NCBI GenBank assembly: GCA_020342235.1
Contig: CP073217.1
Coordinates: 186,001-250,000 of the forward strand
Length of the DNA: 64,000 nucleotides
Direction: 5' to 3'
Source: Saccharomycopsis phalli
Lineage: Eukaryota; Ascomycota; Saccharomycetes; Ascoideales; Saccharomycopsidaceae
The notes under the pieces were generated by a model. That model ran no database searches. It was not told the DNA's origin and saw nothing but the letters and a program-made list of their open reading frames with translations. Made by a program: the position numbers and the translations under genes. Shown here piece by piece: positions 1 to 64,000 of this stretch; position 1 is the first letter of the stretch, and every line of letters starts with the position of its first letter.

Positions 1-189
1 AAGCTTCATGCATTTTAAGTATTTGTCCATCTGCTCCTTGCACTCGCCAAAATGGTCCAAGGGAAACGAACCCCGTTCAGGCGGGGTGGGATTCCATCTA
101 TTTTTCGGGGTCGACATGGTAAGTATGAGCTGAGGATTGTTCTTGAGGAGTGACACGTGATGATGATCACGTGGGACGCCATGTGTTTG

Positions 190-300
190 AGGCTAGTTAT
201 ACTGGGTTTCTTGGAGGGTGAGATTGATGTTCATTGTCAAAAACTAAGGATGGCGTGGCTAATTTTAGTTGAAAAACGCTTGGAATGTGATACAACTGAC
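190..300 (-). mobile_element. LINE 3'-end relic (old)
   Basis: Decayed copy of the 3' untranslated end of the LINE family whose best copy ends at about 29473. It shares the order of landmarks GGCTAG-TATACT, GGGTGAGATTGAT, CAAAAACTAAGGA and GCTAATTTTAG. The LINE sense strand is minus. No coding part remains. Confidence 0.6.
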
Positions 301-575
301 ATGGTAATATGTGTTATCTCGTAGCATGTAATGAAGAAATGGTTACCCTACCATTTGATTACCGTCTGATAGGGTCTCAGGAAATGGTCTAGTCAAGACT
401 ATTTCCTCTCCACAATAACACCGCGTTTCTCATGACTTTTTATCATTGTAAAGATTGTAATTGCTCTCCTTGAAACTTGTTTCTTTGCTCATTTCTTGTT
501 TTTCCAACTTGTTTTTGACCCAATCTCCTAGACAAAGGCAATGGTCAGTCAATTCCATTCCCTCCGACCCAAGAA

Positions 576-781
576 TATCTATAATAATAATATGTTTATT
601 TACTTCTATAGCTATGCTAGGCTCCCCAGAAGGGTGAGATTGATATTTCACCGTCTAAAAAACTAAGGACGGCGCCGCTAATTTTGGAGTCGAGAGAAAA
701 CCCTTTGAATGGGAATAAAAACTTTCGACTTGATCTTTAAGGAACTGTTGAAGAGAGATGACTCAGAAGGAGCTATGGGGT
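576..781 (-). mobile_element. LINE 3'-end copy, 5'-truncated
   Basis: About 205 bp closely matching, in reverse complement, the 3' end at 29255-29440: the CTATAGCTATGCTAGGCTCC block, the CACCGTCTAAAAAACTAAGG block and the GCCGCTAATTTTGGAGTC block. It ends in a short ATAATAAT tail, as expected for target-primed reverse transcription. The homology stops near 781, so this is a strongly 5'-truncated insertion. It is much less decayed than the neighbouring copy at 190-300. Confidence 0.8.
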
Positions 782-1271
782 GACGCAAGAATGTGTCTTG
801 TTTTATTTAGTATAAATAGTCAAGTGAATATTTTAGCTACTTTACCAACTCGTATTCTAGTTGTTATATTACATACATGATAATATAGTCATCAGCCATA
901 ATAACATAGGTCATCAGCCATGTCTGCGGAAATTCGTGTCATCAGAAGCATAATCTTTGATAGACTGGTGTGCAACTACAGCTGGGATTTCTAAACTTTG
1001 TGCAAGTATTGTAATTACAATTTACATCAAATGAACGCGAGTCTACAATAGTTTGCAGTGTTAGTCAGTCTACAATAGTTTGCAGTTAGAAAGTCTACAT
1101 GGATGTACAGTCTGCATTTAGATGACAATTCCATCTACTATATTTACCTATTGACTAGTGAGTGTTTTGCTATTCATTGGTCCTGTGACAAATGATTAAT
1201 TTGTCAGTTTCTTGGTAGATTTTCAAGGCAACCTATGGTTCAATGTCTCCAATACACCTCTCAAAAGTCTC
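782..1271. other. AT-rich intergenic DNA
   Basis: No gene seen. It contains two near-identical direct repeats of about 19 bp (GTCTACAATAGTTTGCAGT at about 1042 and 1069). Confidence 0.5.
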
Positions 1272-1349
1272 TGCTGGTCTTTGCTTAATCTTCACTGGTC
1301 TGGTCTTTGCTTAATCTTCGCTGATCTGGTCTTTGCTTAATCTTCACTG
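1272..1349. repeat. 26-bp tandem repeat, 3 copies
   Basis: Three consecutive copies of a 26-bp unit beginning TGGTCTTTGCTTAATCTTC, with two base differences in the middle copy. It lies just beyond the DRS2 stop codon (gene on the minus strand), so it is in the 3' untranslated or terminator region of that gene. Confidence 0.85.
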
Positions 1350-1370
1350 GTCTGATCTTCCACCCTTGGT

Positions 1371-4300
1371 TCAGTCAAGCTCCCCATACTTTCCACGCTT
1401 CTTTGTAGTATCATACATCCGCACCAACTTCTCCTGTCCCTCCTCGGCCTGGGAAAACGCAAATCCACGCTGCTTGCGCATCCGCTGGACCTGTCTGACC
1501 TTGCGGATGGCCTTCTGGAACTGCTCCATCCGCGGCCGGTAGTCCTGGATGTTGTACTTCTGAATCTCCTGGACATAGTGGTACGTCTCTGGATAGTACA
1601 TGCGCTTGTAGTACTTCCAGAGAAAGTCTCTTAAAAGACAGAGGATCGGCACGCAAAAGATGGTGGCCCAGAAGGTGGCGGAGCCATACAAATGTGGCAA
1701 GACCCCGTAGTACTCTTCAGAGACGTTGATCAATGGAGCAATGGTGGCATAAGCTGGGAAAAAAAGAAGCCAGAGTGCCAAGGAGCCAGGAATGGCAATG
1801 ACGGTGAATTTTGTCCAGAGGTTGCTGATCAAGGCGGCTTTTCCTAGCACAGTGATGACAGCCGCAGAGTAAACTACTGTTCCCCAGCTCCAGTTGTCGA
1901 TGGTCAAACCATTGCCTAGACCGGTTCCATAGAGGTAGAACTGGCGGACGCAAACGTAGATGATGGCTGAGTGATAGAACCCGTTGATGACCCAGAGCCA
2001 GAAGATCTTGACGTTGAAGAAGTGCGAGCCCTGGCCCAACTGGTACAACTGGGGATATCTGTCGAGGAGTCTTGCGCTGATAAACTGGTCAAAGACCCCG
2101 AGCACAAACGGTGGAAACACGGTGAAGAGCACGTTGTAGAACGTCAAGGTCCATGATTCGGCGATGGACTGGCCGCTGAAGCCGTTTTCAAACACGTACC
2201 AGAACTGAGTCATGTACAATGCAATGTTCTTGTAGAAACTGTAGAGGATGGCCTGGGAGATGCGCTGGTACGACCAGGATCCATGGACAAGAAGTAACTT
2301 CTTGAGGTACTTGAACTGGCCAATGGCAAAGTCGGCTGAGCGAGCAGCTTGCATGCCTTCTTGGCCTGAGATCCCCACACCAACGTGAGCGGCTTGGATC
2401 ATTGACACGTCGTTTGCGCCGTCACCAATGGCAAGAAGCAACGCCAGTTTCTTGGACTTGACCATCTTCACGACAAGAGCCTTCTGGAGCGGGCTCACTC
2501 GGCAGCAAATGACTGCTTTACAAAGCACACCAATCTCAAGCAACAAGTCCTGGACATCTGGCTCGAGGGCAAAGCTGAGACTCTTGCCGTCAATGACCAA
2601 TGCCAAGCTATCAGTATCGCTGTTCAGCAACTCGGGATGCTGCTTCAATGCCCGGATCTTCTCCTGGAGGTTCCGCAAAGTGTCGGGCTTGTTTTCCTCG
2701 TTGACAATCAACAAGTTCATGTCCTCGCTGAGCAACTTGCACGACATCCCAATGTTGATTGCCGTCTCTTGCCGATCGCCTGTGAGCACCCAGATCTTGA
2801 TTCCTGCGTCCTGGAGCGTGTGGATGGTTTCTGGCACTCCGTCCTGCAACTTGTCTTCAATGGCAGTGGCTCCAAGAAGAAGCAAATCCTTTTCAATGAG
2901 CTCGGCTGCTTGGTCGAGCTTTTCACCACGATCCTCAAGCGAAACCGACGCCTTTTGGTAGATCTTCTGCCACGCATGATACTCGTCTTCGGGGATGATT
3001 TTCAGTGCAATACAGAGGGTCCGCAACCCGTCGGCAGCAAACTCCTCCAAATGGCGCACAGTGGCATCCACAAACGGATTGTGTTCCCCGCCAAGCCGCT
3101 CGAGAATCACAGTGTCCGCACCTTTGCAGTACAACCGGATGAGTCCGTCGGGACACCGGAAAATCGCACTCATTCGCTTCCGCGTACTGTTGAACTCACA
3201 CACGTTCAAGAGCTCGTACCGCGCCTCTTCGCCTTGTGCTTCCACAGTAATATACTTTGGTGTTCGCACCGTGAACTTGTACCCGAGTCTGGCGGCGCCT
3301 TCAACCAAAGCTCCTTCGTCGGGAGATGCCGCTTGATACTTGATTCCCGTGTCTGTGATTTCGGGGATCACAGTGTGACACGCGGCAAGAAGCGTGAGAA
3401 ACTCATTGACGACTTTTCCGTCGCCCAGCACGGTGCTGAGACTCGAAAACGGGTGGAAACCGACCTCGATGCCATCGTCACCAACGACAGCTGCTTGATC
3501 CTCGGGGATCTCATCGATATAACAACGGCCGGCAATGCTGCAGCACCGGAACTCCATGATGTTACGAGTCAAGGTGCCGGTTTTGTCAGAGAAAATGTAC
3601 TCAATCTGACCCAACTCCTCAACAAGCGACGACGTCCGCACAATCGTTGGAGTGTCACTAGCATCATGGTACATGTCCAAATCGGACGCGATCATGATCG
3701 CCTGGTAGAACTTGATGACCTCAACTGTGACAAACAACGAGATTGGCACGAGGTTGGAAAAGAGAATCCAGTACGTCAAAATGTCCTTGAAGAAGAGCTT
3801 CGCCTTGCTGGTGCCTGCGAGATAGAGGTACGTCAACAGGGACGCATCGACGGAGTTCTTGATCACGTTGCCGGCAGACGACACGAGCGAAAGCACAATG
3901 AGAATGCCGAAAAGTGCCAAAATTTGAAGGTTGATGATCCGTTCGACCGCCGTCCGCTTGATTGGCGTCGCCGTCGCGTTCCGCATGAGCTTTGTCTCGT
4001 GGCCCGTGAAGATCACCACGCCATGGATGAACGGAGTGTTGCGGAGCGTGGCTCCTCGAAGAAGAAGCTGCTCGGGGTTCAAGGGCACCTGGCGCACGTT
4101 TCCCGAGCCGTTGTCGATCATGTCCAAGGTTCCTTCAAACGTGTAGAGCGACGAGTTCGGCTGCTCAGAGAGAATCTTCCCATGGAGCTTGGCCAACTCC
4201 TGGGGGTTCACCAACGAGCTTGTCTCGGCAAGACTCTGCTTGATCTTGAGATTCGTCTCGCCGTCCAAGTTCGCAGTCTCAATGTAGCAAAGTCCCTCGG

Positions 4301-5108
4301 GTTCTGACGATGATACAAGAATCAAGTCCGCGGGAAACGGCTCCTCACTCTCGACCCGTACAATGTCGCCAACTGCCACATGGAGCCATTGCTTCGCGAT
4401 AAAACGGCCCAGCAACGGGTCCAACACCTTGGCCTCCGAGTAATTCAACTCCTTGTCCGCATTGGCCCGCTTCACGTCCTCCATGATCTCCTTCACTGCT
4501 GACACCAAAAGCACTACAAGCAACGTGCCAATCGTGGTGAATCGGTTCGTCGGTGACACGTTCGGCACCTGCTGGATCACCGAGGTGAACAAGAAGAACA
4601 AGTTCGCGTACTTCAGAAACTCCTGGAACAAGAACTTGGGGAGAAACGTCGCCACGTTGTACTTGGTCGTGGAAATGTGGTTGTCCTCGTATTTCCCATA
4701 CCCAGGCTCATTCAACGGGATCTCCCGCGGTCCCATCCCCGAATAATCGGGCTCGCCACGCCCTACAAGCCGCAAAAGCCGCTCCTTGAGCCCGACCTTC
4801 TTCGGAACCGTGTCGCGCGACGCAAACGGATTGATCGGCTCGTTTTCTCGCGACGAAATCGTGAAACTGTCGTTCCCGTGCGCCGCATCCAACCGTTGGC
4901 TATCGTTGAACGGATTGCTATAAACCGTGTTCTGCTGGCTGTGAACCGTGTTCGCCCCGGTCTGGGTTCGGTACATGTCCTGTCTCAGACTCCCGTCGTC
5001 AATATCAATAAGCTGCTGGTTGCTGTACCCCTGCCGCCCGGGCGACGCCAACAAATCATCTTCATCGCGTCGCCTCAGAGATTCCTCCTCAAACGGGTTG
5101 TATGACAT
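1371..5108 (-). CDS. DRS2: P4-type ATPase, aminophospholipid flippase (Drs2-like)
   Basis: A 1245-residue P4-ATPase, expected to flip phosphatidylserine and phosphatidylethanolamine to the cytosolic leaflet of trans-Golgi/endosomal membranes and so support vesicle formation. Family landmarks are in order: the actuator-domain LDGETN near residue 281, the phosphorylation motif DKTGTLT at 508-514 (aspartate 508), TGDRQE near 776 and GDGAND at 895-900. The pairs of hydrophobic segments are in the expected places, at about 160-205 and 390-465 plus six after 930. The N-terminal tail carries three NPF motifs, as Drs2 does for sorting. Length and the intact catalytic residues argue for a working gene without introns. 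It is more GC-rich than its AT-rich surroundings. The start chosen is the first ATG, opening MSYNPFEEES, which contains the first NPF. Drs2 proteins work with a Cdc50-type subunit, not present here. Dnf-type flippases are the alternative, but the NPF-rich N-terminus and closeness to Drs2 favour DRS2. Confidence 0.95.
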   Translation of the reverse strand: MSYNPFEEESLRRRDEDDLLASPGRQGYSNQQLIDIDDGSLRQDMYRTQTGANTVHSQQNTVYSNPFNDSQRLDAAHGNDSFTISSRENEPINPFASRDTVPKKVGLKERLLRLVGRGEPDYSGMGPREIPLNEPGYGKYEDNHISTTKYNVATFLPKFLFQEFLKYANLFFLFTSVIQQVPNVSPTNRFTTIGTLLVVLLVSAVKEIMEDVKRANADKELNYSEAKVLDPLLGRFIAKQWLHVAVGDIVRVESEEPFPADLILVSSSEPEGLCYIETANLDGETNLKIKQSLAETSSLVNPQELAKLHGKILSEQPNSSLYTFEGTLDMIDNGSGNVRQVPLNPEQLLLRGATLRNTPFIHGVVIFTGHETKLMRNATATPIKRTAVERIINLQILALFGILIVLSLVSSAGNVIKNSVDASLLTYLYLAGTSKAKLFFKDILTYWILFSNLVPISLFVTVEVIKFYQAIMIASDLDMYHDASDTPTIVRTSSLVEELGQIEYIFSDKTGTLTRNIMEFRCCSIAGRCYIDEIPEDQAAVVGDDGIEVGFHPFSSLSTVLGDGKVVNEFLTLLAACHTVIPEITDTGIKYQAASPDEGALVEGAARLGYKFTVRTPKYITVEAQGEEARYELLNVCEFNSTRKRMSAIFRCPDGLIRLYCKGADTVILERLGGEHNPFVDATVRHLEEFAADGLRTLCIALKIIPEDEYHAWQKIYQKASVSLEDRGEKLDQAAELIEKDLLLLGATAIEDKLQDGVPETIHTLQDAGIKIWVLTGDRQETAINIGMSCKLLSEDMNLLIVNEENKPDTLRNLQEKIRALKQHPELLNSDTDSLALVIDGKSLSFALEPDVQDLLLEIGVLCKAVICCRVSPLQKALVVKMVKSKKLALLLAIGDGANDVSMIQAAHVGVGISGQEGMQAARSADFAIGQFKYLKKLLLVHGSWSYQRISQAILYSFYKNIALYMTQFWYVFENGFSGQSIAESWTLTFYNVLFTVFPPFVLGVFDQFISARLLDRYPQLYQLGQGSHFFNVKIFWLWVINGFYHSAIIYVCVRQFYLYGTGLGNGLTIDNWSWGTVVYSAAVITVLGKAALISNLWTKFTVIAIPGSLALWLLFFPAYATIAPLINVSEEYYGVLPHLYGSATFWATIFCVPILCLLRDFLWKYYKRMYYPETYHYVQEIQKYNIQDYRPRMEQFQKAIRKVRQVQRMRKQRGFAFSQAEEGQEKLVRMYDTTKKRGKYGELD

Positions 5109-5228
5109 GTCGTGGTGCTTTCACTGGGCCAAAAATCTGGTCTCTGGTTGCGTGCCCTGGGTCGAGGCGTAGCGTGTAGCGTATTGGAATGTGGCACAGC
5201 GTGGTGTTGTGTTGTGGTGTGTTTATTA

Positions 5229-5268
5229 GTGTTGTAGTGTGTTGTAGTGTGTTGTAGTGCGTTGTAGT
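5229..5268. repeat. 10-bp tandem repeat in DRS2 upstream region
   Basis: About four copies of a GTTGTAGTGT-like decamer, in a longer GT-rich stretch (5205-5275), 120-160 bp upstream of the DRS2 start. On the gene's own strand this is an AC-rich, G-poor tract, of a kind often found in yeast promoters and 5' leaders. The role is inferred only from position. Confidence 0.75.
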
Positions 5269-5331
5269 GTGTTATTACTTGGTTATTTTTGTCATGGATG
5301 TAAGCTGATACTGTATACATCAGTATTCTGC

Positions 5332-5359
5332 CTCAATGCTCAATGCTCAATGCTCAATG
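5332..5359. repeat. 7-bp tandem repeat (CTCAATG)x4
   Basis: Four perfect head-to-tail copies of CTCAATG, followed by a fifth, interrupted copy. Lies upstream of DRS2. Confidence 0.9.
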
Positions 5360-5544
5360 CCTCATTACCTCACTATTTTCAATATTTTCACTATTCACCT
5401 CATGTATTATTTACACCTCCCAGCACTTGGCCTTCCTAGCCCAAAAACAGATACACAAAAAATCACCACCGCTAATCAACCCCACTTTTATTTTTCAGAT
5501 AAAACAAAGCTTGAAAATCTCGTAGGTTTCTATAGTCTCTGCTA

Positions 5545-5655
5545 GACGGGTTTTCCTTTTGCTACAGCACCGTCCTTAGTCTTGGATGACAAAGTATAAA
5601 TCTCCTTTGGAGCCTAGTACAGCTGTATCCTTATATAAATATTATTATGTACATC
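5545..5655 (+). mobile_element. LINE 3'-end relic
   Basis: Plus-strand decayed copy of the same LINE 3' end: GGGTTTTCCTTTTG, then a CCGTCCTTAGTC block, a TATAAATCTCC block, GGAGCCTAGTA and a TATATAAATATTATTA tail, in the same order as at 29320-29450. Confidence 0.6.
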
Positions 5656-7022
5656 TCATCATCTTACCTCATTTCAGCCATGGTATTCCTAACAAATGCC
5701 ATCATTTCCATATCATGGAGTCATTTCATTTGAATAGTGCCAATATTTCACACACCGGAGATCCAAACCATGTTTCACCCATACCGGATATCCCAACCAT
5801 ATCACATTATTTCATCCTTTTCACTTCATCTCGTCTGTAAGTCACACTTCCATACAAAACATTCACCAATACGAAGATTGTACAACCATTGAAAATTGAC
5901 AAATGCTTCTCGAAAAAATTTCGCCATCTTGTACTAGCCTCGTGTCAATGAAAGATCTACCATGCATTGTCCCTCAACTGTCAAACTTAGTCTAACATCC
6001 TCTGTAAAGTGGAAAATACCTCTGTAAAGTGGAAAATACCTCTGCGCAACTAGTCAAGTATTCTATCATTAAGGGAAACGAAATTACCATTTGTAGCTAA
6101 ACATATCAACAGATCGCGCATCATATACGTATGTTGATGGACAACGCTCTCTTCCGCAAATACAATCTGTTCTATAAACATACTCTCCATCGCAACACAT
6201 CAATCCATACAACCACTTCACCTAGGCATCGGTTACCCAGTCCGGTTACCAGACCTAAACAAATAATCTACAGTATACAGTCTACAGTAATTACCATGTC
6301 CAATTAGAGTAGTTGACAAAACTCTGACAATGGCCATCAAGTTTGTCTAGCTTTGGAAAATGGTCTAGTCCCTTGACCATGCAGTACACGTGAAGTTTGG
6401 CTATAATTAAAGTATATATTTCGCAGCTCAATATAGCCATGCCACTCTTGTCATGCCTACATCTAATTCCAGCATCTTCAATATACATCTAATTTCAATC
6501 CATTTTAAAGTCCCAATTGGTTCTCGCCATGTGCTACCAAAATATTTACGCCTTCTTCTTCATGCCCACACCCCGCTCCACTCACATCCCACTCCACTCA
6601 CACTCCACTTCATTATCTCCACCTTGTTACCAATACTTCTTCCATCCTCCATTAATCAGGATCATGACGCTTCTATTGTTGCTTATTCTCTGTCTCAAAG
6701 AATTTCCAAGCGTGTAGAGTTACCATTGTACAGGCAACGGTAACTTACAAAATGTCTTGGCGAAAATCCACTGAATACAACTCGGCAATTAGACACAAGG
6801 ACATAATATCCATGCCACCACTCAAATAATACAAACCCATCTTCAATAAATATCTCTTTTATTTCCTTCTTCTTCTCCCATTTCCTTTTTCTTTTCGTTA
6901 TATCCTTGCTATTTTTTTTCTGCCCTTGGCTCAACTCCATGGTACGCTGGACCCGCTGAAACAGCATACATGCTTTCCTAACATAACATATATGCCTGCC
7001 AAGAAAATACTTTATTTGAAAT
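5656..7022. other. Intergenic region, no gene seen
   Basis: AT-rich, with many short spurious frames lacking recognisable protein. It includes a perfect 20-bp direct duplication (unit TCTGTAAAGTGGAAAATACC) at 6001-6040 and, at its end, the promoter of the secreted repeat protein. Confidence 0.5.
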
Positions 7023-7066
7023 TATATATAAGTGGTCTCTATATCTGTAGAATGCCACCATGTTGA
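7021..7066 (+). promoter_or_regulatory. TATA box, upstream ATG and Kozak-like start context
   Basis: ATTATATATAAG at 7021-7032 is a strong TATA box 30-40 bp before the start codon. The start at 7060 sits in GCCACCATG. Eight bases upstream (7052) is an out-of-frame ATG whose five-codon reading frame ends at 7066, overlapping the main start. Whether the transcript includes this upstream ATG depends on the unknown transcription start. Confidence 0.6.
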
Positions 7067-9339
7067 TTCAAAATCTTTTAACCTATTTTGCAATCACTCT
7101 AGTGGCACGTTCGCTTCCTATCGCTCTTCCTGAAGAGCTGATGCCAGGATCTCAGAATGCTTTAGCCAGTGATCTTGCCGTCAACTCCACCGAAATTGTC
7201 GCCAATTCCACTGATCAAGTCCAGAACAAGTTTTTGGGGGCGCTTATTAGCGGTGCTCTACGAATAGCTGGTGCTGCTGCCAAATCTGCTCCTAAAGCTG
7301 GCAGAGCTGCCGCTAAAGCGGGAAGGGAAGCAGTGGTTAGTAGCAGTGGAGGATCTGATTCCGATAAGAAGGCTCAAAAGGATGCTAAGAAGCAAGCTGA
7401 CCAAGCTGCAAAAGCTGAAAAAGCTGCTAGGGATAAGGCTGACAAAGAACAAAAGCAGGCTCAAAAGGATGAAAAGAAGCAAGCTGACCAAGCTGCAAAA
7501 GCTGAAAAAGCTGCTAGGGATAAGGCTGACAAAGAACAAAAGCAGGCTCAAAAGGATGAAAAGAAGCAAGCTGACCAAGCTGCAAAAGCTGAAAAAGCTG
7601 CTAGGGATAAGGCTGACAAAGAACAAAAGCAGGCTCAAAAGGATGAAAAGAAGCAAGCTGACCAAGCTGCAAAAGCTGAAAAAGCTGCTAGGGATAAGGC
7701 TGACAAAGCTAGTAAGAAGCAGGCTGACAAAGATGCTAACAACCAGCAGAGCCAAAATTCTAACAATCAGCCGGGCATAGATGTTAACCTCCAGACTGTG
7801 CAAGATGCTAACAACCAGCTTGGGCAAGATGCCAACAACCAGCCTGGTCAAGATTCCAACAACCAATCTGGCGATGATCTTAGAGATAAGGCTACTGAAG
7901 AAGCTATTAAGAAAGCTGCTGAAGCAGCTAAGAAGAAGGCTGCCGAAGAAGCTAAGAAGCAGGCTGAAGAAGCCGAGAAGCAGGCTAAAGAAGCTAAGAA
8001 GAAGGCTGAACAAGAAGCTAAGAAGAAGGCTGAACAAGATGCTAAGAAGAAGGCTGAACAAGAAGCTAAGAAGAAGGCTGAACAAGAAGCTAAGAAGCAG
8101 GCTGAACAAGAAGCTAAGAAGCAGGCTGAAAAAGATGCCAAGAAGCAGGCTGAACAAGAAGCTGAGGACAAGCATGGTAAAGGTCCTGACAAGCCGCCTG
8201 GTGAAGATATCGACATCCATCCGGACATAGGTGTTAACCCCCAACCAGACATAGATGTTAACCTCCAACCAGGGGAAGGTTCTAACGGGCAGCCTGGTAA
8301 TAATGGTAAGAATAATGCTGACAAAGATGCTAAGAAGAAGGCTGAAAAGGAAGCTAAGAAGAAGGCTGAAGAAGATAAGAAACAGGCTGAAGAAGATAAG
8401 AAACAGGCTGAAAAAGCTAAGAAGCAGGCTGAAAAAGATGCCAAGAAGCAAGCTGAAGATGCTAAGAAGCAAGCTGACGCTGAACATAAAAAGGAAGCTG
8501 ACGCTGCTAAAGCTGCTGAAAAGGCTGCAAAGGAGAAAGAAAAGGCTGATGAAGATGCTAAGAAGCAGGCCGAGAAAGATGCTAAGAAGCAGGCCGAGAA
8601 AGACAAGAAGCAAGCTGAGAAAGACAAGAAGCAGGCTGAGAAAGAACAGAAGCAGAGTGATAAAGAGGCTAATAAGCAGGCTGAAAATGATCCTAAGAAG
8701 CAGCAAGACTCTGAATCTTTGTCTGATGGAGAATCTCTGTCCGGAATGCTTGATACATTACAGGGTACCGCTAGTGTTGGATCTGGTGTTGCTTCAATGC
8801 TTGGCAATTCTCAAGACGGAAACTCCCCGGAAAATACTGATGGGTCTCCTGATAATGGGCCTGATGGTGAAAAAGTCGATTCTGGTGACAATGGTGCTAC
8901 TAATCCGGATGCTCCTGCTGATGGCATTTCCGACACTGTTGCAAATGCCACTTCTACTGATCTTCCATCTGGCGTTCCTGTCTCATCTCTGTCTATTGTG
9001 TCCTCTGATGTTGAGCTGCAGACTTCTGCTGTTTCCCTTGTATCTCCTCCTCCATCTCCACATCGCGTGAAACCAAAAATCCCCGCAGTTCTTTCTCTGA
9101 ATCCAACTGTTTCATCATCAACTCCAACGTCCACCTCTGCAAATGTTGTTCCTCCTATGAACTCCGTTGCTTCTACTACGAGTCCTGCTGCTTCTCTTGC
9201 ATCTGCTCTTCCTCCTCTACTACTATCTGCAGTTCCTCTTCCAAGTTCAGTTCCTCCTCCAATCGCTGCTCCTCTTCCAAGTTCTGCTCCTGTTGCTTCC
9301 AATCCGTCTGCTGGTCAGATGTCTGGAGGGCAACGGTAG
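7060..9339 (+). CDS. Secreted Lys/Ala/Glu-rich repeat protein
   Basis: 759 residues, no family recognised. Residues 1-19 form a signal peptide (hydrophobic core followed by ARSLP), then a short segment with two N-glycosylation sequons (NST). A glycine/alanine-rich, positively charged amphipathic stretch lies at about 58-90. Residues 104-216 are nearly four 29-residue tandem repeats built of KKQADQAAKAEKAARDKADK. Next come an NNQ-rich linker (about 227-270), two long blocks of AKKKAEQE/AKKQAEKD-type repeats (about 280-400 and 430-560) and a Ser/Thr/Pro-rich tail to the end. The K/A/E blocks would form a long charged helix or coiled coil resembling the TolA linker in composition only. No C-terminal GPI signal is evident. 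This suggests a secreted or wall-associated structural protein. A tiny relative lies downstream at 10191. The repeats read openly in several frames, so the opposite-strand frames are by-products. Confidence 0.85.
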   Translation: MLIQNLLTYFAITLVARSLPIALPEELMPGSQNALASDLAVNSTEIVANSTDQVQNKFLGALISGALRIAGAAAKSAPKAGRAAAKAGREAVVSSSGGSDSDKKAQKDAKKQADQAAKAEKAARDKADKEQKQAQKDEKKQADQAAKAEKAARDKADKEQKQAQKDEKKQADQAAKAEKAARDKADKEQKQAQKDEKKQADQAAKAEKAARDKADKASKKQADKDANNQQSQNSNNQPGIDVNLQTVQDANNQLGQDANNQPGQDSNNQSGDDLRDKATEEAIKKAAEAAKKKAAEEAKKQAEEAEKQAKEAKKKAEQEAKKKAEQDAKKKAEQEAKKKAEQEAKKQAEQEAKKQAEKDAKKQAEQEAEDKHGKGPDKPPGEDIDIHPDIGVNPQPDIDVNLQPGEGSNGQPGNNGKNNADKDAKKKAEKEAKKKAEEDKKQAEEDKKQAEKAKKQAEKDAKKQAEDAKKQADAEHKKEADAAKAAEKAAKEKEKADEDAKKQAEKDAKKQAEKDKKQAEKDKKQAEKEQKQSDKEANKQAENDPKKQQDSESLSDGESLSGMLDTLQGTASVGSGVASMLGNSQDGNSPENTDGSPDNGPDGEKVDSGDNGATNPDAPADGISDTVANATSTDLPSGVPVSSLSIVSSDVELQTSAVSLVSPPPSPHRVKPKIPAVLSLNPTVSSSTPTSTSANVVPPMNSVASTTSPAASLASALPPLLLSAVPLPSSVPPPIAAPLPSSAPVASNPSAGQMSGGQR
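7372..7708 (+). repeat. 87-bp coding minisatellite, about 3.9 copies
   Basis: Units starting GCTCAAAAGGATG at 7372, 7459, 7546 and 7633. They are nearly identical at the nucleotide level, which points to recent expansion within the secreted-protein gene. Because 87 is a multiple of three, copy-number change keeps the frame. Confidence 0.9.
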
Positions 9340-10190
9340 TACTTTGAGACAATTATACCAAGCCCTGCTTAGTTAGTATAGATGGACTACAGACTATAGA
9401 ATTTAAATAACCAGTCGATAAATTTGAATAAATATATTGTATTACAATAAACGTGACTATCAATAAATTCTCAGTTTTACAAATTAGCTGCAAATGTTTG
9501 GACTTGTCTTCATTCAAAGGGTTTTCGAGTCTAAATAAAACGCCAAGAATTTGCACACTTGACACATATGAGTGAAATCCCTTGTATAATATAACAGCGT
9601 CAAATGACAATATCTGAGGTTCTTTAAATGTTAATAACCAAAGCTCTTTAAATGTCAATATTCAAGGCTCTTTAACTGATATTATTCAAGGCTTTCAAAT
9701 GTCACCAATTCTCCTAGAGGATTTTTATTGTCACCTGCATCATGGTAACTGAGAAAAGAACCTAAGCTGGTAAATGCAAAAAATAAAATCACAGCCATGG
9801 AAAATTGGTGTCAGCTTTGCCTTACATTAGTGCCTCTCTAAAGTTTAAAGGAACCTTGTCATTTTCGGTTTTTAGTGTTGACCAATGTGCGCTGGGATAT
9901 ACTGCGGTCCTCTGAAATGTGACACAGGGTCCAAGTTCACTTCTACTTTGGGAACCACATTATAACAAGGTTTACGGCTTGACATGTATCTTGGTTATTA
10001 TATAATTTGCTTTATTTAAATTTGCCTTGAATATTTCACAGAGCACTTTTTCTCGCGTTTTCCACCGTCAATCTCGAGTGTCGCCTCACATACTAATCCA
10101 CGGGTACATGTACAGGGGTACGGAGCTACCAAGAGTTTGAAAATTTTACATATATTTAAAACCAGTTTGCCCATTGTTTTTACATCTCCA
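9340..10190. other. Intergenic region with imperfect 25-bp repeats
   Basis: No gene seen. At 9612-9712 a unit of about 25 bp (AAGGCTCTTTAAATGTCAAT-like) is repeated about four times with divergence. A TATATTTAAA sequence at about 10150 could be the TATA box of the next gene. Confidence 0.5.
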
Positions 10191-10367
10191 ATGTTGTTTC
10201 AAAAAGTGTTTGTTGGTCTTGTTGTTGCATTGATGGCGCAATCACTTCCAGTGTCGTCTGAGGGGTCTCGAGGGGTCATTGGACTATTAAATGGTGGTTT
10301 CATTGGCACATTTGCGAAGAGACAGGCAGAGAGACAAGAACAAAGTGCAAGAACCGGGAAGGTGTGA
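10191..10367 (+). CDS. Small secreted protein related to the 7060-9339 gene
   Basis: 58 residues from the ATG at 10191. The N-terminus MLFQKVFVGLVVALMAQSLP resembles the signal peptide of the large repeat protein (MLIQ, then a hydrophobic core, then SLP). It is followed by a glycine-rich hydrophobic segment (GVIGLLNGGFIG), which parallels the FLGALISGALRIAG stretch of the larger protein. After that come a dibasic KR (a possible Kex2-type site, residues about 41-42) and a charged tail. The repeat region is absent. It may be a short paralogue, or the 5' remains of one. Function is unknown. Being short, it could also be a chance frame, but the signal peptide match with its neighbour argues against that. 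Confidence 0.55.
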   Translation: MLFQKVFVGLVVALMAQSLPVSSEGSRGVIGLLNGGFIGTFAKRQAERQEQSARTGKV

Positions 10368-10734
10368 TGTGCGAGTGATAAAGGTGTGAAAAAATAGAGA
10401 TTATCTTGTGGCAAAAGGATGCACAAGAGGTGGAATGGGCAAATGGCGATAGGCAGGGACCGAGGCTATTTGGAAAGAGTAATTTTGAATGATTAGAATT
10501 AACGAATTAACGAGATGATAAAATCGTGAAAATTATAAAATAAACAAAATATTTAGGCCATGCTCAGGCAGTATGAGACAATAATATGATGAACCAGTAA
10601 ATATGTAGACTCATTTAATAAGTACAGGCCATGCCACATACTCTTACAACCGCCTTGTTGCAATAATCGTGAGCTTTGATCATTAACTATGCCATCAACT
10701 ATTCATATAATATAAAAGAATCCAATAGAATCGT

Positions 10735-11181
10735 CTATGAAATCCATACCCAGAAAAAAAATAGAAATACCGCAAAAAAGAACAAAAACCACACACGCCA
10801 CCCGATTCCCGCGTTCTTGCTCATAATCATCATCCGATTGTACGTCAACTTCACTTGGGTACTGGCACTGCTAAACGTCTCGTTTAAACTATTCATGGTC
10901 TGACTAGACCCCCGGATCTCAGACCCCATCCGAACGCCTAGATCCTTTAGCAACTTCACCTTGCCATGGATCCCCTCCATAGCCTCTTCGTTTTGCGACT
11001 CCAAAGTCGACATCAACGACTGATTGTACGCCTGGGTCTTTTTCTCGTCCTTCTCATACGGCGAAGGTGTACGATAATCACTCAACGAGCCTTTGCTTGA
11101 GTTCTGGTTCAAGAACAAATTCGTTCTCCGTGTAGATGCTTCTCCAAATAAATTCGTTCTTTGATCCCGCAGAGAATACAT
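10735..11181 (-). CDS. BET1: Bet1 Qc-SNARE of ER-Golgi transport
   Basis: 148 residues, close to the 142 of S. cerevisiae Bet1. Bet1 forms the ER-to-Golgi fusion complex with Sed5, Bos1 and Sec22. Seen here: a variable N-terminus, a SNARE helix from about residue 57 with LESQNEEAM, LLKDLGVRMGSEIRGSSQT (glutamine 94 as the likely zero-layer residue), and one C-terminal transmembrane segment at about 128-147 ending FFWVWIS, which is almost the yeast Bet1 C-terminus. The start chosen is the first ATG. In S. cerevisiae BET1 has an intron near the start; here the N-terminus reads continuously, although a GTAAGT lies upstream on the minus strand, so an extra 5' exon cannot be excluded. Confidence 0.95.
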   Translation of the reverse strand: MYSLRDQRTNLFGEASTRRTNLFLNQNSSKGSLSDYRTPSPYEKDEKKTQAYNQSLMSTLESQNEEAMEGIHGKVKLLKDLGVRMGSEIRGSSQTMNSLNETFSSASTQVKLTYNRMMIMSKNAGIGWRVWFLFFFAVFLFFFWVWIS

Positions 11182-12072
11182 GCTGTTCTTTACATCGTAT
11201 AAAACGGCCTTGAGTTGTTGCGATGCACTTACCCGGACTCAATCGCCGGAATTTTCCACAGGTGTGAGTTACAGTGAGATATCTGGTGTAGAATATTTTG
11301 TGCAATTTGGAAATATAACACGGCTCCATACACATCTGATTAGCTCAGAGAATTTCTGTAGCGATATAAGGTTGTACTTTGTCAGTCTTGGGTTCTAATC
11401 ATCACTCGCTGAGTGTTTATTCAAGTACTTTGCTGCAAGTATAACTCAAAATATACTGATGAATAGCTTACGCTTTACCAGAATCATAGAACTGAATCGA
11501 ATATGCTAAATATTTGACGGGATCATAAGGAGTGTTAAATATTCAACGGTATTATAAGGCTGAAGTTGGTTTTTTCCTCATCACATCTAGCACATCGCCG
11601 CTATGATACTAAACACTGACGTTTGATGTTACACGCAAATCTCTGGTTTTGCTTGCATTTTAGTCCCCTAAACCTATCGGAGATCTTTCCGTTCATGTGA
11701 AACCTTCCAAATAATTCACGTACTGTAACGTATCACCCATTTTCTGTGGTGATAAACGATCGTTACTACAGTTGGCAGAGATTTACAGGACCTTAAGCAG
11801 TAGTTATATAGCCATTTGATTGGTTGTTCCTTTGAAATTAAATGGTTGATTGTTAAACTATTTGGCTTTTATACTGGTCGTAATGCCTCACTACAATACA
11901 CTTGAACATTCACAGATGGAACGTAACATACAGAGATGCGCAGTTTCTATGTTGCCGATCATACGAGTCTATTTATCACGAGACTGATGACATACCCTGC
12001 ATTTCCATTGTAAACTTCAGATTTTTGCATTAGCTTGCACGTCAACCTGTCAAAATAATTTTGTTTTAAGGA
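11182..12072. other. Intergenic region, no gene seen
   Basis: AT-rich DNA between BET1 (its upstream side) and the first tRNA-Thr gene. No convincing protein, RNA or repeat recognised. Confidence 0.4.
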
Positions 12073-12145
12073 GCCCTTATGGCCAAGTTGGTAAGGCGCC
12101 ACACTAGTAATGTGGCGATCCTCAGTTCGAATCTGAGTGAGGGCA
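12073..12145 (+). tRNA. tRNA-Thr (anticodon AGT)
   Basis: 73 nt, no intron. Acceptor GCCCTTA pairs with TGAGGGC, discriminator A. Anticodon arm CCACA-CTAGTAA-TGTGG gives AGT. The T arm carries GTTCGAATC (B box). The Pol III terminator TTTTTT lies a few bases downstream. Two further copies lie at 13109 and 56097. Confidence 0.97.
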
Positions 12146-12207
12146 CTCTTTTTTGACGCATTAAATGTTTGCACGTGATTGACAAAAAGGCTACGTATAA
12201 AAAATGC

Positions 12208-12660
12208 TTGTTGGCTGTAGCTACACTAGGCTCTAGTGAAGAAAATTTGATATTCCCGTCTAAATTTAAGGACAATGTCGCTATAAAAGTTATACAAGAA
12301 AATCCTGCTTATGGTTATAAAGATGTTTGAATTGTTCTTAAGATTTAAGAAATAATTCTAGAGCCGTCAGTGTCATCACATCTGTATCCGGTAGCCGCTC
12401 CTGTGTTGCTGTGAAGAACAGATTTAGATATCCAGTAGTAATGAGTGAAATCCAATGAGTCTGCGTACCACACTTTCATTTGTAAAGGGATGGGCAACTT
12501 GGGATCGCAATTTGGATTGAATTGTGTTTTGACGTTACTTGATGTTAGACTTCCATTAATGTGGTTAATCGGGCTTAAAATCTTTTGGGGCGTGCTGTTA
12601 ATTAACGAATCACTAATATACTTTTATCTAAAAGGAATCAATTCCAACTCCCCCTGGTTG
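12208..12660 (-). mobile_element. LINE 3' relic including C-terminal coding remains
   Basis: The 3'-end block (TACACTAGGCTC and ATTCCCGTCTAAA landmarks) at 12208-12330 is followed on the minus strand by decayed coding sequence. Its translation resembles the C-terminus at 28459-29181 (KILSPIN, QFNPNCDP against KNILSLIS, QFNPECDP). The plus-strand frame at 12445-12711 is simply the antisense of this relic. It sits 62 bp downstream of a tRNA-Thr gene. Confidence 0.7.
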
Positions 12661-12918
12661 TTGATGGTGTATCTATTGGGACGTGGAGTAAAGTCATCAG
12701 TGATTAATTGAGATTGACAGATTGAGCCTATAAAAGTAATTTGGAAAAATGTTCAAGTTGTGCAAATTGTTGTATGTTTTGAAAAATAGTCATGACTATA
12801 TTTGTGATTGACGTACCAGTTTAATCCCAGGTACCATTGAACTTTGGCTCTGTGATATGAACTTGAAGTAAAAGATACTAAACCAAAGACATTGCATTAA
12901 CCAAAGTGCCATGCTAGT

Positions 12919-13055
12919 AGCGTAACGAGAAAAGGTCAGATGAACCTTCCACGCGATAATAAATGGGTAGCGGATGAATGGTTAAGGTGACATGATTATC
13001 CCCATGTTGACGATAGTGTTGCAACGAATAGCCCAGGCTAATTTCGTCATTAGCA
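12919..13055 (+). repeat. Decayed LTR fragment (family K) upstream of tRNA-Thr
   Basis: TAACGAGAAAAGGTCAG, then GGATGAATGGTTAAGG, a GATTATCCCCATG block and AACGAATAGCCCAGGCTAATTTCG follow the order of the K LTR at 29512-30121. The end lies about 54 bp before the tRNA. Old. Confidence 0.55.
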
Positions 13056-13108
13056 GCGTATTTTGCCCTAAAAACTTGATGGCTGACCTGTTGTATAAGT
13101 TTTAAGAA

Positions 13109-13181
13109 GCCCTTATGGCCAAGTTGGTAAGGCGCCACACTAGTAATGTGGCGATCCTCAGTTCAAATCTGAGTGAGGGCA
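13109..13181 (+). tRNA. tRNA-Thr (anticodon AGT)
   Basis: Same as the copy at 12073 except one T-loop base (GTTCAAATC). Followed by TTCTTTTTT as terminator. Confidence 0.97.
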
Positions 13182-13648
13182 TTCTTTTTTGCCTCAGTCC
13201 AACTATAATAGCATGAGTTGTGCCTGGAGCATTCTCGGATGTGTATAGCACTGTTATACTTCTAATGAAGCGTGATTATAATAGTTTCATTTAGTTTTTT
13301 TTTTTTTTTTTTGAATGGCTGCTTGCGAGACACACTGGCTTACTGGAGTAACTTGTGAAGCATTGGAAATTCGTTGACGATCCAACATTGATTGGTAAAT
13401 TTATTAGAAATTCATTGCCTAATACAAATAATTGTACTGTCTTATTAGTATCCGATGGAAACCTTGCTACATGGGAATGAAAGCAATTGTCGTCATCAGT
13501 GAATGACTGGAGTTGTATGCATTGTAGTATAAATGAGCCGTTCGATTGAACCACTTTTCATCAAAGTAGTTGGTACATGACGAGCATACAGCTTATATTA
13601 TGTAATATCGTACCTAAGCGGCACGGTGGCATACATGAAGAAAATATC
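13182..13648. other. Intergenic region with T18 tract
   Basis: No gene seen. An 18-base run of T lies at 13295-13312. Confidence 0.5.
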
Positions 13649-13932
13649 TGTTGAAGATCTCATAAATTAAGGAGATCGACAATGATCACATATATTAAGG
13701 ATATTGTCCTGTTGGTGATCTATTTAATTTATGAGATCACCGGTACAGACATTTAAAGTTGTGTATAAATGAATGCATCTCAGAGAATATAAATGGTGAG
13801 CAGATAGAACAAGAGAATATCACGGAGTTTAGATTAATATAAATGGCAATGAAATAGCTAGATAGAAAAGCAAGAGAAGATGAATTGTCTACAACCGTAG
13901 ATTCGGAAGCCATTTGGAAAATCCTGCGGCAG
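13649..13932 (+). repeat. Decayed solo LTR, family B
   Basis: Begins TGTTGAAGATCTCATAAATTAAGGAGATCG and keeps the family-B order: GAGATCACCGGTACAGAC, GCATCTCAGAGAATATAAATGG, CTACAAC and GGAAGCCATT. Solo and old. The 3' boundary is approximate. Confidence 0.7.
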
Positions 13933-15982
13933 CATTACTGTGAAAGAAAGCCCTTTGTCAGCCCACATTCGGCTGCTTAAGATTAAAAACTTTGATTGGG
14001 GCTGCTGTATCGTTGATACATAGTACTGGTAGTGGTTGTGTGAGAATCTTGGTCGCCCTTGTTGTCAAGTTTGACCGCTGAATCACATTATGTTAGAAAT
14101 AATATATAAATAAATAGGTTACATGAAAGTTTTTTAGTTTACAGTGGGTACGTCAGTACAAGTCACCAGTCGAGTGCCCCAGTAACTATGTCACATCATA
14201 TTTGACGATTTAACCTGCGTACCATTTGCGGTAAATCATTTATGTACACTTTTACATAAACGCCTGTGTGATATTTATTGCAACTTGGAACTTCGCTCTT
14301 GAAGGTACATCTTTGGGTAAAATAGTTTATTCCATCAGATATTCTACTTACAAAAAGGCTAAACTACATCTTTTATGGTGAGTGGACATTATGGTCACGT
14401 GTTTCATACTGTATGGTAACATTTCATGATGTCACGTGGTTATTTTCCACACGTGCCTTGGTTATTCACAATATGTACAAAGGTAAAGTGAATTGTATTT
14501 CTTTTAGCGGCATTTCATATGATAGTGCTAATATATGTTTCTACACAATCAACACTTGGTTAAAGCGGTACCCCAAAAACACTAAGCGGACTCCAACACC
14601 GGCATATGTGGTGTACCGTAATTGCTATGCGGCAAACAAACATCCGATCATATAAATACCCAATAAATGCTAATTGCACCAATGGCATTTGGAAATCACT
14701 CAATGTGCCATATTTACTAGGCGGCAAGCAGCACATCCTGACATATACCTCATGAATGCCACTAACCTTTTGGTCCAATTGAGCATGGTATACCCAACTT
14801 AGATTCCTTCTTGTTATTTTACGCATGTTTCACTGAGCGGCATATTCTTTTGCAAATTTTTTTTGAGTTGATTTTCGACTTTACATTTTCAGGGTCATGC
14901 ACCAATTTGTCGGAACAGCAAATACGGCTTAAACCGTGGGTGTACAATCCTCAAAAGAATCGGTAAAATTTCTCAATGTAGATGTACCACGAGATTTGAA
15001 TCCACAATTATGAATCGAGTCGGGCGACTAGCATATTATAGCCGATTTGTACGATGCCCCCGTATGTTTTATTGTCCGAAGAACGGGTACATGAAATCTC
15101 ACAACAGGTCCTGAATAGTGTCTTAGACGACGTCTGAAACGTTAGATTCGGAGTCAGGCGGATGTGACTATTTGTTGGAAAACAATCGGAATTTTTAAAA
15201 GATAATTTTGGAAGATGATGGTTTTGGAATTCTTGCAATAAGGTTGTGTAGTGAATACTACAATGTGAATACTTGGTGTGATTTGTAGCTACATGGGTTA
15301 TCGTCTTGCTGAAAAGTGGGAGCGTACAATTAATAGAAATGCCCTGCGTTAAGGAAATTGCAATGTACAAGCAGCTTTGGACAACGTCAGTCACGCAAAA
15401 TCAAACTAGACTGGCAGCTGGCAGTCTGACTGAGGATTTTTAATGGGCGGAAGATCACCGAAATCTGTAGACTGCATTGGGATCTGCGAATGTCTCAGCG
15501 AGAGATAAGGGTATTGGTGGAGTGTACTCTACGAGGACGCATCGTATGGGTATTCTAAAGGTGTTTTATTGGTGAGTTCTGGATGTATTTAGGTTGTGTT
15601 CACGTGGTATTCTCGTCAAATCAAGAGTACAGAGTAGATTGGTGTTCCAAGTGCCTGCATCAAGCAGGTCTGACACTTGCAAATCATTAGTGTATAGGTG
15701 GTAAGATTGCAAAGAATGAAGTAAAAATAGAGAGAATACGACAAGCAAAGCAACAGAGGAGATACGCGGGTGGCCGAGAATAGAATAACCAAAGCAATAG
15801 ATGAGATACGGGGAGTGGTTGAAACCAAGATGCAAGGGTTTTGAAGGTTTGAAATGAGATGTTAGACAATCGGCACCAGCGTTGTCTCGGCTTTTCATGT
15901 GTGTTGTGTACCGGTATCAGTACATTTTGCTTGTACGATCTGCGGAATTTTATATAAATCCAGAACGTTTTGTCTGACCTCC
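13933..15982. other. Long intergenic region, no gene seen
   Basis: No homology recognised. A minus-strand frame at 15008-15394 begins only with GTG and has no ATG near its start. A TATATAAAT at about 15951 is a plausible TATA box for the downstream reductase gene. Confidence 0.4.
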
Positions 15983-16876
15983 ATGACGGAATTCATACAA
16001 CTTCACTCAACTCGCAATGCCGTGATTACTGGCGCGGGAAGCGGCATTGGCTTTGCTCTAGCGTTGGAATTTGCCTCCAGAGGATACTCTGTGTTTGTTG
16101 TCGACGTGAAGTACCCTGAGACCGCAAAAGAGACGCTTCAGTCACATGGGATCAAGACTTTTGTCGGTGACGTTACAAACTCCGAGTTCATTCAGCAGTT
16201 CCGTGAGACTCTTGTATCACAACACAACGTGAACAGTCTCGATGTGTTGTACAACAACGCCGGAGTCAGCTGCCCATTACCTTCGGTGGATATCGATGAC
16301 CAGAACTTGGAACGTGTGTTCAAAGTCAATACCCTTGCCCCAATCAAATGGGTCCGTGAGTTCCACAAGTTGGTTATACGAGCCAAGGGCATCTTTGCAT
16401 TTACTGGATCATCAACAGGAGACGTTCCACTTCCTTTGGGTGCCGCATATTCAACTTCCAAGGCTGCCCTTGATCAATATGTCCGCAATCTTCACCTTGA
16501 ACTCAGTCCTCTTGGAGTTAAGGTAGTGAACGTAGTATCAGGGGTAGTGGACACCAGTATCCTTGGGGGGCAGCTTCCATTGTCCAAGGACTCTCTCTTC
16601 AACACAAAGGAGGGAAGAGATGCGATACAACATCGCCGACAGATGCTATTGGACCACAGTGCAATGAAGACATGTGACTATGCTAAACGAACGGTGGATC
16701 AGTTGGAAAGCGCAACCCCAAGTACTTTGAGAGTCTATGAAGGTGCCCACGCATACAGCTATAGTGTAGCTGCCAGAGTTTTACCAAACTGGATGGTAGA
16801 AGGTGCCATACGAAGTAAGTACAAGTTGAATGAGGTATACCCAGCGATCCACAGAGCAATGAGTGAGATGAGATAG
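15983..16876 (+). CDS. Short-chain dehydrogenase/reductase (Ayr1-like)
   Basis: 297 residues, classical SDR fold. Seen: the nucleotide-binding motif TGAGSGIG at 16-23, an acidic DV at 41-42, GDV at 62-64, NNAG at 91-94, asparagine near 116, catalytic serine in TGSS (about 143) and Y156-S-T-S-K160. The closest yeast type I recognise is Ayr1, the NADPH-dependent 1-acyldihydroxyacetone-phosphate reductase of lipid droplets and ER, but other SDRs share this layout. The true substrate is therefore uncertain. I chose the ATG opening MTEFIQLH, about 30 bp after a TATA-like element; the frame upstream of it opens only with non-ATG codons. No intron. It stands alone, with no clustered partner. Confidence 0.85.
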   Translation: MTEFIQLHSTRNAVITGAGSGIGFALALEFASRGYSVFVVDVKYPETAKETLQSHGIKTFVGDVTNSEFIQQFRETLVSQHNVNSLDVLYNNAGVSCPLPSVDIDDQNLERVFKVNTLAPIKWVREFHKLVIRAKGIFAFTGSSTGDVPLPLGAAYSTSKAALDQYVRNLHLELSPLGVKVVNVVSGVVDTSILGGQLPLSKDSLFNTKEGRDAIQHRRQMLLDHSAMKTCDYAKRTVDQLESATPSTLRVYEGAHAYSYSVAARVLPNWMVEGAIRSKYKLNEVYPAIHRAMSEMR

Positions 16877-17640
16877 AATGTGATTTATTGGATATCGTGT
16901 ATCTGGTCATGAGATATGAGACATGGCATATGATTATATTGGTATGGTATTGTGTGGAATGTAGTATTATTATGGCAGTGATAGTGCTAACATGATTATG
17001 GGGGTTATGATAATAAAGTAATATCTGTTTGCATTACAATATTCACAAGGGTCTGTACTGGTCATTTGTTGAAGTTCATTGTCACTAGTTGAATTAGTCA
17101 TGGCAATTAGCATAATATATATACTTTTACATTATTTATTCTTTTGGGATTGAACTGGATGAGTAGGTGCCTGTAGGATAATCAAACTGAGATCTAGGAT
17201 CTTTCTGTGTAAACATCTTTTCTTATCCGTTTCATAATCTTTAAACCCATTTCGGGTAAACAAAGATGTAGAATAATTGTTTTCAGACATAGAAAGTTGT
17301 CGTCAATCGTCCGTCAATCTGAATATCATGTGTTCATCTACATAAAACCTCAAGCAGTTTTAAAAATCTCCTTCCAAGTTTGGTCTTGTTAGTACAAGTC
17401 CAAGCCTACAGTCCTCGATAGCTGTTACAACCCAATTGATTTTCGTCTACATTTGTGATTGTCATGCATTCATTATGTCCCCGAACCCACCCTCCCCTAG
17501 GCTACTGGATCAACAGCTGGTAATAATAATAAAATGGTGTTCTGATGTTCGCTGATGATTATTGGTTAAAATTATTAAAAACATGAACATTGCTAGTTTT
17601 TTGCTGTTCGCCTCCAGTGGCCAGGGTACCAACATAAAAC
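16877..17640. other. Intergenic region between convergent genes
   Basis: 3' ends of the reductase (+) and the DIP1984-family gene (-) face each other. AT-rich, nothing else recognised. Confidence 0.4.
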
Positions 17641-18186
17641 TCACGTCTTGAAATCAAAGTCCGTCTTCCAATTGTTTTCCTGAATCAGGGATTCAAGGAG
17701 TCGGCGGTATTTTGTCATTGATTCCACTTTCGCGTTGATTTCCATAGGGTTAATCACCGAGACGTACACGATCGAGTCACTATTGTATCGTTCCAGCGGT
17801 ATAGCGGCTTCAAGAATCAGTTTGTACTTGTTGATATCCCTAGTGAGCTCTTCCTTTTCCATCAAGGCTTCCATAACAGACTTTTTCGAAATGCGGATGT
17901 TGCTGTCGACTGTATTTGTGTAAATTTTTCCTACCAACCCTACGTTATCCAAGTTATCGTAGTATGACGGATACTCCAAAATTGTATTTGCATTGGCCGT
18001 GTTTATGGCTGCTGTGAGCCTGAGTAATCTCGATGCAAGTCCGTTGTATTGATGGATAAGAGTTATAGGATTTTCTGTGGGTTCCACGCCCTCTTCTGTG
18101 GTAGCATTATCAGAAATCCGCGTTACCATTTCCAGCAACTGGTTTGAGTAATCTGCCTTGAGTCGAAGAGCGGCAGCTACTTTCAT
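17641..18186 (-). CDS. DIP1984-family protein (bacterial-type; likely acquired)
   Basis: 181 residues, from the first ATG (MKVAAAL). The whole length follows the bacterial DIP1984 family of small helical proteins of unknown function. Matching landmarks, in order: MK.A.AL..KAD at the start, NAT.EEG.EP.E.P near 27-41, then L..LTAAINTANA.T (bacterial version RRINRTN..T), E.L...IN.....LEAA and RYNSDS with YVSVINP (bacterial RYSRSEIKYV.TVDV), ending E.NW.TDF. Where bacterial members have a short DGRTL loop there is here an extra insert of about 25 residues (about 92-120). No intron, no signal peptide. I know of no standard yeast orthologue, so transfer from bacteria is inferred from family distribution. 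The gene looks intact. Molecular function unknown. Confidence 0.75.
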   Translation of the reverse strand: MKVAAALRLKADYSNQLLEMVTRISDNATTEEGVEPTENPITLIHQYNGLASRLLRLTAAINTANANTILEYPSYYDNLDNVGLVGKIYTNTVDSNIRISKKSVMEALMEKEELTRDINKYKLILEAAIPLERYNSDSIVYVSVINPMEINAKVESMTKYRRLLESLIQENNWKTDFDFKT

Positions 18187-19110
18187 TTTGATTTGAAGTC
18201 AGTTGATTAGAAAATTTAATAATGATCTTACAGCGAATGGTGTTCATTTTATACCTGCATTTATGAGTTGATTAGTGAACATAATTCAAGATTATGTAAA
18301 AATAGCTGCTGAGGAATGCATTGGGTAGATTAGTAATATGGTGACACATGGTAGCAAACAATAGATTTATTTTGATTGTATCTTGAAATGAACATTACTT
18401 GTAGCGATTATGAGATAATAAGATTATTATTATTATTAGTTTGCCTTTTGATATAATTATGGCTAATCCATGTAGAGCGTGTTACTTAATTGTAAATCAA
18501 AATCTAAAGCGCAATTAGTGATACTACATGACTTCTACACAAAAAATTACCAATGAACATTTTGGTAGCTTTTGCGAATCACAATGATGGTATTACGTAT
18601 CCTCCTTGGTCCAGAAATTTGGAACCACCAAATTCAAATCACTCATTAATTAAGACGCCAATCTGCAATACAATTCCAACAAGAGATATAATGTCGTCGT
18701 TTATAGATTTCTCTAAATTAGAAATATTAACCACTAAATATTTGTTTTTGTTCCTTTAGGATCTGGATAACCGGATTAGGCTTTGCTACATACTGAGATC
18801 TAACTGAATTAGCTATTCAAGTCTCTTCTTTCTATAGAGGAAAGTCGCCCTTCTTATAGAAAGTACAACGGTCTTCTTTAAGATTCTTGTTTACGAATAC
18901 GATGATGATGAACCTTGTTTGGAGACCTCACTATTATATTAACAGAGGAGGTTGGATAGTTGTTCCCCGCATCATTAAGTATGCTCGTTTATTCTGCCAT
19001 GGTTCAGAAATCACGGCACATAAATATATATAGTATGCTGGTATTCGTTGTTGAAGCCAGATGTGTTAACCAGGTTTCAATATTCAGTTCGGTTGAAGTT
19101 TCATGGAGTA
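18187..19110. other. Intergenic region, no gene seen
   Basis: AT-rich, upstream side of the DIP1984-family gene. A small frame at 18553-18759 shows no recognisable protein. Ends at the GAGTA target duplication of the next element. Confidence 0.4.
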
Positions 19111-20133
19111 TGACGTAATCTAGCAGATCCTTATGGCATCCATATCTTCTATTATAGATAATTCATCTTCTTGTTACTATTCTAGCTATTTTCTGTCCTA
19201 TTTATATTATTCTTTAAGATGCATTCAGTTATCCTTAACTTCAGATGTCTGTACCGGTGATCTCCTTAATGTATGACCCCACTGTCCATCTCCTTAATTT
19301 ATGAGATCCCCAATAGGACGATCTCCTTAATCTCTAGGATTTTCGACATCTTCAACATTTAATCTCTCAGATCTTCGACATCTTCAACACCCTCCCTTAA
19401 CTGAAAGCTTCTCATTCCACACAGAAATTAACTCATTGAATTTACTATCTGCTAGAATCTTTGTGAGCACGTCTGCAATATTTCTTCAGCACCAAGTTCT
19501 TCATCCTATGGTTCTAACCATCAAAGCATTTCTTTGACCCTACCGCCAATTATAGTTTCTTCAATTTCTTTGATCAATCGTTTCTGAAGCCTTCCACTTC
19601 AATTTCCTGCGCCATAGACATAGCGGAATAATAGCAGCTACCTTCATCAAAAACTAAGCATGCGTCACCGTAGCAATAATTAGTTTCGTCGGATAAAACA
19701 ACCGACACCTCTCATAGTGCTTCATATTATATGTAGACTCTCATCATCAATGGAATTTCATCAAAACTTGATAACCCATCAGTCATAACTGTTTTCCATC
19801 AGCACTTCTCCGGTTCTTTATTCGCATATATCATAACTCTTCACTTAACTGCCTTGATGCATTCATTCCTTTACCCCATTTTGCTAAGAATATCAGGAAA
19901 ATATCAACCCATGACGGGCTCCCATGAAACTGGTGAATAACTTTATTTCCAAATCTTCCACTTTAATCAGTCCTAACTATACCAACTCAGTGCAGTGATC
20001 CTTTACTCTGAAGTTGTCTCTCACTGACAATAATAAGCTTAATTAGCACTTCAATGCTTTCTGAAATACTTTCTTTTCCTTGTATTTCCTTTCATTGTAT
20101 CGATGATTTCAATCATGTCAGCTGCATAAATCA

Positions 20134-20452
20134 TCACAGCTCCTTCACTAATCACAGCTCCTTCACTAATCACAGCTCCTTCACTAATCACAGCTCCTTC
20201 ACTAATCACAGCTGTTTCACTAATTACCGATCTTTCACTAATTACCGATCTTTCACTAATTACCGATCTTTCACTAATTACCGATCTTTCACTAATCACC
20301 AATCTTTCACTAATCACCGATCTTTCACTAATCACCGATCTTTCATTAATCACCGATCTTTCACTAATCACCGATCTTTCATTAATCACAGCTCCTTCAT
20401 TAATCACAGCTGTTTCACTAATCACAGCTGCTTCACTAATTACAGCTGTTTC
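20134..20452. repeat. 18-bp minisatellite inside the non-autonomous element
   Basis: About 18 tandem copies of an 18-bp unit of the form TCACTAATCACAGCTCCT, with two main variants (..CACAGCTCCT and ..CACCGATCTT) arranged in blocks. Since 18 is a multiple of three, several frames stay open. The resulting six-residue periodic peptide is a consequence of the repeat, not evidence of a protein. Confidence 0.95.
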
Positions 20453-20569
20453 ACATCATTGTCTTTCATTTGGTCCAACTTTGCTTCTTCGCCAATGAAA
20501 CTAGAACTTCCTGAGCGTCATTACTATCCTGGTCAATCATATCTATTTGCCACTTGACATCCATGTCTG

Positions 20570-21052
20570 CTAATAAATCTCCTGACTATCCATAAGTCTC
20601 TTAATAAGTCTCCTGACTATCTATAAGTCTCTTAATAAGTCCCCTGACCTTCCATAAGTCTCTTAATAAGTCTCCTGACTATCTATAAGTCTCTTAATAA
20701 GTCCCCTGACTATCCATAAGTCTCTTAATAAATCTCCTGAGTATCTATAAGTCTCTTAATAAGTCCCCTGACCTTCCATAAGTCTCTTAATAAGTCTCCT
20801 GACTATCCATAAGTCTCTTAATAAATCTCCTGAGTATCTATAAGTCTCTTAATAAGTCCCCTGACCTTCCATAAGTCTCTTAATAAGTCTCCTGACTATC
20901 CATAAGTCTCTTAATAAATCTCCTGAGTATCTATAAGTCTCTTAATAAATCTCCTGACTATCTATAAGTCTCCTAATAAGTCTCCTGACTTTCATAAGTC
21001 TCTTAATAAGTCTCCTGACTTTCCATAAGTCTCTTAATAAGTCTCCTAATAA
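20570..21052. repeat. 31-bp minisatellite inside the non-autonomous element
   Basis: About 15 tandem copies of a 31-bp unit (CTGACTATCCATAAGTCTCT plus TAATAAGTCTC). Variants CTGACCTTCC and CTGAGTATC recur in a regular order, suggesting higher-order amplification of two- to three-unit blocks. Distinct from the 18-bp array 120 bp away. Confidence 0.95.
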
Positions 21053-21982
21053 TCCCAACACAGAAATCCGATACCTCTTTTCCCCCTTTGACAGCTGAAC
21101 CTATACTAGGGTCAGCTTCATTCGAGGTAGAGGATCCACTATTAAGTGCTTCTCTAAAACTCCTCATAATTTGATTCACAGGATTATTAATATTCTAATA
21201 AGTATCTTTGGGCAGTCTATTTTGCAATAAAATTCCATTGAGAGCATCTAATCCATTAGTTGCTTTAGTCAATAGACCATTGGGCGAACTGTCTGGTAAA
21301 CCACGACCCCCCATTAACAAGATACTGAACAAGACCAATGCCATACGGATCAAACTTCTGAACGAACACCTTTGCCCATCTGGCATAACTGGTAGCTCTT
21401 CGCAACTTTTCTGTTGGGTGAAAAACAGCCGCGCTTCAGGGTAACTCATAACCTGACGTAATCTAGCAGATCCTTATGGCATCCATATCTTCTATTATAG
21501 ATAATTCATCTTCTTGTTACTATTCTAGCTATTTTCTGTCCTATTTATATTATTCTTTAAGATGCATTCAGTTATCCTTAACTTCAGATGTCTGTACCGG
21601 TGATCTCCTTAATGTATGACCCCACTGTCCATCTCCTTAATTTATGAGATCCCCAATAGGACGATCTCCTTAATCTCTAGGATTTTCGACATCTTCAACA
21701 TTTAATCTCTCAGATCTTCGACATCTTCAACAGAGTACAGTCCTTTCATAACGATTCAATACCGACTGTATATATGTAGTTTCTGAATATAATTGGATAC
21801 ACACTAAAATTAAATATTCGTGTCATCCAGCAGACTCTGGATATGCCAATGTGGGTTCATCAAAGTTGTGTCAGTGCCATCAATCAGTAGAGATTCTCAT
21901 GCGTCACGTGATATTATTGATTTACATCACCCGGCCGATGAGCATGTTTTTATAGTTTGGTGATTCCTTGTTAGAAATTTGC

Positions 21983-24073
21983 ATGCGCATCGCCCTCTAT
22001 TTTACGCTCCTTCTCCGAGTGTTTGGAAAGCCTTCTGATTCAAAATCAGACGGTTCTGATGTTGAACTACCATCTGCGCTCACTAAAGACAATTTTGACC
22101 AGGTTTTAGGAAGCAGTCTTCACCTTGTGGAGTTTTTCTCGCCGTACTGTCACCATTGCAAACAGTTGGAACCGATCTGGAAAAAAGTATACCAGGGCCT
22201 CCAGCAAGATGATGAGAAGTTGGGTATTGAAATGCGACAGGTTAATTGCGTTGAACAAGGCGAGTTATGTGATAAGGAGGCGGTCAAGTTCTATCCTAAC
22301 TTACGGATATATGGTCCAAACCAGGGCCACAACGGCGGGGTATTACTTACAAGCTACCCGGGTAACGTCGAAAAGACCGAAGACAGTCTCAGAGAGTTTA
22401 TAAAAGACTCGGTGTTTCAATACGGAGATGTGGACAAATTGCATCTTCCATCCAAGAGTAAACTTCTCAAGACAAGTAATTTGACCGAAATCTTGGCCGG
22501 TGAGCACAAGAAACCGATCCTTGTGTCATTCTGGCCGACAAATGACAAGCTGTTTACGGATATCAACATACAGGAGGACATATTTGATTTGTGCGACTCA
22601 TGTCTCGAATTCCAGGCTATGTGGAACATCGTGCTGAATCAGTTGCACGAGGTGATTGATATTGGGCACGTTAACTGCGAATCGAACTCTGTGATCTGTT
22701 CGGAACTCGGATTTAAGGATTTGAGTGGGAGACCGGGTCGAAACCGTGACCCACGGGTCGTGGCTATACTTCCCAAGACCACAGGGAACCTTGTGAAGTA
22801 TACTGGTGTGGTTTCTGGGAATGACATTGCATCCTGGACAAAACGGTTGCTACAGAACTACCAGTTGGAAGACGTGGATCCGTATATGTTGTCGCAGAAG
22901 ATGCAGCTTACGAACAGACTCATTAACGAGCCAAAGAGTGACCTCCCAGGACCAAACGACAACAAGGTGAGTTTTGTTTTTTTGTATGATGCCGAGCGGT
23001 CGACTGAAGAGGACTTCCAGGTGCTTCCATACCTTTTTGAGCCGATTATGCGACTTCCGGATGTATATCTTTACAAATCAAACAACACGGGGTTCCGGAA
23101 GCTTATCCAGCGTCAGTCGGAGAACATGTTGCGGTACATCCACTACAACGACTCCGAGCCTGTGCTTGAGTTCAACCAGGAGATGTTTATCTCAAACACC
23201 GTGACGTCACTTCCAACTGTGATCGGATTCAAGGACAATAGCTTGGTGCCCGTTGTGTTCCAGAACTTTGGACCGGATGATATTCGCGATCCAAAGTTGG
23301 TGGAGAGTTTTATCCGACGGAATAGCTTGCCATTTGTCAGTGAGCTAACCCCCGAGAACTTCCACAAAATCTTCACGTTGAAGAACCTGAACTTAGACAA
23401 GGTTGTGGTCGCATTCTTCGACTCAGGAGACCATGACCACACGCATGTTGCCCTTAACAATTTAATGTTGGCTGCACACGACTTTCACTACTATTGGACA
23501 GAGTACAAGTACATGCAGTTAAAGAATCGTCGCCAGAAGAAGGATGCGCGAATAAAGAAGCTACAGGATGCGGGTAAGAACAGTGATAAAATTACCGAGG
23601 CAATGGCGGCAGAAATTATGTACGAGACCCACGGAGAGACGGTGTTCACGTACCTCGACTTGAACAAGTTCCGTAATATGATTAATGAGAAGGGATGGAA
23701 CATCAGCGGAAAGAAGAACTATGTCAAGGGCGACGTTATTATAATAGAGCGCACGGGGAAGTTCTACTACGAGAGTGACATCTACGGAAACGACCTCAAA
23801 AACGAACCTTGGATTTTACGTAACACTTTGATGAGTTTTCATGACAACAACTACGTTGTCAAGCCCTTGAAAAAAAACTTGATTCACAGTCCCTACGGGA
23901 ATTATCTCCGCCACATGGACTATATCCATCGCCATGGTTTCTTTGGCTACTTGCTTGTAGTTTCGTTGGTTGTGGCAGTGTATAGTTTGACGAAGAAGTA
24001 TTGGCGTGGTGGCATCAAATACAAGAAATTGGGGCGTGGTATTTTGGGTAATGAAGAAGGAAAGAGTGACTAG
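21983..24073 (+). CDS. EPS1: Membrane-bound ER protein disulfide isomerase (Eps1-like)
   Basis: 696 residues from the ATG at 21983; the frame extends a little upstream without an ATG. Signal peptide at 1-15 (MRIALYFTLLLRVFG). A thioredoxin domain carries the active site CHHC at 56-59 within FFSPYCHHCKQLEPIW. There follow further thioredoxin-like segments without CxxC, sequons such as NNT and NDS, a charged helical region near 510-550, and one C-terminal transmembrane segment (about 653-671) followed by a short basic cytosolic tail. S. cerevisiae Eps1 has the same plan and almost the same length (701), and acts in the ER in folding and quality control of plasma-membrane proteins such as Pma1. 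The tail here ends GKSD, without an obvious dilysine signal. No intron. TMX3-like PDI is an equivalent naming. Confidence 0.9.
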   Translation: MRIALYFTLLLRVFGKPSDSKSDGSDVELPSALTKDNFDQVLGSSLHLVEFFSPYCHHCKQLEPIWKKVYQGLQQDDEKLGIEMRQVNCVEQGELCDKEAVKFYPNLRIYGPNQGHNGGVLLTSYPGNVEKTEDSLREFIKDSVFQYGDVDKLHLPSKSKLLKTSNLTEILAGEHKKPILVSFWPTNDKLFTDINIQEDIFDLCDSCLEFQAMWNIVLNQLHEVIDIGHVNCESNSVICSELGFKDLSGRPGRNRDPRVVAILPKTTGNLVKYTGVVSGNDIASWTKRLLQNYQLEDVDPYMLSQKMQLTNRLINEPKSDLPGPNDNKVSFVFLYDAERSTEEDFQVLPYLFEPIMRLPDVYLYKSNNTGFRKLIQRQSENMLRYIHYNDSEPVLEFNQEMFISNTVTSLPTVIGFKDNSLVPVVFQNFGPDDIRDPKLVESFIRRNSLPFVSELTPENFHKIFTLKNLNLDKVVVAFFDSGDHDHTHVALNNLMLAAHDFHYYWTEYKYMQLKNRRQKKDARIKKLQDAGKNSDKITEAMAAEIMYETHGETVFTYLDLNKFRNMINEKGWNISGKKNYVKGDVIIIERTGKFYYESDIYGNDLKNEPWILRNTLMSFHDNNYVVKPLKKNLIHSPYGNYLRHMDYIHRHGFFGYLLVVSLVVAVYSLTKKYWRGGIKYKKLGRGILGNEEGKSD

Positions 24074-25523
24074 ACATTGTATGAGTATAGATATTGATGG
24101 GGTGCTGTGTATATTGACAAGGCTATGGGTATATAAGTTTAAAATATACACATTTGAACTTCATAGTATGGTATAATGGAGTATGTAATAAAATGACTCC
24201 TCTTCGTCTTACCCTTTGTTTTATCACCAAGTCCATCACCTTTCAGGGCTGTCTTGACGCTCGATAATCCCTGTTTCATGATCTACGTCATGCTAGCGCA
24301 TTCAGCGGGAAGTTACCGGTTGTATATATATAGGTATTATTCTCTAATTCTGGAAGCGAATATACTTTAAATATCAACTCGTACCCTAGTCACTATATCA
24401 CACATCATTACATATACTGGATAGCTGTATGACCAATTGTCCGTTCGCAGAATTCTTGGGTATCCACTGGATATTTTAATATCAGTTATTTTTGAATGTA
24501 TTCCGATATATCTGTGTGGGACGTAATCAATATCTCTATTCTACGACATGCCTTACTCAATATTTCAAAACACCACGGCAGCATCAGATACATAAATGTG
24601 CCACTTGAATTGAAGTTCGTTTAAATGCCATTTTTGAAATTATTGTAATTCTGGAATAAATATTCTAGCGTGATTATGAGTTAGGATTCTAAACTTCAGT
24701 CCAGGACTAATCGAATCCTCCTCTCCTATACCCCCGCTATCACACTCTCAGGAAATACTAACTGATAGTTTTATGCCATTTCCTTCGCCGACGTCTCACC
24801 CTGTGATAGCGCATATTTCCTTATATATTTGAATTATTCTCACCCAAGTATAAAGTAGCAATATGTAGTGTTCGTGCTACACACGCCATGTATTACTGTG
24901 ATTTCACTTAAACCACATGAGCTTGACATGTCATCACGTGCCAAATAGACTTTTATAGCACTCTTCTCCAAAGCAACATATGATTATTAAGTTAGAGGCG
25001 GAAATTTTTATAAATTACCAATAGTTTAGAGACACTTGGATAGTTTTATTTTTCCATAGAGGACAAAGGCGATCCAAAATCGTGCCAGATTACACATATC
25101 ACATGACTTGCTTCGATTACATTTTTCGGTATTGTTTAGGAACAGACCGTAATTCCGCAAGTTAAAACAGTGGTTACTGCGATAATATGAAGTATGTAGC
25201 AAGTACCCCAAATGATACTATTATTATAAAATTATAAAATACTACTTACTAATTGTGGTAATTTATTATAAACTAAAACATAAGATGTAGTAAAGTTTGG
25301 TGATCTACATCATTCTTTCCAATAAGTATTTTGGTTCTAATTCCTTGTTATTTTTGCCATTTCAAAATGAATTCTATTTACAGTGTTCACATCTACCCAA
25401 GTAATTCTTCATTAATATTATCAAACTTCTCTCTTCCACTCGTATATTCCTTTTTTTTCATTTGATATCCTGTTTATTTATCAACTTCCTTTCAATAAAG
25501 TCTCTCCCACGATTAATGAATCA
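24074..25523. other. Long intergenic region, no gene seen
   Basis: AT-rich, between the 3' ends of EPS1 (+) and RTC6 (-). Nothing recognised on either strand. Confidence 0.4.
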
Positions 25524-25733
25524 TCACCCCTGGCGTTGTTTGTGTTTCTTGTTGGCCTTGCAAAACACATATGCTCGACCCTTTCTTCTTACGACATAGC
25601 ACTCGCCACAAAACTTTTTGATAGAACTCCGTACCTTGAACCCGCGCGTAATCACGCTACTGAGCCCAAATACATTCAAGCTCGAGTATCTTTTGACCAC
25701 AGGTACTAATCCTTGAAACATTGTCTGTTTCAT
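25524..25733 (-). CDS. RTC6: Mitochondrial large-subunit ribosomal protein bL36m
   Basis: 69 residues from the first ATG. The frame runs eight codons further upstream without ATG; a second ATG four codons later is also possible. After a short mitochondrial-type leader the C-terminal 38 residues are a complete bL36 domain: [11 protein letters not shown], then the zinc ligands C42, C45, C58 and H63, ending KHKQRQG. bL36 is the smallest large-subunit protein and binds one zinc. In S. cerevisiae the mitochondrial protein is Rtc6. It is divergently arranged with MRL1, with only about 68 bp between start codons. Confidence 0.93.
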
Positions 25734-25801
25734 GAAACTTTTTACATTTCCATGCAATATTGTCCGGGTAATGTATATTAAACGGGATTTGCCTTATTGT
25801 A
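25734..25801. promoter_or_regulatory. Compact divergent promoter RTC6/MRL1
   Basis: Only 68 bp separate the ATG of RTC6 and the first ATG of MRL1 (86 bp if MRL1 starts at its second ATG). Control elements and both 5' leaders must overlap here or lie within the genes. No TATA box or known site was recognised. Confidence 0.5.
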
Positions 25802-26954
25802 ATGATTCTTGACACAGAAATGATACGGAACGTGGTATTATTTATATATTTGGCCTGCTTGGTTTGCTCAAAGAACATTCCCGAACCTTCGAATAATTCA
25901 CCTGATAGTGATTCGCCGGAGGAAAGTATTCCACCATGCGCTATTATCAACCCGGCTAACAACGCCTTCTATGACTTGTCCTTTTTAAGTAAACCGGTGG
26001 TCGATAAGAGCCTGGGTTTAAAACCAGCAGCATGGACTGTTCGCGGATATGACTATGGGTATAATTTCACTTTAAGTGTGTGCTCATCACCAATTTCTAA
26101 GACTGGATCGAGTGATGATGTGGACTCGAGTGTGAAAAATGTACTGCAAATAGGGGGGTATTACACCGGGACCGACGGAGTGAGGTACTCTATTGGGAAC
26201 TACAACACAACTCCTGTGTTCCGGGGTAAAAAATTGGTTCTACAGTATCAAGATGGTAGTTATTGCAGGGACCCAAACGCACCATCAGGTACCAAGGACC
26301 CCTACTTAAAGGATTTCAGTGGGAAGAGGTTGCGCAAGTCAACCATATTGAGCTTTTCATGTGATAAAGATGTCATGAGTAAGGCTAATGTGTTGTTTGT
26401 GGGTAGTTCCAGAGACTGTGATTATTTCTTTGAGGTTCGAACAGCCAGCGCATGTGTGACAGCGAAAAAGGCAGATGACCTAGCGGCCATTTGGATTTTT
26501 TTCTTTATGTGAGTATTTCAATAGAGTATATGCCAAGATATTTTGGGTTATTGTCTCAATATCTATTTTCTTACTAACTTAAGTTTGTTTGCGGCTTTGC
26601 TGGTCTATTTCAGTGGAGGGTTCCTCTACAAAACTTTATTCCTTCACAGAAAAGGATGGAACTCATTGCCTAATTTCACCAATGTGCGGAATTCAATTAA
26701 AAACAATGTGAGTTAGCACTGCGCTTTGTGGTTTTCACTGACGAATAGAAATACTGATACTCCAGTCGTTCAAAAATTCATTTTCAAATTACCGTGATGG
26801 TAGAATTTATCAGGACTCTGAAAATGACGTAGGATCCCTGCGGTTTCACGGTCAGTTCCAGAGCTGCTCTAATTCTAGTAATCAATTATTAGATGAACTA
26901 GATGTTCAATTGAATAATATGCAACTGAGTGATGAATCACAGAGAACTGCGTGA
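25802..26954 (+). CDS. MRL1: Mannose-6-phosphate-receptor-like sorting protein, three exons
   Basis: Exons 25802-26508, 26584-26707 and 26766-26954 give 339 residues. The protein has a signal peptide (start at residue 1 or 7), then an MRH-type lectin domain with several cysteines (CAIIN, VCSS, SYCRD, SFSCD, RDCDYFFEV, SACV). A single transmembrane segment is split by intron 1 and is followed by GGFLYKTL and KGWNSLPNF, closely like the start of the tail of animal cation-dependent M6P receptor and yeast Mrl1. The remainder is a serine-rich cytosolic tail. Mrl1 assists delivery of vacuolar hydrolases through endosomes. Intron 1 (75 nt) has GTGAGT, TACTAAC at 26572-26578 and a 3' TTAAG. Intron 2 (58 nt) has GTGAGT, TACTGAT and CCAG. 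Without splicing the frame ends at 26512, inside the membrane segment. Atg27 is the main alternative, but the tail motif favours MRL1. Confidence 0.87.
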
Positions 26955-27296
26955 ATGAATAGCATGGATACAATACAGTATCAATTTAGGTAAGGGAATT
27001 GGTTGAAAATTAGGGAATCTAAGTCATTACTTCTAGTGTGTTTCTATTTTCTATATTTGTGATTTTACAGATATGCCACTTATATTTTTAGTTTTGAACT
27101 ATCTGAGCTGGCCTTTAGTTTTGTCAGAGTGGTTATATTACGTCTGTAGTCTCATTTTTGTCATTCATACTGATCTACTTGTTGAGTGTCTAGTAGATAT
27201 TGTGAAATATATAGGTATCAATGAGGTTCGAACACCTATTTATTATTAATAATGGCACAAATGAGATTCAATCCTGTGCGTAAAATGATACACTTT
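26955..27296. other. Intergenic region, edge of the retroelement cluster
   Basis: 3' flank of MRL1, nothing recognised. From 27297 on, almost all sequence is retroelement or tRNA. Confidence 0.4.
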
Positions 27297-27680
27297 TGTA
27301 ACGATAAAATCCTGGTGGTATCGTTACAATCACTTATAAATTGGCTATTTAACAATATAAAGTATTGTTAACTACAAGGTATAAGTCGTATAGTTATCTC
27401 AGAATGTATCTCTAAGTTACTTGATAATTTATTAGCTATTTCCTTCTGTATTTATATTATTCCAGAGACAGGGTTACTACCTTAATTAAGGGTTGCCTCA
27501 AATCCCTTTTGGGATTTTTCCTGACTCGTCCTTAAGCACAACAGTGTTTCAATCTTCCTGGCGATCACCATAGGCGTCATCTCTTATCCGCACGGTGTCA
27601 TGTGATGCTCGCGTGTCACTAGCATGTAATCAGCACGTGCAATTGCACGTGATGAGTGTAAACGATATTTTATCGTTACA
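27297..27680 (+). repeat. Solo LTR, family I
   Basis: 384 bp, TGTAACGA at one end and TCGTTACA at the other (8-bp terminal inverted repeats). It matches the LTRs at 30910-31291 and 56183-56564 along its length. Unlike those, no tRNA gene follows 13 bp downstream here. Confidence 0.85.
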
Positions 27681-27797
27681 ATAATCATCCCTAGCCAGGG
27701 CTTCATTTACGGTCACGTGCACAAATACTGCCAGGGTCTCTAACCGGCAATGCCATCTCTCCTAATCAGGGTAGTACATCTACCTGGTTACAATAGT

Positions 27798-27985
27798 AAC
27801 GATAAAATCCCAGTGGTATTGTTATAACTGTCGTAATCTAGCATTTCTCTCAATGACTTCCGTACCTCACTATTGTAAATATTTATTAGGCAGTAAATCC
27901 CTTTTGTGGAACATTCTAAGCAGGGTAACATTATTCTATCTGAGTGTAACCATAACATCAATCATGGTTATTATTGTGAATATTA
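27798..27985. repeat. LTR fragments (families I, B and J)
   Basis: A short I-like piece (about 27798-27828), the end of a minus-strand B LTR (27830-27880, opening TGTCGTAATCTAGC) and a J-like piece (about 27886-27985, GGCAGTAAATCCC and GTAACCATAACATCAATCATGG) abut one another. All truncated. Confidence 0.6.
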
Positions 27986-28002
27986 TTTAATTTTGGTCTA
28001 TA

Positions 28003-28410
28003 GCTATACTAGGCTTCAAAGAGACTAATATTTCATTGCTTGAACTATGAGCAGCGCCGCTATGTTGGGTGTTGCAAGAAAACCCTTCGGAATGGACAGA
28101 AAAACGTCCAACTCTTGGGAGTGGCTATTGATGATTTGATTCTGGACGCCTGTAGGGTCTCCCTCCATTACAGAAGTACCTGTCCATATGGCCATCCATG
28201 TGGTAGCAGCTGAAGGAGTCTAACCTCGGACATGCTCCTGCCCCCTTCAATCATGGTTACGTGTTGAGGTTGAAAACCACAAGTAAGACACCTATAACGG
28301 AGAATGTCGACGCCTAATTCCTCTTCTATTGAGTGTAACATTACGAGACCAGAGATTCTGTTATACCACTTATATCTGAAACCGACTCTGACGGGAATCC
28401 TCGATATCAA
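28003..28410 (-). mobile_element. LINE 3' fragment (minus)
   Basis: The 3'-end block (CTATAGCTATACTAGGCTTC, GCGCCGCTA and AAACCC landmarks) at 28003-28110 is preceded, in sense, by coding remains at 28168-28410. These contain CLTCG followed by a histidine, like the C-terminal zinc knuckle of LINEs, with the last ligand not evident. It lies head to head with the plus-strand copy that starts immediately to its right. Confidence 0.6.
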
Positions 28411-28458
28411 GCAGGTATGCTTCCGATCTAACTACTTCTCGAACGAGTCGCGATAGAA

Positions 28459-29181
28459 ATGTATAAATTATGGTTCGCTATCACTAATCTGAAAAATCCC
28501 CTACAAGAAAGTGTCAACAAGCAAATAGTACTTGGAGTCACAAACCGGGACGCGTACTCCTACCTTCTCATAAAGGAGTTCTTTGAAATTAATGACATGA
28601 GCGCACCATACCAAAGATCATTTAAGGAAGCTGCATTAAACATAGATCGTTATGCGAAAGTGATAGCACAAGCCCAATCGGAACTGACGAACAGCCAGAT
28701 ATTGGCCCTACTGGGACGAAAGAAATGGGAACTTAAAGACCAAATAAACACAAAGATGACCAAGGAATGGCAAAAACTAGTGGACACTGGCGAGACTACT
28801 CTCCCGGCCCACTATAGAACTCTACGCGGAACGGATTCACCGGTGGTTACCACCGCTAAAGATAAACTCCTACTAGCCGAGGCCTTAGCCGGCCCAAAGA
28901 ATATTTTGAGCCTGATAAGCCAACTTCTAAATGGAAAAAGCTTGGTATCATGTACCATCAAGAAACAATTCAATCCTGAGTGTGATCCGAAGTGCCCTAG
29001 GTGCGACAATCCCTCCCTAACAATATTTCATGACCTATCATGCCCATGTTTAGAGGTATTCCGAACTCAGGAAACAATCGGCGAAGGCCTCACAACCAGA
29101 GCGCAAATCCGCCGCCTCTTTACAGACGCAAAATCAGTTCATTCTCTTATAGGTTTCTACACGTTAGTGCTGGACGGGTAG
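28459..29181 (+). CDS. LINE ORF2 C-terminal fragment with CCHC knuckle
   Basis: 240 residues open from ATG to stop, but this is only the region downstream of the reverse transcriptase. The end carries CPRC-x8-H-x3-C (residues about 182-197), the zinc-knuckle type common at the C-terminus of non-LTR retrotransposon proteins. The same end (IFHD, then an Arg/Ile-rich stretch, then FYSSVLDR-like against FYTLVLDG) is found in the larger copy at 58000-58540. The preceding stretch is helical and charged, with no RNase H motif recognised. Confidence 0.75.
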   Translation: MYKLWFAITNLKNPLQESVNKQIVLGVTNRDAYSYLLIKEFFEINDMSAPYQRSFKEAALNIDRYAKVIAQAQSELTNSQILALLGRKKWELKDQINTKMTKEWQKLVDTGETTLPAHYRTLRGTDSPVVTTAKDKLLLAEALAGPKNILSLISQLLNGKSLVSCTIKKQFNPECDPKCPRCDNPSLTIFHDLSCPCLEVFRTQETIGEGLTTRAQIRRLFTDAKSVHSLIGFYTLVLDG

Positions 29182-29432
29182 ATTCCTTTTCTTTTTGCAG
29201 TACACAAGAAGGGCGACCCGGCAGGTAGTCCCTCCGGGGGGCGAGACTCCATAGCTCTTTCTGAGTCATCTTTCTTCAACAGTTCCTTAAAGATCAAGTC
29301 GAAAGTTTTTATTCCCATTCAAAGGGTTTTCTCTTGACTCCAAAATTAGCGGCGCCGACCTTAGTTTTTTAGACGGTGAAATATCAATCTCACTCTTTTG
29401 GGGAGCCTAGTATAGCTATAGAAGTAAATAAA

Positions 29433-29433
<1 letters not shown>

Positions 29434-29472
<39 letters not shown>
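29434..29472. repeat. ATT trinucleotide run (LINE tail)
   Basis: Thirteen consecutive ATT units at the 3' end of the LINE copy. Confidence 0.95.
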
Positions 29473-29475
<3 letters not shown>

Positions 29476-29511
29476 GCATGTTGTATGATTTCACGTGCTA
29501 CTCACGTGTAC

Positions 29512-30121
29512 TTTTGTAACGATATAAGGTCAGGTGGACATGGCACGTGATAATGGTTTGGTAATGGATGAATGGTTAAGGAGACGTGGTAATCCCACGT
29601 GGACAATAAGGTTAGGTTTACCCTACTTAAGAGAATAATAAATAGAAAAGAGAACAACATGAACGGGACTGGTATTCTGAGCTCATCTTACAACTAATAC
29701 ATTGTAGTCAACAGGCCTTGGGCTTGATGTACTAACAAAAAACCTTAGACTGTGATCAATCATAAGGAAAAACTTAATACGTAAATACGGCCCACAATAT
29801 TAAATAAATAATATTGTAGGTTCGGAGCACAGAACTATCAGTAGCTACTATAACAATTATACATTTTTCCAATCGATACCGTAATATACATTCTGTATAT
29901 AAAATTCTGAACTAAATAACTTGGAGGCAGTAAATCCCTTTTATAAGGTATTATAGGTAGGGTAATACTGCTCCATCCGGTTGTGACCACATCATCAATA
30001 ATCGTGGTTACGAGACCAAGAACTCTGATAGGATAAGTACATTTCACTAATGTACATCAGGGCTGTTGAATAAGGACTATAGGTGTTATAACGATTAGCC
30101 CAAACTAAATTCGTTATAACA
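29512..30121 (+). repeat. Solo LTR, family K, split by a J LTR
   Basis: Begins TGTAACGATATAAGG and ends TTCGTTATAACA. The J LTR at 29725-30059 interrupts it. It resembles family H in both ends and carries CACGTG-type motifs. No target duplication was found for K itself. Confidence 0.75.
29725..30059 (-). repeat. Solo LTR, family J, inserted in K
   Basis: 335 bp with inverted ends TGATGTAC and GTACATCA. A perfect 5-bp duplication GGGCT flanks it. Same length as the J LTR at 52146-52480. Confidence 0.92.
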
Positions 30122-30164
30122 AACGGTAATTCTCCGCGGTTGAACCTAAACTCTTACAAAAGCT

Positions 30165-30610
30165 TTATGTAACATTCAATATCCTAAATCGCCAGGATAT
30201 TCAATATTACCTCTATAAAATAACTATTCCGAGGGGATAGAGGAACTTACAATAATGTTGGTTATAATAAGCTAAGATGGAATTTCTTCCCCAAGTCCGT
30301 CCAGCTTATAGCAGGTTTCCCAGCTATTTATATTATTCTATATGGTGGAGGTGTTCCATTGTCTTGTGTCTGGTGGAGGCGTAAGAAACCTTTTTAGGAC
30401 GGTCTCGACCTTCTTTTGTCCTTAATAGGAAAGAGCATGTCTGACTCTTGGTGCACGTGACCTAAAGACGTACCCTCACAAGGATTATACCTTGTTCACC
30501 GAGCGTCCCGGTCCTCTTCCTATTGTTCATTGCATGTTGTATGCATTCACGTGCCATTCACGTGTACCTTCTATACTCCAGAGGAGAGGTACCGGGGATT
30601 GCCCGTTACA
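30165..30610 (+). repeat. LTR, family L
   Basis: Roughly 445 bp ending GCCCGTTACA. It matches the minus-strand copy at 39026-39440 and the partial copy at 57187-57472 (GGTGGAGGCGTAAGAA, TTACGGGC-type end). The 5' boundary is approximate. Confidence 0.75.
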
Positions 30611-30614
30611 CTTT

Positions 30615-30903
30615 TGTAACGAGAATTGGTCAGAACGACTGTGCACGTGAAATGATCACGTGTACAGCCATAAGGTCAGGGATCCAGCCAAAGATATATG
30701 CAGGGGGAATGGGGAGAAGCCATGAGAGGAGTGACAATAAGTACTATATATAAGAGCACAATAAAGGGGTAAGGAGGATTAACCTGGTATTAAGGGAATC
30801 TTAATACTTCTTACAACTTATACTGTGTAGTTAACATAAGAATTACTTGACTATTCAGCATAATAAGTGTGTTAACGAGAGGTTCTGATTATTTCTCGTT
30901 ACA
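30615..30903 (+). repeat. Solo LTR, family M
   Basis: 289 bp, TGTAACGAGAATTGG at the start and TTTCTCGTTACA at the end. Perfect 5-bp target duplication ACTTT on both sides. It lies between the L and I LTRs. Confidence 0.9.
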
Positions 30904-30909
30904 ACTTTA

Positions 30910-31291
30910 TGTAACGATAAAATCCTGGTGGTATCGTTACAATCACTTATAAATTGGCTAATTAACAATATGAAGTATTGTTAACTACAAGATATAAGTT
31001 GTATAGTTATCTCAGATTGTATCTCTAAGTTACTTGATAATTTATTAGCTATTTCCTTCTGTATTTATATTATTCCAGAGACAGGGTTACTTCCTTAATT
31101 AAGTTTTGCCTTAGATCCCTTTTGGGATTCTTCCATACTCATCTCTGTACACGGCAGTGCTTTGACTTCCTTTCTCGTCACCATAGGCATCATCCCTAAT
31201 CCGCACGCTGGCATGTGATGCTCACGTGTCATACCATGTGACCAACACGTGGAGTACACGTGTCTAATGTAAACGATATTTTGTCGTTACA
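30910..31291 (+). repeat. Solo LTR, family I, 13 bp upstream of tRNA-Ala
   Basis: 382 bp, TGTAACGA at the start and TCGTTACA at the end. Exactly 13 bp separate its end from the first base of tRNA-Ala. The family-I copy at 56183-56564 has the same orientation and the same 13-bp distance relative to a tRNA-Thr. Confidence 0.92.
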
Positions 31292-31304
31292 TTTACAACA
31301 AGTT

Positions 31305-31377
31305 GGGCGTGTGGCGTAGTTGGTAGCGCGCTCCCTTAGCATGGGAGAGGTCTTGGGTTCGATTCCCAACTCGTCCA
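31305..31377 (+). tRNA. tRNA-Ala (anticodon AGC)
   Basis: 73 nt without intron. Acceptor GGGCGTG pairs with CTCGTCC (with wobble), discriminator A. Anticodon arm CTCCC-TTAGCAT-GGGAG gives AGC. T arm GGTTCGATTCC. A TTTTT lies 12 bp downstream. Confidence 0.97.
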
Positions 31378-32309
31378 ATGTACAATTATTTTTATGACGG
31401 TGCCATAAAGTGAATGAAAAATGTGTGAAATAAAATGATTATTCTTGGTATTGATAAGAATACTCCCATTATTTATAAATAACTGTAAATTTACGAAACA
31501 AATGGTAGTAGAATCATTATGAAAGTGTGATAAACACCTTTATGCTTAAGTATTTAGACTTCTAGCTTAAATGTAAGGTAGTCGACGCATCTACCCACTT
31601 ACATAATTTCATTCATAGATAATGTGCATAAGATCATCAACAACCGTTTCGCTATTTTTGGATTCATTTTGCTGGCACATCTTAATTATAGCTTTCCAGT
31701 TGCATGCATGACGCACTCCAGGTAAAAATTTTCTTTTTCCGGGTAATAACTCTAAATACTATATAAGATGAACCATTTCCCAAATTTTTTTTTTCTTTGT
31801 CGACGTACTTCAGTAAGTGGTGTACTAACTATATGTACTTATCTTTTGATTACTAACGGCTTTTAAGTAGGATCATTTCTATAGGTAACGTCTCTCTTTG
31901 TCTCTTCAAAAGAGCCATTGAATCCAACTTGGTTGATGAGGTATAAAGCCCTTGTATCATAGAATGAGAAATTAATAGTTTGATCCATGACTCTTAGTTA
32001 GTTTGGGCATCTGTTTTCTATTCCTTTGTTTAGCGGTATGTCTTTACATCCTGAAAAGGAAGCAATGATTTCGGCTCTATTGTGGTTCCTTATTTAGGGA
32101 ACTGTTATAGAGTGGGTGCGAGTGGCAGTCTGACAAGTTAATATATACTTTTGAAATACTGTAATCAAATATTTATCGCCATGATCTAGAATCTTTCCAA
32201 ACTGATATTCATATTATTTATTGTAATTTATTGTTTGTAGTATAGTCAGTAGGAAGGATACTGGTTTGTAAAATAGCTAAAATATATTTCACTTTTCTAC
32301 TGAAAGAAA
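31378..32309. other. No feature recognised
   Basis: AT-rich sequence between tRNA-Ala and the family-B element. No LTR, gene or repeat could be assigned. Confidence 0.4.
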
Positions 32310-35300
32310 TGTTGAAGGAGCTAACGCATGTTGAATGAGGTCATAGTGACAGATGATCTAAGTAGGGCATGATGATAGTTATCTAATAAGCTAAAGATAA
32401 CTGAAACTGAAGGTATCTCAGAAAAGAATATAACTAGGGCACGAAATAGCTAGTATAGTAACAAGAATAAGAATATGTACAACAGTAAGATATGGAAGCC
32501 ATTGAGAGAAACGCTAGATTACGTCAGGTTATGAGTAACCCTGGAAGCGAGGCAACTTTTGAACCGACAGAAAAGTTGCAAGGAGCAATCAATTACGCCC
32601 GCTGGGCGAAGTTGATTGTCTACAAACTTGATCTGATTTGTTTCGGTGTTGTTCAGTACCTTGTTCATGGGGACCTTGGATTACCAGATGGATCACCAAA
32701 TGAAGTTGTCAATAATGCGGCGGATGCACTAGATGGTATTATTGGGTTATTATTACGAAAGGAAGTTACTGACAAAGTTGCACAATATACTGAGAGAATT
32801 CAATGCTCTACTACACGAGAAAGGTTCCATACAATTAAGGCTGAGTATGGGACAATGTCATTTGCTCAAGCAGTAAAGGGTGCAATATCACTGTGTCACC
32901 ATCCTCAAGCACACTATCGCCAATTGAATATGCTATGGAACGGCATCGGAACTACTTTTCAAACTTTGATCAGGAAATGCAATCATGCATTATTGGGATC
33001 TTTATTCTTCGACAAGAACAAGTTCCGGAGCAAGTAATCCAAAACTTTATTGATCGGTATGATAATCGGGGAGTTAACGCGGACACTTCCAATTTTATGC
33101 ATTTTTTTAGCAAGATGGACGGTGAATATCAGGCCGGAAATAATCATTCGGCATTTCTAGGACATCGGAAGGCACGACGTCAGGTGACCTGTTTTAAGTG
33201 CGGTAAAAAGGGACATGTGAAGAAGGTGTTGATGAATATCATTTGAGGATAAGGTTTAACCAAACACTATTAGAGTTAACATTCCATAATGAGGTTCAAC
33301 TGACAGTGAAGACAAGTATCCGGAATAGGAACAAACTGGTAAATTTGCAGCAACAGGGGTCAAGAATGTAATGATAGGCTATGAACCTTTTCGAAAGGCG
33401 TATCGGTTATTCGATCCTATCCAACGAACAATTGTTACTGCAACACAGGTTCGTTTTGATGAAGGTAGCTATTTTTATTCTGCTGTGTCTATGGCGCAAG
33501 AACGACGTGCAGAACCTATCATTACGGGCGTTGGCGGAGCGGCAAGAGGTGTTAGTACCGTTCCGGTGGAAAGTGACCCAACACTTGCTCATAAATCGAA
33601 GAAAGCAAAGATCACGCGATCTACTATCAAGGACCAATTAGAAGAAGAAGACCTGAGTGGACAAGATATCGTCCCTGACGACATACACGATGTCCATGAG
33701 ACACCTGACGACTATAATACCATTATGGGTATTGAGCAAGAACCTTCACAAGAGGAAACAGTGGAAGGTGACGCCTGTTGTAATTTGGAAAGTCTTTCTT
33801 TAGCTGACATCTTTGATAAACTGTTTGTATTAACTTATTTATCTTATTGGTAAACTACTTACTTATTGTGGGCATATTGCCTCTTATTTATAGTCCTCTG
33901 ATTAGCTACCGCGGATACTGCGTCTAAGTGAAACTCGTTTAAGTGAAACCCGTTTAAGTGAAACCCGTTTAGGTGAAACCCGTTTAAGTGAAACTCGTTT
34001 AAGTGAAACTCGTTTAGGTAGACTCGTTTATGCAGCCTCGGATTTTAATCATCACAACAACGCCACTGAAGAGATGGTTAATCCTCTTGAGCCACAAAAT
34101 ACTGACATGGAAGATGCCCGTGATGGTAACATTGACCATCCCTTGGCCTCTGAGAAGTGTGGCGCTCCTGACTCGACAAGCACAAGTGATATTGAAAGTT
34201 TAACTCAGTCTAGTCAGGAGAATAGTGATTCTACATCTGATACACAAGGAAAAGAGGTCACTAATTCCGAGTCGGAATTTTCCAGTGATACTAATCGGAT
34301 TTTTGGTTTTACACCACGAAAACGTACTGTGAAGCATAGTCTGGAAAATTCACGTAGTGCATCTGATGATGGCCCCTCTAGTTCTGATGAAGCTGACCCT
34401 ATGATACGTTCAGCTTCTAGGGGGGATAAACGATATCGGGGATCGGAATTAGTGTTTAACAGAGGTGATCTGGAATCAAGCAGCAATACTATATCATTAA
34501 ATCATAGAATTGTGGTATCTTCAGAATCGGAAGAATCAAGTGATGATAATACTAATTATGCCGCAACATGTTTTATGGCGGAATCTGAATTGCGCAATAA
34601 CGTACCAATTACCTTTACACAAGCAGTACGAGGCCATGATAGCAAGAAATGGGAAAAAGCAATTATGGAAGAGATAGATGCACATAATAGCAATAAAACT
34701 TTCAGATTGGTTCCACCTCAAGGACGAAAAGCAGTTTCTTGCAGATGGGTATTTGCGATCAAGGATGATGGAAGATACAAGGCACGGTTAGTTGCTAGGG
34801 GATTTACACAAGTAAAAGGAATTGATTATTCGGAAACATTTGCACCTGTTATCAGATATGAATCAATAAGAATTGTGTTATCAATTGCAGGAGCTTATGG
34901 ACTTACTGTACATCAGATGGATGTAAAGACTGCGTTCCTTAATGGAGAATTACTGGAAGATATTTATATGAAACAACCAGAAGGTTTTGAATGTAAAGGG
35001 AAAGAAGATTATGTCCTCAAGCTTGAAAAGTCGATATATGGTTTAAAACAAGCACCTCTTGTATGGAACAACAAAATCAACGGAGTATTGAAAAAGATAG
35101 GATTTAAGATTAATGAAGCAGAACATTGCTTATACTCAAAGAAAAAGGGCAGCAGTTTCATCATGATTGCACTTTATGTGGATGACATACTTATCGCTGG
35201 AAATCAAGTGAGTGATATCCAAGAAATGAAAAATCAATTAATGCAACATTTTAAAATGAAGGATTTAGGAGTGGCTACGAAATTTCTTGGGATGAATATT

Positions 35301-35524
35301 AACCAAGATGGAGAGAATATTACGCTACTGTTAGATGACTATATTGAAGACATGTTATCTCAATTCCAAATGAAAGACGCAAATCCAGTGGCTATACCGG
35401 CTGCAACAAATCAAGACCTTACAGATGATGATGATAAATCAAAGCCATGTAATGGTACAGAATATCGGTCTTTAGTTGGTAAATTGTTATTTGCAGCTAA
35501 TACGGTTCGTTTTGATATCAGTTA
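32310..35524 (+). mobile_element. Copia-type LTR element, family B, broken
   Basis: 5' LTR at 32310-32526, with the gag start inside it. The initiator-tRNA-Met anticodon-loop primer site GGTTATGAG is at 32527-32535. Gag remains run to about 33230 with a CFKCGKKGH zinc-knuckle remnant. Pol remains resume near 33370 and carry a copia reverse transcriptase region (about 34600-35500, with YVDDIL). No 3' LTR is joined to it: the right side ends at a family-A LTR. A family-A solo LTR (33776-34059) has inserted into it. Clearly broken, with several breaks. Its LTR belongs to a different B subfamily from the young element at 39961. Confidence 0.88.
33776..34059 (-). repeat. Solo LTR, family A, inserted in the B element
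   Basis: 284 bp, TGTTGTAATTTGG to ATCACAACA, with perfect target duplication ACGCC. Its variable zone carries about six 15-bp GAAACTCGTTTAAGT-type units in place of the GCTAATGCCGTTTA units of most family-A LTRs. Confidence 0.95.
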
Positions 35525-35801
35525 TGTTGTGATGATTAAAATTCGAGACGGCATTAGCTAAACGGCATTAGCTAAATGGCATTAGCTAAACGGCATTACA
35601 ATAGGCCGTAGCTAAATGGCATTAGCTAAACGGCATTAGCTAAACGGCATTACAATATGCCGTAGCTAAATGGCATTAGTTAAGCGGCATTACGACACGC
35701 CGTAGCTAATAAGAGGACTATAAATAAGAGGCAATGTGCCCACAATAAGTAAGTAGTTTACCTATAAGATAAATAAGTTAATACAAACAGTTTATCAAAG
35801 A
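35525..35801 (+). repeat. LTR, family A, joined to an inverted A LTR
   Basis: Starts TGTTGTGATGATTAAAATTCGAGACGG and carries many 14-bp AAACGGCATTAGCT units. It stops at ATCAAAGA, where a minus-strand A LTR begins. The remaining 3' end of this LTR is not found on the far side. Confidence 0.9.
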
Positions 35802-37477
35802 TGTTGTAATTTGGAAAGTCTTTCTTTAGCTGACATCTTTGATAAACTGTTTGTATTAACTTATTTATCTTATAGGTAAACTACTTACTTATTGTGGGCA
35901 CATTGCCTCTTATTTATAGTCCTCTTATTAGCTACGGCGTGTCGTAATGCCGCTTAACTAATGCCATTTAGCTACGGCGTATTGTAATGCCGTTTAGCTA
36001 ATGCCGTTTAACCAATGCCGATAGCTAATGCCGGTAGCTAATGCCGTCTCGAATTTTAATCATCACAACACTTCGGAATCACAGTAGAAGGTTCACATGA
36101 AACAGTGTAAAGGTTTGAAAGTGGATCTCGATGAGCAAACATTTTCTTGGTGGAGCGGATAGTGGCACCTTGATGATTGAAGAGAAACTCTAACTTATGA
36201 TTAGAAGCTTTTCCAACCGAGATAAGGTTAGCAATACCGTTAGGAGTGTAACCAACATCATGTAGAATAAAAGGTCCAGCTGGAGTAGAAATCCGAACTG
36301 TACCTTTCCCAACAATTGCAAGGTTTCCAGCAACACCCAGAATAGAGCCATTCTCTGGAATCATGTCTTGAAAGAAACGAATGTCAGAGAAGAAATGTCC
36401 ACTGGCACCAGTATCAAGAAATGTTGGTATCAGTAACAGATGTCCAAGGAAGGAATAAGCCAACATACCTTGAGGATACTCTTCATCATATGGTTGTTGC
36501 TTTTCCTTCTTTTTACCTTTGCGACGAGGTTTGGACGTCTTCTTAGACAGAGAATCGTGACCCAAAAGTGCAAGACTGTTCAGACGAACATACTCATGCG
36601 ATCCAGTTATCTCATGCAAGACCTGATACAGAAGAGTATTAGTAGTAATCCCCTTGTGTTCAAGCTCTTTAATGACGCTTGAGATAACCGGATATGGCAC
36701 ACCAAGTTGCATCATGTTATCCAAAGTCCATAATGCAATGATTGCCTCCTTAGTCAATTGCTGTCTAACCAACAAATTTTTGCGTTGAAGCATTGCCCTG
36801 ATGTCAACAAACTCAGTGGGCCTAGTAGCTTCTTCCAGAATCCCAGCGCTAGTGAGAGCCACTGGGAGTGGAAGAGTACCATACTTCTCTTGAAGAAACA
36901 AAAATTGATTTCTAGCAGTCAGACGTGAGTGCGTGGAGCGAATAATTCCGCGAATCTCTTGGCTAATGCTTGCCTTGAGAATAATACCAAACACGCTATC
37001 CAATTGTTCAATAAAGAAAGCAGGAGAAATGTCCGAGGCATCGTTCAGTTCGATGCTCAGAGTTCCATTTTCGGCGTATTGAAGTAAGCCGACCCCGAAG
37101 CCAAAAAGAAAGTCCTCGAGTTCCTTCATCCAAACATGATAAGTCTCTGGACCAGTCAATGTTAATTCAGAGGGGAACTGCAGGACGCTTGCAGGATGCA
37201 TCATAACCTGTTGTAATTTGGAAAGTCTTTCTTTAGCTGACATCTTTGATAAACTGTTTGTATTAACTTATTTATCTTATTGGTAAACTACTTACTTATT
37301 GTGGGCACATTGCCTCTTATTTATAGTCCTCTTATTAGCTACGGCGTGTCGTAATGCCGCTTAACTAATGCCATTTAGCTACAGCGTATTGTAATGCCGT
37401 TTAGCTAATGCCGTTTAACCAATGCCGATAGCTAATGCCGGTAGCTAATGCCGTCTCGAATTTTAATCATCACAACA
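35802..37477 (-). mobile_element. Shortened copia-type element, family A, gag plus protease region only
   Basis: LTRs at 35802-36070 and 37209-37477 (269 bp each, about two differences) flank roughly 1.1 kb. Primer site GGTTATGA (minus) is next to the 5' LTR at 37201-37208. The interior encodes Gag (MSAKERLSKLQQ, first codons inside the LTR) and ends shortly after an aspartic-protease signature (DTGASGHF). No integrase, reverse transcriptase or RNase H is present, so it is non-autonomous and counts as broken. The coding sequence is almost the same as the start of the element at 61800. No target duplication found (AAAGA left, AATCT right). LTR similarity indicates a young age. Confidence 0.88.
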
Positions 37478-39019
37478 AATCTGATGGTTCAGCAACTTGT
37501 TTAAAGTTAGCCAATACGAGAGGCTCGTTCTGGTATTGGCTTACTATTTTTTGAATCGTCGGACAAGTCTGCATCATCAAATCTTTCTTCCCGCATGCTA
37601 ATAGCAGCGTTACGGGAAGACTTAGCCTTCAAGTACTCTTCGCAATCTCTTTGCAAATGTCCTGTCTGATCACAAAAATAGCATACCCGTTTTTTGTTGA
37701 ACTTTCCCTTACCCTTTTGGTATGAGTTGTTGAATTGACTCCTTCTCAGATTATGTTCCCTGTAAGATCAATTATTGGTCAGATTAAATGAGGCATTGCT
37801 TCTGAGTGTTTCCAATGCAAATCCATATTTTTCAGCAATAACTTGGGCCTCCATGAAATTTTGTGGCAGAAATCCGATGGTGTGTAAGTAAACCGTTTCA
37901 TCCAAACCCCGCATATAACTTCCCAAAGTTTGTTCACGGTCATAAGTAGACAAATCGGCTACTATTTGATCAAACTGCAGATTATACTCCTTAATCAGCC
38001 CGGTCTGTTGAAGTTGATTGAGTTGTCCTTTCAATTGATACTGATAATCTTGGGGAAGAAAGTAGTTCTTGAAATGGTCTACCATGTCTCTCAACGATGT
38101 ATCCTCTTCATTAGTATTACATGACTCCACAAACTTCTGGAACCACGCTTGAGCTTTTGATCCTCTAAGCTTAGATTGGACCATAAGAAGTTTTTCCCTT
38201 CTAGTATCGTGGATTTCTGGGAGAATATTCTCACAGATACGTGCCCAATCCATAATCAGGCTGATTTCGCTCGCTCCATCATACGTAGGAATGGTTTTAT
38301 ACAACCTCTCGTTTCTTCGTTCAGACATCGTTCCAACCTTGTGGCGCTACCAAATGTTATAATTCTCGAACTGGGCTATTGAGTTCCCAGGTTTAGTCTA
38401 TAACTTGTTGTACTTGCTCGACTGATTATTGTTTCAGTCCTTCTAAGCTACAATATAAACTATAATTCTCTTTCTCTTTAGAATGCCCATTCCTAGAATG
38501 AACACGTCCTATAAATACTAAATAATTAGTCTCATAACGAGGGTGAGGAACCCTCCTTATTATTTAACAACAATGGTCGTCTTAAATAATAATTATGCAC
38601 CAGGTCGGACTTCTCTGCACTCCGATGCTAATATGTAACGAGATAAGGTCAGGACGACCTTAGTCACGTGCTCATGTGGTTATGAAGGTATGCATCGCGA
38701 TATCTGGAGGGTATTAGATGAAGTGATTAGAAGTGGCGCAGCAACTGCTTTACGGGAGGTAGTGTTAGTCTATCCACCCTAGGTGGCATTAGTCTACCTG
38801 GGTAGCGTCGGGCTGCCCTGCTTAGGAAAGAGTATAAATATGAAGGAAATACAATATTGAGAGGACGAAGGTTTTGGAGATTAACTTACAACTTATATTC
38901 TGTAGTTAGCATATCTTGTATTGCTAATTGGATTGTATAAGTGTTATAGCGAACCCATCGAACTAATTTCGTTATATAATAATTATTATCCAACGGCGCC
39001 TTGACCTTTAATTATAACA
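37478..39019 (-). mobile_element. Gypsy-type (Ty3-like) element remnant, family G
   Basis: The minus-strand 5' LTR spans 38355-39019 and is split by an H LTR (38634-38976). Just inside it is the primer site TGGTAGCGCC (complement at 38342-38351), matching the 3' end of initiator tRNA-Met. A retrotransposon Gag follows (about 37768-38328; AWFQKFV, then a YFLP-containing stretch and YNLQFDQIV), then a zinc knuckle CYFCDQTGHLQRDC near 37640-37690. The remainder of the element and its 3' LTR are absent. Broken. Confidence 0.85.
38634..38976 (+). repeat. Solo LTR, family H, inserted in the gypsy LTR
   Basis: 343 bp, TGTAACGAGATAAGG to TTTCGTTATA, with perfect 5-bp duplication TAATA. Removing it restores the G LTR sequence as seen at 51689-51715. 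Confidence 0.93.
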
Positions 39020-39025
39020 AACACA

Positions 39026-39440
39026 TGTAACGGGCAATCCCCGGTACCTCTCCTCTGGAGTATAGAAGGTACACGTGAATGGCACGTGAAGGCATACAAC
39101 ATGCCAGGATCAACATGAAGAACAACATCCCCTCTGGAACATGGTCTAGGCCTTGCGAAGTTACGTCTTCAAGTTACGTACAGCAAGGGTCAGACATGCT
39201 CTTTCCTATTAAGGCTAAAAGAAGGTCTAGACCGTCCTGAAAAGGATTCTTACGCCTCCACCATATAGAATAATATAAATAGCTGGGAAACCTGCTATAA
39301 GCTGAACTCACTTTGGGAGAAATTCCATCTTAGCTTATTATAACAAACATTATTGTAAGCTTCTTCTATCCCCTCGGAATAGTATTTTATTGAGGTAATA
39401 CTGAATATCCTGACGATTTGGGATATTGACTATTACAACA
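39026..39440 (-). repeat. LTR, family L, 10 bp from tRNA-Gly
   Basis: 415 bp, from TGTAACGGGCAATCC to ATTACAACA. It is opposite in orientation to the L LTRs at 30165 and 57187, and ends 10 bp before tRNA-Gly. No target duplication recognised. Confidence 0.85.
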
Positions 39441-39450
39441 CAATAATCAG

Positions 39451-39521
39451 GCGTGGATGGTTTAGTGGTAAAATTCATCGTTGCCATCGATGGGCCCCGG
39501 GTTGGATTCCCGGTCTACGCA
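39451..39521 (+). tRNA. tRNA-Gly (anticodon GCC)
   Basis: 71 nt without intron. Acceptor GCGTGGA pairs with TCTACGC (one wobble), discriminator A. Anticodon arm around TTGCCAT gives GCC. T arm GGGTTGGATTCCC. T-rich terminator after about 10 bp. Confidence 0.96.
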
Positions 39522-39600
39522 TTTCTTAGATTAATTTTTTTCTAAGTTTTATTTTTTGTGTTATGATGATTACAGTCCAAGGTTGCATATCCGAAGTCAT

Positions 39601-39786
39601 TGTCGTAATCTAGCAGATCCTTATGGCATCCATATCTACAGTTATAGATAATTCATCTTCTTGTTACTATTCTAGCTATTTTCTGTCCTATTTATATTAT
39701 TCTCTAAGATGCATTCAGTTATCCTTAACTTCAGATGTCTTTACTGGTGATCTCCTTAATCTCTCAGATCTTCGACATCTTCAACA
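39601..39786 (-). repeat. Solo LTR, family B
   Basis: 186 bp, TGTCGTAATCTAGCAG to CATCTTCAACA. Short form lacking the middle repeat zone of the 279-bp LTRs at 19111. Flanks GTCAT and GTTAT are a target duplication with one difference. Confidence 0.88.
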
Positions 39787-39847
39787 GTTATGCGAAGACA
39801 GACGAAGGTCACGGCCTGAATAAGTTTATCCAAAAGTGGAAAGGCAA

Positions 39848-39955
39848 AGTATCCGAGGTAGCTAAGCTATTCGGAGGACTATATATATAATAGGTAATGT
39901 CCTCACAAAAAGTAAGCAGTTTCCCGATGAGATAAATAAGTTAATACAGACGGTT
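39848..39955 (+). repeat. Left part of an A LTR interrupted by the B element
   Basis: GTATCCGAGGTAGC, CTATATATATAATAGG, AAAAAGTAAGCAGTTT and AAATAAGTTAATACAGACGG follow the family-A order. The continuation (TATCAAAGATGACAG to ACAACA) lies at 44859-44897, right after the B element. Confidence 0.85.
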
Positions 39956-39960
39956 TTTCA

Positions 39961-42900
39961 TGTTGAAGATCGTGTTGAAGATCTGAGAGATTAAGGAGAT
40001 CGTCCTACTGGTGATCACATAAATTAAGGAGATCGACAGCGATATCATACATTAAGGAGATCACCGGTAAAGGTATCTGAAGTTAAGGATAACTGAAGGC
40101 ATCTCAGAGAAAAATATAAATAGGACAGAAAATAGCTAGAATAGTAACAAGAATAAGAATATCTACAACAGTAAGATATGGAAGCCATTGAAAGAAACGC
40201 TAGCTTACGACAGGTTATGAGTAACCCTGGAAGCGAGGCAACTTTTGAACCAACAGAAAAGTTGCAAGGAGCTACCAATTATGCTCGATGGGCAAAGTTG
40301 TTTGTCTACAAGCTCGATCTGATTGGTTTCGGTCTTGTTCAGTACCTTGTTCATGGGGACCTTGGATTACCAGATGGATCACCAAATGAAGTGGTAAATA
40401 ATGCGGCGACTGTTTTAGATGGTATTATTGCGTTATTATTACGAAAGGGAGTTACTGAAAAGGTTGCACAATATACTGAGAGAATTCAATGCTCGACTGC
40501 ACGAGAACGGTTCCATACAATCAAGGCTGAGTATGGGACAATGTCATTTGCTCAAGCAGTCAAGGGTACAATCAGTGTATCGCCATCTTCCAGCACACTA
40601 TCGCCATTTGAATATGCTATGGAACGGCATCGGAACTACTTTTCAAACTTTGATCAGGAAATGCAATCATGCATTATTGGGATCTTTATTCTTCGACAAG
40701 AACAAGTTCCGGAACATGTTATCCAAAACTTTATTGACCGGTATGATAATCGAGGAATTAATGCGGAAACTTCAAATTTTATGCATCTTTTTAGCAAAAT
40801 GGATGGTGAATATCAGGCTGGTAATAATCATTCGGCATTTCTAGGACATCGGAAGGTACGACGTCAGGTGACCTGTTTTAAGTGCGGTAAAAAGGGACAT
40901 GTGAAAAAGGATTGTAAGAAGGTACTTAAGGAAACCGATGATGATGAGAAACATGCATTATCGAAGAACAATCACTCATGGCTTGCATACCATGGGGTTG
41001 CGGAAAGGTATCCCACATATCTTGATAGTGGGGCATCGAGACACTTTATGGCAAACAAGGCGTTATTTGAATCTTTGGAAACCCATGATGATCGGATTAA
41101 AGGAATTGGGGGTCTGTTGGCGATTACTGCAAAAGGTAAAGTTTGTATGAATTTGCTTGGTGGGACTACTATACAATTGAAGGATGCATACTATACTCCA
41201 GGTGGTGAAGTTAATCTTGTGTCAGTTTCACGAGCAACAGACAGTGGGGCTAAAATCTTGTTTGATGGAGAGAAGGCTATTGATTATGTTACAAAACAAG
41301 TAATCGCAATCAAAGAACTGGATACAGGACTCTACAGGATTCAGAACTCTGATAATGGAATTGTTGCTTTTAAAGCTAAATCAAAAGATAATATCGAGAC
41401 TTGGCATCGGCGGTTAGGACATCCTGGTACTAATGTTATGGAAAGTATTAATAAAGAACATGATCTTTGGAATAGTAGCGATCAAATCACTATGTGTGGT
41501 GAATGTTCAGTAACTAAAACTACAGTAAGTATTCCAAAACTGCGAACTACACAGCCGATACAACCACTCCAATTATTACATGTTGATGTGTGTGGACCAT
41601 TTAATTATAAGTCGGTGAATGAATCCAAGTATTTTCTAACAGTGGTTGATGGTTATACTAAATGGACTCATGTGGTATGTCTTAAGAACAAATAGAAAGT
41701 ACAGAAGCATTGATTCAGTTTATTGTTAACAGTGAGAGACAATTTCAGAGTAAAGGATTACAGTTCTGTACTGGTATTGTTAGAACTGATAATGGAGGAG
41801 AGTTTGTGAATAAAGCTCTACATCAGTTCTTTAAAACAAAGGGAATTAGTCATGAGTTGACAGTTCCATATCACTCCTATCAGAATGGGGTGGCGGAACG
41901 CATGCATCGGACCATTCAAGAAAAGACGAGAGCTATGATGCATGCGAGTAATGTGCCAGTAGAACTCTGGCCAGAAGCAGTATTGACTGCAGTCTATCTC
42001 ATTAATAGAAGCCCATCCAGAACTATTAATGGAGAGAGTCCATATTTTAGATGGACTGGAAATAAACCTAATTTGTCCATACTCAGAGTATTTGGATGCG
42101 TGGCTTATGGCAATATTCCGGCTGAGATCCGAGCTGGAAAGTTTGCGGCAACAGGAATTAAGTGTGTTATGCTAGGATATGAAACATTACGAAAGGCATA
42201 TAGGTTGTTTGATCCGGCTAAGCGAACGATTGTAACTGCAACGCATGTTCGCTTTGATGAAGGTAGCTATTATTATTCCGCTGTGTCTATGGCGCAAGAA
42301 GCATCTGCGGAAAACTCAATTGTGGGTATTGGAGGAACGGCCAAGGGTATTGGAGCTGTGCCAGTTAATAGTGATCGGTCAATTAGTACTAAGGTGAAGA
42401 AAAGAAAACGCAAAGTTTCAGGGAGAACTGACCAAGATGACGAAGTTGAATGTGAGAATGTCGATGTGAATAATGAAAATGTTAAGAGTGCTAGTGGGAC
42501 GGACGATACAACAGCAGATAAAGTTATGGATCGTGGTGAAAAGGACCCAACTAGTAATGATACTGAGGACAGTGTTGATACTATCGCAAGTACTACTATT
42601 ACTGATGAGGATAATTTGGCAGATATCAGCGATCATGGTGAAAATTTATCTGGTGATGACATTGAGAGTATAAAGAATGATTCTGGGGACAGTGGAACTT
42701 CATCTACGCCAGATGATGAAAGTTTACATGTATCAAGAAGTGAATCAGAATTCTCTAGTGACACTAATCGGCGTCTCGGACGAACACCAAGGAAACGCTC
42801 TATAAAACATAGTCTGGAAAATCTGAGTAGTACATCTGATGATGGCCCCTCTAGCTCTGATGAAGCTAACCCTATGATACGTTCAGCTTCAAGGGGGGAT

Positions 42901-44858
42901 AAGCGATATCGGGGATCAGATTTGGTAATTAACAGCGGAGATTCGGAATCGAGTAATGACTTCATATCTCTAAAACATAGAATTGTGGTATCGTCAGGAT
43001 CGGAAGAATTAAGTGATGAGGGTATTAATCACGTGGCCACATGTTTAATGGCCGAATCTCATTTACGCAACGACATACCAATAACTTTCACACAAGCAGT
43101 TCGAGGCAATGACAGCAAGAAATGGGAAAAAGCAATTATGGAAGAAATAGAAGCTCATAATCAGAATGGAACTTTTGTTTTAGTTCCTCCTCAAAGACGA
43201 AAGGCAATTTCGTGTCGCTGGGTTTTCTCTATCAAAGATGATGGAAGATATAAGGCAAGGTTAGTTGCGAGGGGATTTACACAAGTGAAAGGGATTGATT
43301 ATACTGAAACATTTGCACCAGTCATAAGATATGAATCAATAAGAATCATGTTATCAATTGCAGGAAACTATGGACTTACTATACATCAGATGGATGTGAA
43401 GACTGCGTTCCTTAATGGAGAATTAAAGGAAGACATTTACATGGAACAACCAGAAGGGTTTGAGGTTAAAGGAAAAGAAGATTATGTTCTTAAACTTGAA
43501 AAGTCGTTATATGGTTTGAAACAAGCACCGCTCGTGTGGAACAACAGGATTAATGATATACTACAAGAGTTGGGCTTTAAGAATAATGCGGCTGAAAATT
43601 GCTTGTATTCAAAGAGAGAGGGCAGCAGTTTTATCATGATTGCACTTTATGTTGATGACATACTTATTGCTGGAAATCAAGTAAGTAATATTCAAAAGGT
43701 TAAAGATCAATTGATGCAACATTTTAAAATGAAAGATTTGGGGGTTGCTACAAAATTTCTTGGAATGAATATTTATCAAGATAGCAAGATTATCAGTTTG
43801 CTGTTGGAGGATTATATTGAAACAATGTTATCAGAATTCCAGATGAGAGATGCAAAACCAGTTGCAATCCCTGCTGCCACAAACCAAGATCTAACAAACT
43901 GTGACAACAACTCAAAACCATGTAATGCTACAGAATACCGATCACTAGTTGGAAAATTGTTGTTTGCGACTAATACTGCCCGTCTTGATATTGGTTATAT
44001 TGTTGGAGTGTTATCCAGATATCTCAAGACTCCAAAAGAAATCCACTGGACAGCAGCAAAGAGAGTGGTGAAATATTTGAAAGGAACAAAGCAGTTGGGA
44101 ATCACATATACGAGAAACAAAGACGCGATGTTAAATGGTTTCTGTGACGCTGACTGGGCGACTGATAAGACAGATAGAAAATCGACGACAGGGTATGTTT
44201 TTAAGTTTGGCAATGGTGCAATTACTTGGAAATCAAGGAAACAATCAACAATTGCATTATCTACTGCTGAGGCAGAATATATGGCTCTTGGAGATGGTGT
44301 TAAGGAAATGTTGTGGTTGAAGCTGGTGTTTAAAGAGCTAGGTATAAAATTGAATGAAGCAGTCATTCATGAAGATAATGCTAGCTGTATTAATATTGCT
44401 AAACATCCAGCGTTACACAATAGAACAAAGCATATTGACATTAGACATCATTTTATTAGAAGTCATATTGCCTCAGGAGAAATGGAACTCAAGCATCTTG
44501 GAACTGAGGAGATGCTAGCAGATATGTTTACTAAGGCTTTGTCTGAGAGACAATTCAAGAAGCTAAGACTTATGTGTGGAATGAGAAGCTTTCAGTTAAG
44601 AGAGGGTGTTGAAGATCGTGTTGAAGATCTGAGAGATTAAGGAGATCGTCCTACTGGTGATCACATAAATTAAGGAGATCGACAGCGATATCATACATTA
44701 AGGAGATCACCGGTAAAGGTATCTGAAGTTAAGGATAACTGAAGGCATCTCAGAGAAAAATATAAATAGGACAGAAAATAGCTAGAATAGTAACAAGAAT
44801 AAGAATATCTACAACAGTAAGATATGGAAGCCATTGAAAGAAACGCTAGCTTACGACA
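39961..44858 (+). mobile_element. Copia-type LTR element, family B, young and nearly whole
   Basis: LTRs at 39961-40212 and 44607-44858 are 252 bp each and appear identical, so insertion was very recent. Flanks TTTCA and TATCA are a target duplication with one difference, placing it inside an A LTR. Gag starts in the LTR (40178). The primer site GGTTATGAG (initiator tRNA-Met anticodon loop) is at 40213-40221. The CFKCGKKGH-type zinc knuckle is near 40880. An aspartic protease (DSGASRHF) is near 41030. Integrase with zinc-binding and catalytic domains spans about 41400-42050. A long acidic, serine-rich spacer spans 42300-43050. Reverse transcriptase (YVDDIL) covers about 43080-43950, RNase H about 44130-44560, and the purine tract AAGAGAGGG 44598-44606. 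Gag and Pol read as one polyprotein, as in copia. It looks whole apart from about one break. Confidence 0.96.
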
Positions 44859-44897
44859 TATCAAAGATGACAGTTAAAGACTTTCCAAATTACAACA
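44859..44897 (+). repeat. Right end of the interrupted A LTR
   Basis: TATCAAAGATGACAG to TTACAACA, the last 39 bp of the A LTR whose left part is at 39848-39955. It includes the gag start codon of family A. Confidence 0.85.
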
Positions 44898-44952
44898 TTA
44901 TTTAGCCGATTTGTGACTTATGCTGTGATAGTGAAAGTCAGAAGAATTTGAT

Positions 44953-45749
44953 TGTTGTATTTTGGAAAGTCTTTCTGTAATTGATAACTTTGATAAAATG
45001 TCGTACATACTACGTGTTGAAAGTGTTGAAGGAGCTAATGCTTGGTGAAATACATCATGCATGATAAATAGGTTTGTACTAAAAGATTACTATTTTTCAG
45101 TACCATGATGTCATTCTGTTAATGGTATATTAACAGTATGAGGCCATAGCATTAGCAATCTAATAAAGTTATCAGGTCATACTAATAGTGAACTGATAAT
45201 AATATGAGGTCATACTGATAATGACCTCATGAGATAAAGATAACTGAAGGCATCTCAGAAAAATATAAATAGGACAGGAAATAGTTAGTATAGTAACAAG
45301 AATAAGAATATCTACAATAGTAAGATATGGAAGTCATTGAGAGAAACGCTAGATTACGACACTACGTATGTGACGAATAATCAAGGTTGTGTTCAGAAAG
45401 TACTCATAACACACAGCTGCAATGCAGGATGAAGGGAAGAACAAGAAGCAATCAACAATTAGTATTTAAGGGACAGGAGGTCCACTGAATCAGGGAGCAA
45501 ATTTTTATATATTATTATACATATATTACGGCTGTAATTCGTGCATTGTGACCGACACAACACTGTTACATAGTGATATTTTTACCAACAAACTAAAGTG
45601 GCCCCGTAAATTCGAGGTGCGTCATAAACTGTTTGTAAAACCTTATTTATCTTATCAGTAAACTACTTACTTTTTGTGAATACATTGCCTCTTATTTATA
45701 ATTTTGTGAATAGCATCCTCGGATAGTTCCGATTTTAATTATAATAACA
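44953..45749 (-). repeat. A LTR containing an E LTR containing a B LTR (three-level nest)
   Basis: The outer minus-strand A LTR occupies 44953-44998 and 45625-45749. It is interrupted by an E LTR at 44999-45624 (flanks TAAAA and TAAAC, one difference). That in turn is interrupted by a solo B LTR at 45015-45361. The order of arrival is therefore A, E, B. Confidence 0.88.
45015..45361 (+). repeat. Solo LTR, family B (347-bp form)
   Basis: TGTTGAAAGTGTTGAAGG to ATTACGACA, with perfect 5-bp duplication CTACG. Same length as the B LTR at 46822-47168. Its upstream half differs completely from the 252-bp LTR of the young B element, while the downstream half with TATAAATAGG and the gag start is shared. 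Confidence 0.93.
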
Positions 45750-45758
45750 CTTCACCAT

Positions 45759-46640
45759 TGAATTCAGCTGTCGCTGCCTCATCTCGTAGAGATTCTTTCC
45801 CAATACCCAGAACTGTATATATGCAAACTTCCAGCATCTCATTGAGTGCTGATAAACTGTCATTAATGAATATCAGCATGCATGATAGCATGATCCACAA
45901 TATTATTGGCAACATTTGTGTTGTCAATCAGCACACGCATTGGCACCTGTATCCTTGACTGGTTTATCAATTACAACAGACAGTTATGTTCGCTTACTTC
46001 GATTTGTGAGCAAGTGAAGGATCACTTTTATAATTGGAACAGCAGCAATAACACAAATGATAGGCCCTGTAAATTATTCTTGTGCCATAGACACGACAAA
46101 ATAACAGTAACTACCTTCATCGAACCAAACATGTGCTGGCATGACAGTTTGTTGTTCTGGATCAAATCTGTTTAAGGAGGTCATCCTGAACAGGGATCTA
46201 TCTCATAAGTTAAGGATAATTGAAGGCACCTCAGAAAAGCATATAAATAGGGCAGGAAATAGCTAGAATGGTAACAATAAGAATATCTACATTAGTAAGA
46301 TATGGAAGCCATTGAGAGAAACGCCAGATTACGACACCTTGATTATGCACAACGACAAAATGACCTATACTCCTTTTGAAACGATTCATATCCTATCATT
46401 ACACTCTTAATTCCTGTTGCCACAAATTCGCCAGCACATTTATACTACTGGGAACATTGGCGTACGACCCCTACTATGAAGATACATTGGGTATCGGTAT
46501 GTAACTTCGTGGTATGCAAGCCATATTTGATTCCGAGCATTATCACTTTTCTTACGCACCTTTTTGTTCCATTCATGTTTATAATGACCTTTCTGGCTAC
46601 ATCTATGACAATGAAACAACACTGTCTTTTGGGATGTTTC
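45759..46640. mobile_element. Scrambled family-B fragments
   Basis: Minus-strand pol-like remains (about 46055-46160), a partial plus-strand B LTR (about 46175-46336, ending GAAACGCCAGATTACGACA) and minus-strand gag zinc-knuckle-like remains (about 46440-46640) lie side by side in conflicting orientations. Old and heavily broken. Confidence 0.7.
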
Positions 46641-46821
46641 TTATCCTAGAAAGACAAATGGATAATTGAGAGCTTGATAATTTTCATTTATCATACCATT
46701 GAATTATAAGAAATTAACATTAAGCGGAGTCGTTTCCCGATGCTGATATTGAGTGACTATGCTGTTAATATTCAATTCAAGGATTCCTTCTTACGGTAAG
46801 ATAAATACTCTAAGAGCACAG

Positions 46822-47168
46822 TGTCGTAATCTAGCGTTTCTCTCAATGGTTTCCATATCTTACTATTGTTGATATTCTTATTCTTGTTACTATACTAACT
46901 ATTTCCTGTCCTATTTATATTTTTCTGAGATGCCTTCAGTTGTCTTTATCTCATGAGGTCATTATCAGTATGACCTCATATTATTATCAGTTCACTATTA
47001 GTATGACCTGATAACTTTATTAGATTGCTAATGCTATGGCCTCATACTGTTAATATACCATTAACAGAATGACATCATGGTACTGAAAAATAGTAATCTT
47101 TTAGTACAAACCTATTTATCATGCATGATGTATTTCAACATGCATTAGCTCCTTCAACACTTTCAACA
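46822..47168 (-). repeat. Solo LTR, family B (347-bp form)
   Basis: TGTCGTAATCTAGCG to CTTTCAACA, with perfect duplication CACAG. Confidence 0.94.
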
Positions 47169-47309
47169 CACAGAGAATCGCTTCTCTCTTAGAGTCATTC
47201 TAGTAATTATGTTATCTTCTTAAAACATGATTGATTGATTCATCGGTGACAGCGCACACAGGGCTGTTTAGCAGTGCAACAAAGCCTTTAAGCGCATGGT
47301 TAAATGTCA

Positions 47310-47845
47310 TATTTTGGGAAGCATAGACGCCGATCTATGATAATGAGCAATATGACTCCGCCACCACACAGTGGACACGTATATGTGAGAGATGTGTTGT
47401 GATAATTAAAATTCGAGACGGCATTAGCTACCGGCATTGGTTAAACGGCATTAGCTAGACGGCATTACAATACGCCGTAGCTAAATGGCATTAGTTAAGC
47501 GGCATTACGACACGCCGTAGCTAATAAGAGGACTATAAATAAGAGGCAATGTGCCCACAATAAGTAAGTAGTTTACCAATAAGATAAATAAGTTAATACA
47601 AACAGTTTATCAAAGATGTCAGCTAAAGAAAGACTTTCCAAATTACAGCAAGATGCAGGTATAAAAGATAGTAGTTTAGACCTGAAGATCTTTAGTTCAA
47701 AATAAAATATAGTATACGTTTGTAAGATAGCCCGGCACTATCAATAATACCTCGTATCTTACTGAGCTCACTACTACTATTACTTATTATTTATTACTAC
47801 TAGTGCAAAGTCCCCATCAGAGAAGAGACAACACTAAGTACGTCA
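47310..47845 (+). repeat. D LTR interrupted by an A solo LTR
   Basis: The D LTR (5' end truncated, ending AAGTACGTCA at 47845) is split by the A LTR at 47395-47650. Confidence 0.85.
47395..47650 (+). repeat. Solo LTR, family A, in a D LTR
   Basis: 256 bp, TGTTGTGATAATT to TTACAGCA, with perfect duplication AGATG. Confidence 0.94.
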
Positions 47846-47877
47846 TATTTCTATACCCAGCCTTGAATAGCATGGAA

Positions 47878-48055
47878 TGTTGTGCCATGATGATTGAAAT
47901 CCAAACTATCCGAGCAATCCGAGGTTGCTATTTAGAAGATTGTAAATATGAGATGAAGTGCTCCACAAACAGTAAATAGTCTACCGATAACATAAATCAG
48001 TAAATACAAACATTCTATCACATATCTTAGTTAAACAAATATTTTCCAAAAACAA
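47878..48055 (+). repeat. Decayed A-type LTR
   Basis: TGTTGTGCCATGATGATTGAAATCC, then ACAGTAAATAGTCTACCGATAACATAAA and TCTATCACATATC follow the A LTR order with many differences. The oldest A copy in the cluster. It ends just before tRNA-Glu. Confidence 0.7.
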
Positions 48056-48075
48056 CTTATTTAACAAAAATAAAA

Positions 48076-48147
48076 CTCCGATACGGGGAATTGAACCCCG
48101 ATCTGCGCTGTGAGAGAGCACCGTGCTAGCCATTACACTATATCGGA
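48076..48147 (-). tRNA. tRNA-Glu (anticodon CTC)
   Basis: 72 nt without intron. Acceptor TCCGATA pairs with TATCGGA, discriminator G. Anticodon arm GTGCT-CTCTCAC-AGCGC gives CTC. T arm GGGGTTCAATTCCCC. Overall very close to yeast tRNA-Glu. Confidence 0.96.
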
Positions 48148-48204
48148 CAACTTTTACTACAGTTTTATTTTAAGTTTGGTAAGGTAAGGGTTACTAATAA
48201 TTAT

Positions 48205-48547
48205 TGTAACGAGATAAGGTCAGGACGCCCTTAGTCACGTGCTCACATGGTTATGAAGGTATGCATCGCGATATCTGGAGGGTATTGGATGAAGTAATTA
48301 GAAGTGGCGCAGCAACTGCTTACGGGAGGTAGCGTTAGTCTATCCACCTTAGGTAGCATTAGTCTACCTGGGTAGCGTCGGGCTACCCTACTTAGGAAAG
48401 AGTATAAATATGAAGGAAATACAATATTGAAGGGAACCAAGATTTTGGAGATCAACTTACAACTTATATTCTGTAGTTAGCGTATCTTGTATTGCTAATT
48501 GGATTGTATAAGTGATATAACGAACCCATCGAACTAATTTCGTTATA
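48205..48547 (+). repeat. Solo LTR, family H
   Basis: 343 bp, TGTAACGAGATAAGG to TTTCGTTATA, with perfect duplication ATTAT. It starts 57 bp upstream of tRNA-Glu. Confidence 0.93.
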
Positions 48548-48837
48548 ATTATATAACAGAATTTATTCAACGCTTCTGCTATAACACTTATATCGAGTTA
48601 ATCCATAAGATAATAAGAGTAACTACAAATATAAGTTGTAAATAGTTCTAAAGTGAACTCAAGATATCCCATTACTAGCAACTTAAACAGCTATTTATAC
48701 TTTTCCTAAGAATGGATTTGTACTTGTGTAATATGTGGGACACTCCGAACACAATCACAATAGTACTAAGGAACACAATCACAACATTATCACAGGGTAC
48801 AATCACGTGAAGAGTAGTCTTGACCTTTTCTCGTTAC
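48548..48837 (-). repeat. H-related LTR remains
   Basis: Ends TTCTCGTTACA at 48837 (TGTAACGAGAA in sense), with a CACGTG-type motif nearby. The left boundary is unclear. Confidence 0.5.
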
Positions 48838-48844
48838 AAATTAC

Positions 48845-49211
48845 TATAATGAAATTAGTTCGATGGGTTCGCTATAACACTTATACAATCCAATTAGCAA
48901 TACAAGATACGCTAACTACAGAATATAAGTTGAAAGTTAATCTCCAAAACCTTCGTCCTCTCAATATTGTATTTCCTTCATATTTATACTCTTTCCTAAG
49001 CAGGGTAGCCCGATGCTACCCAGGTAGACTAATGCCACCTAAGGTAGATAGACTAACGCCACCTAAGGTAGATAGACTAACGCTACCTCCCGTAAAGCAG
49101 TTGCTGCGCCACTTCTAATCACTTCATCTAATACCCTCCAGATATCGCGATGCATACCTTCATAACCATGTGAGCACGTGACTAAGGGCGTCCTGACCTT
49201 ATCTCGTTACA
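48845..49211 (-). repeat. LTR, family H, with internal duplications
   Basis: Inverted copy of the H LTR (right end CTTATCTCGTTACA). It is about 24 bp longer than the 343-bp copies because a CCACCTAAGGTAGATAGACTAACG unit is duplicated near 49037-49085. No target duplication found. Confidence 0.85.
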
Positions 49212-49269
49212 GCCTAATAATTACCTCCTTATATTATTACTGTTATAATGTGATTCCAAGGAAAGCAAG

Positions 49270-49307
49270 TGACGTACTTAGTGTGGTCTCTTCTCTGATG
49301 GGGACTT
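49270..49307 (-). repeat. D LTR end fragment
   Basis: TGACGTACTTAGTGTGGTCTC and GATGGGGACTTTG match the 3' end of D LTRs (reverse strand). Cut off by the A element that follows. Confidence 0.8.
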
Positions 49308-50465
49308 TGTTGCGATGATTAAAATCCGAGGCTGCATAGACAAGTTCGCACAGACAAGTTTACCTAAACGAGTTTGCTTAAACGGCATTAGTTAAACGGC
49401 ATTACGACACGCGGCAGAGGACTATAAATAAGAGGCAATGTGCCCACAATAAGTAAGTAGTTTACCTATAAGATTAGTAGGTTAATACAAACAGTTTATC
49501 AAAGATGTCAGTTAAAGAAAGACTTTCCAAATTACAACTAGTTATAAAGCATCCTTCTAGCGCCCTGCACTTCCCCTCTGATCTGATCTTGACTGGTCCG
49601 GAATCTTATGCTATTTGGATAAGGGAACTCGACGACTTTCTTTACAGCTTTGGAGTCGGTCTACTTCAATACGTTGAAAGTGGGACACGGGGAATAAACC
49701 TGGACGACCACTCAGCCATTTCTCCTGCTTTCTTAGTTGAACAATTGGACAAAAGTTTTGGTATTATTCTCGAGGCTAGCATTAGCCCGTATATTCGCCA
49801 AGATATCTGCACCTTATTCGCGCATCTGACTTCTAGAGATCAATTTTTGTACCTCAAGAAGAAGTATGGTACTCTTCCACTCTCAGTTGTTTTTACTAGT
49901 GCCGGAATTCTGAAAGAAGCTACTATGCCCACTGGTTTTGCTGATATCAGGGCGATGCTCCAATCGAAAAATCTATTCGTTAGACAGCAATTGACCAAGG
50001 ATGCGATCATTGCATTATGGACTTTGGATAACATGATGCAACTTGGCGTTCCATATCTGATTATCTCGAGTATTATTAATAAGCTTGAGGACAGAGGGAT
50101 TACCTCTGAAACTCTTCTGTACTCGGTCTTGCATGAGGCAACCGCGTCACATGAATATGTCCGTCTGGAATAGTCTAGCATTCTGGGGTCAAGATTCTCT
50201 TTTGCAGACAAACATCTCTAAAGCTCGTCGCAAAGGTAAAAAGGACAGGAAAAGAGCTGTTGTGCTATGATGATTAAAATAGACAAAGCAACTTAGGTGA
50301 CGACGAAGACAATGGCATGGGTTGCTTGAAGGTTGCCATGCTGAAGATTATAAAAAAGAGATAGAGTGCCCACAAAAAGTAAGTAGTTTACCGATAAGAT
50401 TAGTAGGTTAATACAAACAGTTTATCAAAGATGTCAGTAAAAGGAAGACTTTCCAGATTACAACA
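49308..50465 (+). mobile_element. Shortened copia-type element, family A variant, gag only
   Basis: LTR 49308-49540, then Gag (MSVKERLSKLQ, first codons in the LTR; about 220 residues homologous to the A Gag) to about 50257, then a second LTR 50258-50465. No protease, integrase or reverse transcriptase region is present. The two LTRs differ strongly in their variable zones, so they may come from different insertions. Broken; older than the 35802 and 61800 copies. Confidence 0.8.
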
Positions 50466-50893
50466 TCTTTGATAAACTGTTTGTATTAACCTACTAATCT
50501 TATCGGTAAACTACTTACTTATTGTGGGCACTTCACCTCTTATTTATAATCTTCTGAATAGCAATCTCGTCTAGGGATGTTGTGATGATTAAAATTCGAG
50601 ACGGCATTAGCTACCGGCATTGGTTAAACGGCATTAGCTAAACGGCATTACAATACGCCGTAGCTAAATGGCATTAGTTAAGCGGCATTACGACACGCCG
50701 TAGCTAATAAGAGGACTATAAATAAGAGGCAATGTGCCCACAATAAGTAAGTAGTTTACCAATAAGATAAATAAGTTAATACAAGCAGTTTATCAAAGAT
50801 GTCAGCTAAAGAAAGACTTTCCAAATTACAACAAGGGAAACTTGTCTCATGTCAACTCGTCTATGCAAACGTTGTCTTGTAATTATCATAACA
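50466..50893 (-). repeat. Partial A LTR (minus) split by a solo A LTR
   Basis: It begins TCTTTGATAAACTG directly after the ACAACA end of the plus-strand LTR at 50465, and ends AATTATCATAACA. The A solo LTR at 50578-50833 has inserted into it. Together with the left LTR it forms the same inverted junction as at 35801/35802. Confidence 0.85.
50578..50833 (+). repeat. Solo LTR, family A, in an A LTR
   Basis: 256 bp, TGTTGTGATGATT to TTACAACA, with perfect duplication AGGGA. Confidence 0.95.
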
Positions 50894-50951
50894 CAACAAT
50901 TCCAAATGGTAAGAGATGATGTGTCGGGTCATATGGATACAACATCTATGC

Positions 50952-51303
50952 TGTTGTAATTTGGAAAGTCTTTCTTTAGCTGACATCTTTGATAAACTGT
51001 TTGTATTAACTTATTTATCTTATTGGTAAACTACTTACTTATTGTGGGCACATTGCCTCTTATTTATAGTCCTCTTATAAGCTACGGCGTGTCGTAATGC
51101 CGCTTAACTAATGCCATTTAGCTACGGCGTATTGTAATGCCGTTTAGCTAATGCCGTTTAGCTAATGCCATTTAGCTACGGCCTATTGTAATGCCGTTTA
51201 GCTAATGCCATTTAGCTAATGCCGTTTAGCTAATGCCGTTTAACCAATGCCGATAGCTAATGCCGTTTAGCTAATGCCGTCTCGGATTTTAATCATCACA
51301 ACA
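50952..51303 (-). repeat. Solo LTR, family A (longest variant)
   Basis: 352 bp, TGTTGTAATTTGG to ATCACAACA. The extra length is due to additional 14-bp units (GCTAATGCCGTTTA-type). No target duplication recognised (TATGC left, GGGAC right). Confidence 0.9.
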
Positions 51304-51332
51304 GGGACTTACCATTCTTAGAGGAGGGATAA

Positions 51333-51988
51333 TGTTATAATTAAATGTCAAGGCTGACGTCATACTTCGTATGATACAAGAATATGGTCACGTGATAAGT
51401 GGAACGAGCAGCATGGGAAGCATGGACGCCGATCTATGATGATGTGCAGTATGACTCCGCCACAACAAAGGGGACACGTATATGTGAGAGATGCAGGTAT
51501 AAAAGATACTAGTTTAGACCTGAAGATCTTTAGTTCAAAATAAATATAGTATACGTTTGTAAGATAGCTCGGCACTATCAATAATACCTCGTATCTCTTA
51601 CTGAGCTCACTACTACTATTGATTATTATTTATTTATTACTACCAGTGCAAAGTCCCCATCAGAGAAAAGACCACACTAGGTACGTCAAAGGCGCCGTTG
51701 GATAATAATTATTAACATCGGCGTGCAGAGAAGTCCGACCTGGTGCATAATTATTATTTAAGACGACCATTGTTGTTAAATAATAAGGAGGGTTCCTCAC
51801 CCTCGTTATGAGACTAATTATTTAGTATTTATAGGACGTGTTCATTCTAGGAATAGGCATTCTAAAGAGAAAGAGAATCATAGTTTATATTGTGGCTTAG
51901 AAGGACTGAAACAATAATCAGTCGAGCAAGTACAACAAGTTATAGATTAAACCTGGGAACTCAATAGCCTAATTCGAGAATTATAACT
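51333..51988 (+). repeat. Gypsy-type solo LTR (family G) split by a D LTR, upstream of tRNA-Phe
   Basis: Starts TGTTATAATTAAATGTC and ends GAGAATTATAAC. The D solo LTR at 51355-51688 interrupts it near its start. It matches the LTR of the gypsy remnant at 38355-39019. It ends about 12 bp before tRNA-Phe, as expected for Ty3-like elements. Confidence 0.88.
51355..51688 (+). repeat. Solo LTR, family D
   Basis: 334 bp, TGACGTCATACTTCG to AGGTACGTCA, with perfect duplication AAGGC. Contains CACGTG-like and TATAAAAG motifs, the latter a likely LTR promoter. Confidence 0.95.
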
Positions 51989-52000
51989 CATTCGTAGTTG

Positions 52001-52082
52001 GCGGATTTAGCTCAGTTGGGAGAGCGTCAGACTGAAGTTAAAAGACATCTGAAGGTCCTGTGTTCAATCCACAGAATTCGCA
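52001..52082 (+). tRNA. tRNA-Phe (anticodon GAA) with intron
   Basis: 82 nt. Acceptor GCGGATT pairs with AATTCGC, discriminator A. The sequence is nearly that of yeast tRNA-Phe. Anticodon GAA in CAGACTGAAG, followed after the next base by an intron of about 9-10 bp (TTAAAAGAC) before the 3' anticodon strand ATCTG. T arm CTGTGTTCAATCCACAG. TTTTT follows directly. Confidence 0.97.
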
Positions 52083-52145
52083 TTTTTGCTTGAAAATGTA
52101 TTAGTAAAAATATTATTTTTAGGAAGTCTGTTTTAATGGACATAT

Positions 52146-52480
52146 TGACGTACATTAGTGAAATGTACTTATCCTATCAGAGTTCTTGGTCTCGTAACCA
52201 CGATTATTGATGATGTGGTTACAACCGGATGGAGCAGTATTACCCTACCCATAATACCTTATAAAAGGGATTTACTGCCTCCAAGTTATTGAGTTCAGAA
52301 TTTTATATACAGAATGTATATTACGGTATCGATTGGAACAATGTATAATTGTTATAGTAGCTACTGATAGTTCTGTGCTCCGAACCTACAATATTATTTA
52401 TTTAATATTGTGGGCCGTATTTACGTATTAAGTTTTTCCTTATGATTGATTACAGTCTAAGGTTTTTTGTTAGTACATCA
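52146..52480 (+). repeat. Solo LTR, family J
   Basis: 335 bp, TGACGTACATTAG to TTAGTACATCA, with perfect duplication CATAT. Inverse orientation of the J LTR at 29725. Confidence 0.94.
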
Positions 52481-52536
52481 CATATGTGTGAGAAAATATG
52501 TCGTAGTTAATAGTATAGTCTGAATTAGTCATAGTT

Positions 52537-55500
52537 TGACGTACATACTACGTATGTGACGAATAATCAAGGTTGTGTTCAGAGAGTACTCATAACGCAC
52601 AGCTGCAATGCAGGATTAAAGGAAGAAAGAGAAGCAATCAACAATTAGTATTTAAAGGACAAGAGGTCCACTAAATCAGGGAGCAAATTTTTATATATTA
52701 TTATACATATATTACGGATGTAATTCGTGCATTGTGACCGACACAACACTGTTACCCACTGATACTTTTGCCAACAAACCACCAACAACCCACCAACAAC
52801 CTAAAGTGGCCCCGTAAATTCCAAGTCCGTCAGATTAGAAGTCAGATTACATTTAAATAAATTTAAAAAAAAAAAAAAAAAAGACTCCAAGCCACGACAA
52901 ATCAACTATTGAAGATTTAACCAAACAAATCATCGAATTACAAATTAAAGCAAAAAATAACGATGAAAATGACAAACGTTTTGCGCAATTTATGAAGCAA
53001 TCACAACAACAAAACGCGTTAGTTGCACAATTAGTCAAGTTGACACAAGCAATTGCTGCACGTGATTCAAATATTGACTCCAATGAAAAAGACAAGAAAA
53101 GTGGAAAGACTTACCAGGATTGTCCACGTTCCAAAACAGAAATAAATGGAGATGGTAAATTGAAAACATTACAACTGATCGACTTATCGGTAACACGATC
53201 AAGTGCTATTTAGGAGGTCAAATTCCCGAAACAGTGGGCAAACAGCAATTCGAAGATGAAGCAAGGGATACTTGGTGGGATATTATCAATCATGAAATTA
53301 TCGATAATAACGAGGTAACTCTTGGACAAAAAATGACACTAATGGATATATGGGCCGAACTTGACCACAACAACCAAGACGATATAACAGAGGAGTTTTG
53401 CAGACACATCGAGATATATGAGACTATAACGAGAGATTTGGCCATCAAAGGAGGTGATTGCACCGCCACACTGTTAAAGTCTTGTCTAACAGCAGAATGT
53501 CCAACAATCACACGCGCCTTGAATACGTTGGAACCCACGGACTATAATATAATTTTCTTGAAGGTAAGTCGATGCAAAACTAACCGTCAAATCTATGGGG
53601 CGATTATTCTGGAAACAATTGCAGATGGGGAATAGTTGGACTTAACCAAAATAATTAATCAAGCGAAACAAAGACCTGGCATCAATACAATCAATCCTTA
53701 TATGACAAACAAAATCAGATTGGAACGAAAGGCAAAAAACCAAGAGCTTCAAGCCAACCGTGCAACCTTCAAAATAGGAAACAACGAGACCAAAATGTCA
53801 AGGGAAATTGTAATTGATTCTGGTGCAAACGGAACCCTGGTAAGATAAAGCAGTACTCAATACACAAGATTTTTGCAACAGTAGCGAATCAACTCAGGTT
53901 GAAATTCACTTACCTTTCGGGGCAAAGAAAATTCACCAAAGAGCTCAAACCGGGACGTTACAACTATTTCCTAAATCTAAGTATCTGATACCAATCAACA
54001 CATTAGTCTTCGATAACATTCATCATAATTTACTTGCTCTAAACGACTTAACTTAAAACGGCAATTTTGTTATTTTTGATGACAATGATACGTTCCTTTA
54101 CCACAGAAAGACTCAAGAAATTATCAAGATAGGTATAAAACGAACTGATGGACTTAGATATCTCATCAAATCCGCATTCACCTCCAAACCATCAATTATG
54201 CACAGCAAGGACAAACCGTATATTGAGAAAATACTTCAACTGTCACAACAAAAAATCCTCAAAATGAACCTATTCACACTACTCAAGAACCACAAAACCA
54301 TTCCACATTTCATTGAACGTACGCTTTTCGATTTTCACTTAATCTCCAATCACATGAGCTATGACAGCTTAATCAAAAGATTGGAGCACATGAACATCAA
54401 GTTACAACACGACGAAGAAGACAAGAAACAAGTCCAAGAATGCCAAATTTGCGTAATGTGTAATAAATGCTACAGAAGTATCACACAGAGGTAGAAGAAT
54501 CCCAGCACCGTTACCACTATACAGATTACACAGCGAAACACTAGGACCTTTCAGCGATCGTAAGAACCAGAAGCTATACATTACTACCCTTATCGACGAA
54601 TACTCGGGCTACTGTTGGCCAACGATCACCGTTGGCAAGGATTTAACAGAACCATTCATGGACACCATTACAGGTGTTCGAGAGGAATTTCGCAATAGTC
54701 ATATCAGAAGTTTGGAATGTGATAATGCACCGGAATTTCCTACCCATCATGAATTACGTCAAATCGGGATAACAAAACATGCTACACCCGCCTACCTACC
54801 CTACAAGAATGGTCTTGCCGAAAATTATAACAAGAAAATTTTAAAGCAAGTCTACAAGATTATATCCAATTTTAACCCTGAAAAAATATCTATCTTTCTC
54901 AGAGAGATTTTTCAATATGCCATCGACATCGTTAATCAAACACCATCAAAACGAAACAAGTGGAAATCACCAACACAGATGTTGTATCCATACGATCCGA
55001 CACATAACCTCTTACCATTTGGAATCGACGTGATCGTTACCATTCACAACCCACAACAAAAAGAATCAGTTGGTTTAACACAATCAAAGATATTACCAGA
55101 CAACACCGAAGGATTCATCATAGGAATGAATATTGGGGGAAATTGCTTCAGAGTCATCACATAACATGGAAAGGAAATCATTACACCAAATGTACAGCCA
55201 CTATCGTCATATGGCATGATTCGCAGATACTACAATGACCACAAAGAACTCTTCAAAAATTCGAATCTACATACCTTACGGCAGGAATTTGACCGGGCAT
55301 ACTACCCAAGTCTGGATATCTCTGAAAAAAAGCTACGAAGGTGATTCCGAAGACCAGACTCAAACGATGAATGCTACTCTAACGGACGAAGAAGAAAAGA
55401 GCGATATACTCAAAAGCTTAAAAATCGACGCTTAAGGGTACGGTAGTGCACTGGACAACGTCATCCCAAAAACAGACCGAGGATCACCAATAAACTATGC

Positions 55501-55759
55501 GGAGTCATCCAGAAACAGGACCATCACCGATCAAACCATGGTATCTGATAGCGAATCGGACCCAAGTTTTGACCCATTACTAGACGCAGAAATTGACTCT
55601 GAAGACGAGACAATGCAAGAAAACGACCAAATATCAGACAACGAATTGCAGGATTTACAACACGACAAAGACAAAGGTGAAAAACAACAAGAGGGTGCAG
55701 CGGTTTTAGATGAAAACGAGGACAAACCGCTTTCACCAGAAGATTCAACGCAAAACATC
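52537..55759 (+). mobile_element. Copia-type element of a third lineage (family E), broken
   Basis: 5' LTR at 52537-52832 (TGACGTACATACTACG to AAGTCCGTCA). Downstream are a Gag-like region (about 52900-53640), a protease-like DSGAN signature near 53815, integrase zinc-binding remains (about 54200-54490) and an integrase core (about 54540-55160, with ECDNAPEF and NGLAENYNK). A charged acidic region runs to about 55750. It ends at an A LTR, and no reverse transcriptase or 3' LTR follows. Several breaks; older than A and B copies. Its proteins are clearly different from families A and B. It is AT-rich with an A18-type run at about 52866. Confidence 0.82.
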
Positions 55760-55968
55760 TGTTGTGATGATTAAAATCCGAGGCTGCATAAACGAGTCTA
55801 CCTAAACGAGTTTCACTTAGACGAAGTATCCGCGGTAGCTAATCAGAGGACTATAAATAAGAGGCAATGTGCCCACAATAAGTAAGTAGTTTACCAATAA
55901 GATAAATAAGTTAATACAAACAGTTTATCAAAGATGTCAGCTAAAGAAAGACTTCCCAAATTACAACA
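55760..55968 (+). repeat. LTR, family A (shortest variant, 15-bp repeat type)
   Basis: 209 bp, TGTTGTGATGATT to TTACAACA. It carries the GTTTCACTTAGACG-type variable zone with few units. Flanks ACATC and TACAC do not match. Confidence 0.9.
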
Positions 55969-56096
55969 TACACGAAGTATGTCAGAGACCGTACGGAGGG
56001 CAGCTAGACTATAACATCTACAGCTTACTTCTCTTATCTCCTATAAAATATACCAACTTCACGAAACTGGAGCAGCTCACCCTATAATGCAAAAAA

Positions 56097-56169
56097 TGCC
56101 CTCACTCAGATTCGAACTGAGGATCGCCACATTACTAGTGTGGCGCCTTACCAACTTGGCCATAAGGGC
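56097..56169 (-). tRNA. tRNA-Thr (anticodon AGT)
   Basis: 73 nt, the same gene type as at 12073 and 13109, T loop GTTCGAATC. A family-I LTR ends 13 bp upstream. Confidence 0.97.
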
Positions 56170-56182
56170 TGCATATCTGATT

Positions 56183-56564
56183 TGTAACGACAAAATATCG
56201 TTTACACTAGACACGTGTGATACACGTGTTGGTCACATGGTATGACACGTGAGCATCACATGCCAGCGTGCGGATTAGGGATGATGCCTATGGTGACGAG
56301 AAAGGAAGTCAAAGCACTGCCGTGTACAGAGATGAGTATGGAAGAATCCCAAAAGGGATCTAAGGCAAAACTTAATTAAGGAAGTAACCCTGTCTCTGGA
56401 ATAATATAAATACAGAAGGAAATAGCTAATAAATTATCAAGTAACTTAGAGATACAATCTGAGATAACTATACAACTTATATCTTGTAGTTAACAATACT
56501 TCATATTGTTAATTAGCCAATTTATAAGTGATTGTAACGATACCACCAGGATTTTATCGTTACA
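56183..56564 (-). repeat. Solo LTR, family I, 13 bp upstream of tRNA-Thr
   Basis: 382 bp with inverted ends TGTAACGA and TCGTTACA. Same length, orientation and spacing relative to the tRNA as the copy at 30910-31291. Confidence 0.93.
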
Positions 56565-56570
56565 TGATTA

Positions 56571-57186
56571 TCTAACGAGAATTGGTTGGAACAATTGGGC
56601 ACATGCCGAATTGTCACGTGCCAAGTCAAAAGTAATGATTTCATCTAAAGATATAGATACATCGAATTGACGTACTTAGTGTTGTCTCTTCTCTGATGGG
56701 AACTTTGCACTAGTAGTAATAAATAAATAATAAGTAATAGTAGTAGTGAGCTCAGTAATATACGAGGTATTATTGATAGTGCCGGGCTATCTTACAAACG
56801 TATACTATATTTATTTTGAACTAAAGATCTTCAGGTCTAAACTACTATCTTTGATGATGTCATACGAAGTATGATACAAGAAGATGGTCACGTGATAAGC
56901 GGAATAAGCAGCATGGGAAGCATGGACGCCGATCTATGATGATGTGCAGTATGACTCCGCCACAACACAGGGGACACGTATATGTGAGAGATGCAGGTAT
57001 AAAAGATAGTAGTTTAGACCTGAAGATCTTTAGTTCAAAATAAATATAGTATACGTTTGTAAGATAGCCCAGCACTATCAATAATACCTCGTATCTTACT
57101 GAGCTCACTACTATTATTACTTATTATTTATTTATTACTACTAGTGCAAGGTCCCCATCAGAGAAGAGACAACACTAAGTACGTCA
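56571..57186. repeat. M fragment and inverted D LTR pair
   Basis: A short M LTR start (56571-56666), a truncated minus D LTR (about 56667-56854) and a full plus D LTR (56855-57186, TGATGTCATACG to AAGTACGTCA). The two D LTRs meet in inverted orientation, as seen for family A elsewhere. Confidence 0.82.
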
Positions 57187-57472
57187 GCTATTTATATTAT
57201 TCTATATTGTGGAGGTGTTCCATTGTCTTGCGTCTGGTGGAGGCGTAAGAATCCTTTTTAGGACGGTCTAGACCTTCTTTGACCTTAATAGGGAAAGAGC
57301 ATGTCTGACTCTTGCTGTACGTAACTTAAAGACGTATCTTTGCAAGGCCTAGACCATGTTCCAGAGATAACGGTCTTCTTCATGTTGTTCATTGCATGTT
57401 GTATGACTTCACGTGCCATTCACGTGTACATTCTATACTCCAAAGGAGAGGTACCAAGGATTGCCCGTTATA
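57187..57472 (+). repeat. Partial L LTR, 13 bp upstream of tRNA-Leu
   Basis: GCTATTTATATTATTC to GATTGCCCGTTATA. 5' part missing. The end lies 13 bp before tRNA-Leu. Confidence 0.85.
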
Positions 57473-57485
57473 AAAGTGAGACAGT

Positions 57486-57598
57486 GGACGTGTGGCCGAG
57501 TGGTCTAAGGCGCCCGACTCAAGAATCATATTCTTCGGTTTATATAACTGAGTCTTCGGGTCTCATAAGAGGCAAGAGTTCGAATCTCTTCGCGTTCA
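57486..57598 (+). tRNA. tRNA-Leu (anticodon CAA) with intron
   Basis: 113 nt. Acceptor GGACGTG pairs with CGCGTTC (with wobble), discriminator A. Anticodon strand CCCGA-CTCAAGA gives CAA. It is followed by an intron of about 30 bp and the 3' strand TCGGG. A long variable arm and T arm GAGTTCGAATCTC are present. TTTTTT terminator follows. As in other yeasts, the CAA leucine tRNA carries an intron. Confidence 0.94.
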
Positions 57599-57664
57599 AG
57601 TTTTTTGTTGTAATCCTTAAGGTGGATGTGTATTTGTCGTATTATAAATAACTGTCTGAGTCCA

Positions 57665-57990
57665 GTCATTGATGAACCTCGAATTTACGGAGCCACCTTA
57701 ATTTGGTGCCGGTTTAGAGCTGTAATATATGTATAATGATATGTGAAAATTTGCACCTTGACGTACGCAGTGTAGTCTCTTCTCTGATGGGGACTTTGCA
57801 CTAGTAGTAATAAATAAATAATAAGTAATAGTGACGGACCTCGAATTTACGGGGCCACTTTAGGTTGTTGGTGGGTTGTTGGTAGTGTTGAAGATGTCGA
57901 AGATCTGAGAGATTAAGAAGATCTTCCTGTTGAAAGTGTTGAAAGATCTAATGCATGTTGAAATACATCATGCATAATAAATAAGTTTGT
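57665..57990. repeat. Mosaic of E, D and B LTR fragments
   Basis: E end (about 57669-57760, CCTCGAATTTACGGAGCCAC), D end (about 57761-57829), E end again (about 57830-57885) and B start (about 57887-57990). All truncated; suggests repeated insertion and recombination at one spot. Confidence 0.7.
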
Positions 57991-58540
57991 ACTATAATAA
58001 TAATAATAATAATATTTATTTAAGGCTATAGCTATACTAGGCTCCCAGGGGAGATTTATACTTCGCCGTCTATGACTAAGGACGGTGCTGCTATATAGTC
58101 GTCGAAAGAAAACTCTGCAATAGAGATAAAAAACTTTCGACCAGAGCTTGTAAATATGAAAGGTAATGAGCATTGGAGGGGCAATGAGTTTTCAACTAGA
58201 TCTTTGGAGGTAACTTCAGCCACCCCCTCCCCAAGGTACTAACTCGGTAGCCCTCCTAACGTGCTGTAACAAAAAGGGAAAACTACCGGTCCAGCACCGA
58301 CGAGTAGAATTCTATAAGTTTTTTAAGCTTCGCCTTATCTGAGAAGAGGATGCGAGCTTGAGTAGCGTTGGTAATTCCTTCTGGAATCTGTGCTTGGGCT
58401 CGAGAGTCCAATAGTATCGGGAATGTGAAATCGTGAAAAATAGATGGTGCAGCATCCTTACATCGGCTGCATGATGGGCTCGCTTCGGCATTGAATAAAG
58501 TCTTAGTTTTATGTGAGACTAGGCTTTGGCCGCTAAGGAG

Positions 58541-58956
58541 TGTTGTAATTTGGAAAGTCTTTCTTTAGCTGACATCTTTGATAAACTGTTTGTATTAACT
58601 TATTTATCTTATTGGTAAACTACTTACTTATTGTGGGCACATTGCCTCTTATTTATAGTCCTCTTATTAGCTACGGCGTGTCGTAATGCCGCTTAACTAA
58701 TGCCATTTAGCTACGGCGTGTCGTAATGCCGCTTAACTAATGCCATTTAGCTACGGCGTATTGTAATGCCGTCTAGCTAATGCCGTTTAACCAATGCCGG
58801 TAGCTAATGCCGTCTCGAATTTTAATCATCACAACATCCTCTGATTAGCTACCGCGGATACTTCGTCTAAGTGAACTCGTTTAAGTGAAACTCGTTTAAG
58901 TGAAACTCGTTTAGGTAGACTCGTTTATGCAGCCTTGGATTTTAATCATCACAACA
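58541..58956 (-). repeat. A LTR plus partial A LTR in the LINE
   Basis: A full minus A LTR (58541-58836) is followed directly by the terminal part of a second A LTR of the 15-bp repeat type (58837-58956). Outer flanks AGGAG and GGTAT do not match. LINE sequence is missing between the two sides, consistent with recombination between two separate LTR insertions. Confidence 0.88.
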
Positions 58957-60018
58957 GGTATTAGTGAACCATCTGGTGCACTTGTCAATAGCTATCCGTT
59001 TGAGTAGAAGTGATAGTGGAAGAGAGCCTGAATCAATGTTGAGGATGCCAATTGCAGTTGGTCTTAGCATGCCCAAGGCCAGTCGTAGAGCGGTGTTGTG
59101 ACATACCTGTATCTTGTTCCTCTGACTCTTGTTGAGCTTGAAGTAGAAGATCTCTAGTCCGTATGATATTATCGGGAGCGTGCATGTTTTGAACAAAGTG
59201 AGCGTAGTAGTTCCTCTTGTGCCATGTGTAACGCGACTGAGTGTTTTAATACGCTCTGTCACTTTTTTGGCGCGGGTAATCGTAGACTTGATGTGTTCTG
59301 TGAATCGTAGTCGTTTGTCTAGAGTGATTCCCAATAGTTTGACCACCTCCGATTCGTCTTTCGTCTGTCCATTTGGAAGGCGTAGGACCGAGCCGGTGGT
59401 GTTGGGATGGAAGCGAATGTATTGTAGCTTTTTGCCATAGTCGAAACTCGTGTGGTTTTCCCGTGCCCATTGGTGGCAGATCCGTAGGCTCTCCGAGAGG
59501 GCCTTCTGGATCGTCTTCTGTTTGCCATGCTTGAAGATAGTAATGTCATCAATGAATCCTATTACTTGTACTCCATTGTCCGTGAGTCGCTTGTAGAGGT
59601 CGTGTGTGTAGATCATGAAATGGATTGGAGAGATTGGCGAGCCTTGCGGCACTCCGAACGTTACTGGAATCCACGATTCCGAAAGTTCATTATTGATTCG
59701 GAGCTTTGTCTTTCGGTTAGTTAGAAAGCTGCTAGTCCAGTTGATTATTTCAGGAGGAGCTCCTACCTGTTTCATTTTGGCTAGGAGTATGGGGTGATTC
59801 ATGTTGTTGAAGGCGCCTTCGATGTCCACCAATACTGCCCCAGAGTGGCGATGTTGGGATGGTAAGGTGCGGATTCCTGCTGTTAACACACGTTGTTCTC
59901 TGACTTTTTGAACTTGTTTGTACCGTGACACTTCATTGACTAGTGACATGACCGCGTCTGTAGCGCAGTACCCTGCTCTGCCCCCAAATTGTCCATTTGG
60001 TAGCTTGATTGTTGCTGC
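58957..60018 (-). CDS. LINE reverse transcriptase core (fragment)
   Basis: Open across the catalytic RT region and thumb/connection. It begins, in sense, at the solo LTR (AATIKLPNGQFGGRAGYC) and continues through VDIEGAFNNMNHP (catalytic Asp), GVPQGSPISP, GFIDDITI (catalytic Asp pair), LGITLDKRLRF and LPIISYGLEIF. It ends in the LTR at 58956. The reading frame matches that on the far side of the 60019-60301 LTR, so that LTR is the only interruption there. As a LINE fragment it may once have been active, but it is disrupted now. Confidence 0.85.
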
Positions 60019-60301
60019 TGTTGTAATTTGGAAAGTCTTTCTTTAGCTGACATCTTTGATAAACTGTTTGTATTAACTTATTTATCTTATAGGTAAACTA
60101 CTTACTTATTGTGGGCACATTGCCTCTTATTTATAGTCCTCTTATAAGCTACGGCGTGTCGTAATGCCGCTTAACTAATGCCATTTAGCTACGGCATATT
60201 GTAATGCCGTTTAGCTAATGCCGTTTAGCTAATGCCATTTAGCTACGGCCTATTGTAATGCCGTTTAGCTAATGCCGTCTCGGATTTTAATCATCACAAC
60301 A
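60019..60301 (-). repeat. Solo LTR, family A, in the LINE RT
   Basis: 283 bp, TGTTGTAATTTGG to ATCACAACA, with perfect duplication GCTGC. Confidence 0.96.
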
Positions 60302-61720
60302 GCTGCAAGGCGCTGAGTCATGATTGATTCGTAGATTTTTCCCATTATGTTCAAGAGACTAATTGGCCTGTACGCCTTTGCCACGTTATAGTCTGGTTTT
60401 CCCAGCTTGGGGATTACCACTGTGATGCTTTCCTTCCACTGGTCTGGGCAGATGCCTAGCATTAGGCACGCATTGAAAATAGCTTCCATTTGGTTCGGAA
60501 ATGTGTTTCCTTTCCATAGTTCCCGAATCTGTCCCACTGATATTTGGTCGGGCCCAGGGGCCTTTTTTAGCTTTAAGTAACGAAAAGAATTGTATATCTC
60601 CTCTTTTGTAATCAGGTTGATAGTGTCAGACGGGACTTCGTGTAGTGTGAACGTGTTCCGTGAGAGTTCTTCCCCTACCGAGATCTGTGGGTAGAAGGTT
60701 TCACTAAAGAGCTGAGTTTGTTCGTTATGCAGCTTGGACATCTTGTGGGTGATGCGGGGGGTGGAGTATTTGAACGCGGTCCAAATGGTAGAGGAGTCCA
60801 AGGATTCAAGAAACGAGTTCCAGCAATCCGCCTTTGCTCTTCCAAGAATCTTGGTGAATTCCTCTAAGGCGTTCCGTCTCTGCGGGTCATTCATTGTCAT
60901 TTTCCTCATTCTGTCAAATGCGCCTTTCACCTCTGGGGTGAACCATCTCTTTGACAGATAACTAACTTTTTTCCTTGGCGTGTGGTCAGCTATAAGCTTC
61001 TGGATTCGTTTTGTGAACGAGTTGGTGACCTTGTTGAGAGCCTGGGGGGACCGGAGTTGAAGCTTCGGCCCTTTGCGGTCTAGCTCTTCGAGTACTTTCA
61101 GCCAGTCAGTTTTGGAGTAATTAGGAAGCAGTAGGAAGGGGCCTGGGCCCCTAGTGCCCGAAGTTTTTATATTGACCCTAAGGCCATAATGATCGGATCC
61201 AAACTGCATAAGTTTCGTCAGGGAACTTACCTTCCGAGATAGTGAGGCACTTGCAAGAATGACGTCTAACGTGTTGCCTCTTTGATGTGTAGGTTTATCA
61301 TACTCATTAAGGCAGGAGAGATCTCCGAGCTCAATGATGGCGTCAATAGCAGCAGTGTCAGAAGTAGCACGTTGGCCCGGTATGATCCGGGAGGTAAAAG
61401 ATGGGTGTGAGGCATTTAGGTCACCCATGATGACCCCTTTAAAGCGGCCGCCGCAGGAGACGAGATGATGCTGGAGAGTCTCAAGGGACTCTGATAGGAG
61501 GTGTGCCGCGGATGTTGCCGGGGCGTTGTAGATGTTGATGAGATCGATGGAGAGTCGTCTGGATGTGAGCTTGATACCTATTATATCTCCTCCCCGTAGT
61601 GTATCAATGTGGTCAATCCGGAACTTTGGTGATATTGATTTTATGATGTGGTTGCTGACATAGGTTACAACTCTGTGACGGACAGGAGGGGGGGGGCTCC
61701 AGTTGGAGCCGACTCCGTAA
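60302..61720 (-). CDS. LINE endonuclease and RT N-terminal part (fragment)
   Basis: Open from about 61720 (VRHRVVTYVSNHI) to the LTR at 60302. The endonuclease part has DLINIYNAP, IMGDLNASHP and GSDHYGLRV, the last being the catalytic histidine motif of APE-type nucleases. After a helical linker (FTKILGRAKADCW, a typical LINE pre-RT segment) the RT begins with APGPDQI, WKESITVVIPKLGKP and YRPISLLN. An internal ATG at 61428 is not the biological start. The first part of the endonuclease is missing in this copy. Confidence 0.82.
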
Positions 61721-61799
61721 GCGCCTCATTTGCTGTGGATGATGATTGAGATTCGGGGACGTCGAAAATAGTGAAGGCTTGTCCTAGATTTGTGAGGCC

Positions 61800-64000
61800 T
61801 GTTGTGATGATTAAAATCCGAGACGGCATTAGCTAAACGGCATTAGCTAAATGGCATTAGCTAAACGGCATTACAATAGGCCGTAGCTAAATGGCATTAG
61901 CTAAACGGCATTAGCTAAACGGCATTACAATATGCCGTAGCTAAATGGCATTAGTTAAGCGGCATTACGACACGCCGTAGCTTATAAGAGGACTATAAAT
62001 AAGAGGCAATGTGCCCACAATAAGTAAGTAGTTTACCTATAAGATAAATAAGTTAATACAAACAGTTTATCAAAGATGTCAGCTAAAGAAAGACTTTCCA
62101 AATTACAACAGGTTATGATGCATCCTGCAAGCGTCCTGCAGTTCCCCTCTGAATTAACATTGACTGGTCCAGAGACTTATCATGTTTGGATGAAGGAACT
62201 CGAGGACTTTCTTTTTGGCTTCGGGGTCGGCTTACTTCAATACGCCGAAAATGGAACTCTGAGCATCGAACTGACGATATCTCGGACATTTCTTCTGCTT
62301 TCTTTATTGAACAATTGGATAGCGTGTTTGGTATTATTCTCAAGGCAAGCATTAGCCAAGAGATTCGCGGAATTATTCGCTCCACGCACTCACGTCTGAC
62401 TGCTAGAAATCAATTTTTGTTTCTTCAAGAGAAGTATGGTACTCTTCCACTCCCAGTGGCTCTCACTAGCGCTGGGATTCTGGAAGAAGCTACTAGGCCC
62501 ACTGAGTTTGTTGACATCAGGGCAATGCTTCAACGCAAAAATTTGTTGGTTAGACAGCAATTGACTAAGGAGGCAATCATTGCATTATGGACTTTGGATA
62601 ACATGATGCAACTTGGTGTGCCATATCCGGTTATCTCAAGCGTCATTAAAGAGCTTGAACACAAGGGGATTACTACTAATACTCTTCTGTATCAGGTCTT
62701 GCATGAGATAACTGGATCGCATGAGTATGTTCGTCTGAACAGTCTTGCACTTTTGGGTCACGATTCTCTGTCTAAGAAGACGTCCAAACCTCGTCGCAAA
62801 GGTAAAAAGAAGGAAAAGCAACAACCATATGATGAAGAGTATCCTCAAGGTATGTTGGCTTATTCCTTCCTTGGACATCTGTTACTGATACCAACATTTC
62901 TTGATACTGGTGCCAGTGGACATTTCTTCTCTGACATTCGTTTCTTTCAAGACATGATTCCAGAGAATGGCTCTATTCTGGGTGTTGCTGGAAACCTTGC
63001 AATTGTTGGGAAAGGTACAGTTCGGATTTCTACTCCAGCTGGACCTTTTATTCTACATGATGTTGGTTACACTCCTAACGGTATTGCTAACCTTATCTCG
63101 GTTGGAAAAGCTTCTAATCATAAGTTAGAGTTTCTCTTCAATCATCAAGGTGCCACTATCCGCTCCACCAAGAAAATGTTTGCTCATCGAGATCCACTTT
63201 CAAACCTTTACACTGTTTCATGTGAACCTTCTACTGTGATTCCGAAGCAGATTGCTTACAAGGCTGTGTCCTCTGGCCGTGATATTGATCGCTGGCATAG
63301 AAGACTTGGCCACCCTAGCGCTTCTGTTATGGCCTCGCTTGTTAAGATCCATCCACTCTGGAAGGCTGGTCAGAGTTTACTGAGTTGTACCGGATGTATT
63401 ACTGGTAAAACTGTTGACTCTGCTCCTAAAGAACGGACCACCAATCCTTCTCAGCCACTTGAGTTAGTCCATGTGGATCTTTGTGGGCCATTTAACTACG
63501 GATCCTACGATGCATCTCGGTATTTCTTGACTATTGTTGACGGCTATACAAAATGGACCACTGTTGTTTGCCTCAATAAGAAATCTGGATGCACTCAAGG
63601 TATCATTAATTTTATTAATACCTCTGAAACAATGTTCCGCAGTAAAGGATTGACTTACTGCGTTGGTACTCTCCGTACAGATAATGGAGGTGAGTTTGTG
63701 AGTGAAGAATTGACTAACTTCCTCACCAAGCGTGGCATCTCTCACGAAACCACGGTTCCCCATCATTCGTATCAAAATGGCGTTGCCGAACGAATGAACC
63801 GTACACTTCAAGATAAAGCCCGCGCTCTTATGCTTCATACCAATGTTCCAGCTCAACTTTGGCCTGAAGCAATCAATACTGCTGTTTTTTGGCTAATTGT
63901 ACGCCATCACGCTCTATTGATTTTGATGTCCCATACAAACGATGGTATGGTCGCTCTTTCAACTACAAATTTCTCCGAGAATTTGGATGTGTTGCTTATG
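61800..64000 (+). mobile_element. Copia-type LTR element, family A, running off the window
   Basis: 5' LTR 61800-62110 (311 bp, TGTTGTGATGATT to TTACAACA). The LTR holds a TATA-like CTATAAATAAG and the gag start (MSAKERLSKLQQ, at 62076). Primer site GGTTATGA (initiator tRNA-Met anticodon loop) at 62111-62118. Gag is followed by a Lys/Arg-rich stretch, protease signature DTGASGHF near 62905, integrase zinc-binding region (HRRLGHPS near 63300, CTGC near 63390) and catalytic core (DLCGPF near 63480, TDNGGEF near 63680, NGVAER near 63780). Reverse transcriptase would lie beyond the window. No CCHC knuckle is seen in Gag, unlike family B. At least one break is apparent in the visible part. It truncates the LINE to its left. 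Confidence 0.9.

What the first reader, a model, noticed from the sequence alone, without database searches (positions are those of the whole stretch)
19111..21732. Young LTR element whose interior is mostly two minisatellites plus gag-pol debris
The two 279-bp LTRs look identical and a perfect GAGTA duplication flanks the element, so it moved recently. Yet the interior has no usable gene and contains an 18-bp (about 18 copies) and a 31-bp (about 15 copies) tandem array. Primer site and purine tract are preserved. This is a trans-mobilised element carrying satellite DNA, a possible route by which minisatellites spread through a yeast genome. It resembles plant LARD/TRIM elements in concept, but a repeat-filled interior in a yeast is unusual. 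Identical LTRs could also come from gene conversion, but the perfect duplication fits young age.
Basis: partly seen in the sequence, partly recalled or inferred. Interest (0 to 1): 0.8.

Follow-up and report, generated by a model that had tools for sequence, protein, structure and literature searches.

The report
Non-coding yeast retrotransposon growing minisatellites
A yeast genome carries a family of recently moved, gene-less retrotransposons whose interior holds two short-repeat arrays that appear to have grown inside the element, a pattern known from plants and here seen in a compact yeast genome.

Summary
The two 279-bp LTRs are identical, GAGTA flanks the element, and the arrays are 17.9 x 18 bp and 15.4 x 31 bp. 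The element reads on the minus strand. It is a non-coding, Ty5-like LTR retrotransposon: primer site matching the host initiator-Met tRNA, purine tract, broken gag and integrase debris. Two older copies are one segmental duplication. Three copies show no difference over 1,244 bp of non-array interior and the LTR, yet carry 17, 16 and 14 of the 18-bp units. The arrays were probably not captured: at the stringency searched, both units lie only inside these seven copies, and older relatives show a graded series, 1 -> 6 -> 14-17 units of the 31-mer and 0 -> 2 -> 11-17 of the 18-mer. So the minisatellites most likely arose inside the element. Four of five young copies lie within 25 kb of a contig end. 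Gene-less Ty5-like elements are known in yeasts, and minisatellite-bearing LTR elements in plants. Verdict: a well-supported new variant of a known kind.

The parts
19106..19110 (.). target-site duplication GAGTA, left
19111..19389 (-). 3' LTR (element is on the minus strand), 279 bp, ends TG...CA; carries a 32-bp unit twice at one end
19390..19398 (-). polypurine tract AAGGGAGGG next to the 3' LTR
19390..19496 (-). 3'-terminal 107 nt kept in common with the Ty5-like coding element of the window (74% identity)
19592..19806 (-). integrase/pol debris, frame broken
   Evidence: tblastn
19818..20062 (-). integrase-core-like DNA (67% identity to the coding element)
20133..20454 (-). 18-bp minisatellite, 17.9 copies; readable in frame in sense (V-I-S-E-G-A / V-I-S-E-R-S)
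20455..20570 (-). 116-bp spacer between arrays, identical in all five young copies
20571..21047 (-). 31-bp minisatellite, 15.4 copies
21068..21133 (-). 66-nt match (82%) to pol DNA of the coding element, out of its normal order
21222..21441 (-). remnant of the gag N-terminus, frame shifted
   Evidence: tblastn
21278..21453 (-). 5'-terminal 176 nt kept in common with the coding element (78.5%); probable leader and packaging region
   Evidence: role inferred
21437..21453 (-). primer-binding site GGTTATGAG-TTA-CCCTG, matching the anticodon arm of the host initiator-Met tRNA apart from 3 inserted nt
21454..21732 (-). 5' LTR, identical to the 3' LTR
21733..21737 (.). target-site duplication GAGTA, right
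39961..44858 (+). related Ty5-like coding element (LTR 85% identical to the element's LTR; Ty5 Gag, RVT_2), split into two ORFs here; type of possible helper

Best explanation
A young non-autonomous Ty5-like (Ty1/copia group) LTR retrotransposon, of the kind yeast authors call LARD. Shown: LTRs, primer site and purine tract are kept, protein coding is lost, and dispersed copies have their own target duplications. Inferred: its RNA is packaged, reverse transcribed and inserted by proteins of Ty5-like coding elements of the same genome. Its two minisatellites probably began as single-copy stretches of the interior and grew inside the element. Unit number changes faster than point sequence. I think most of that change happens when the reverse transcriptase slips or switches template within the repeats (step inferred, about 0.55).
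For: Five copies have duplications GAGTA, CTGCC, TCAGG, AATGA and AATAT, LTR pairs identical over 279 or 415 bp, and 600-bp flanks without homology to each other. The window copy, C6R and C2R show 0 differences over 1,244 bp of non-array interior and 279 bp of LTR, with 18-mer unit strings of 17, 16 and 14. At the stringency used, both units are found only inside the seven members (66 of 66 matches; 71 of 71). Graded series: 31-mer 1, 1 -> 6, 6 -> 14, 15, 15, 15, 17; 18-mer 0, 0 -> 2, 2 -> 11, 14, 16, 16, 17. The PBS begins directly at the LTR in all seven members and matches a tRNA-Met(CAT) gene of this genome; in the C7R copy the match is a perfect 14 nt. Candidate helpers: 83 RT matches in the assembly (some are pieces of one element), 11 of them in open frames of 1,668-1,674 aa.
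Against: I found no coding element with LTR or ends closer than about 74-85% to this family (not checked locus by locus), so the helper is not identified. The window PBS matches the tRNA over 9 nt, then has a 3-nt interruption. The C4R copy differs by six single-base indels and no substitutions, which hints at base-level assembly error, so array lengths may also contain errors. The direction of array change is inferred: the older relatives could have lost units. The series rests on three lineages only, since the two degenerate relatives resemble each other and the two C1 copies are one duplication. There is no expression, particle or strain evidence. The slippage step cannot be told from ordinary replication slippage or unequal exchange.
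Confidence: 0.82

Rival explanations
1. The copies are old and were made identical by gene conversion; LTR identity says nothing about age.
For: Recombination between members does occur: C7R has a 415-bp LTR on a nearly identical interior, and the C1 copy has two different LTRs and no duplication.
Against: Conversion would have to cover both LTRs and the whole interior at three or more loci, up to the element ends, while leaving five different perfect duplications, different array lengths and the diverged C1 copy untouched.
Confidence: 0.07
2. The arrays are host satellites captured by the element and spread by it.
For: The element does disperse the arrays to new sites.
Against: No unit match lies outside the seven copies at 2 or 1 mismatches, and less expanded and unexpanded states exist in older relatives at the same position.
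Confidence: 0.06
3. Copies spread by duplication of chromosome ends rather than by transposition.
For: Four of five young copies are within 25 kb of a contig end (from coordinates); the two C1 copies share flanks at 99.7-99.8% and are such a duplication.
Against: The 600-bp flanks of the five young copies show no homology to each other, and each copy has its own duplication; only short matches, away from the element ends, link two of these flanks to the C1 flanks.
Confidence: 0.03
4. Array length differences between the young copies are assembly or sequencing errors (this can be partly true alongside the best explanation).
For: C4R shows only single-base indels against the others; the sequencing method is unknown; tandem arrays are error-prone.
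Against: Differences are whole units with a different order of unit variants; C7R has a different 31-mer order and the C1 copies a far shorter array.
Confidence: 0.12

Closest known systems
Ty5.L of Wickerhamomyces anomalus (PMC12711049, passages read)
   Different: The passages read mention no minisatellites; this family carries two arrays that vary between copies, and four of five young copies lie near contig ends rather than at centromeres.
LARD elements with Tps5 of Scheffersomyces stipitis (PMC8546629, passages read)
   Same: Noncoding, non-autonomous elements beside Ty5-like elements in a yeast.
   Different: Described as centromere components; no interior arrays mentioned in the passages read.
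Tca1 of Candida albicans (PMC7175516, passage read)
   Same: Yeast LTR element without ORFs.
   Different: 5.6 kb; no interior arrays mentioned in the passage read.
Gmr9/GmOgre minisatellites of soybean (PMC3305785, abstract and discussion read) and Ogre of Lathyrus (PMC7004042, passages read)
   Same: Variable tandem repeats inside an LTR retrotransposon, attributed to the element and spread with it; slippage by reverse transcriptase is named as one possible cause (soybean paper).
   Different: Plant Ty3/gypsy elements with coding regions; arrays lie downstream of the coding region, before the 3' LTR; some Ogre-derived repeats have become free satellites.
Plant LARDs and TRIMs (sizes from PMC3532108, passages read)
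   Same: Gene-less LTR elements.
   Different: LARDs there have about 4.4-kb LTRs and 3.5-kb interiors, TRIMs are under 1 kb; this has 279- to 415-bp LTRs and 2.6-2.8 kb in all.

Membership tests
Ty5-like LTR retrotransposon (Ty1/copia) | PBS directly after the 5' LTR, complementary to the anticodon region of initiator tRNA-Met | tested here: met
   GGTTATGAG starts at the LTR border in all seven members; matches a tRNA-Met(CAT) gene of this genome: 9 nt, then a 3-nt interruption, in six; 14 nt perfect in C7R
Ty5-like LTR retrotransposon (Ty1/copia) | LTRs TG...CA, 5-bp target duplication, purine tract | tested here: met
   the duplication is perfect in 5 of 7 members, the other two being one rearranged, duplicated copy
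Ty5-like LTR retrotransposon (Ty1/copia) | Ty5-type gag-pol coding sequence | tested here: not met
   Only gag N-terminal and short integrase/pol stretches, frames broken; hence a non-autonomous relative, not a Ty5
Ty5-like LTR retrotransposon (Ty1/copia) | insertion in silent-type regions | tested here: inconclusive
   4 of 5 young copies within 25 kb of a contig end (binomial P about 3e-6, zone chosen after the fact), the fifth about 11-13 kb from a Ty5-like cluster; chromatin state unknown, and selection could give the same pattern
LARD as used for yeasts (PMC12711049) | two LTRs around a few kb of noncoding DNA, cis signals kept, several mobilised copies | tested here: met
   2,568-2,772 bp, five young copies, longest sense stop-free run 134 codons, PBS and purine tract
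LARD as used for yeasts (PMC12711049) | mobilised in trans by a coding partner | tested here: inconclusive
   Ty5-like coding elements present; nearest LTR beside coding sequence 85%, ends about 74-82%; no direct pairing
Plant LARD | LTRs of about 4.4 kb and interior of about 3.5 kb (PMC3532108) | tested here: not met
   LTRs 279 or 415 bp, interior about 2.0-2.1 kb in the young copies
TRIM | total length under 1 kb | tested here: not met
   2,568-2,772 bp in the young copies
Plant Tat/Ogre elements with 3' minisatellites | Ty3/gypsy gag-pol with arrays downstream of the coding region | tested here: not met
   Ty5/copia relatives; arrays sit between gag debris and integrase debris

The most novel reading that the evidence does not exclude
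Reverse transcription acts as the engine of minisatellite birth: in this family array length is reset or extended at each copying cycle, so a compact yeast genome holds the whole series from single-copy sequence to 17-unit array inside one mobile element.
Probability: 0.4. Interest if true: 0.65.

Novelty: new variant of a known kind. Interest (0 to 1): 0.5.

Why it matters
How tandem repeats are born is usually inferred from finished arrays. Here what look like the unexpanded state, an intermediate and several expanded states of two arrays sit in one 14-Mb yeast genome, some in copies otherwise identical, so growth per copying event could be measured by resequencing. It also adds a Saccharomycopsis-like yeast to those with gene-less Ty5-like elements and shows LTR exchange between subfamilies (C7R).

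Tried and rejected
Considered and dropped: a single-copy relic (seven members found); host satellites as the source; spread by chromosome-end duplication (true only for the C1 pair); recent internal deletion of a coding element now in the assembly (ends only 74-79% like the window's coding element, and debris partly out of order); TRIM and plant-LARD class by size. Host guess Saccharomycopsis schoenii was dropped: the published assembly has 33.9% GC and a largest scaffold of 3.5 Mb against 40.3% in the window and a largest contig of 2.34 Mb. Whether the 84-aa ORF that starts in the primer site is used was not pursued. Coughlan and Wolfe 2019 (Yeast) on S. stipitis is not held, so I could not check whether its LARDs have arrays.

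Rows dropped: of 48 LTR matches, I looked for target duplications at 14 solo-type matches; the element LTRs and the other shorter or weaker rows were left out. Searches of G000 score only the best candidates, so copy counts are lower bounds. Unit counts differ a little by method: the string split gives 7 31-mer pieces in the C1 copies where one search counts 6, and TRF splits that array into several rows.

Full report
WHAT IS THERE. The window carries two identical 279-bp LTRs (19111-19389, 21454-21732), flanked by GAGTA on both sides. Between them lie an 18-bp array of 17.9 copies and a 31-bp array of 15.4 copies. The element lies on the minus strand: in that direction the LTR runs TGTTGAAG...TTACGTCA, is followed at once by GGTTATGAG, and the interior ends in AAGGGAGGG before the second LTR. 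The longest stop-free stretch in sense is 134 codons and is the 18-mer array itself. Debris remains: a gag N-terminal stretch (residues 4-76 of the window's coding element) and an integrase/pol stretch (residues 82-137 of its second ORF), with broken frames. One 66-nt pol match lies out of its normal order.

WHERE IT LIVES. The window is C6:186001-250000 of a 14.15-Mb, 8-contig assembly. A telomere-like repeat, GGATGTGC, is seen at 12 of 16 contig ends. A window protein (PDI/Eps1-like) has its best named relative in Saccharomycopsis crataegensis (61% identity; an unnamed one has 66%), so the host is taken to be a Saccharomycopsis-like yeast, species not named. It does not look like the published S. 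schoenii assembly. Ty5-like RT matches of 69% identity or more cluster in one stretch on each of C2-C7 and in two on C1, with none on C8, plus a few near the ends of C2 and C3. By analogy with S. stipitis and others (PMC8546629, PMC12711049, passages read) these clusters may be centromeres; this is inference.

MOBILITY. Own-genome searches gave seven members carrying both interior flanks. Five are young: the window copy (duplication GAGTA, 2,622 bp), C6R = C6:1547653-1550256 (CTGCC, 2,604), C4R = C4:1815251-1817912 (TCAGG, 2,662), C2R = C2:2156229-2158796 (AATGA, 2,568) and C7R = C7:1514430-1517201 (AATAT, 2,772). In each the LTR pair is identical, and the 600-bp flanks of the five show no homology to each other at E 1e-5; short stretches of two of them, not at the element border, match flanks of the C1 copies. 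The other two members (C1:1620938-1623277 and C1:11794-14133) share flanks at 99.7-99.8%, have unlike LTRs (412 and 284 bp) and no duplication: one rearranged copy, duplicated. Of 14 solo-type LTRs examined (of 48 rows), 10 have a perfect 5-bp duplication; one of these, at C4:9408, is identical to the window LTR, two are only 85-86% alike.

ARRAYS CHANGE FASTER THAN THE REST. The window copy, C6R and C2R have no difference over 386 + 117 + 741 = 1,244 bp of non-array interior and 279 bp of LTR. Their 18-mer unit strings are ABCDEDEFEGGGHIIIJ, ABCDEDEFEGGHIIIJ and ABCDEDGGHIIIIJ. Their 31-mer strings are the same except for one unit, one substitution, in C2R. C4R has no substitutions but six single-base indels and two more 31-mer units; those indels may be sequencing error, which is a warning about fine detail. 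C7R has 10 interior substitutions and one gap, 11 18-mer units and a different order of 31-mer variants. In all five young copies the outer 18-mer variants are shared (A-D at one end, J at the other), so change is concentrated inside the array.

THE ARRAYS PROBABLY GREW IN PLACE. Counting units at 24 of 31 or 14 of 18 matching bases: two degenerate relatives (C2:2161 kb and C3:2114 kb, 77-82% alike in the longer interior matches; 651 bp of each counted) have one 31-mer and no 18-mer; the C1 copies have 6 and 2; the young copies have 14-17 and 11-17. Twenty shuffles of each give means of 0 to 0.15. By eye, a sub-threshold look-alike of the 18-mer stands at the right place in the old relatives. 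The 31-mer pattern (66 matches, up to 2 mismatches) and the 18-mer pattern (71 matches, up to 1) occur nowhere outside the seven members; more diverged arrays would be missed. So capture of an existing satellite is unlikely, and I see no free arrays seeded. The two relatives are themselves about 96% alike over 3.4 kb, so they count as one lineage; the C1 pair also counts once. The series therefore rests on three lineages, and growth rather than loss is the simpler reading, not a proof.

PRIMER AND HELPER. A tRNA-Met(CAT) gene of this genome (C1:365065-365138) has CAGGGCTCATAACC in its anticodon arm; three further exact matches of the arm were listed and not read. C7R's primer site is its perfect 14-nt complement; the other six members carry three extra bases after the first nine. 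Since the primer tRNA is partly copied during reverse transcription (established for LTR elements, recalled), C7R's perfect match is what a recent tRNA-primed copy would show. The window's own Ty5-like coding element (39961-44858; Ty5 Gag, RVT_2) shares the ends with the gene-less element: 78.5% over the first 176 nt and 74% over the last 107 nt, LTR 85%. It is split into two ORFs. In the assembly, 11 of 83 RT matches lie in open frames of 1,668-1,674 aa. So possible helpers exist, but none is shown to be the partner.

LTR EXCHANGE. C7R has the interior of this family (98-100% in its non-array parts) inside a 415-bp LTR of another type. That LTR type has 12 full-length places in the assembly at 100% as rounded, C7R's own two included. 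Template switching between co-packaged RNAs would explain it; gene conversion is possible.

SITES. Four of five young copies lie 4.7-24.2 kb from a contig end that carries telomere-like repeats. For a 25-kb zone the binomial chance is about 3e-6; the zone was chosen after seeing the data, so read this as order of magnitude. The window copy lies about 11-13 kb from the C6 Ty5-like cluster and about 250 bp upstream of the Eps1-like ORF start at 21983. Ty5 itself prefers silent chromatin at subtelomeres (PMC7175516, passages read).

COMPARISON. Gene-less Ty5-like elements of yeasts are known: Ty5.L in W. anomalus and the LARDs of S. stipitis; Tca1 in C. albicans is another ORF-less yeast LTR element. 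By the sizes quoted for plant LARDs (4.4-kb LTRs) this is not one. Minisatellites or tandem repeats inside LTR elements are known in soybean Gmr9/GmOgre and Lathyrus Ogre. Four literature searches (the first 20 of 131, 12 of 39, 15 of 97 and 12 of 78 papers listed, openings of abstracts seen) showed no yeast LTR element with interior minisatellites; that is not proof of absence in print. This element works like the yeast LARDs and, in its arrays, like the plant minisatellite carriers; by its signals it belongs with the Ty5-like gene-less group, not with the plant group.

VERDICT. The added results are the five copies with their own duplications, the graded series and the absence of the units elsewhere, which change the reading from 'a vehicle carrying satellites' to 'a vehicle in which minisatellites are born'.

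Noticed in passing
L049:931-3702 (C7:1514430-1517201): Same interior as the window element but inside a 415-bp LTR of another type: LTR exchange between subfamilies.
   Followed up: yes
window 19327-19389 and 21670-21732: The LTR itself carries a 32-bp unit twice; several related solo LTRs (about 247-249 bp) match only positions 1-247, as if they had it once.
   Followed up: partly
L044 and L045 (C1:1620938-1625909 and C1:9158-14133): A block near the start of contig C1 is duplicated in inverted orientation deep inside C1 (99.7-99.8% flanks); C1 also has two Ty5-like clusters while C8 has none. Could be a real rearrangement or an assembly join.
   Followed up: no
window 32000-62000: Dense Ty5-like elements, RT pieces and 14/40/54-bp arrays of the type ACGGCATTAGCTAA; one Ty5-like cluster per contig on C2-C7 suggests centromeres.
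   Followed up: partly
G000 C7:1111990-1121536: Three LTRs about 4,647 bp apart with RT matches between them: coding elements in tandem, apparently sharing LTRs.
   Followed up: no
window 7366-8703: Long tandem repeats (21- to 87-bp units) inside a 759-aa ORF, lysine- and alanine-rich by eye.
   Followed up: no
L050 1386-1471 (C3): A perfect 16-bp array (5.4 copies) sits next to the unexpanded relative on C3; TRF reported none at its C2 counterpart.
   Followed up: no
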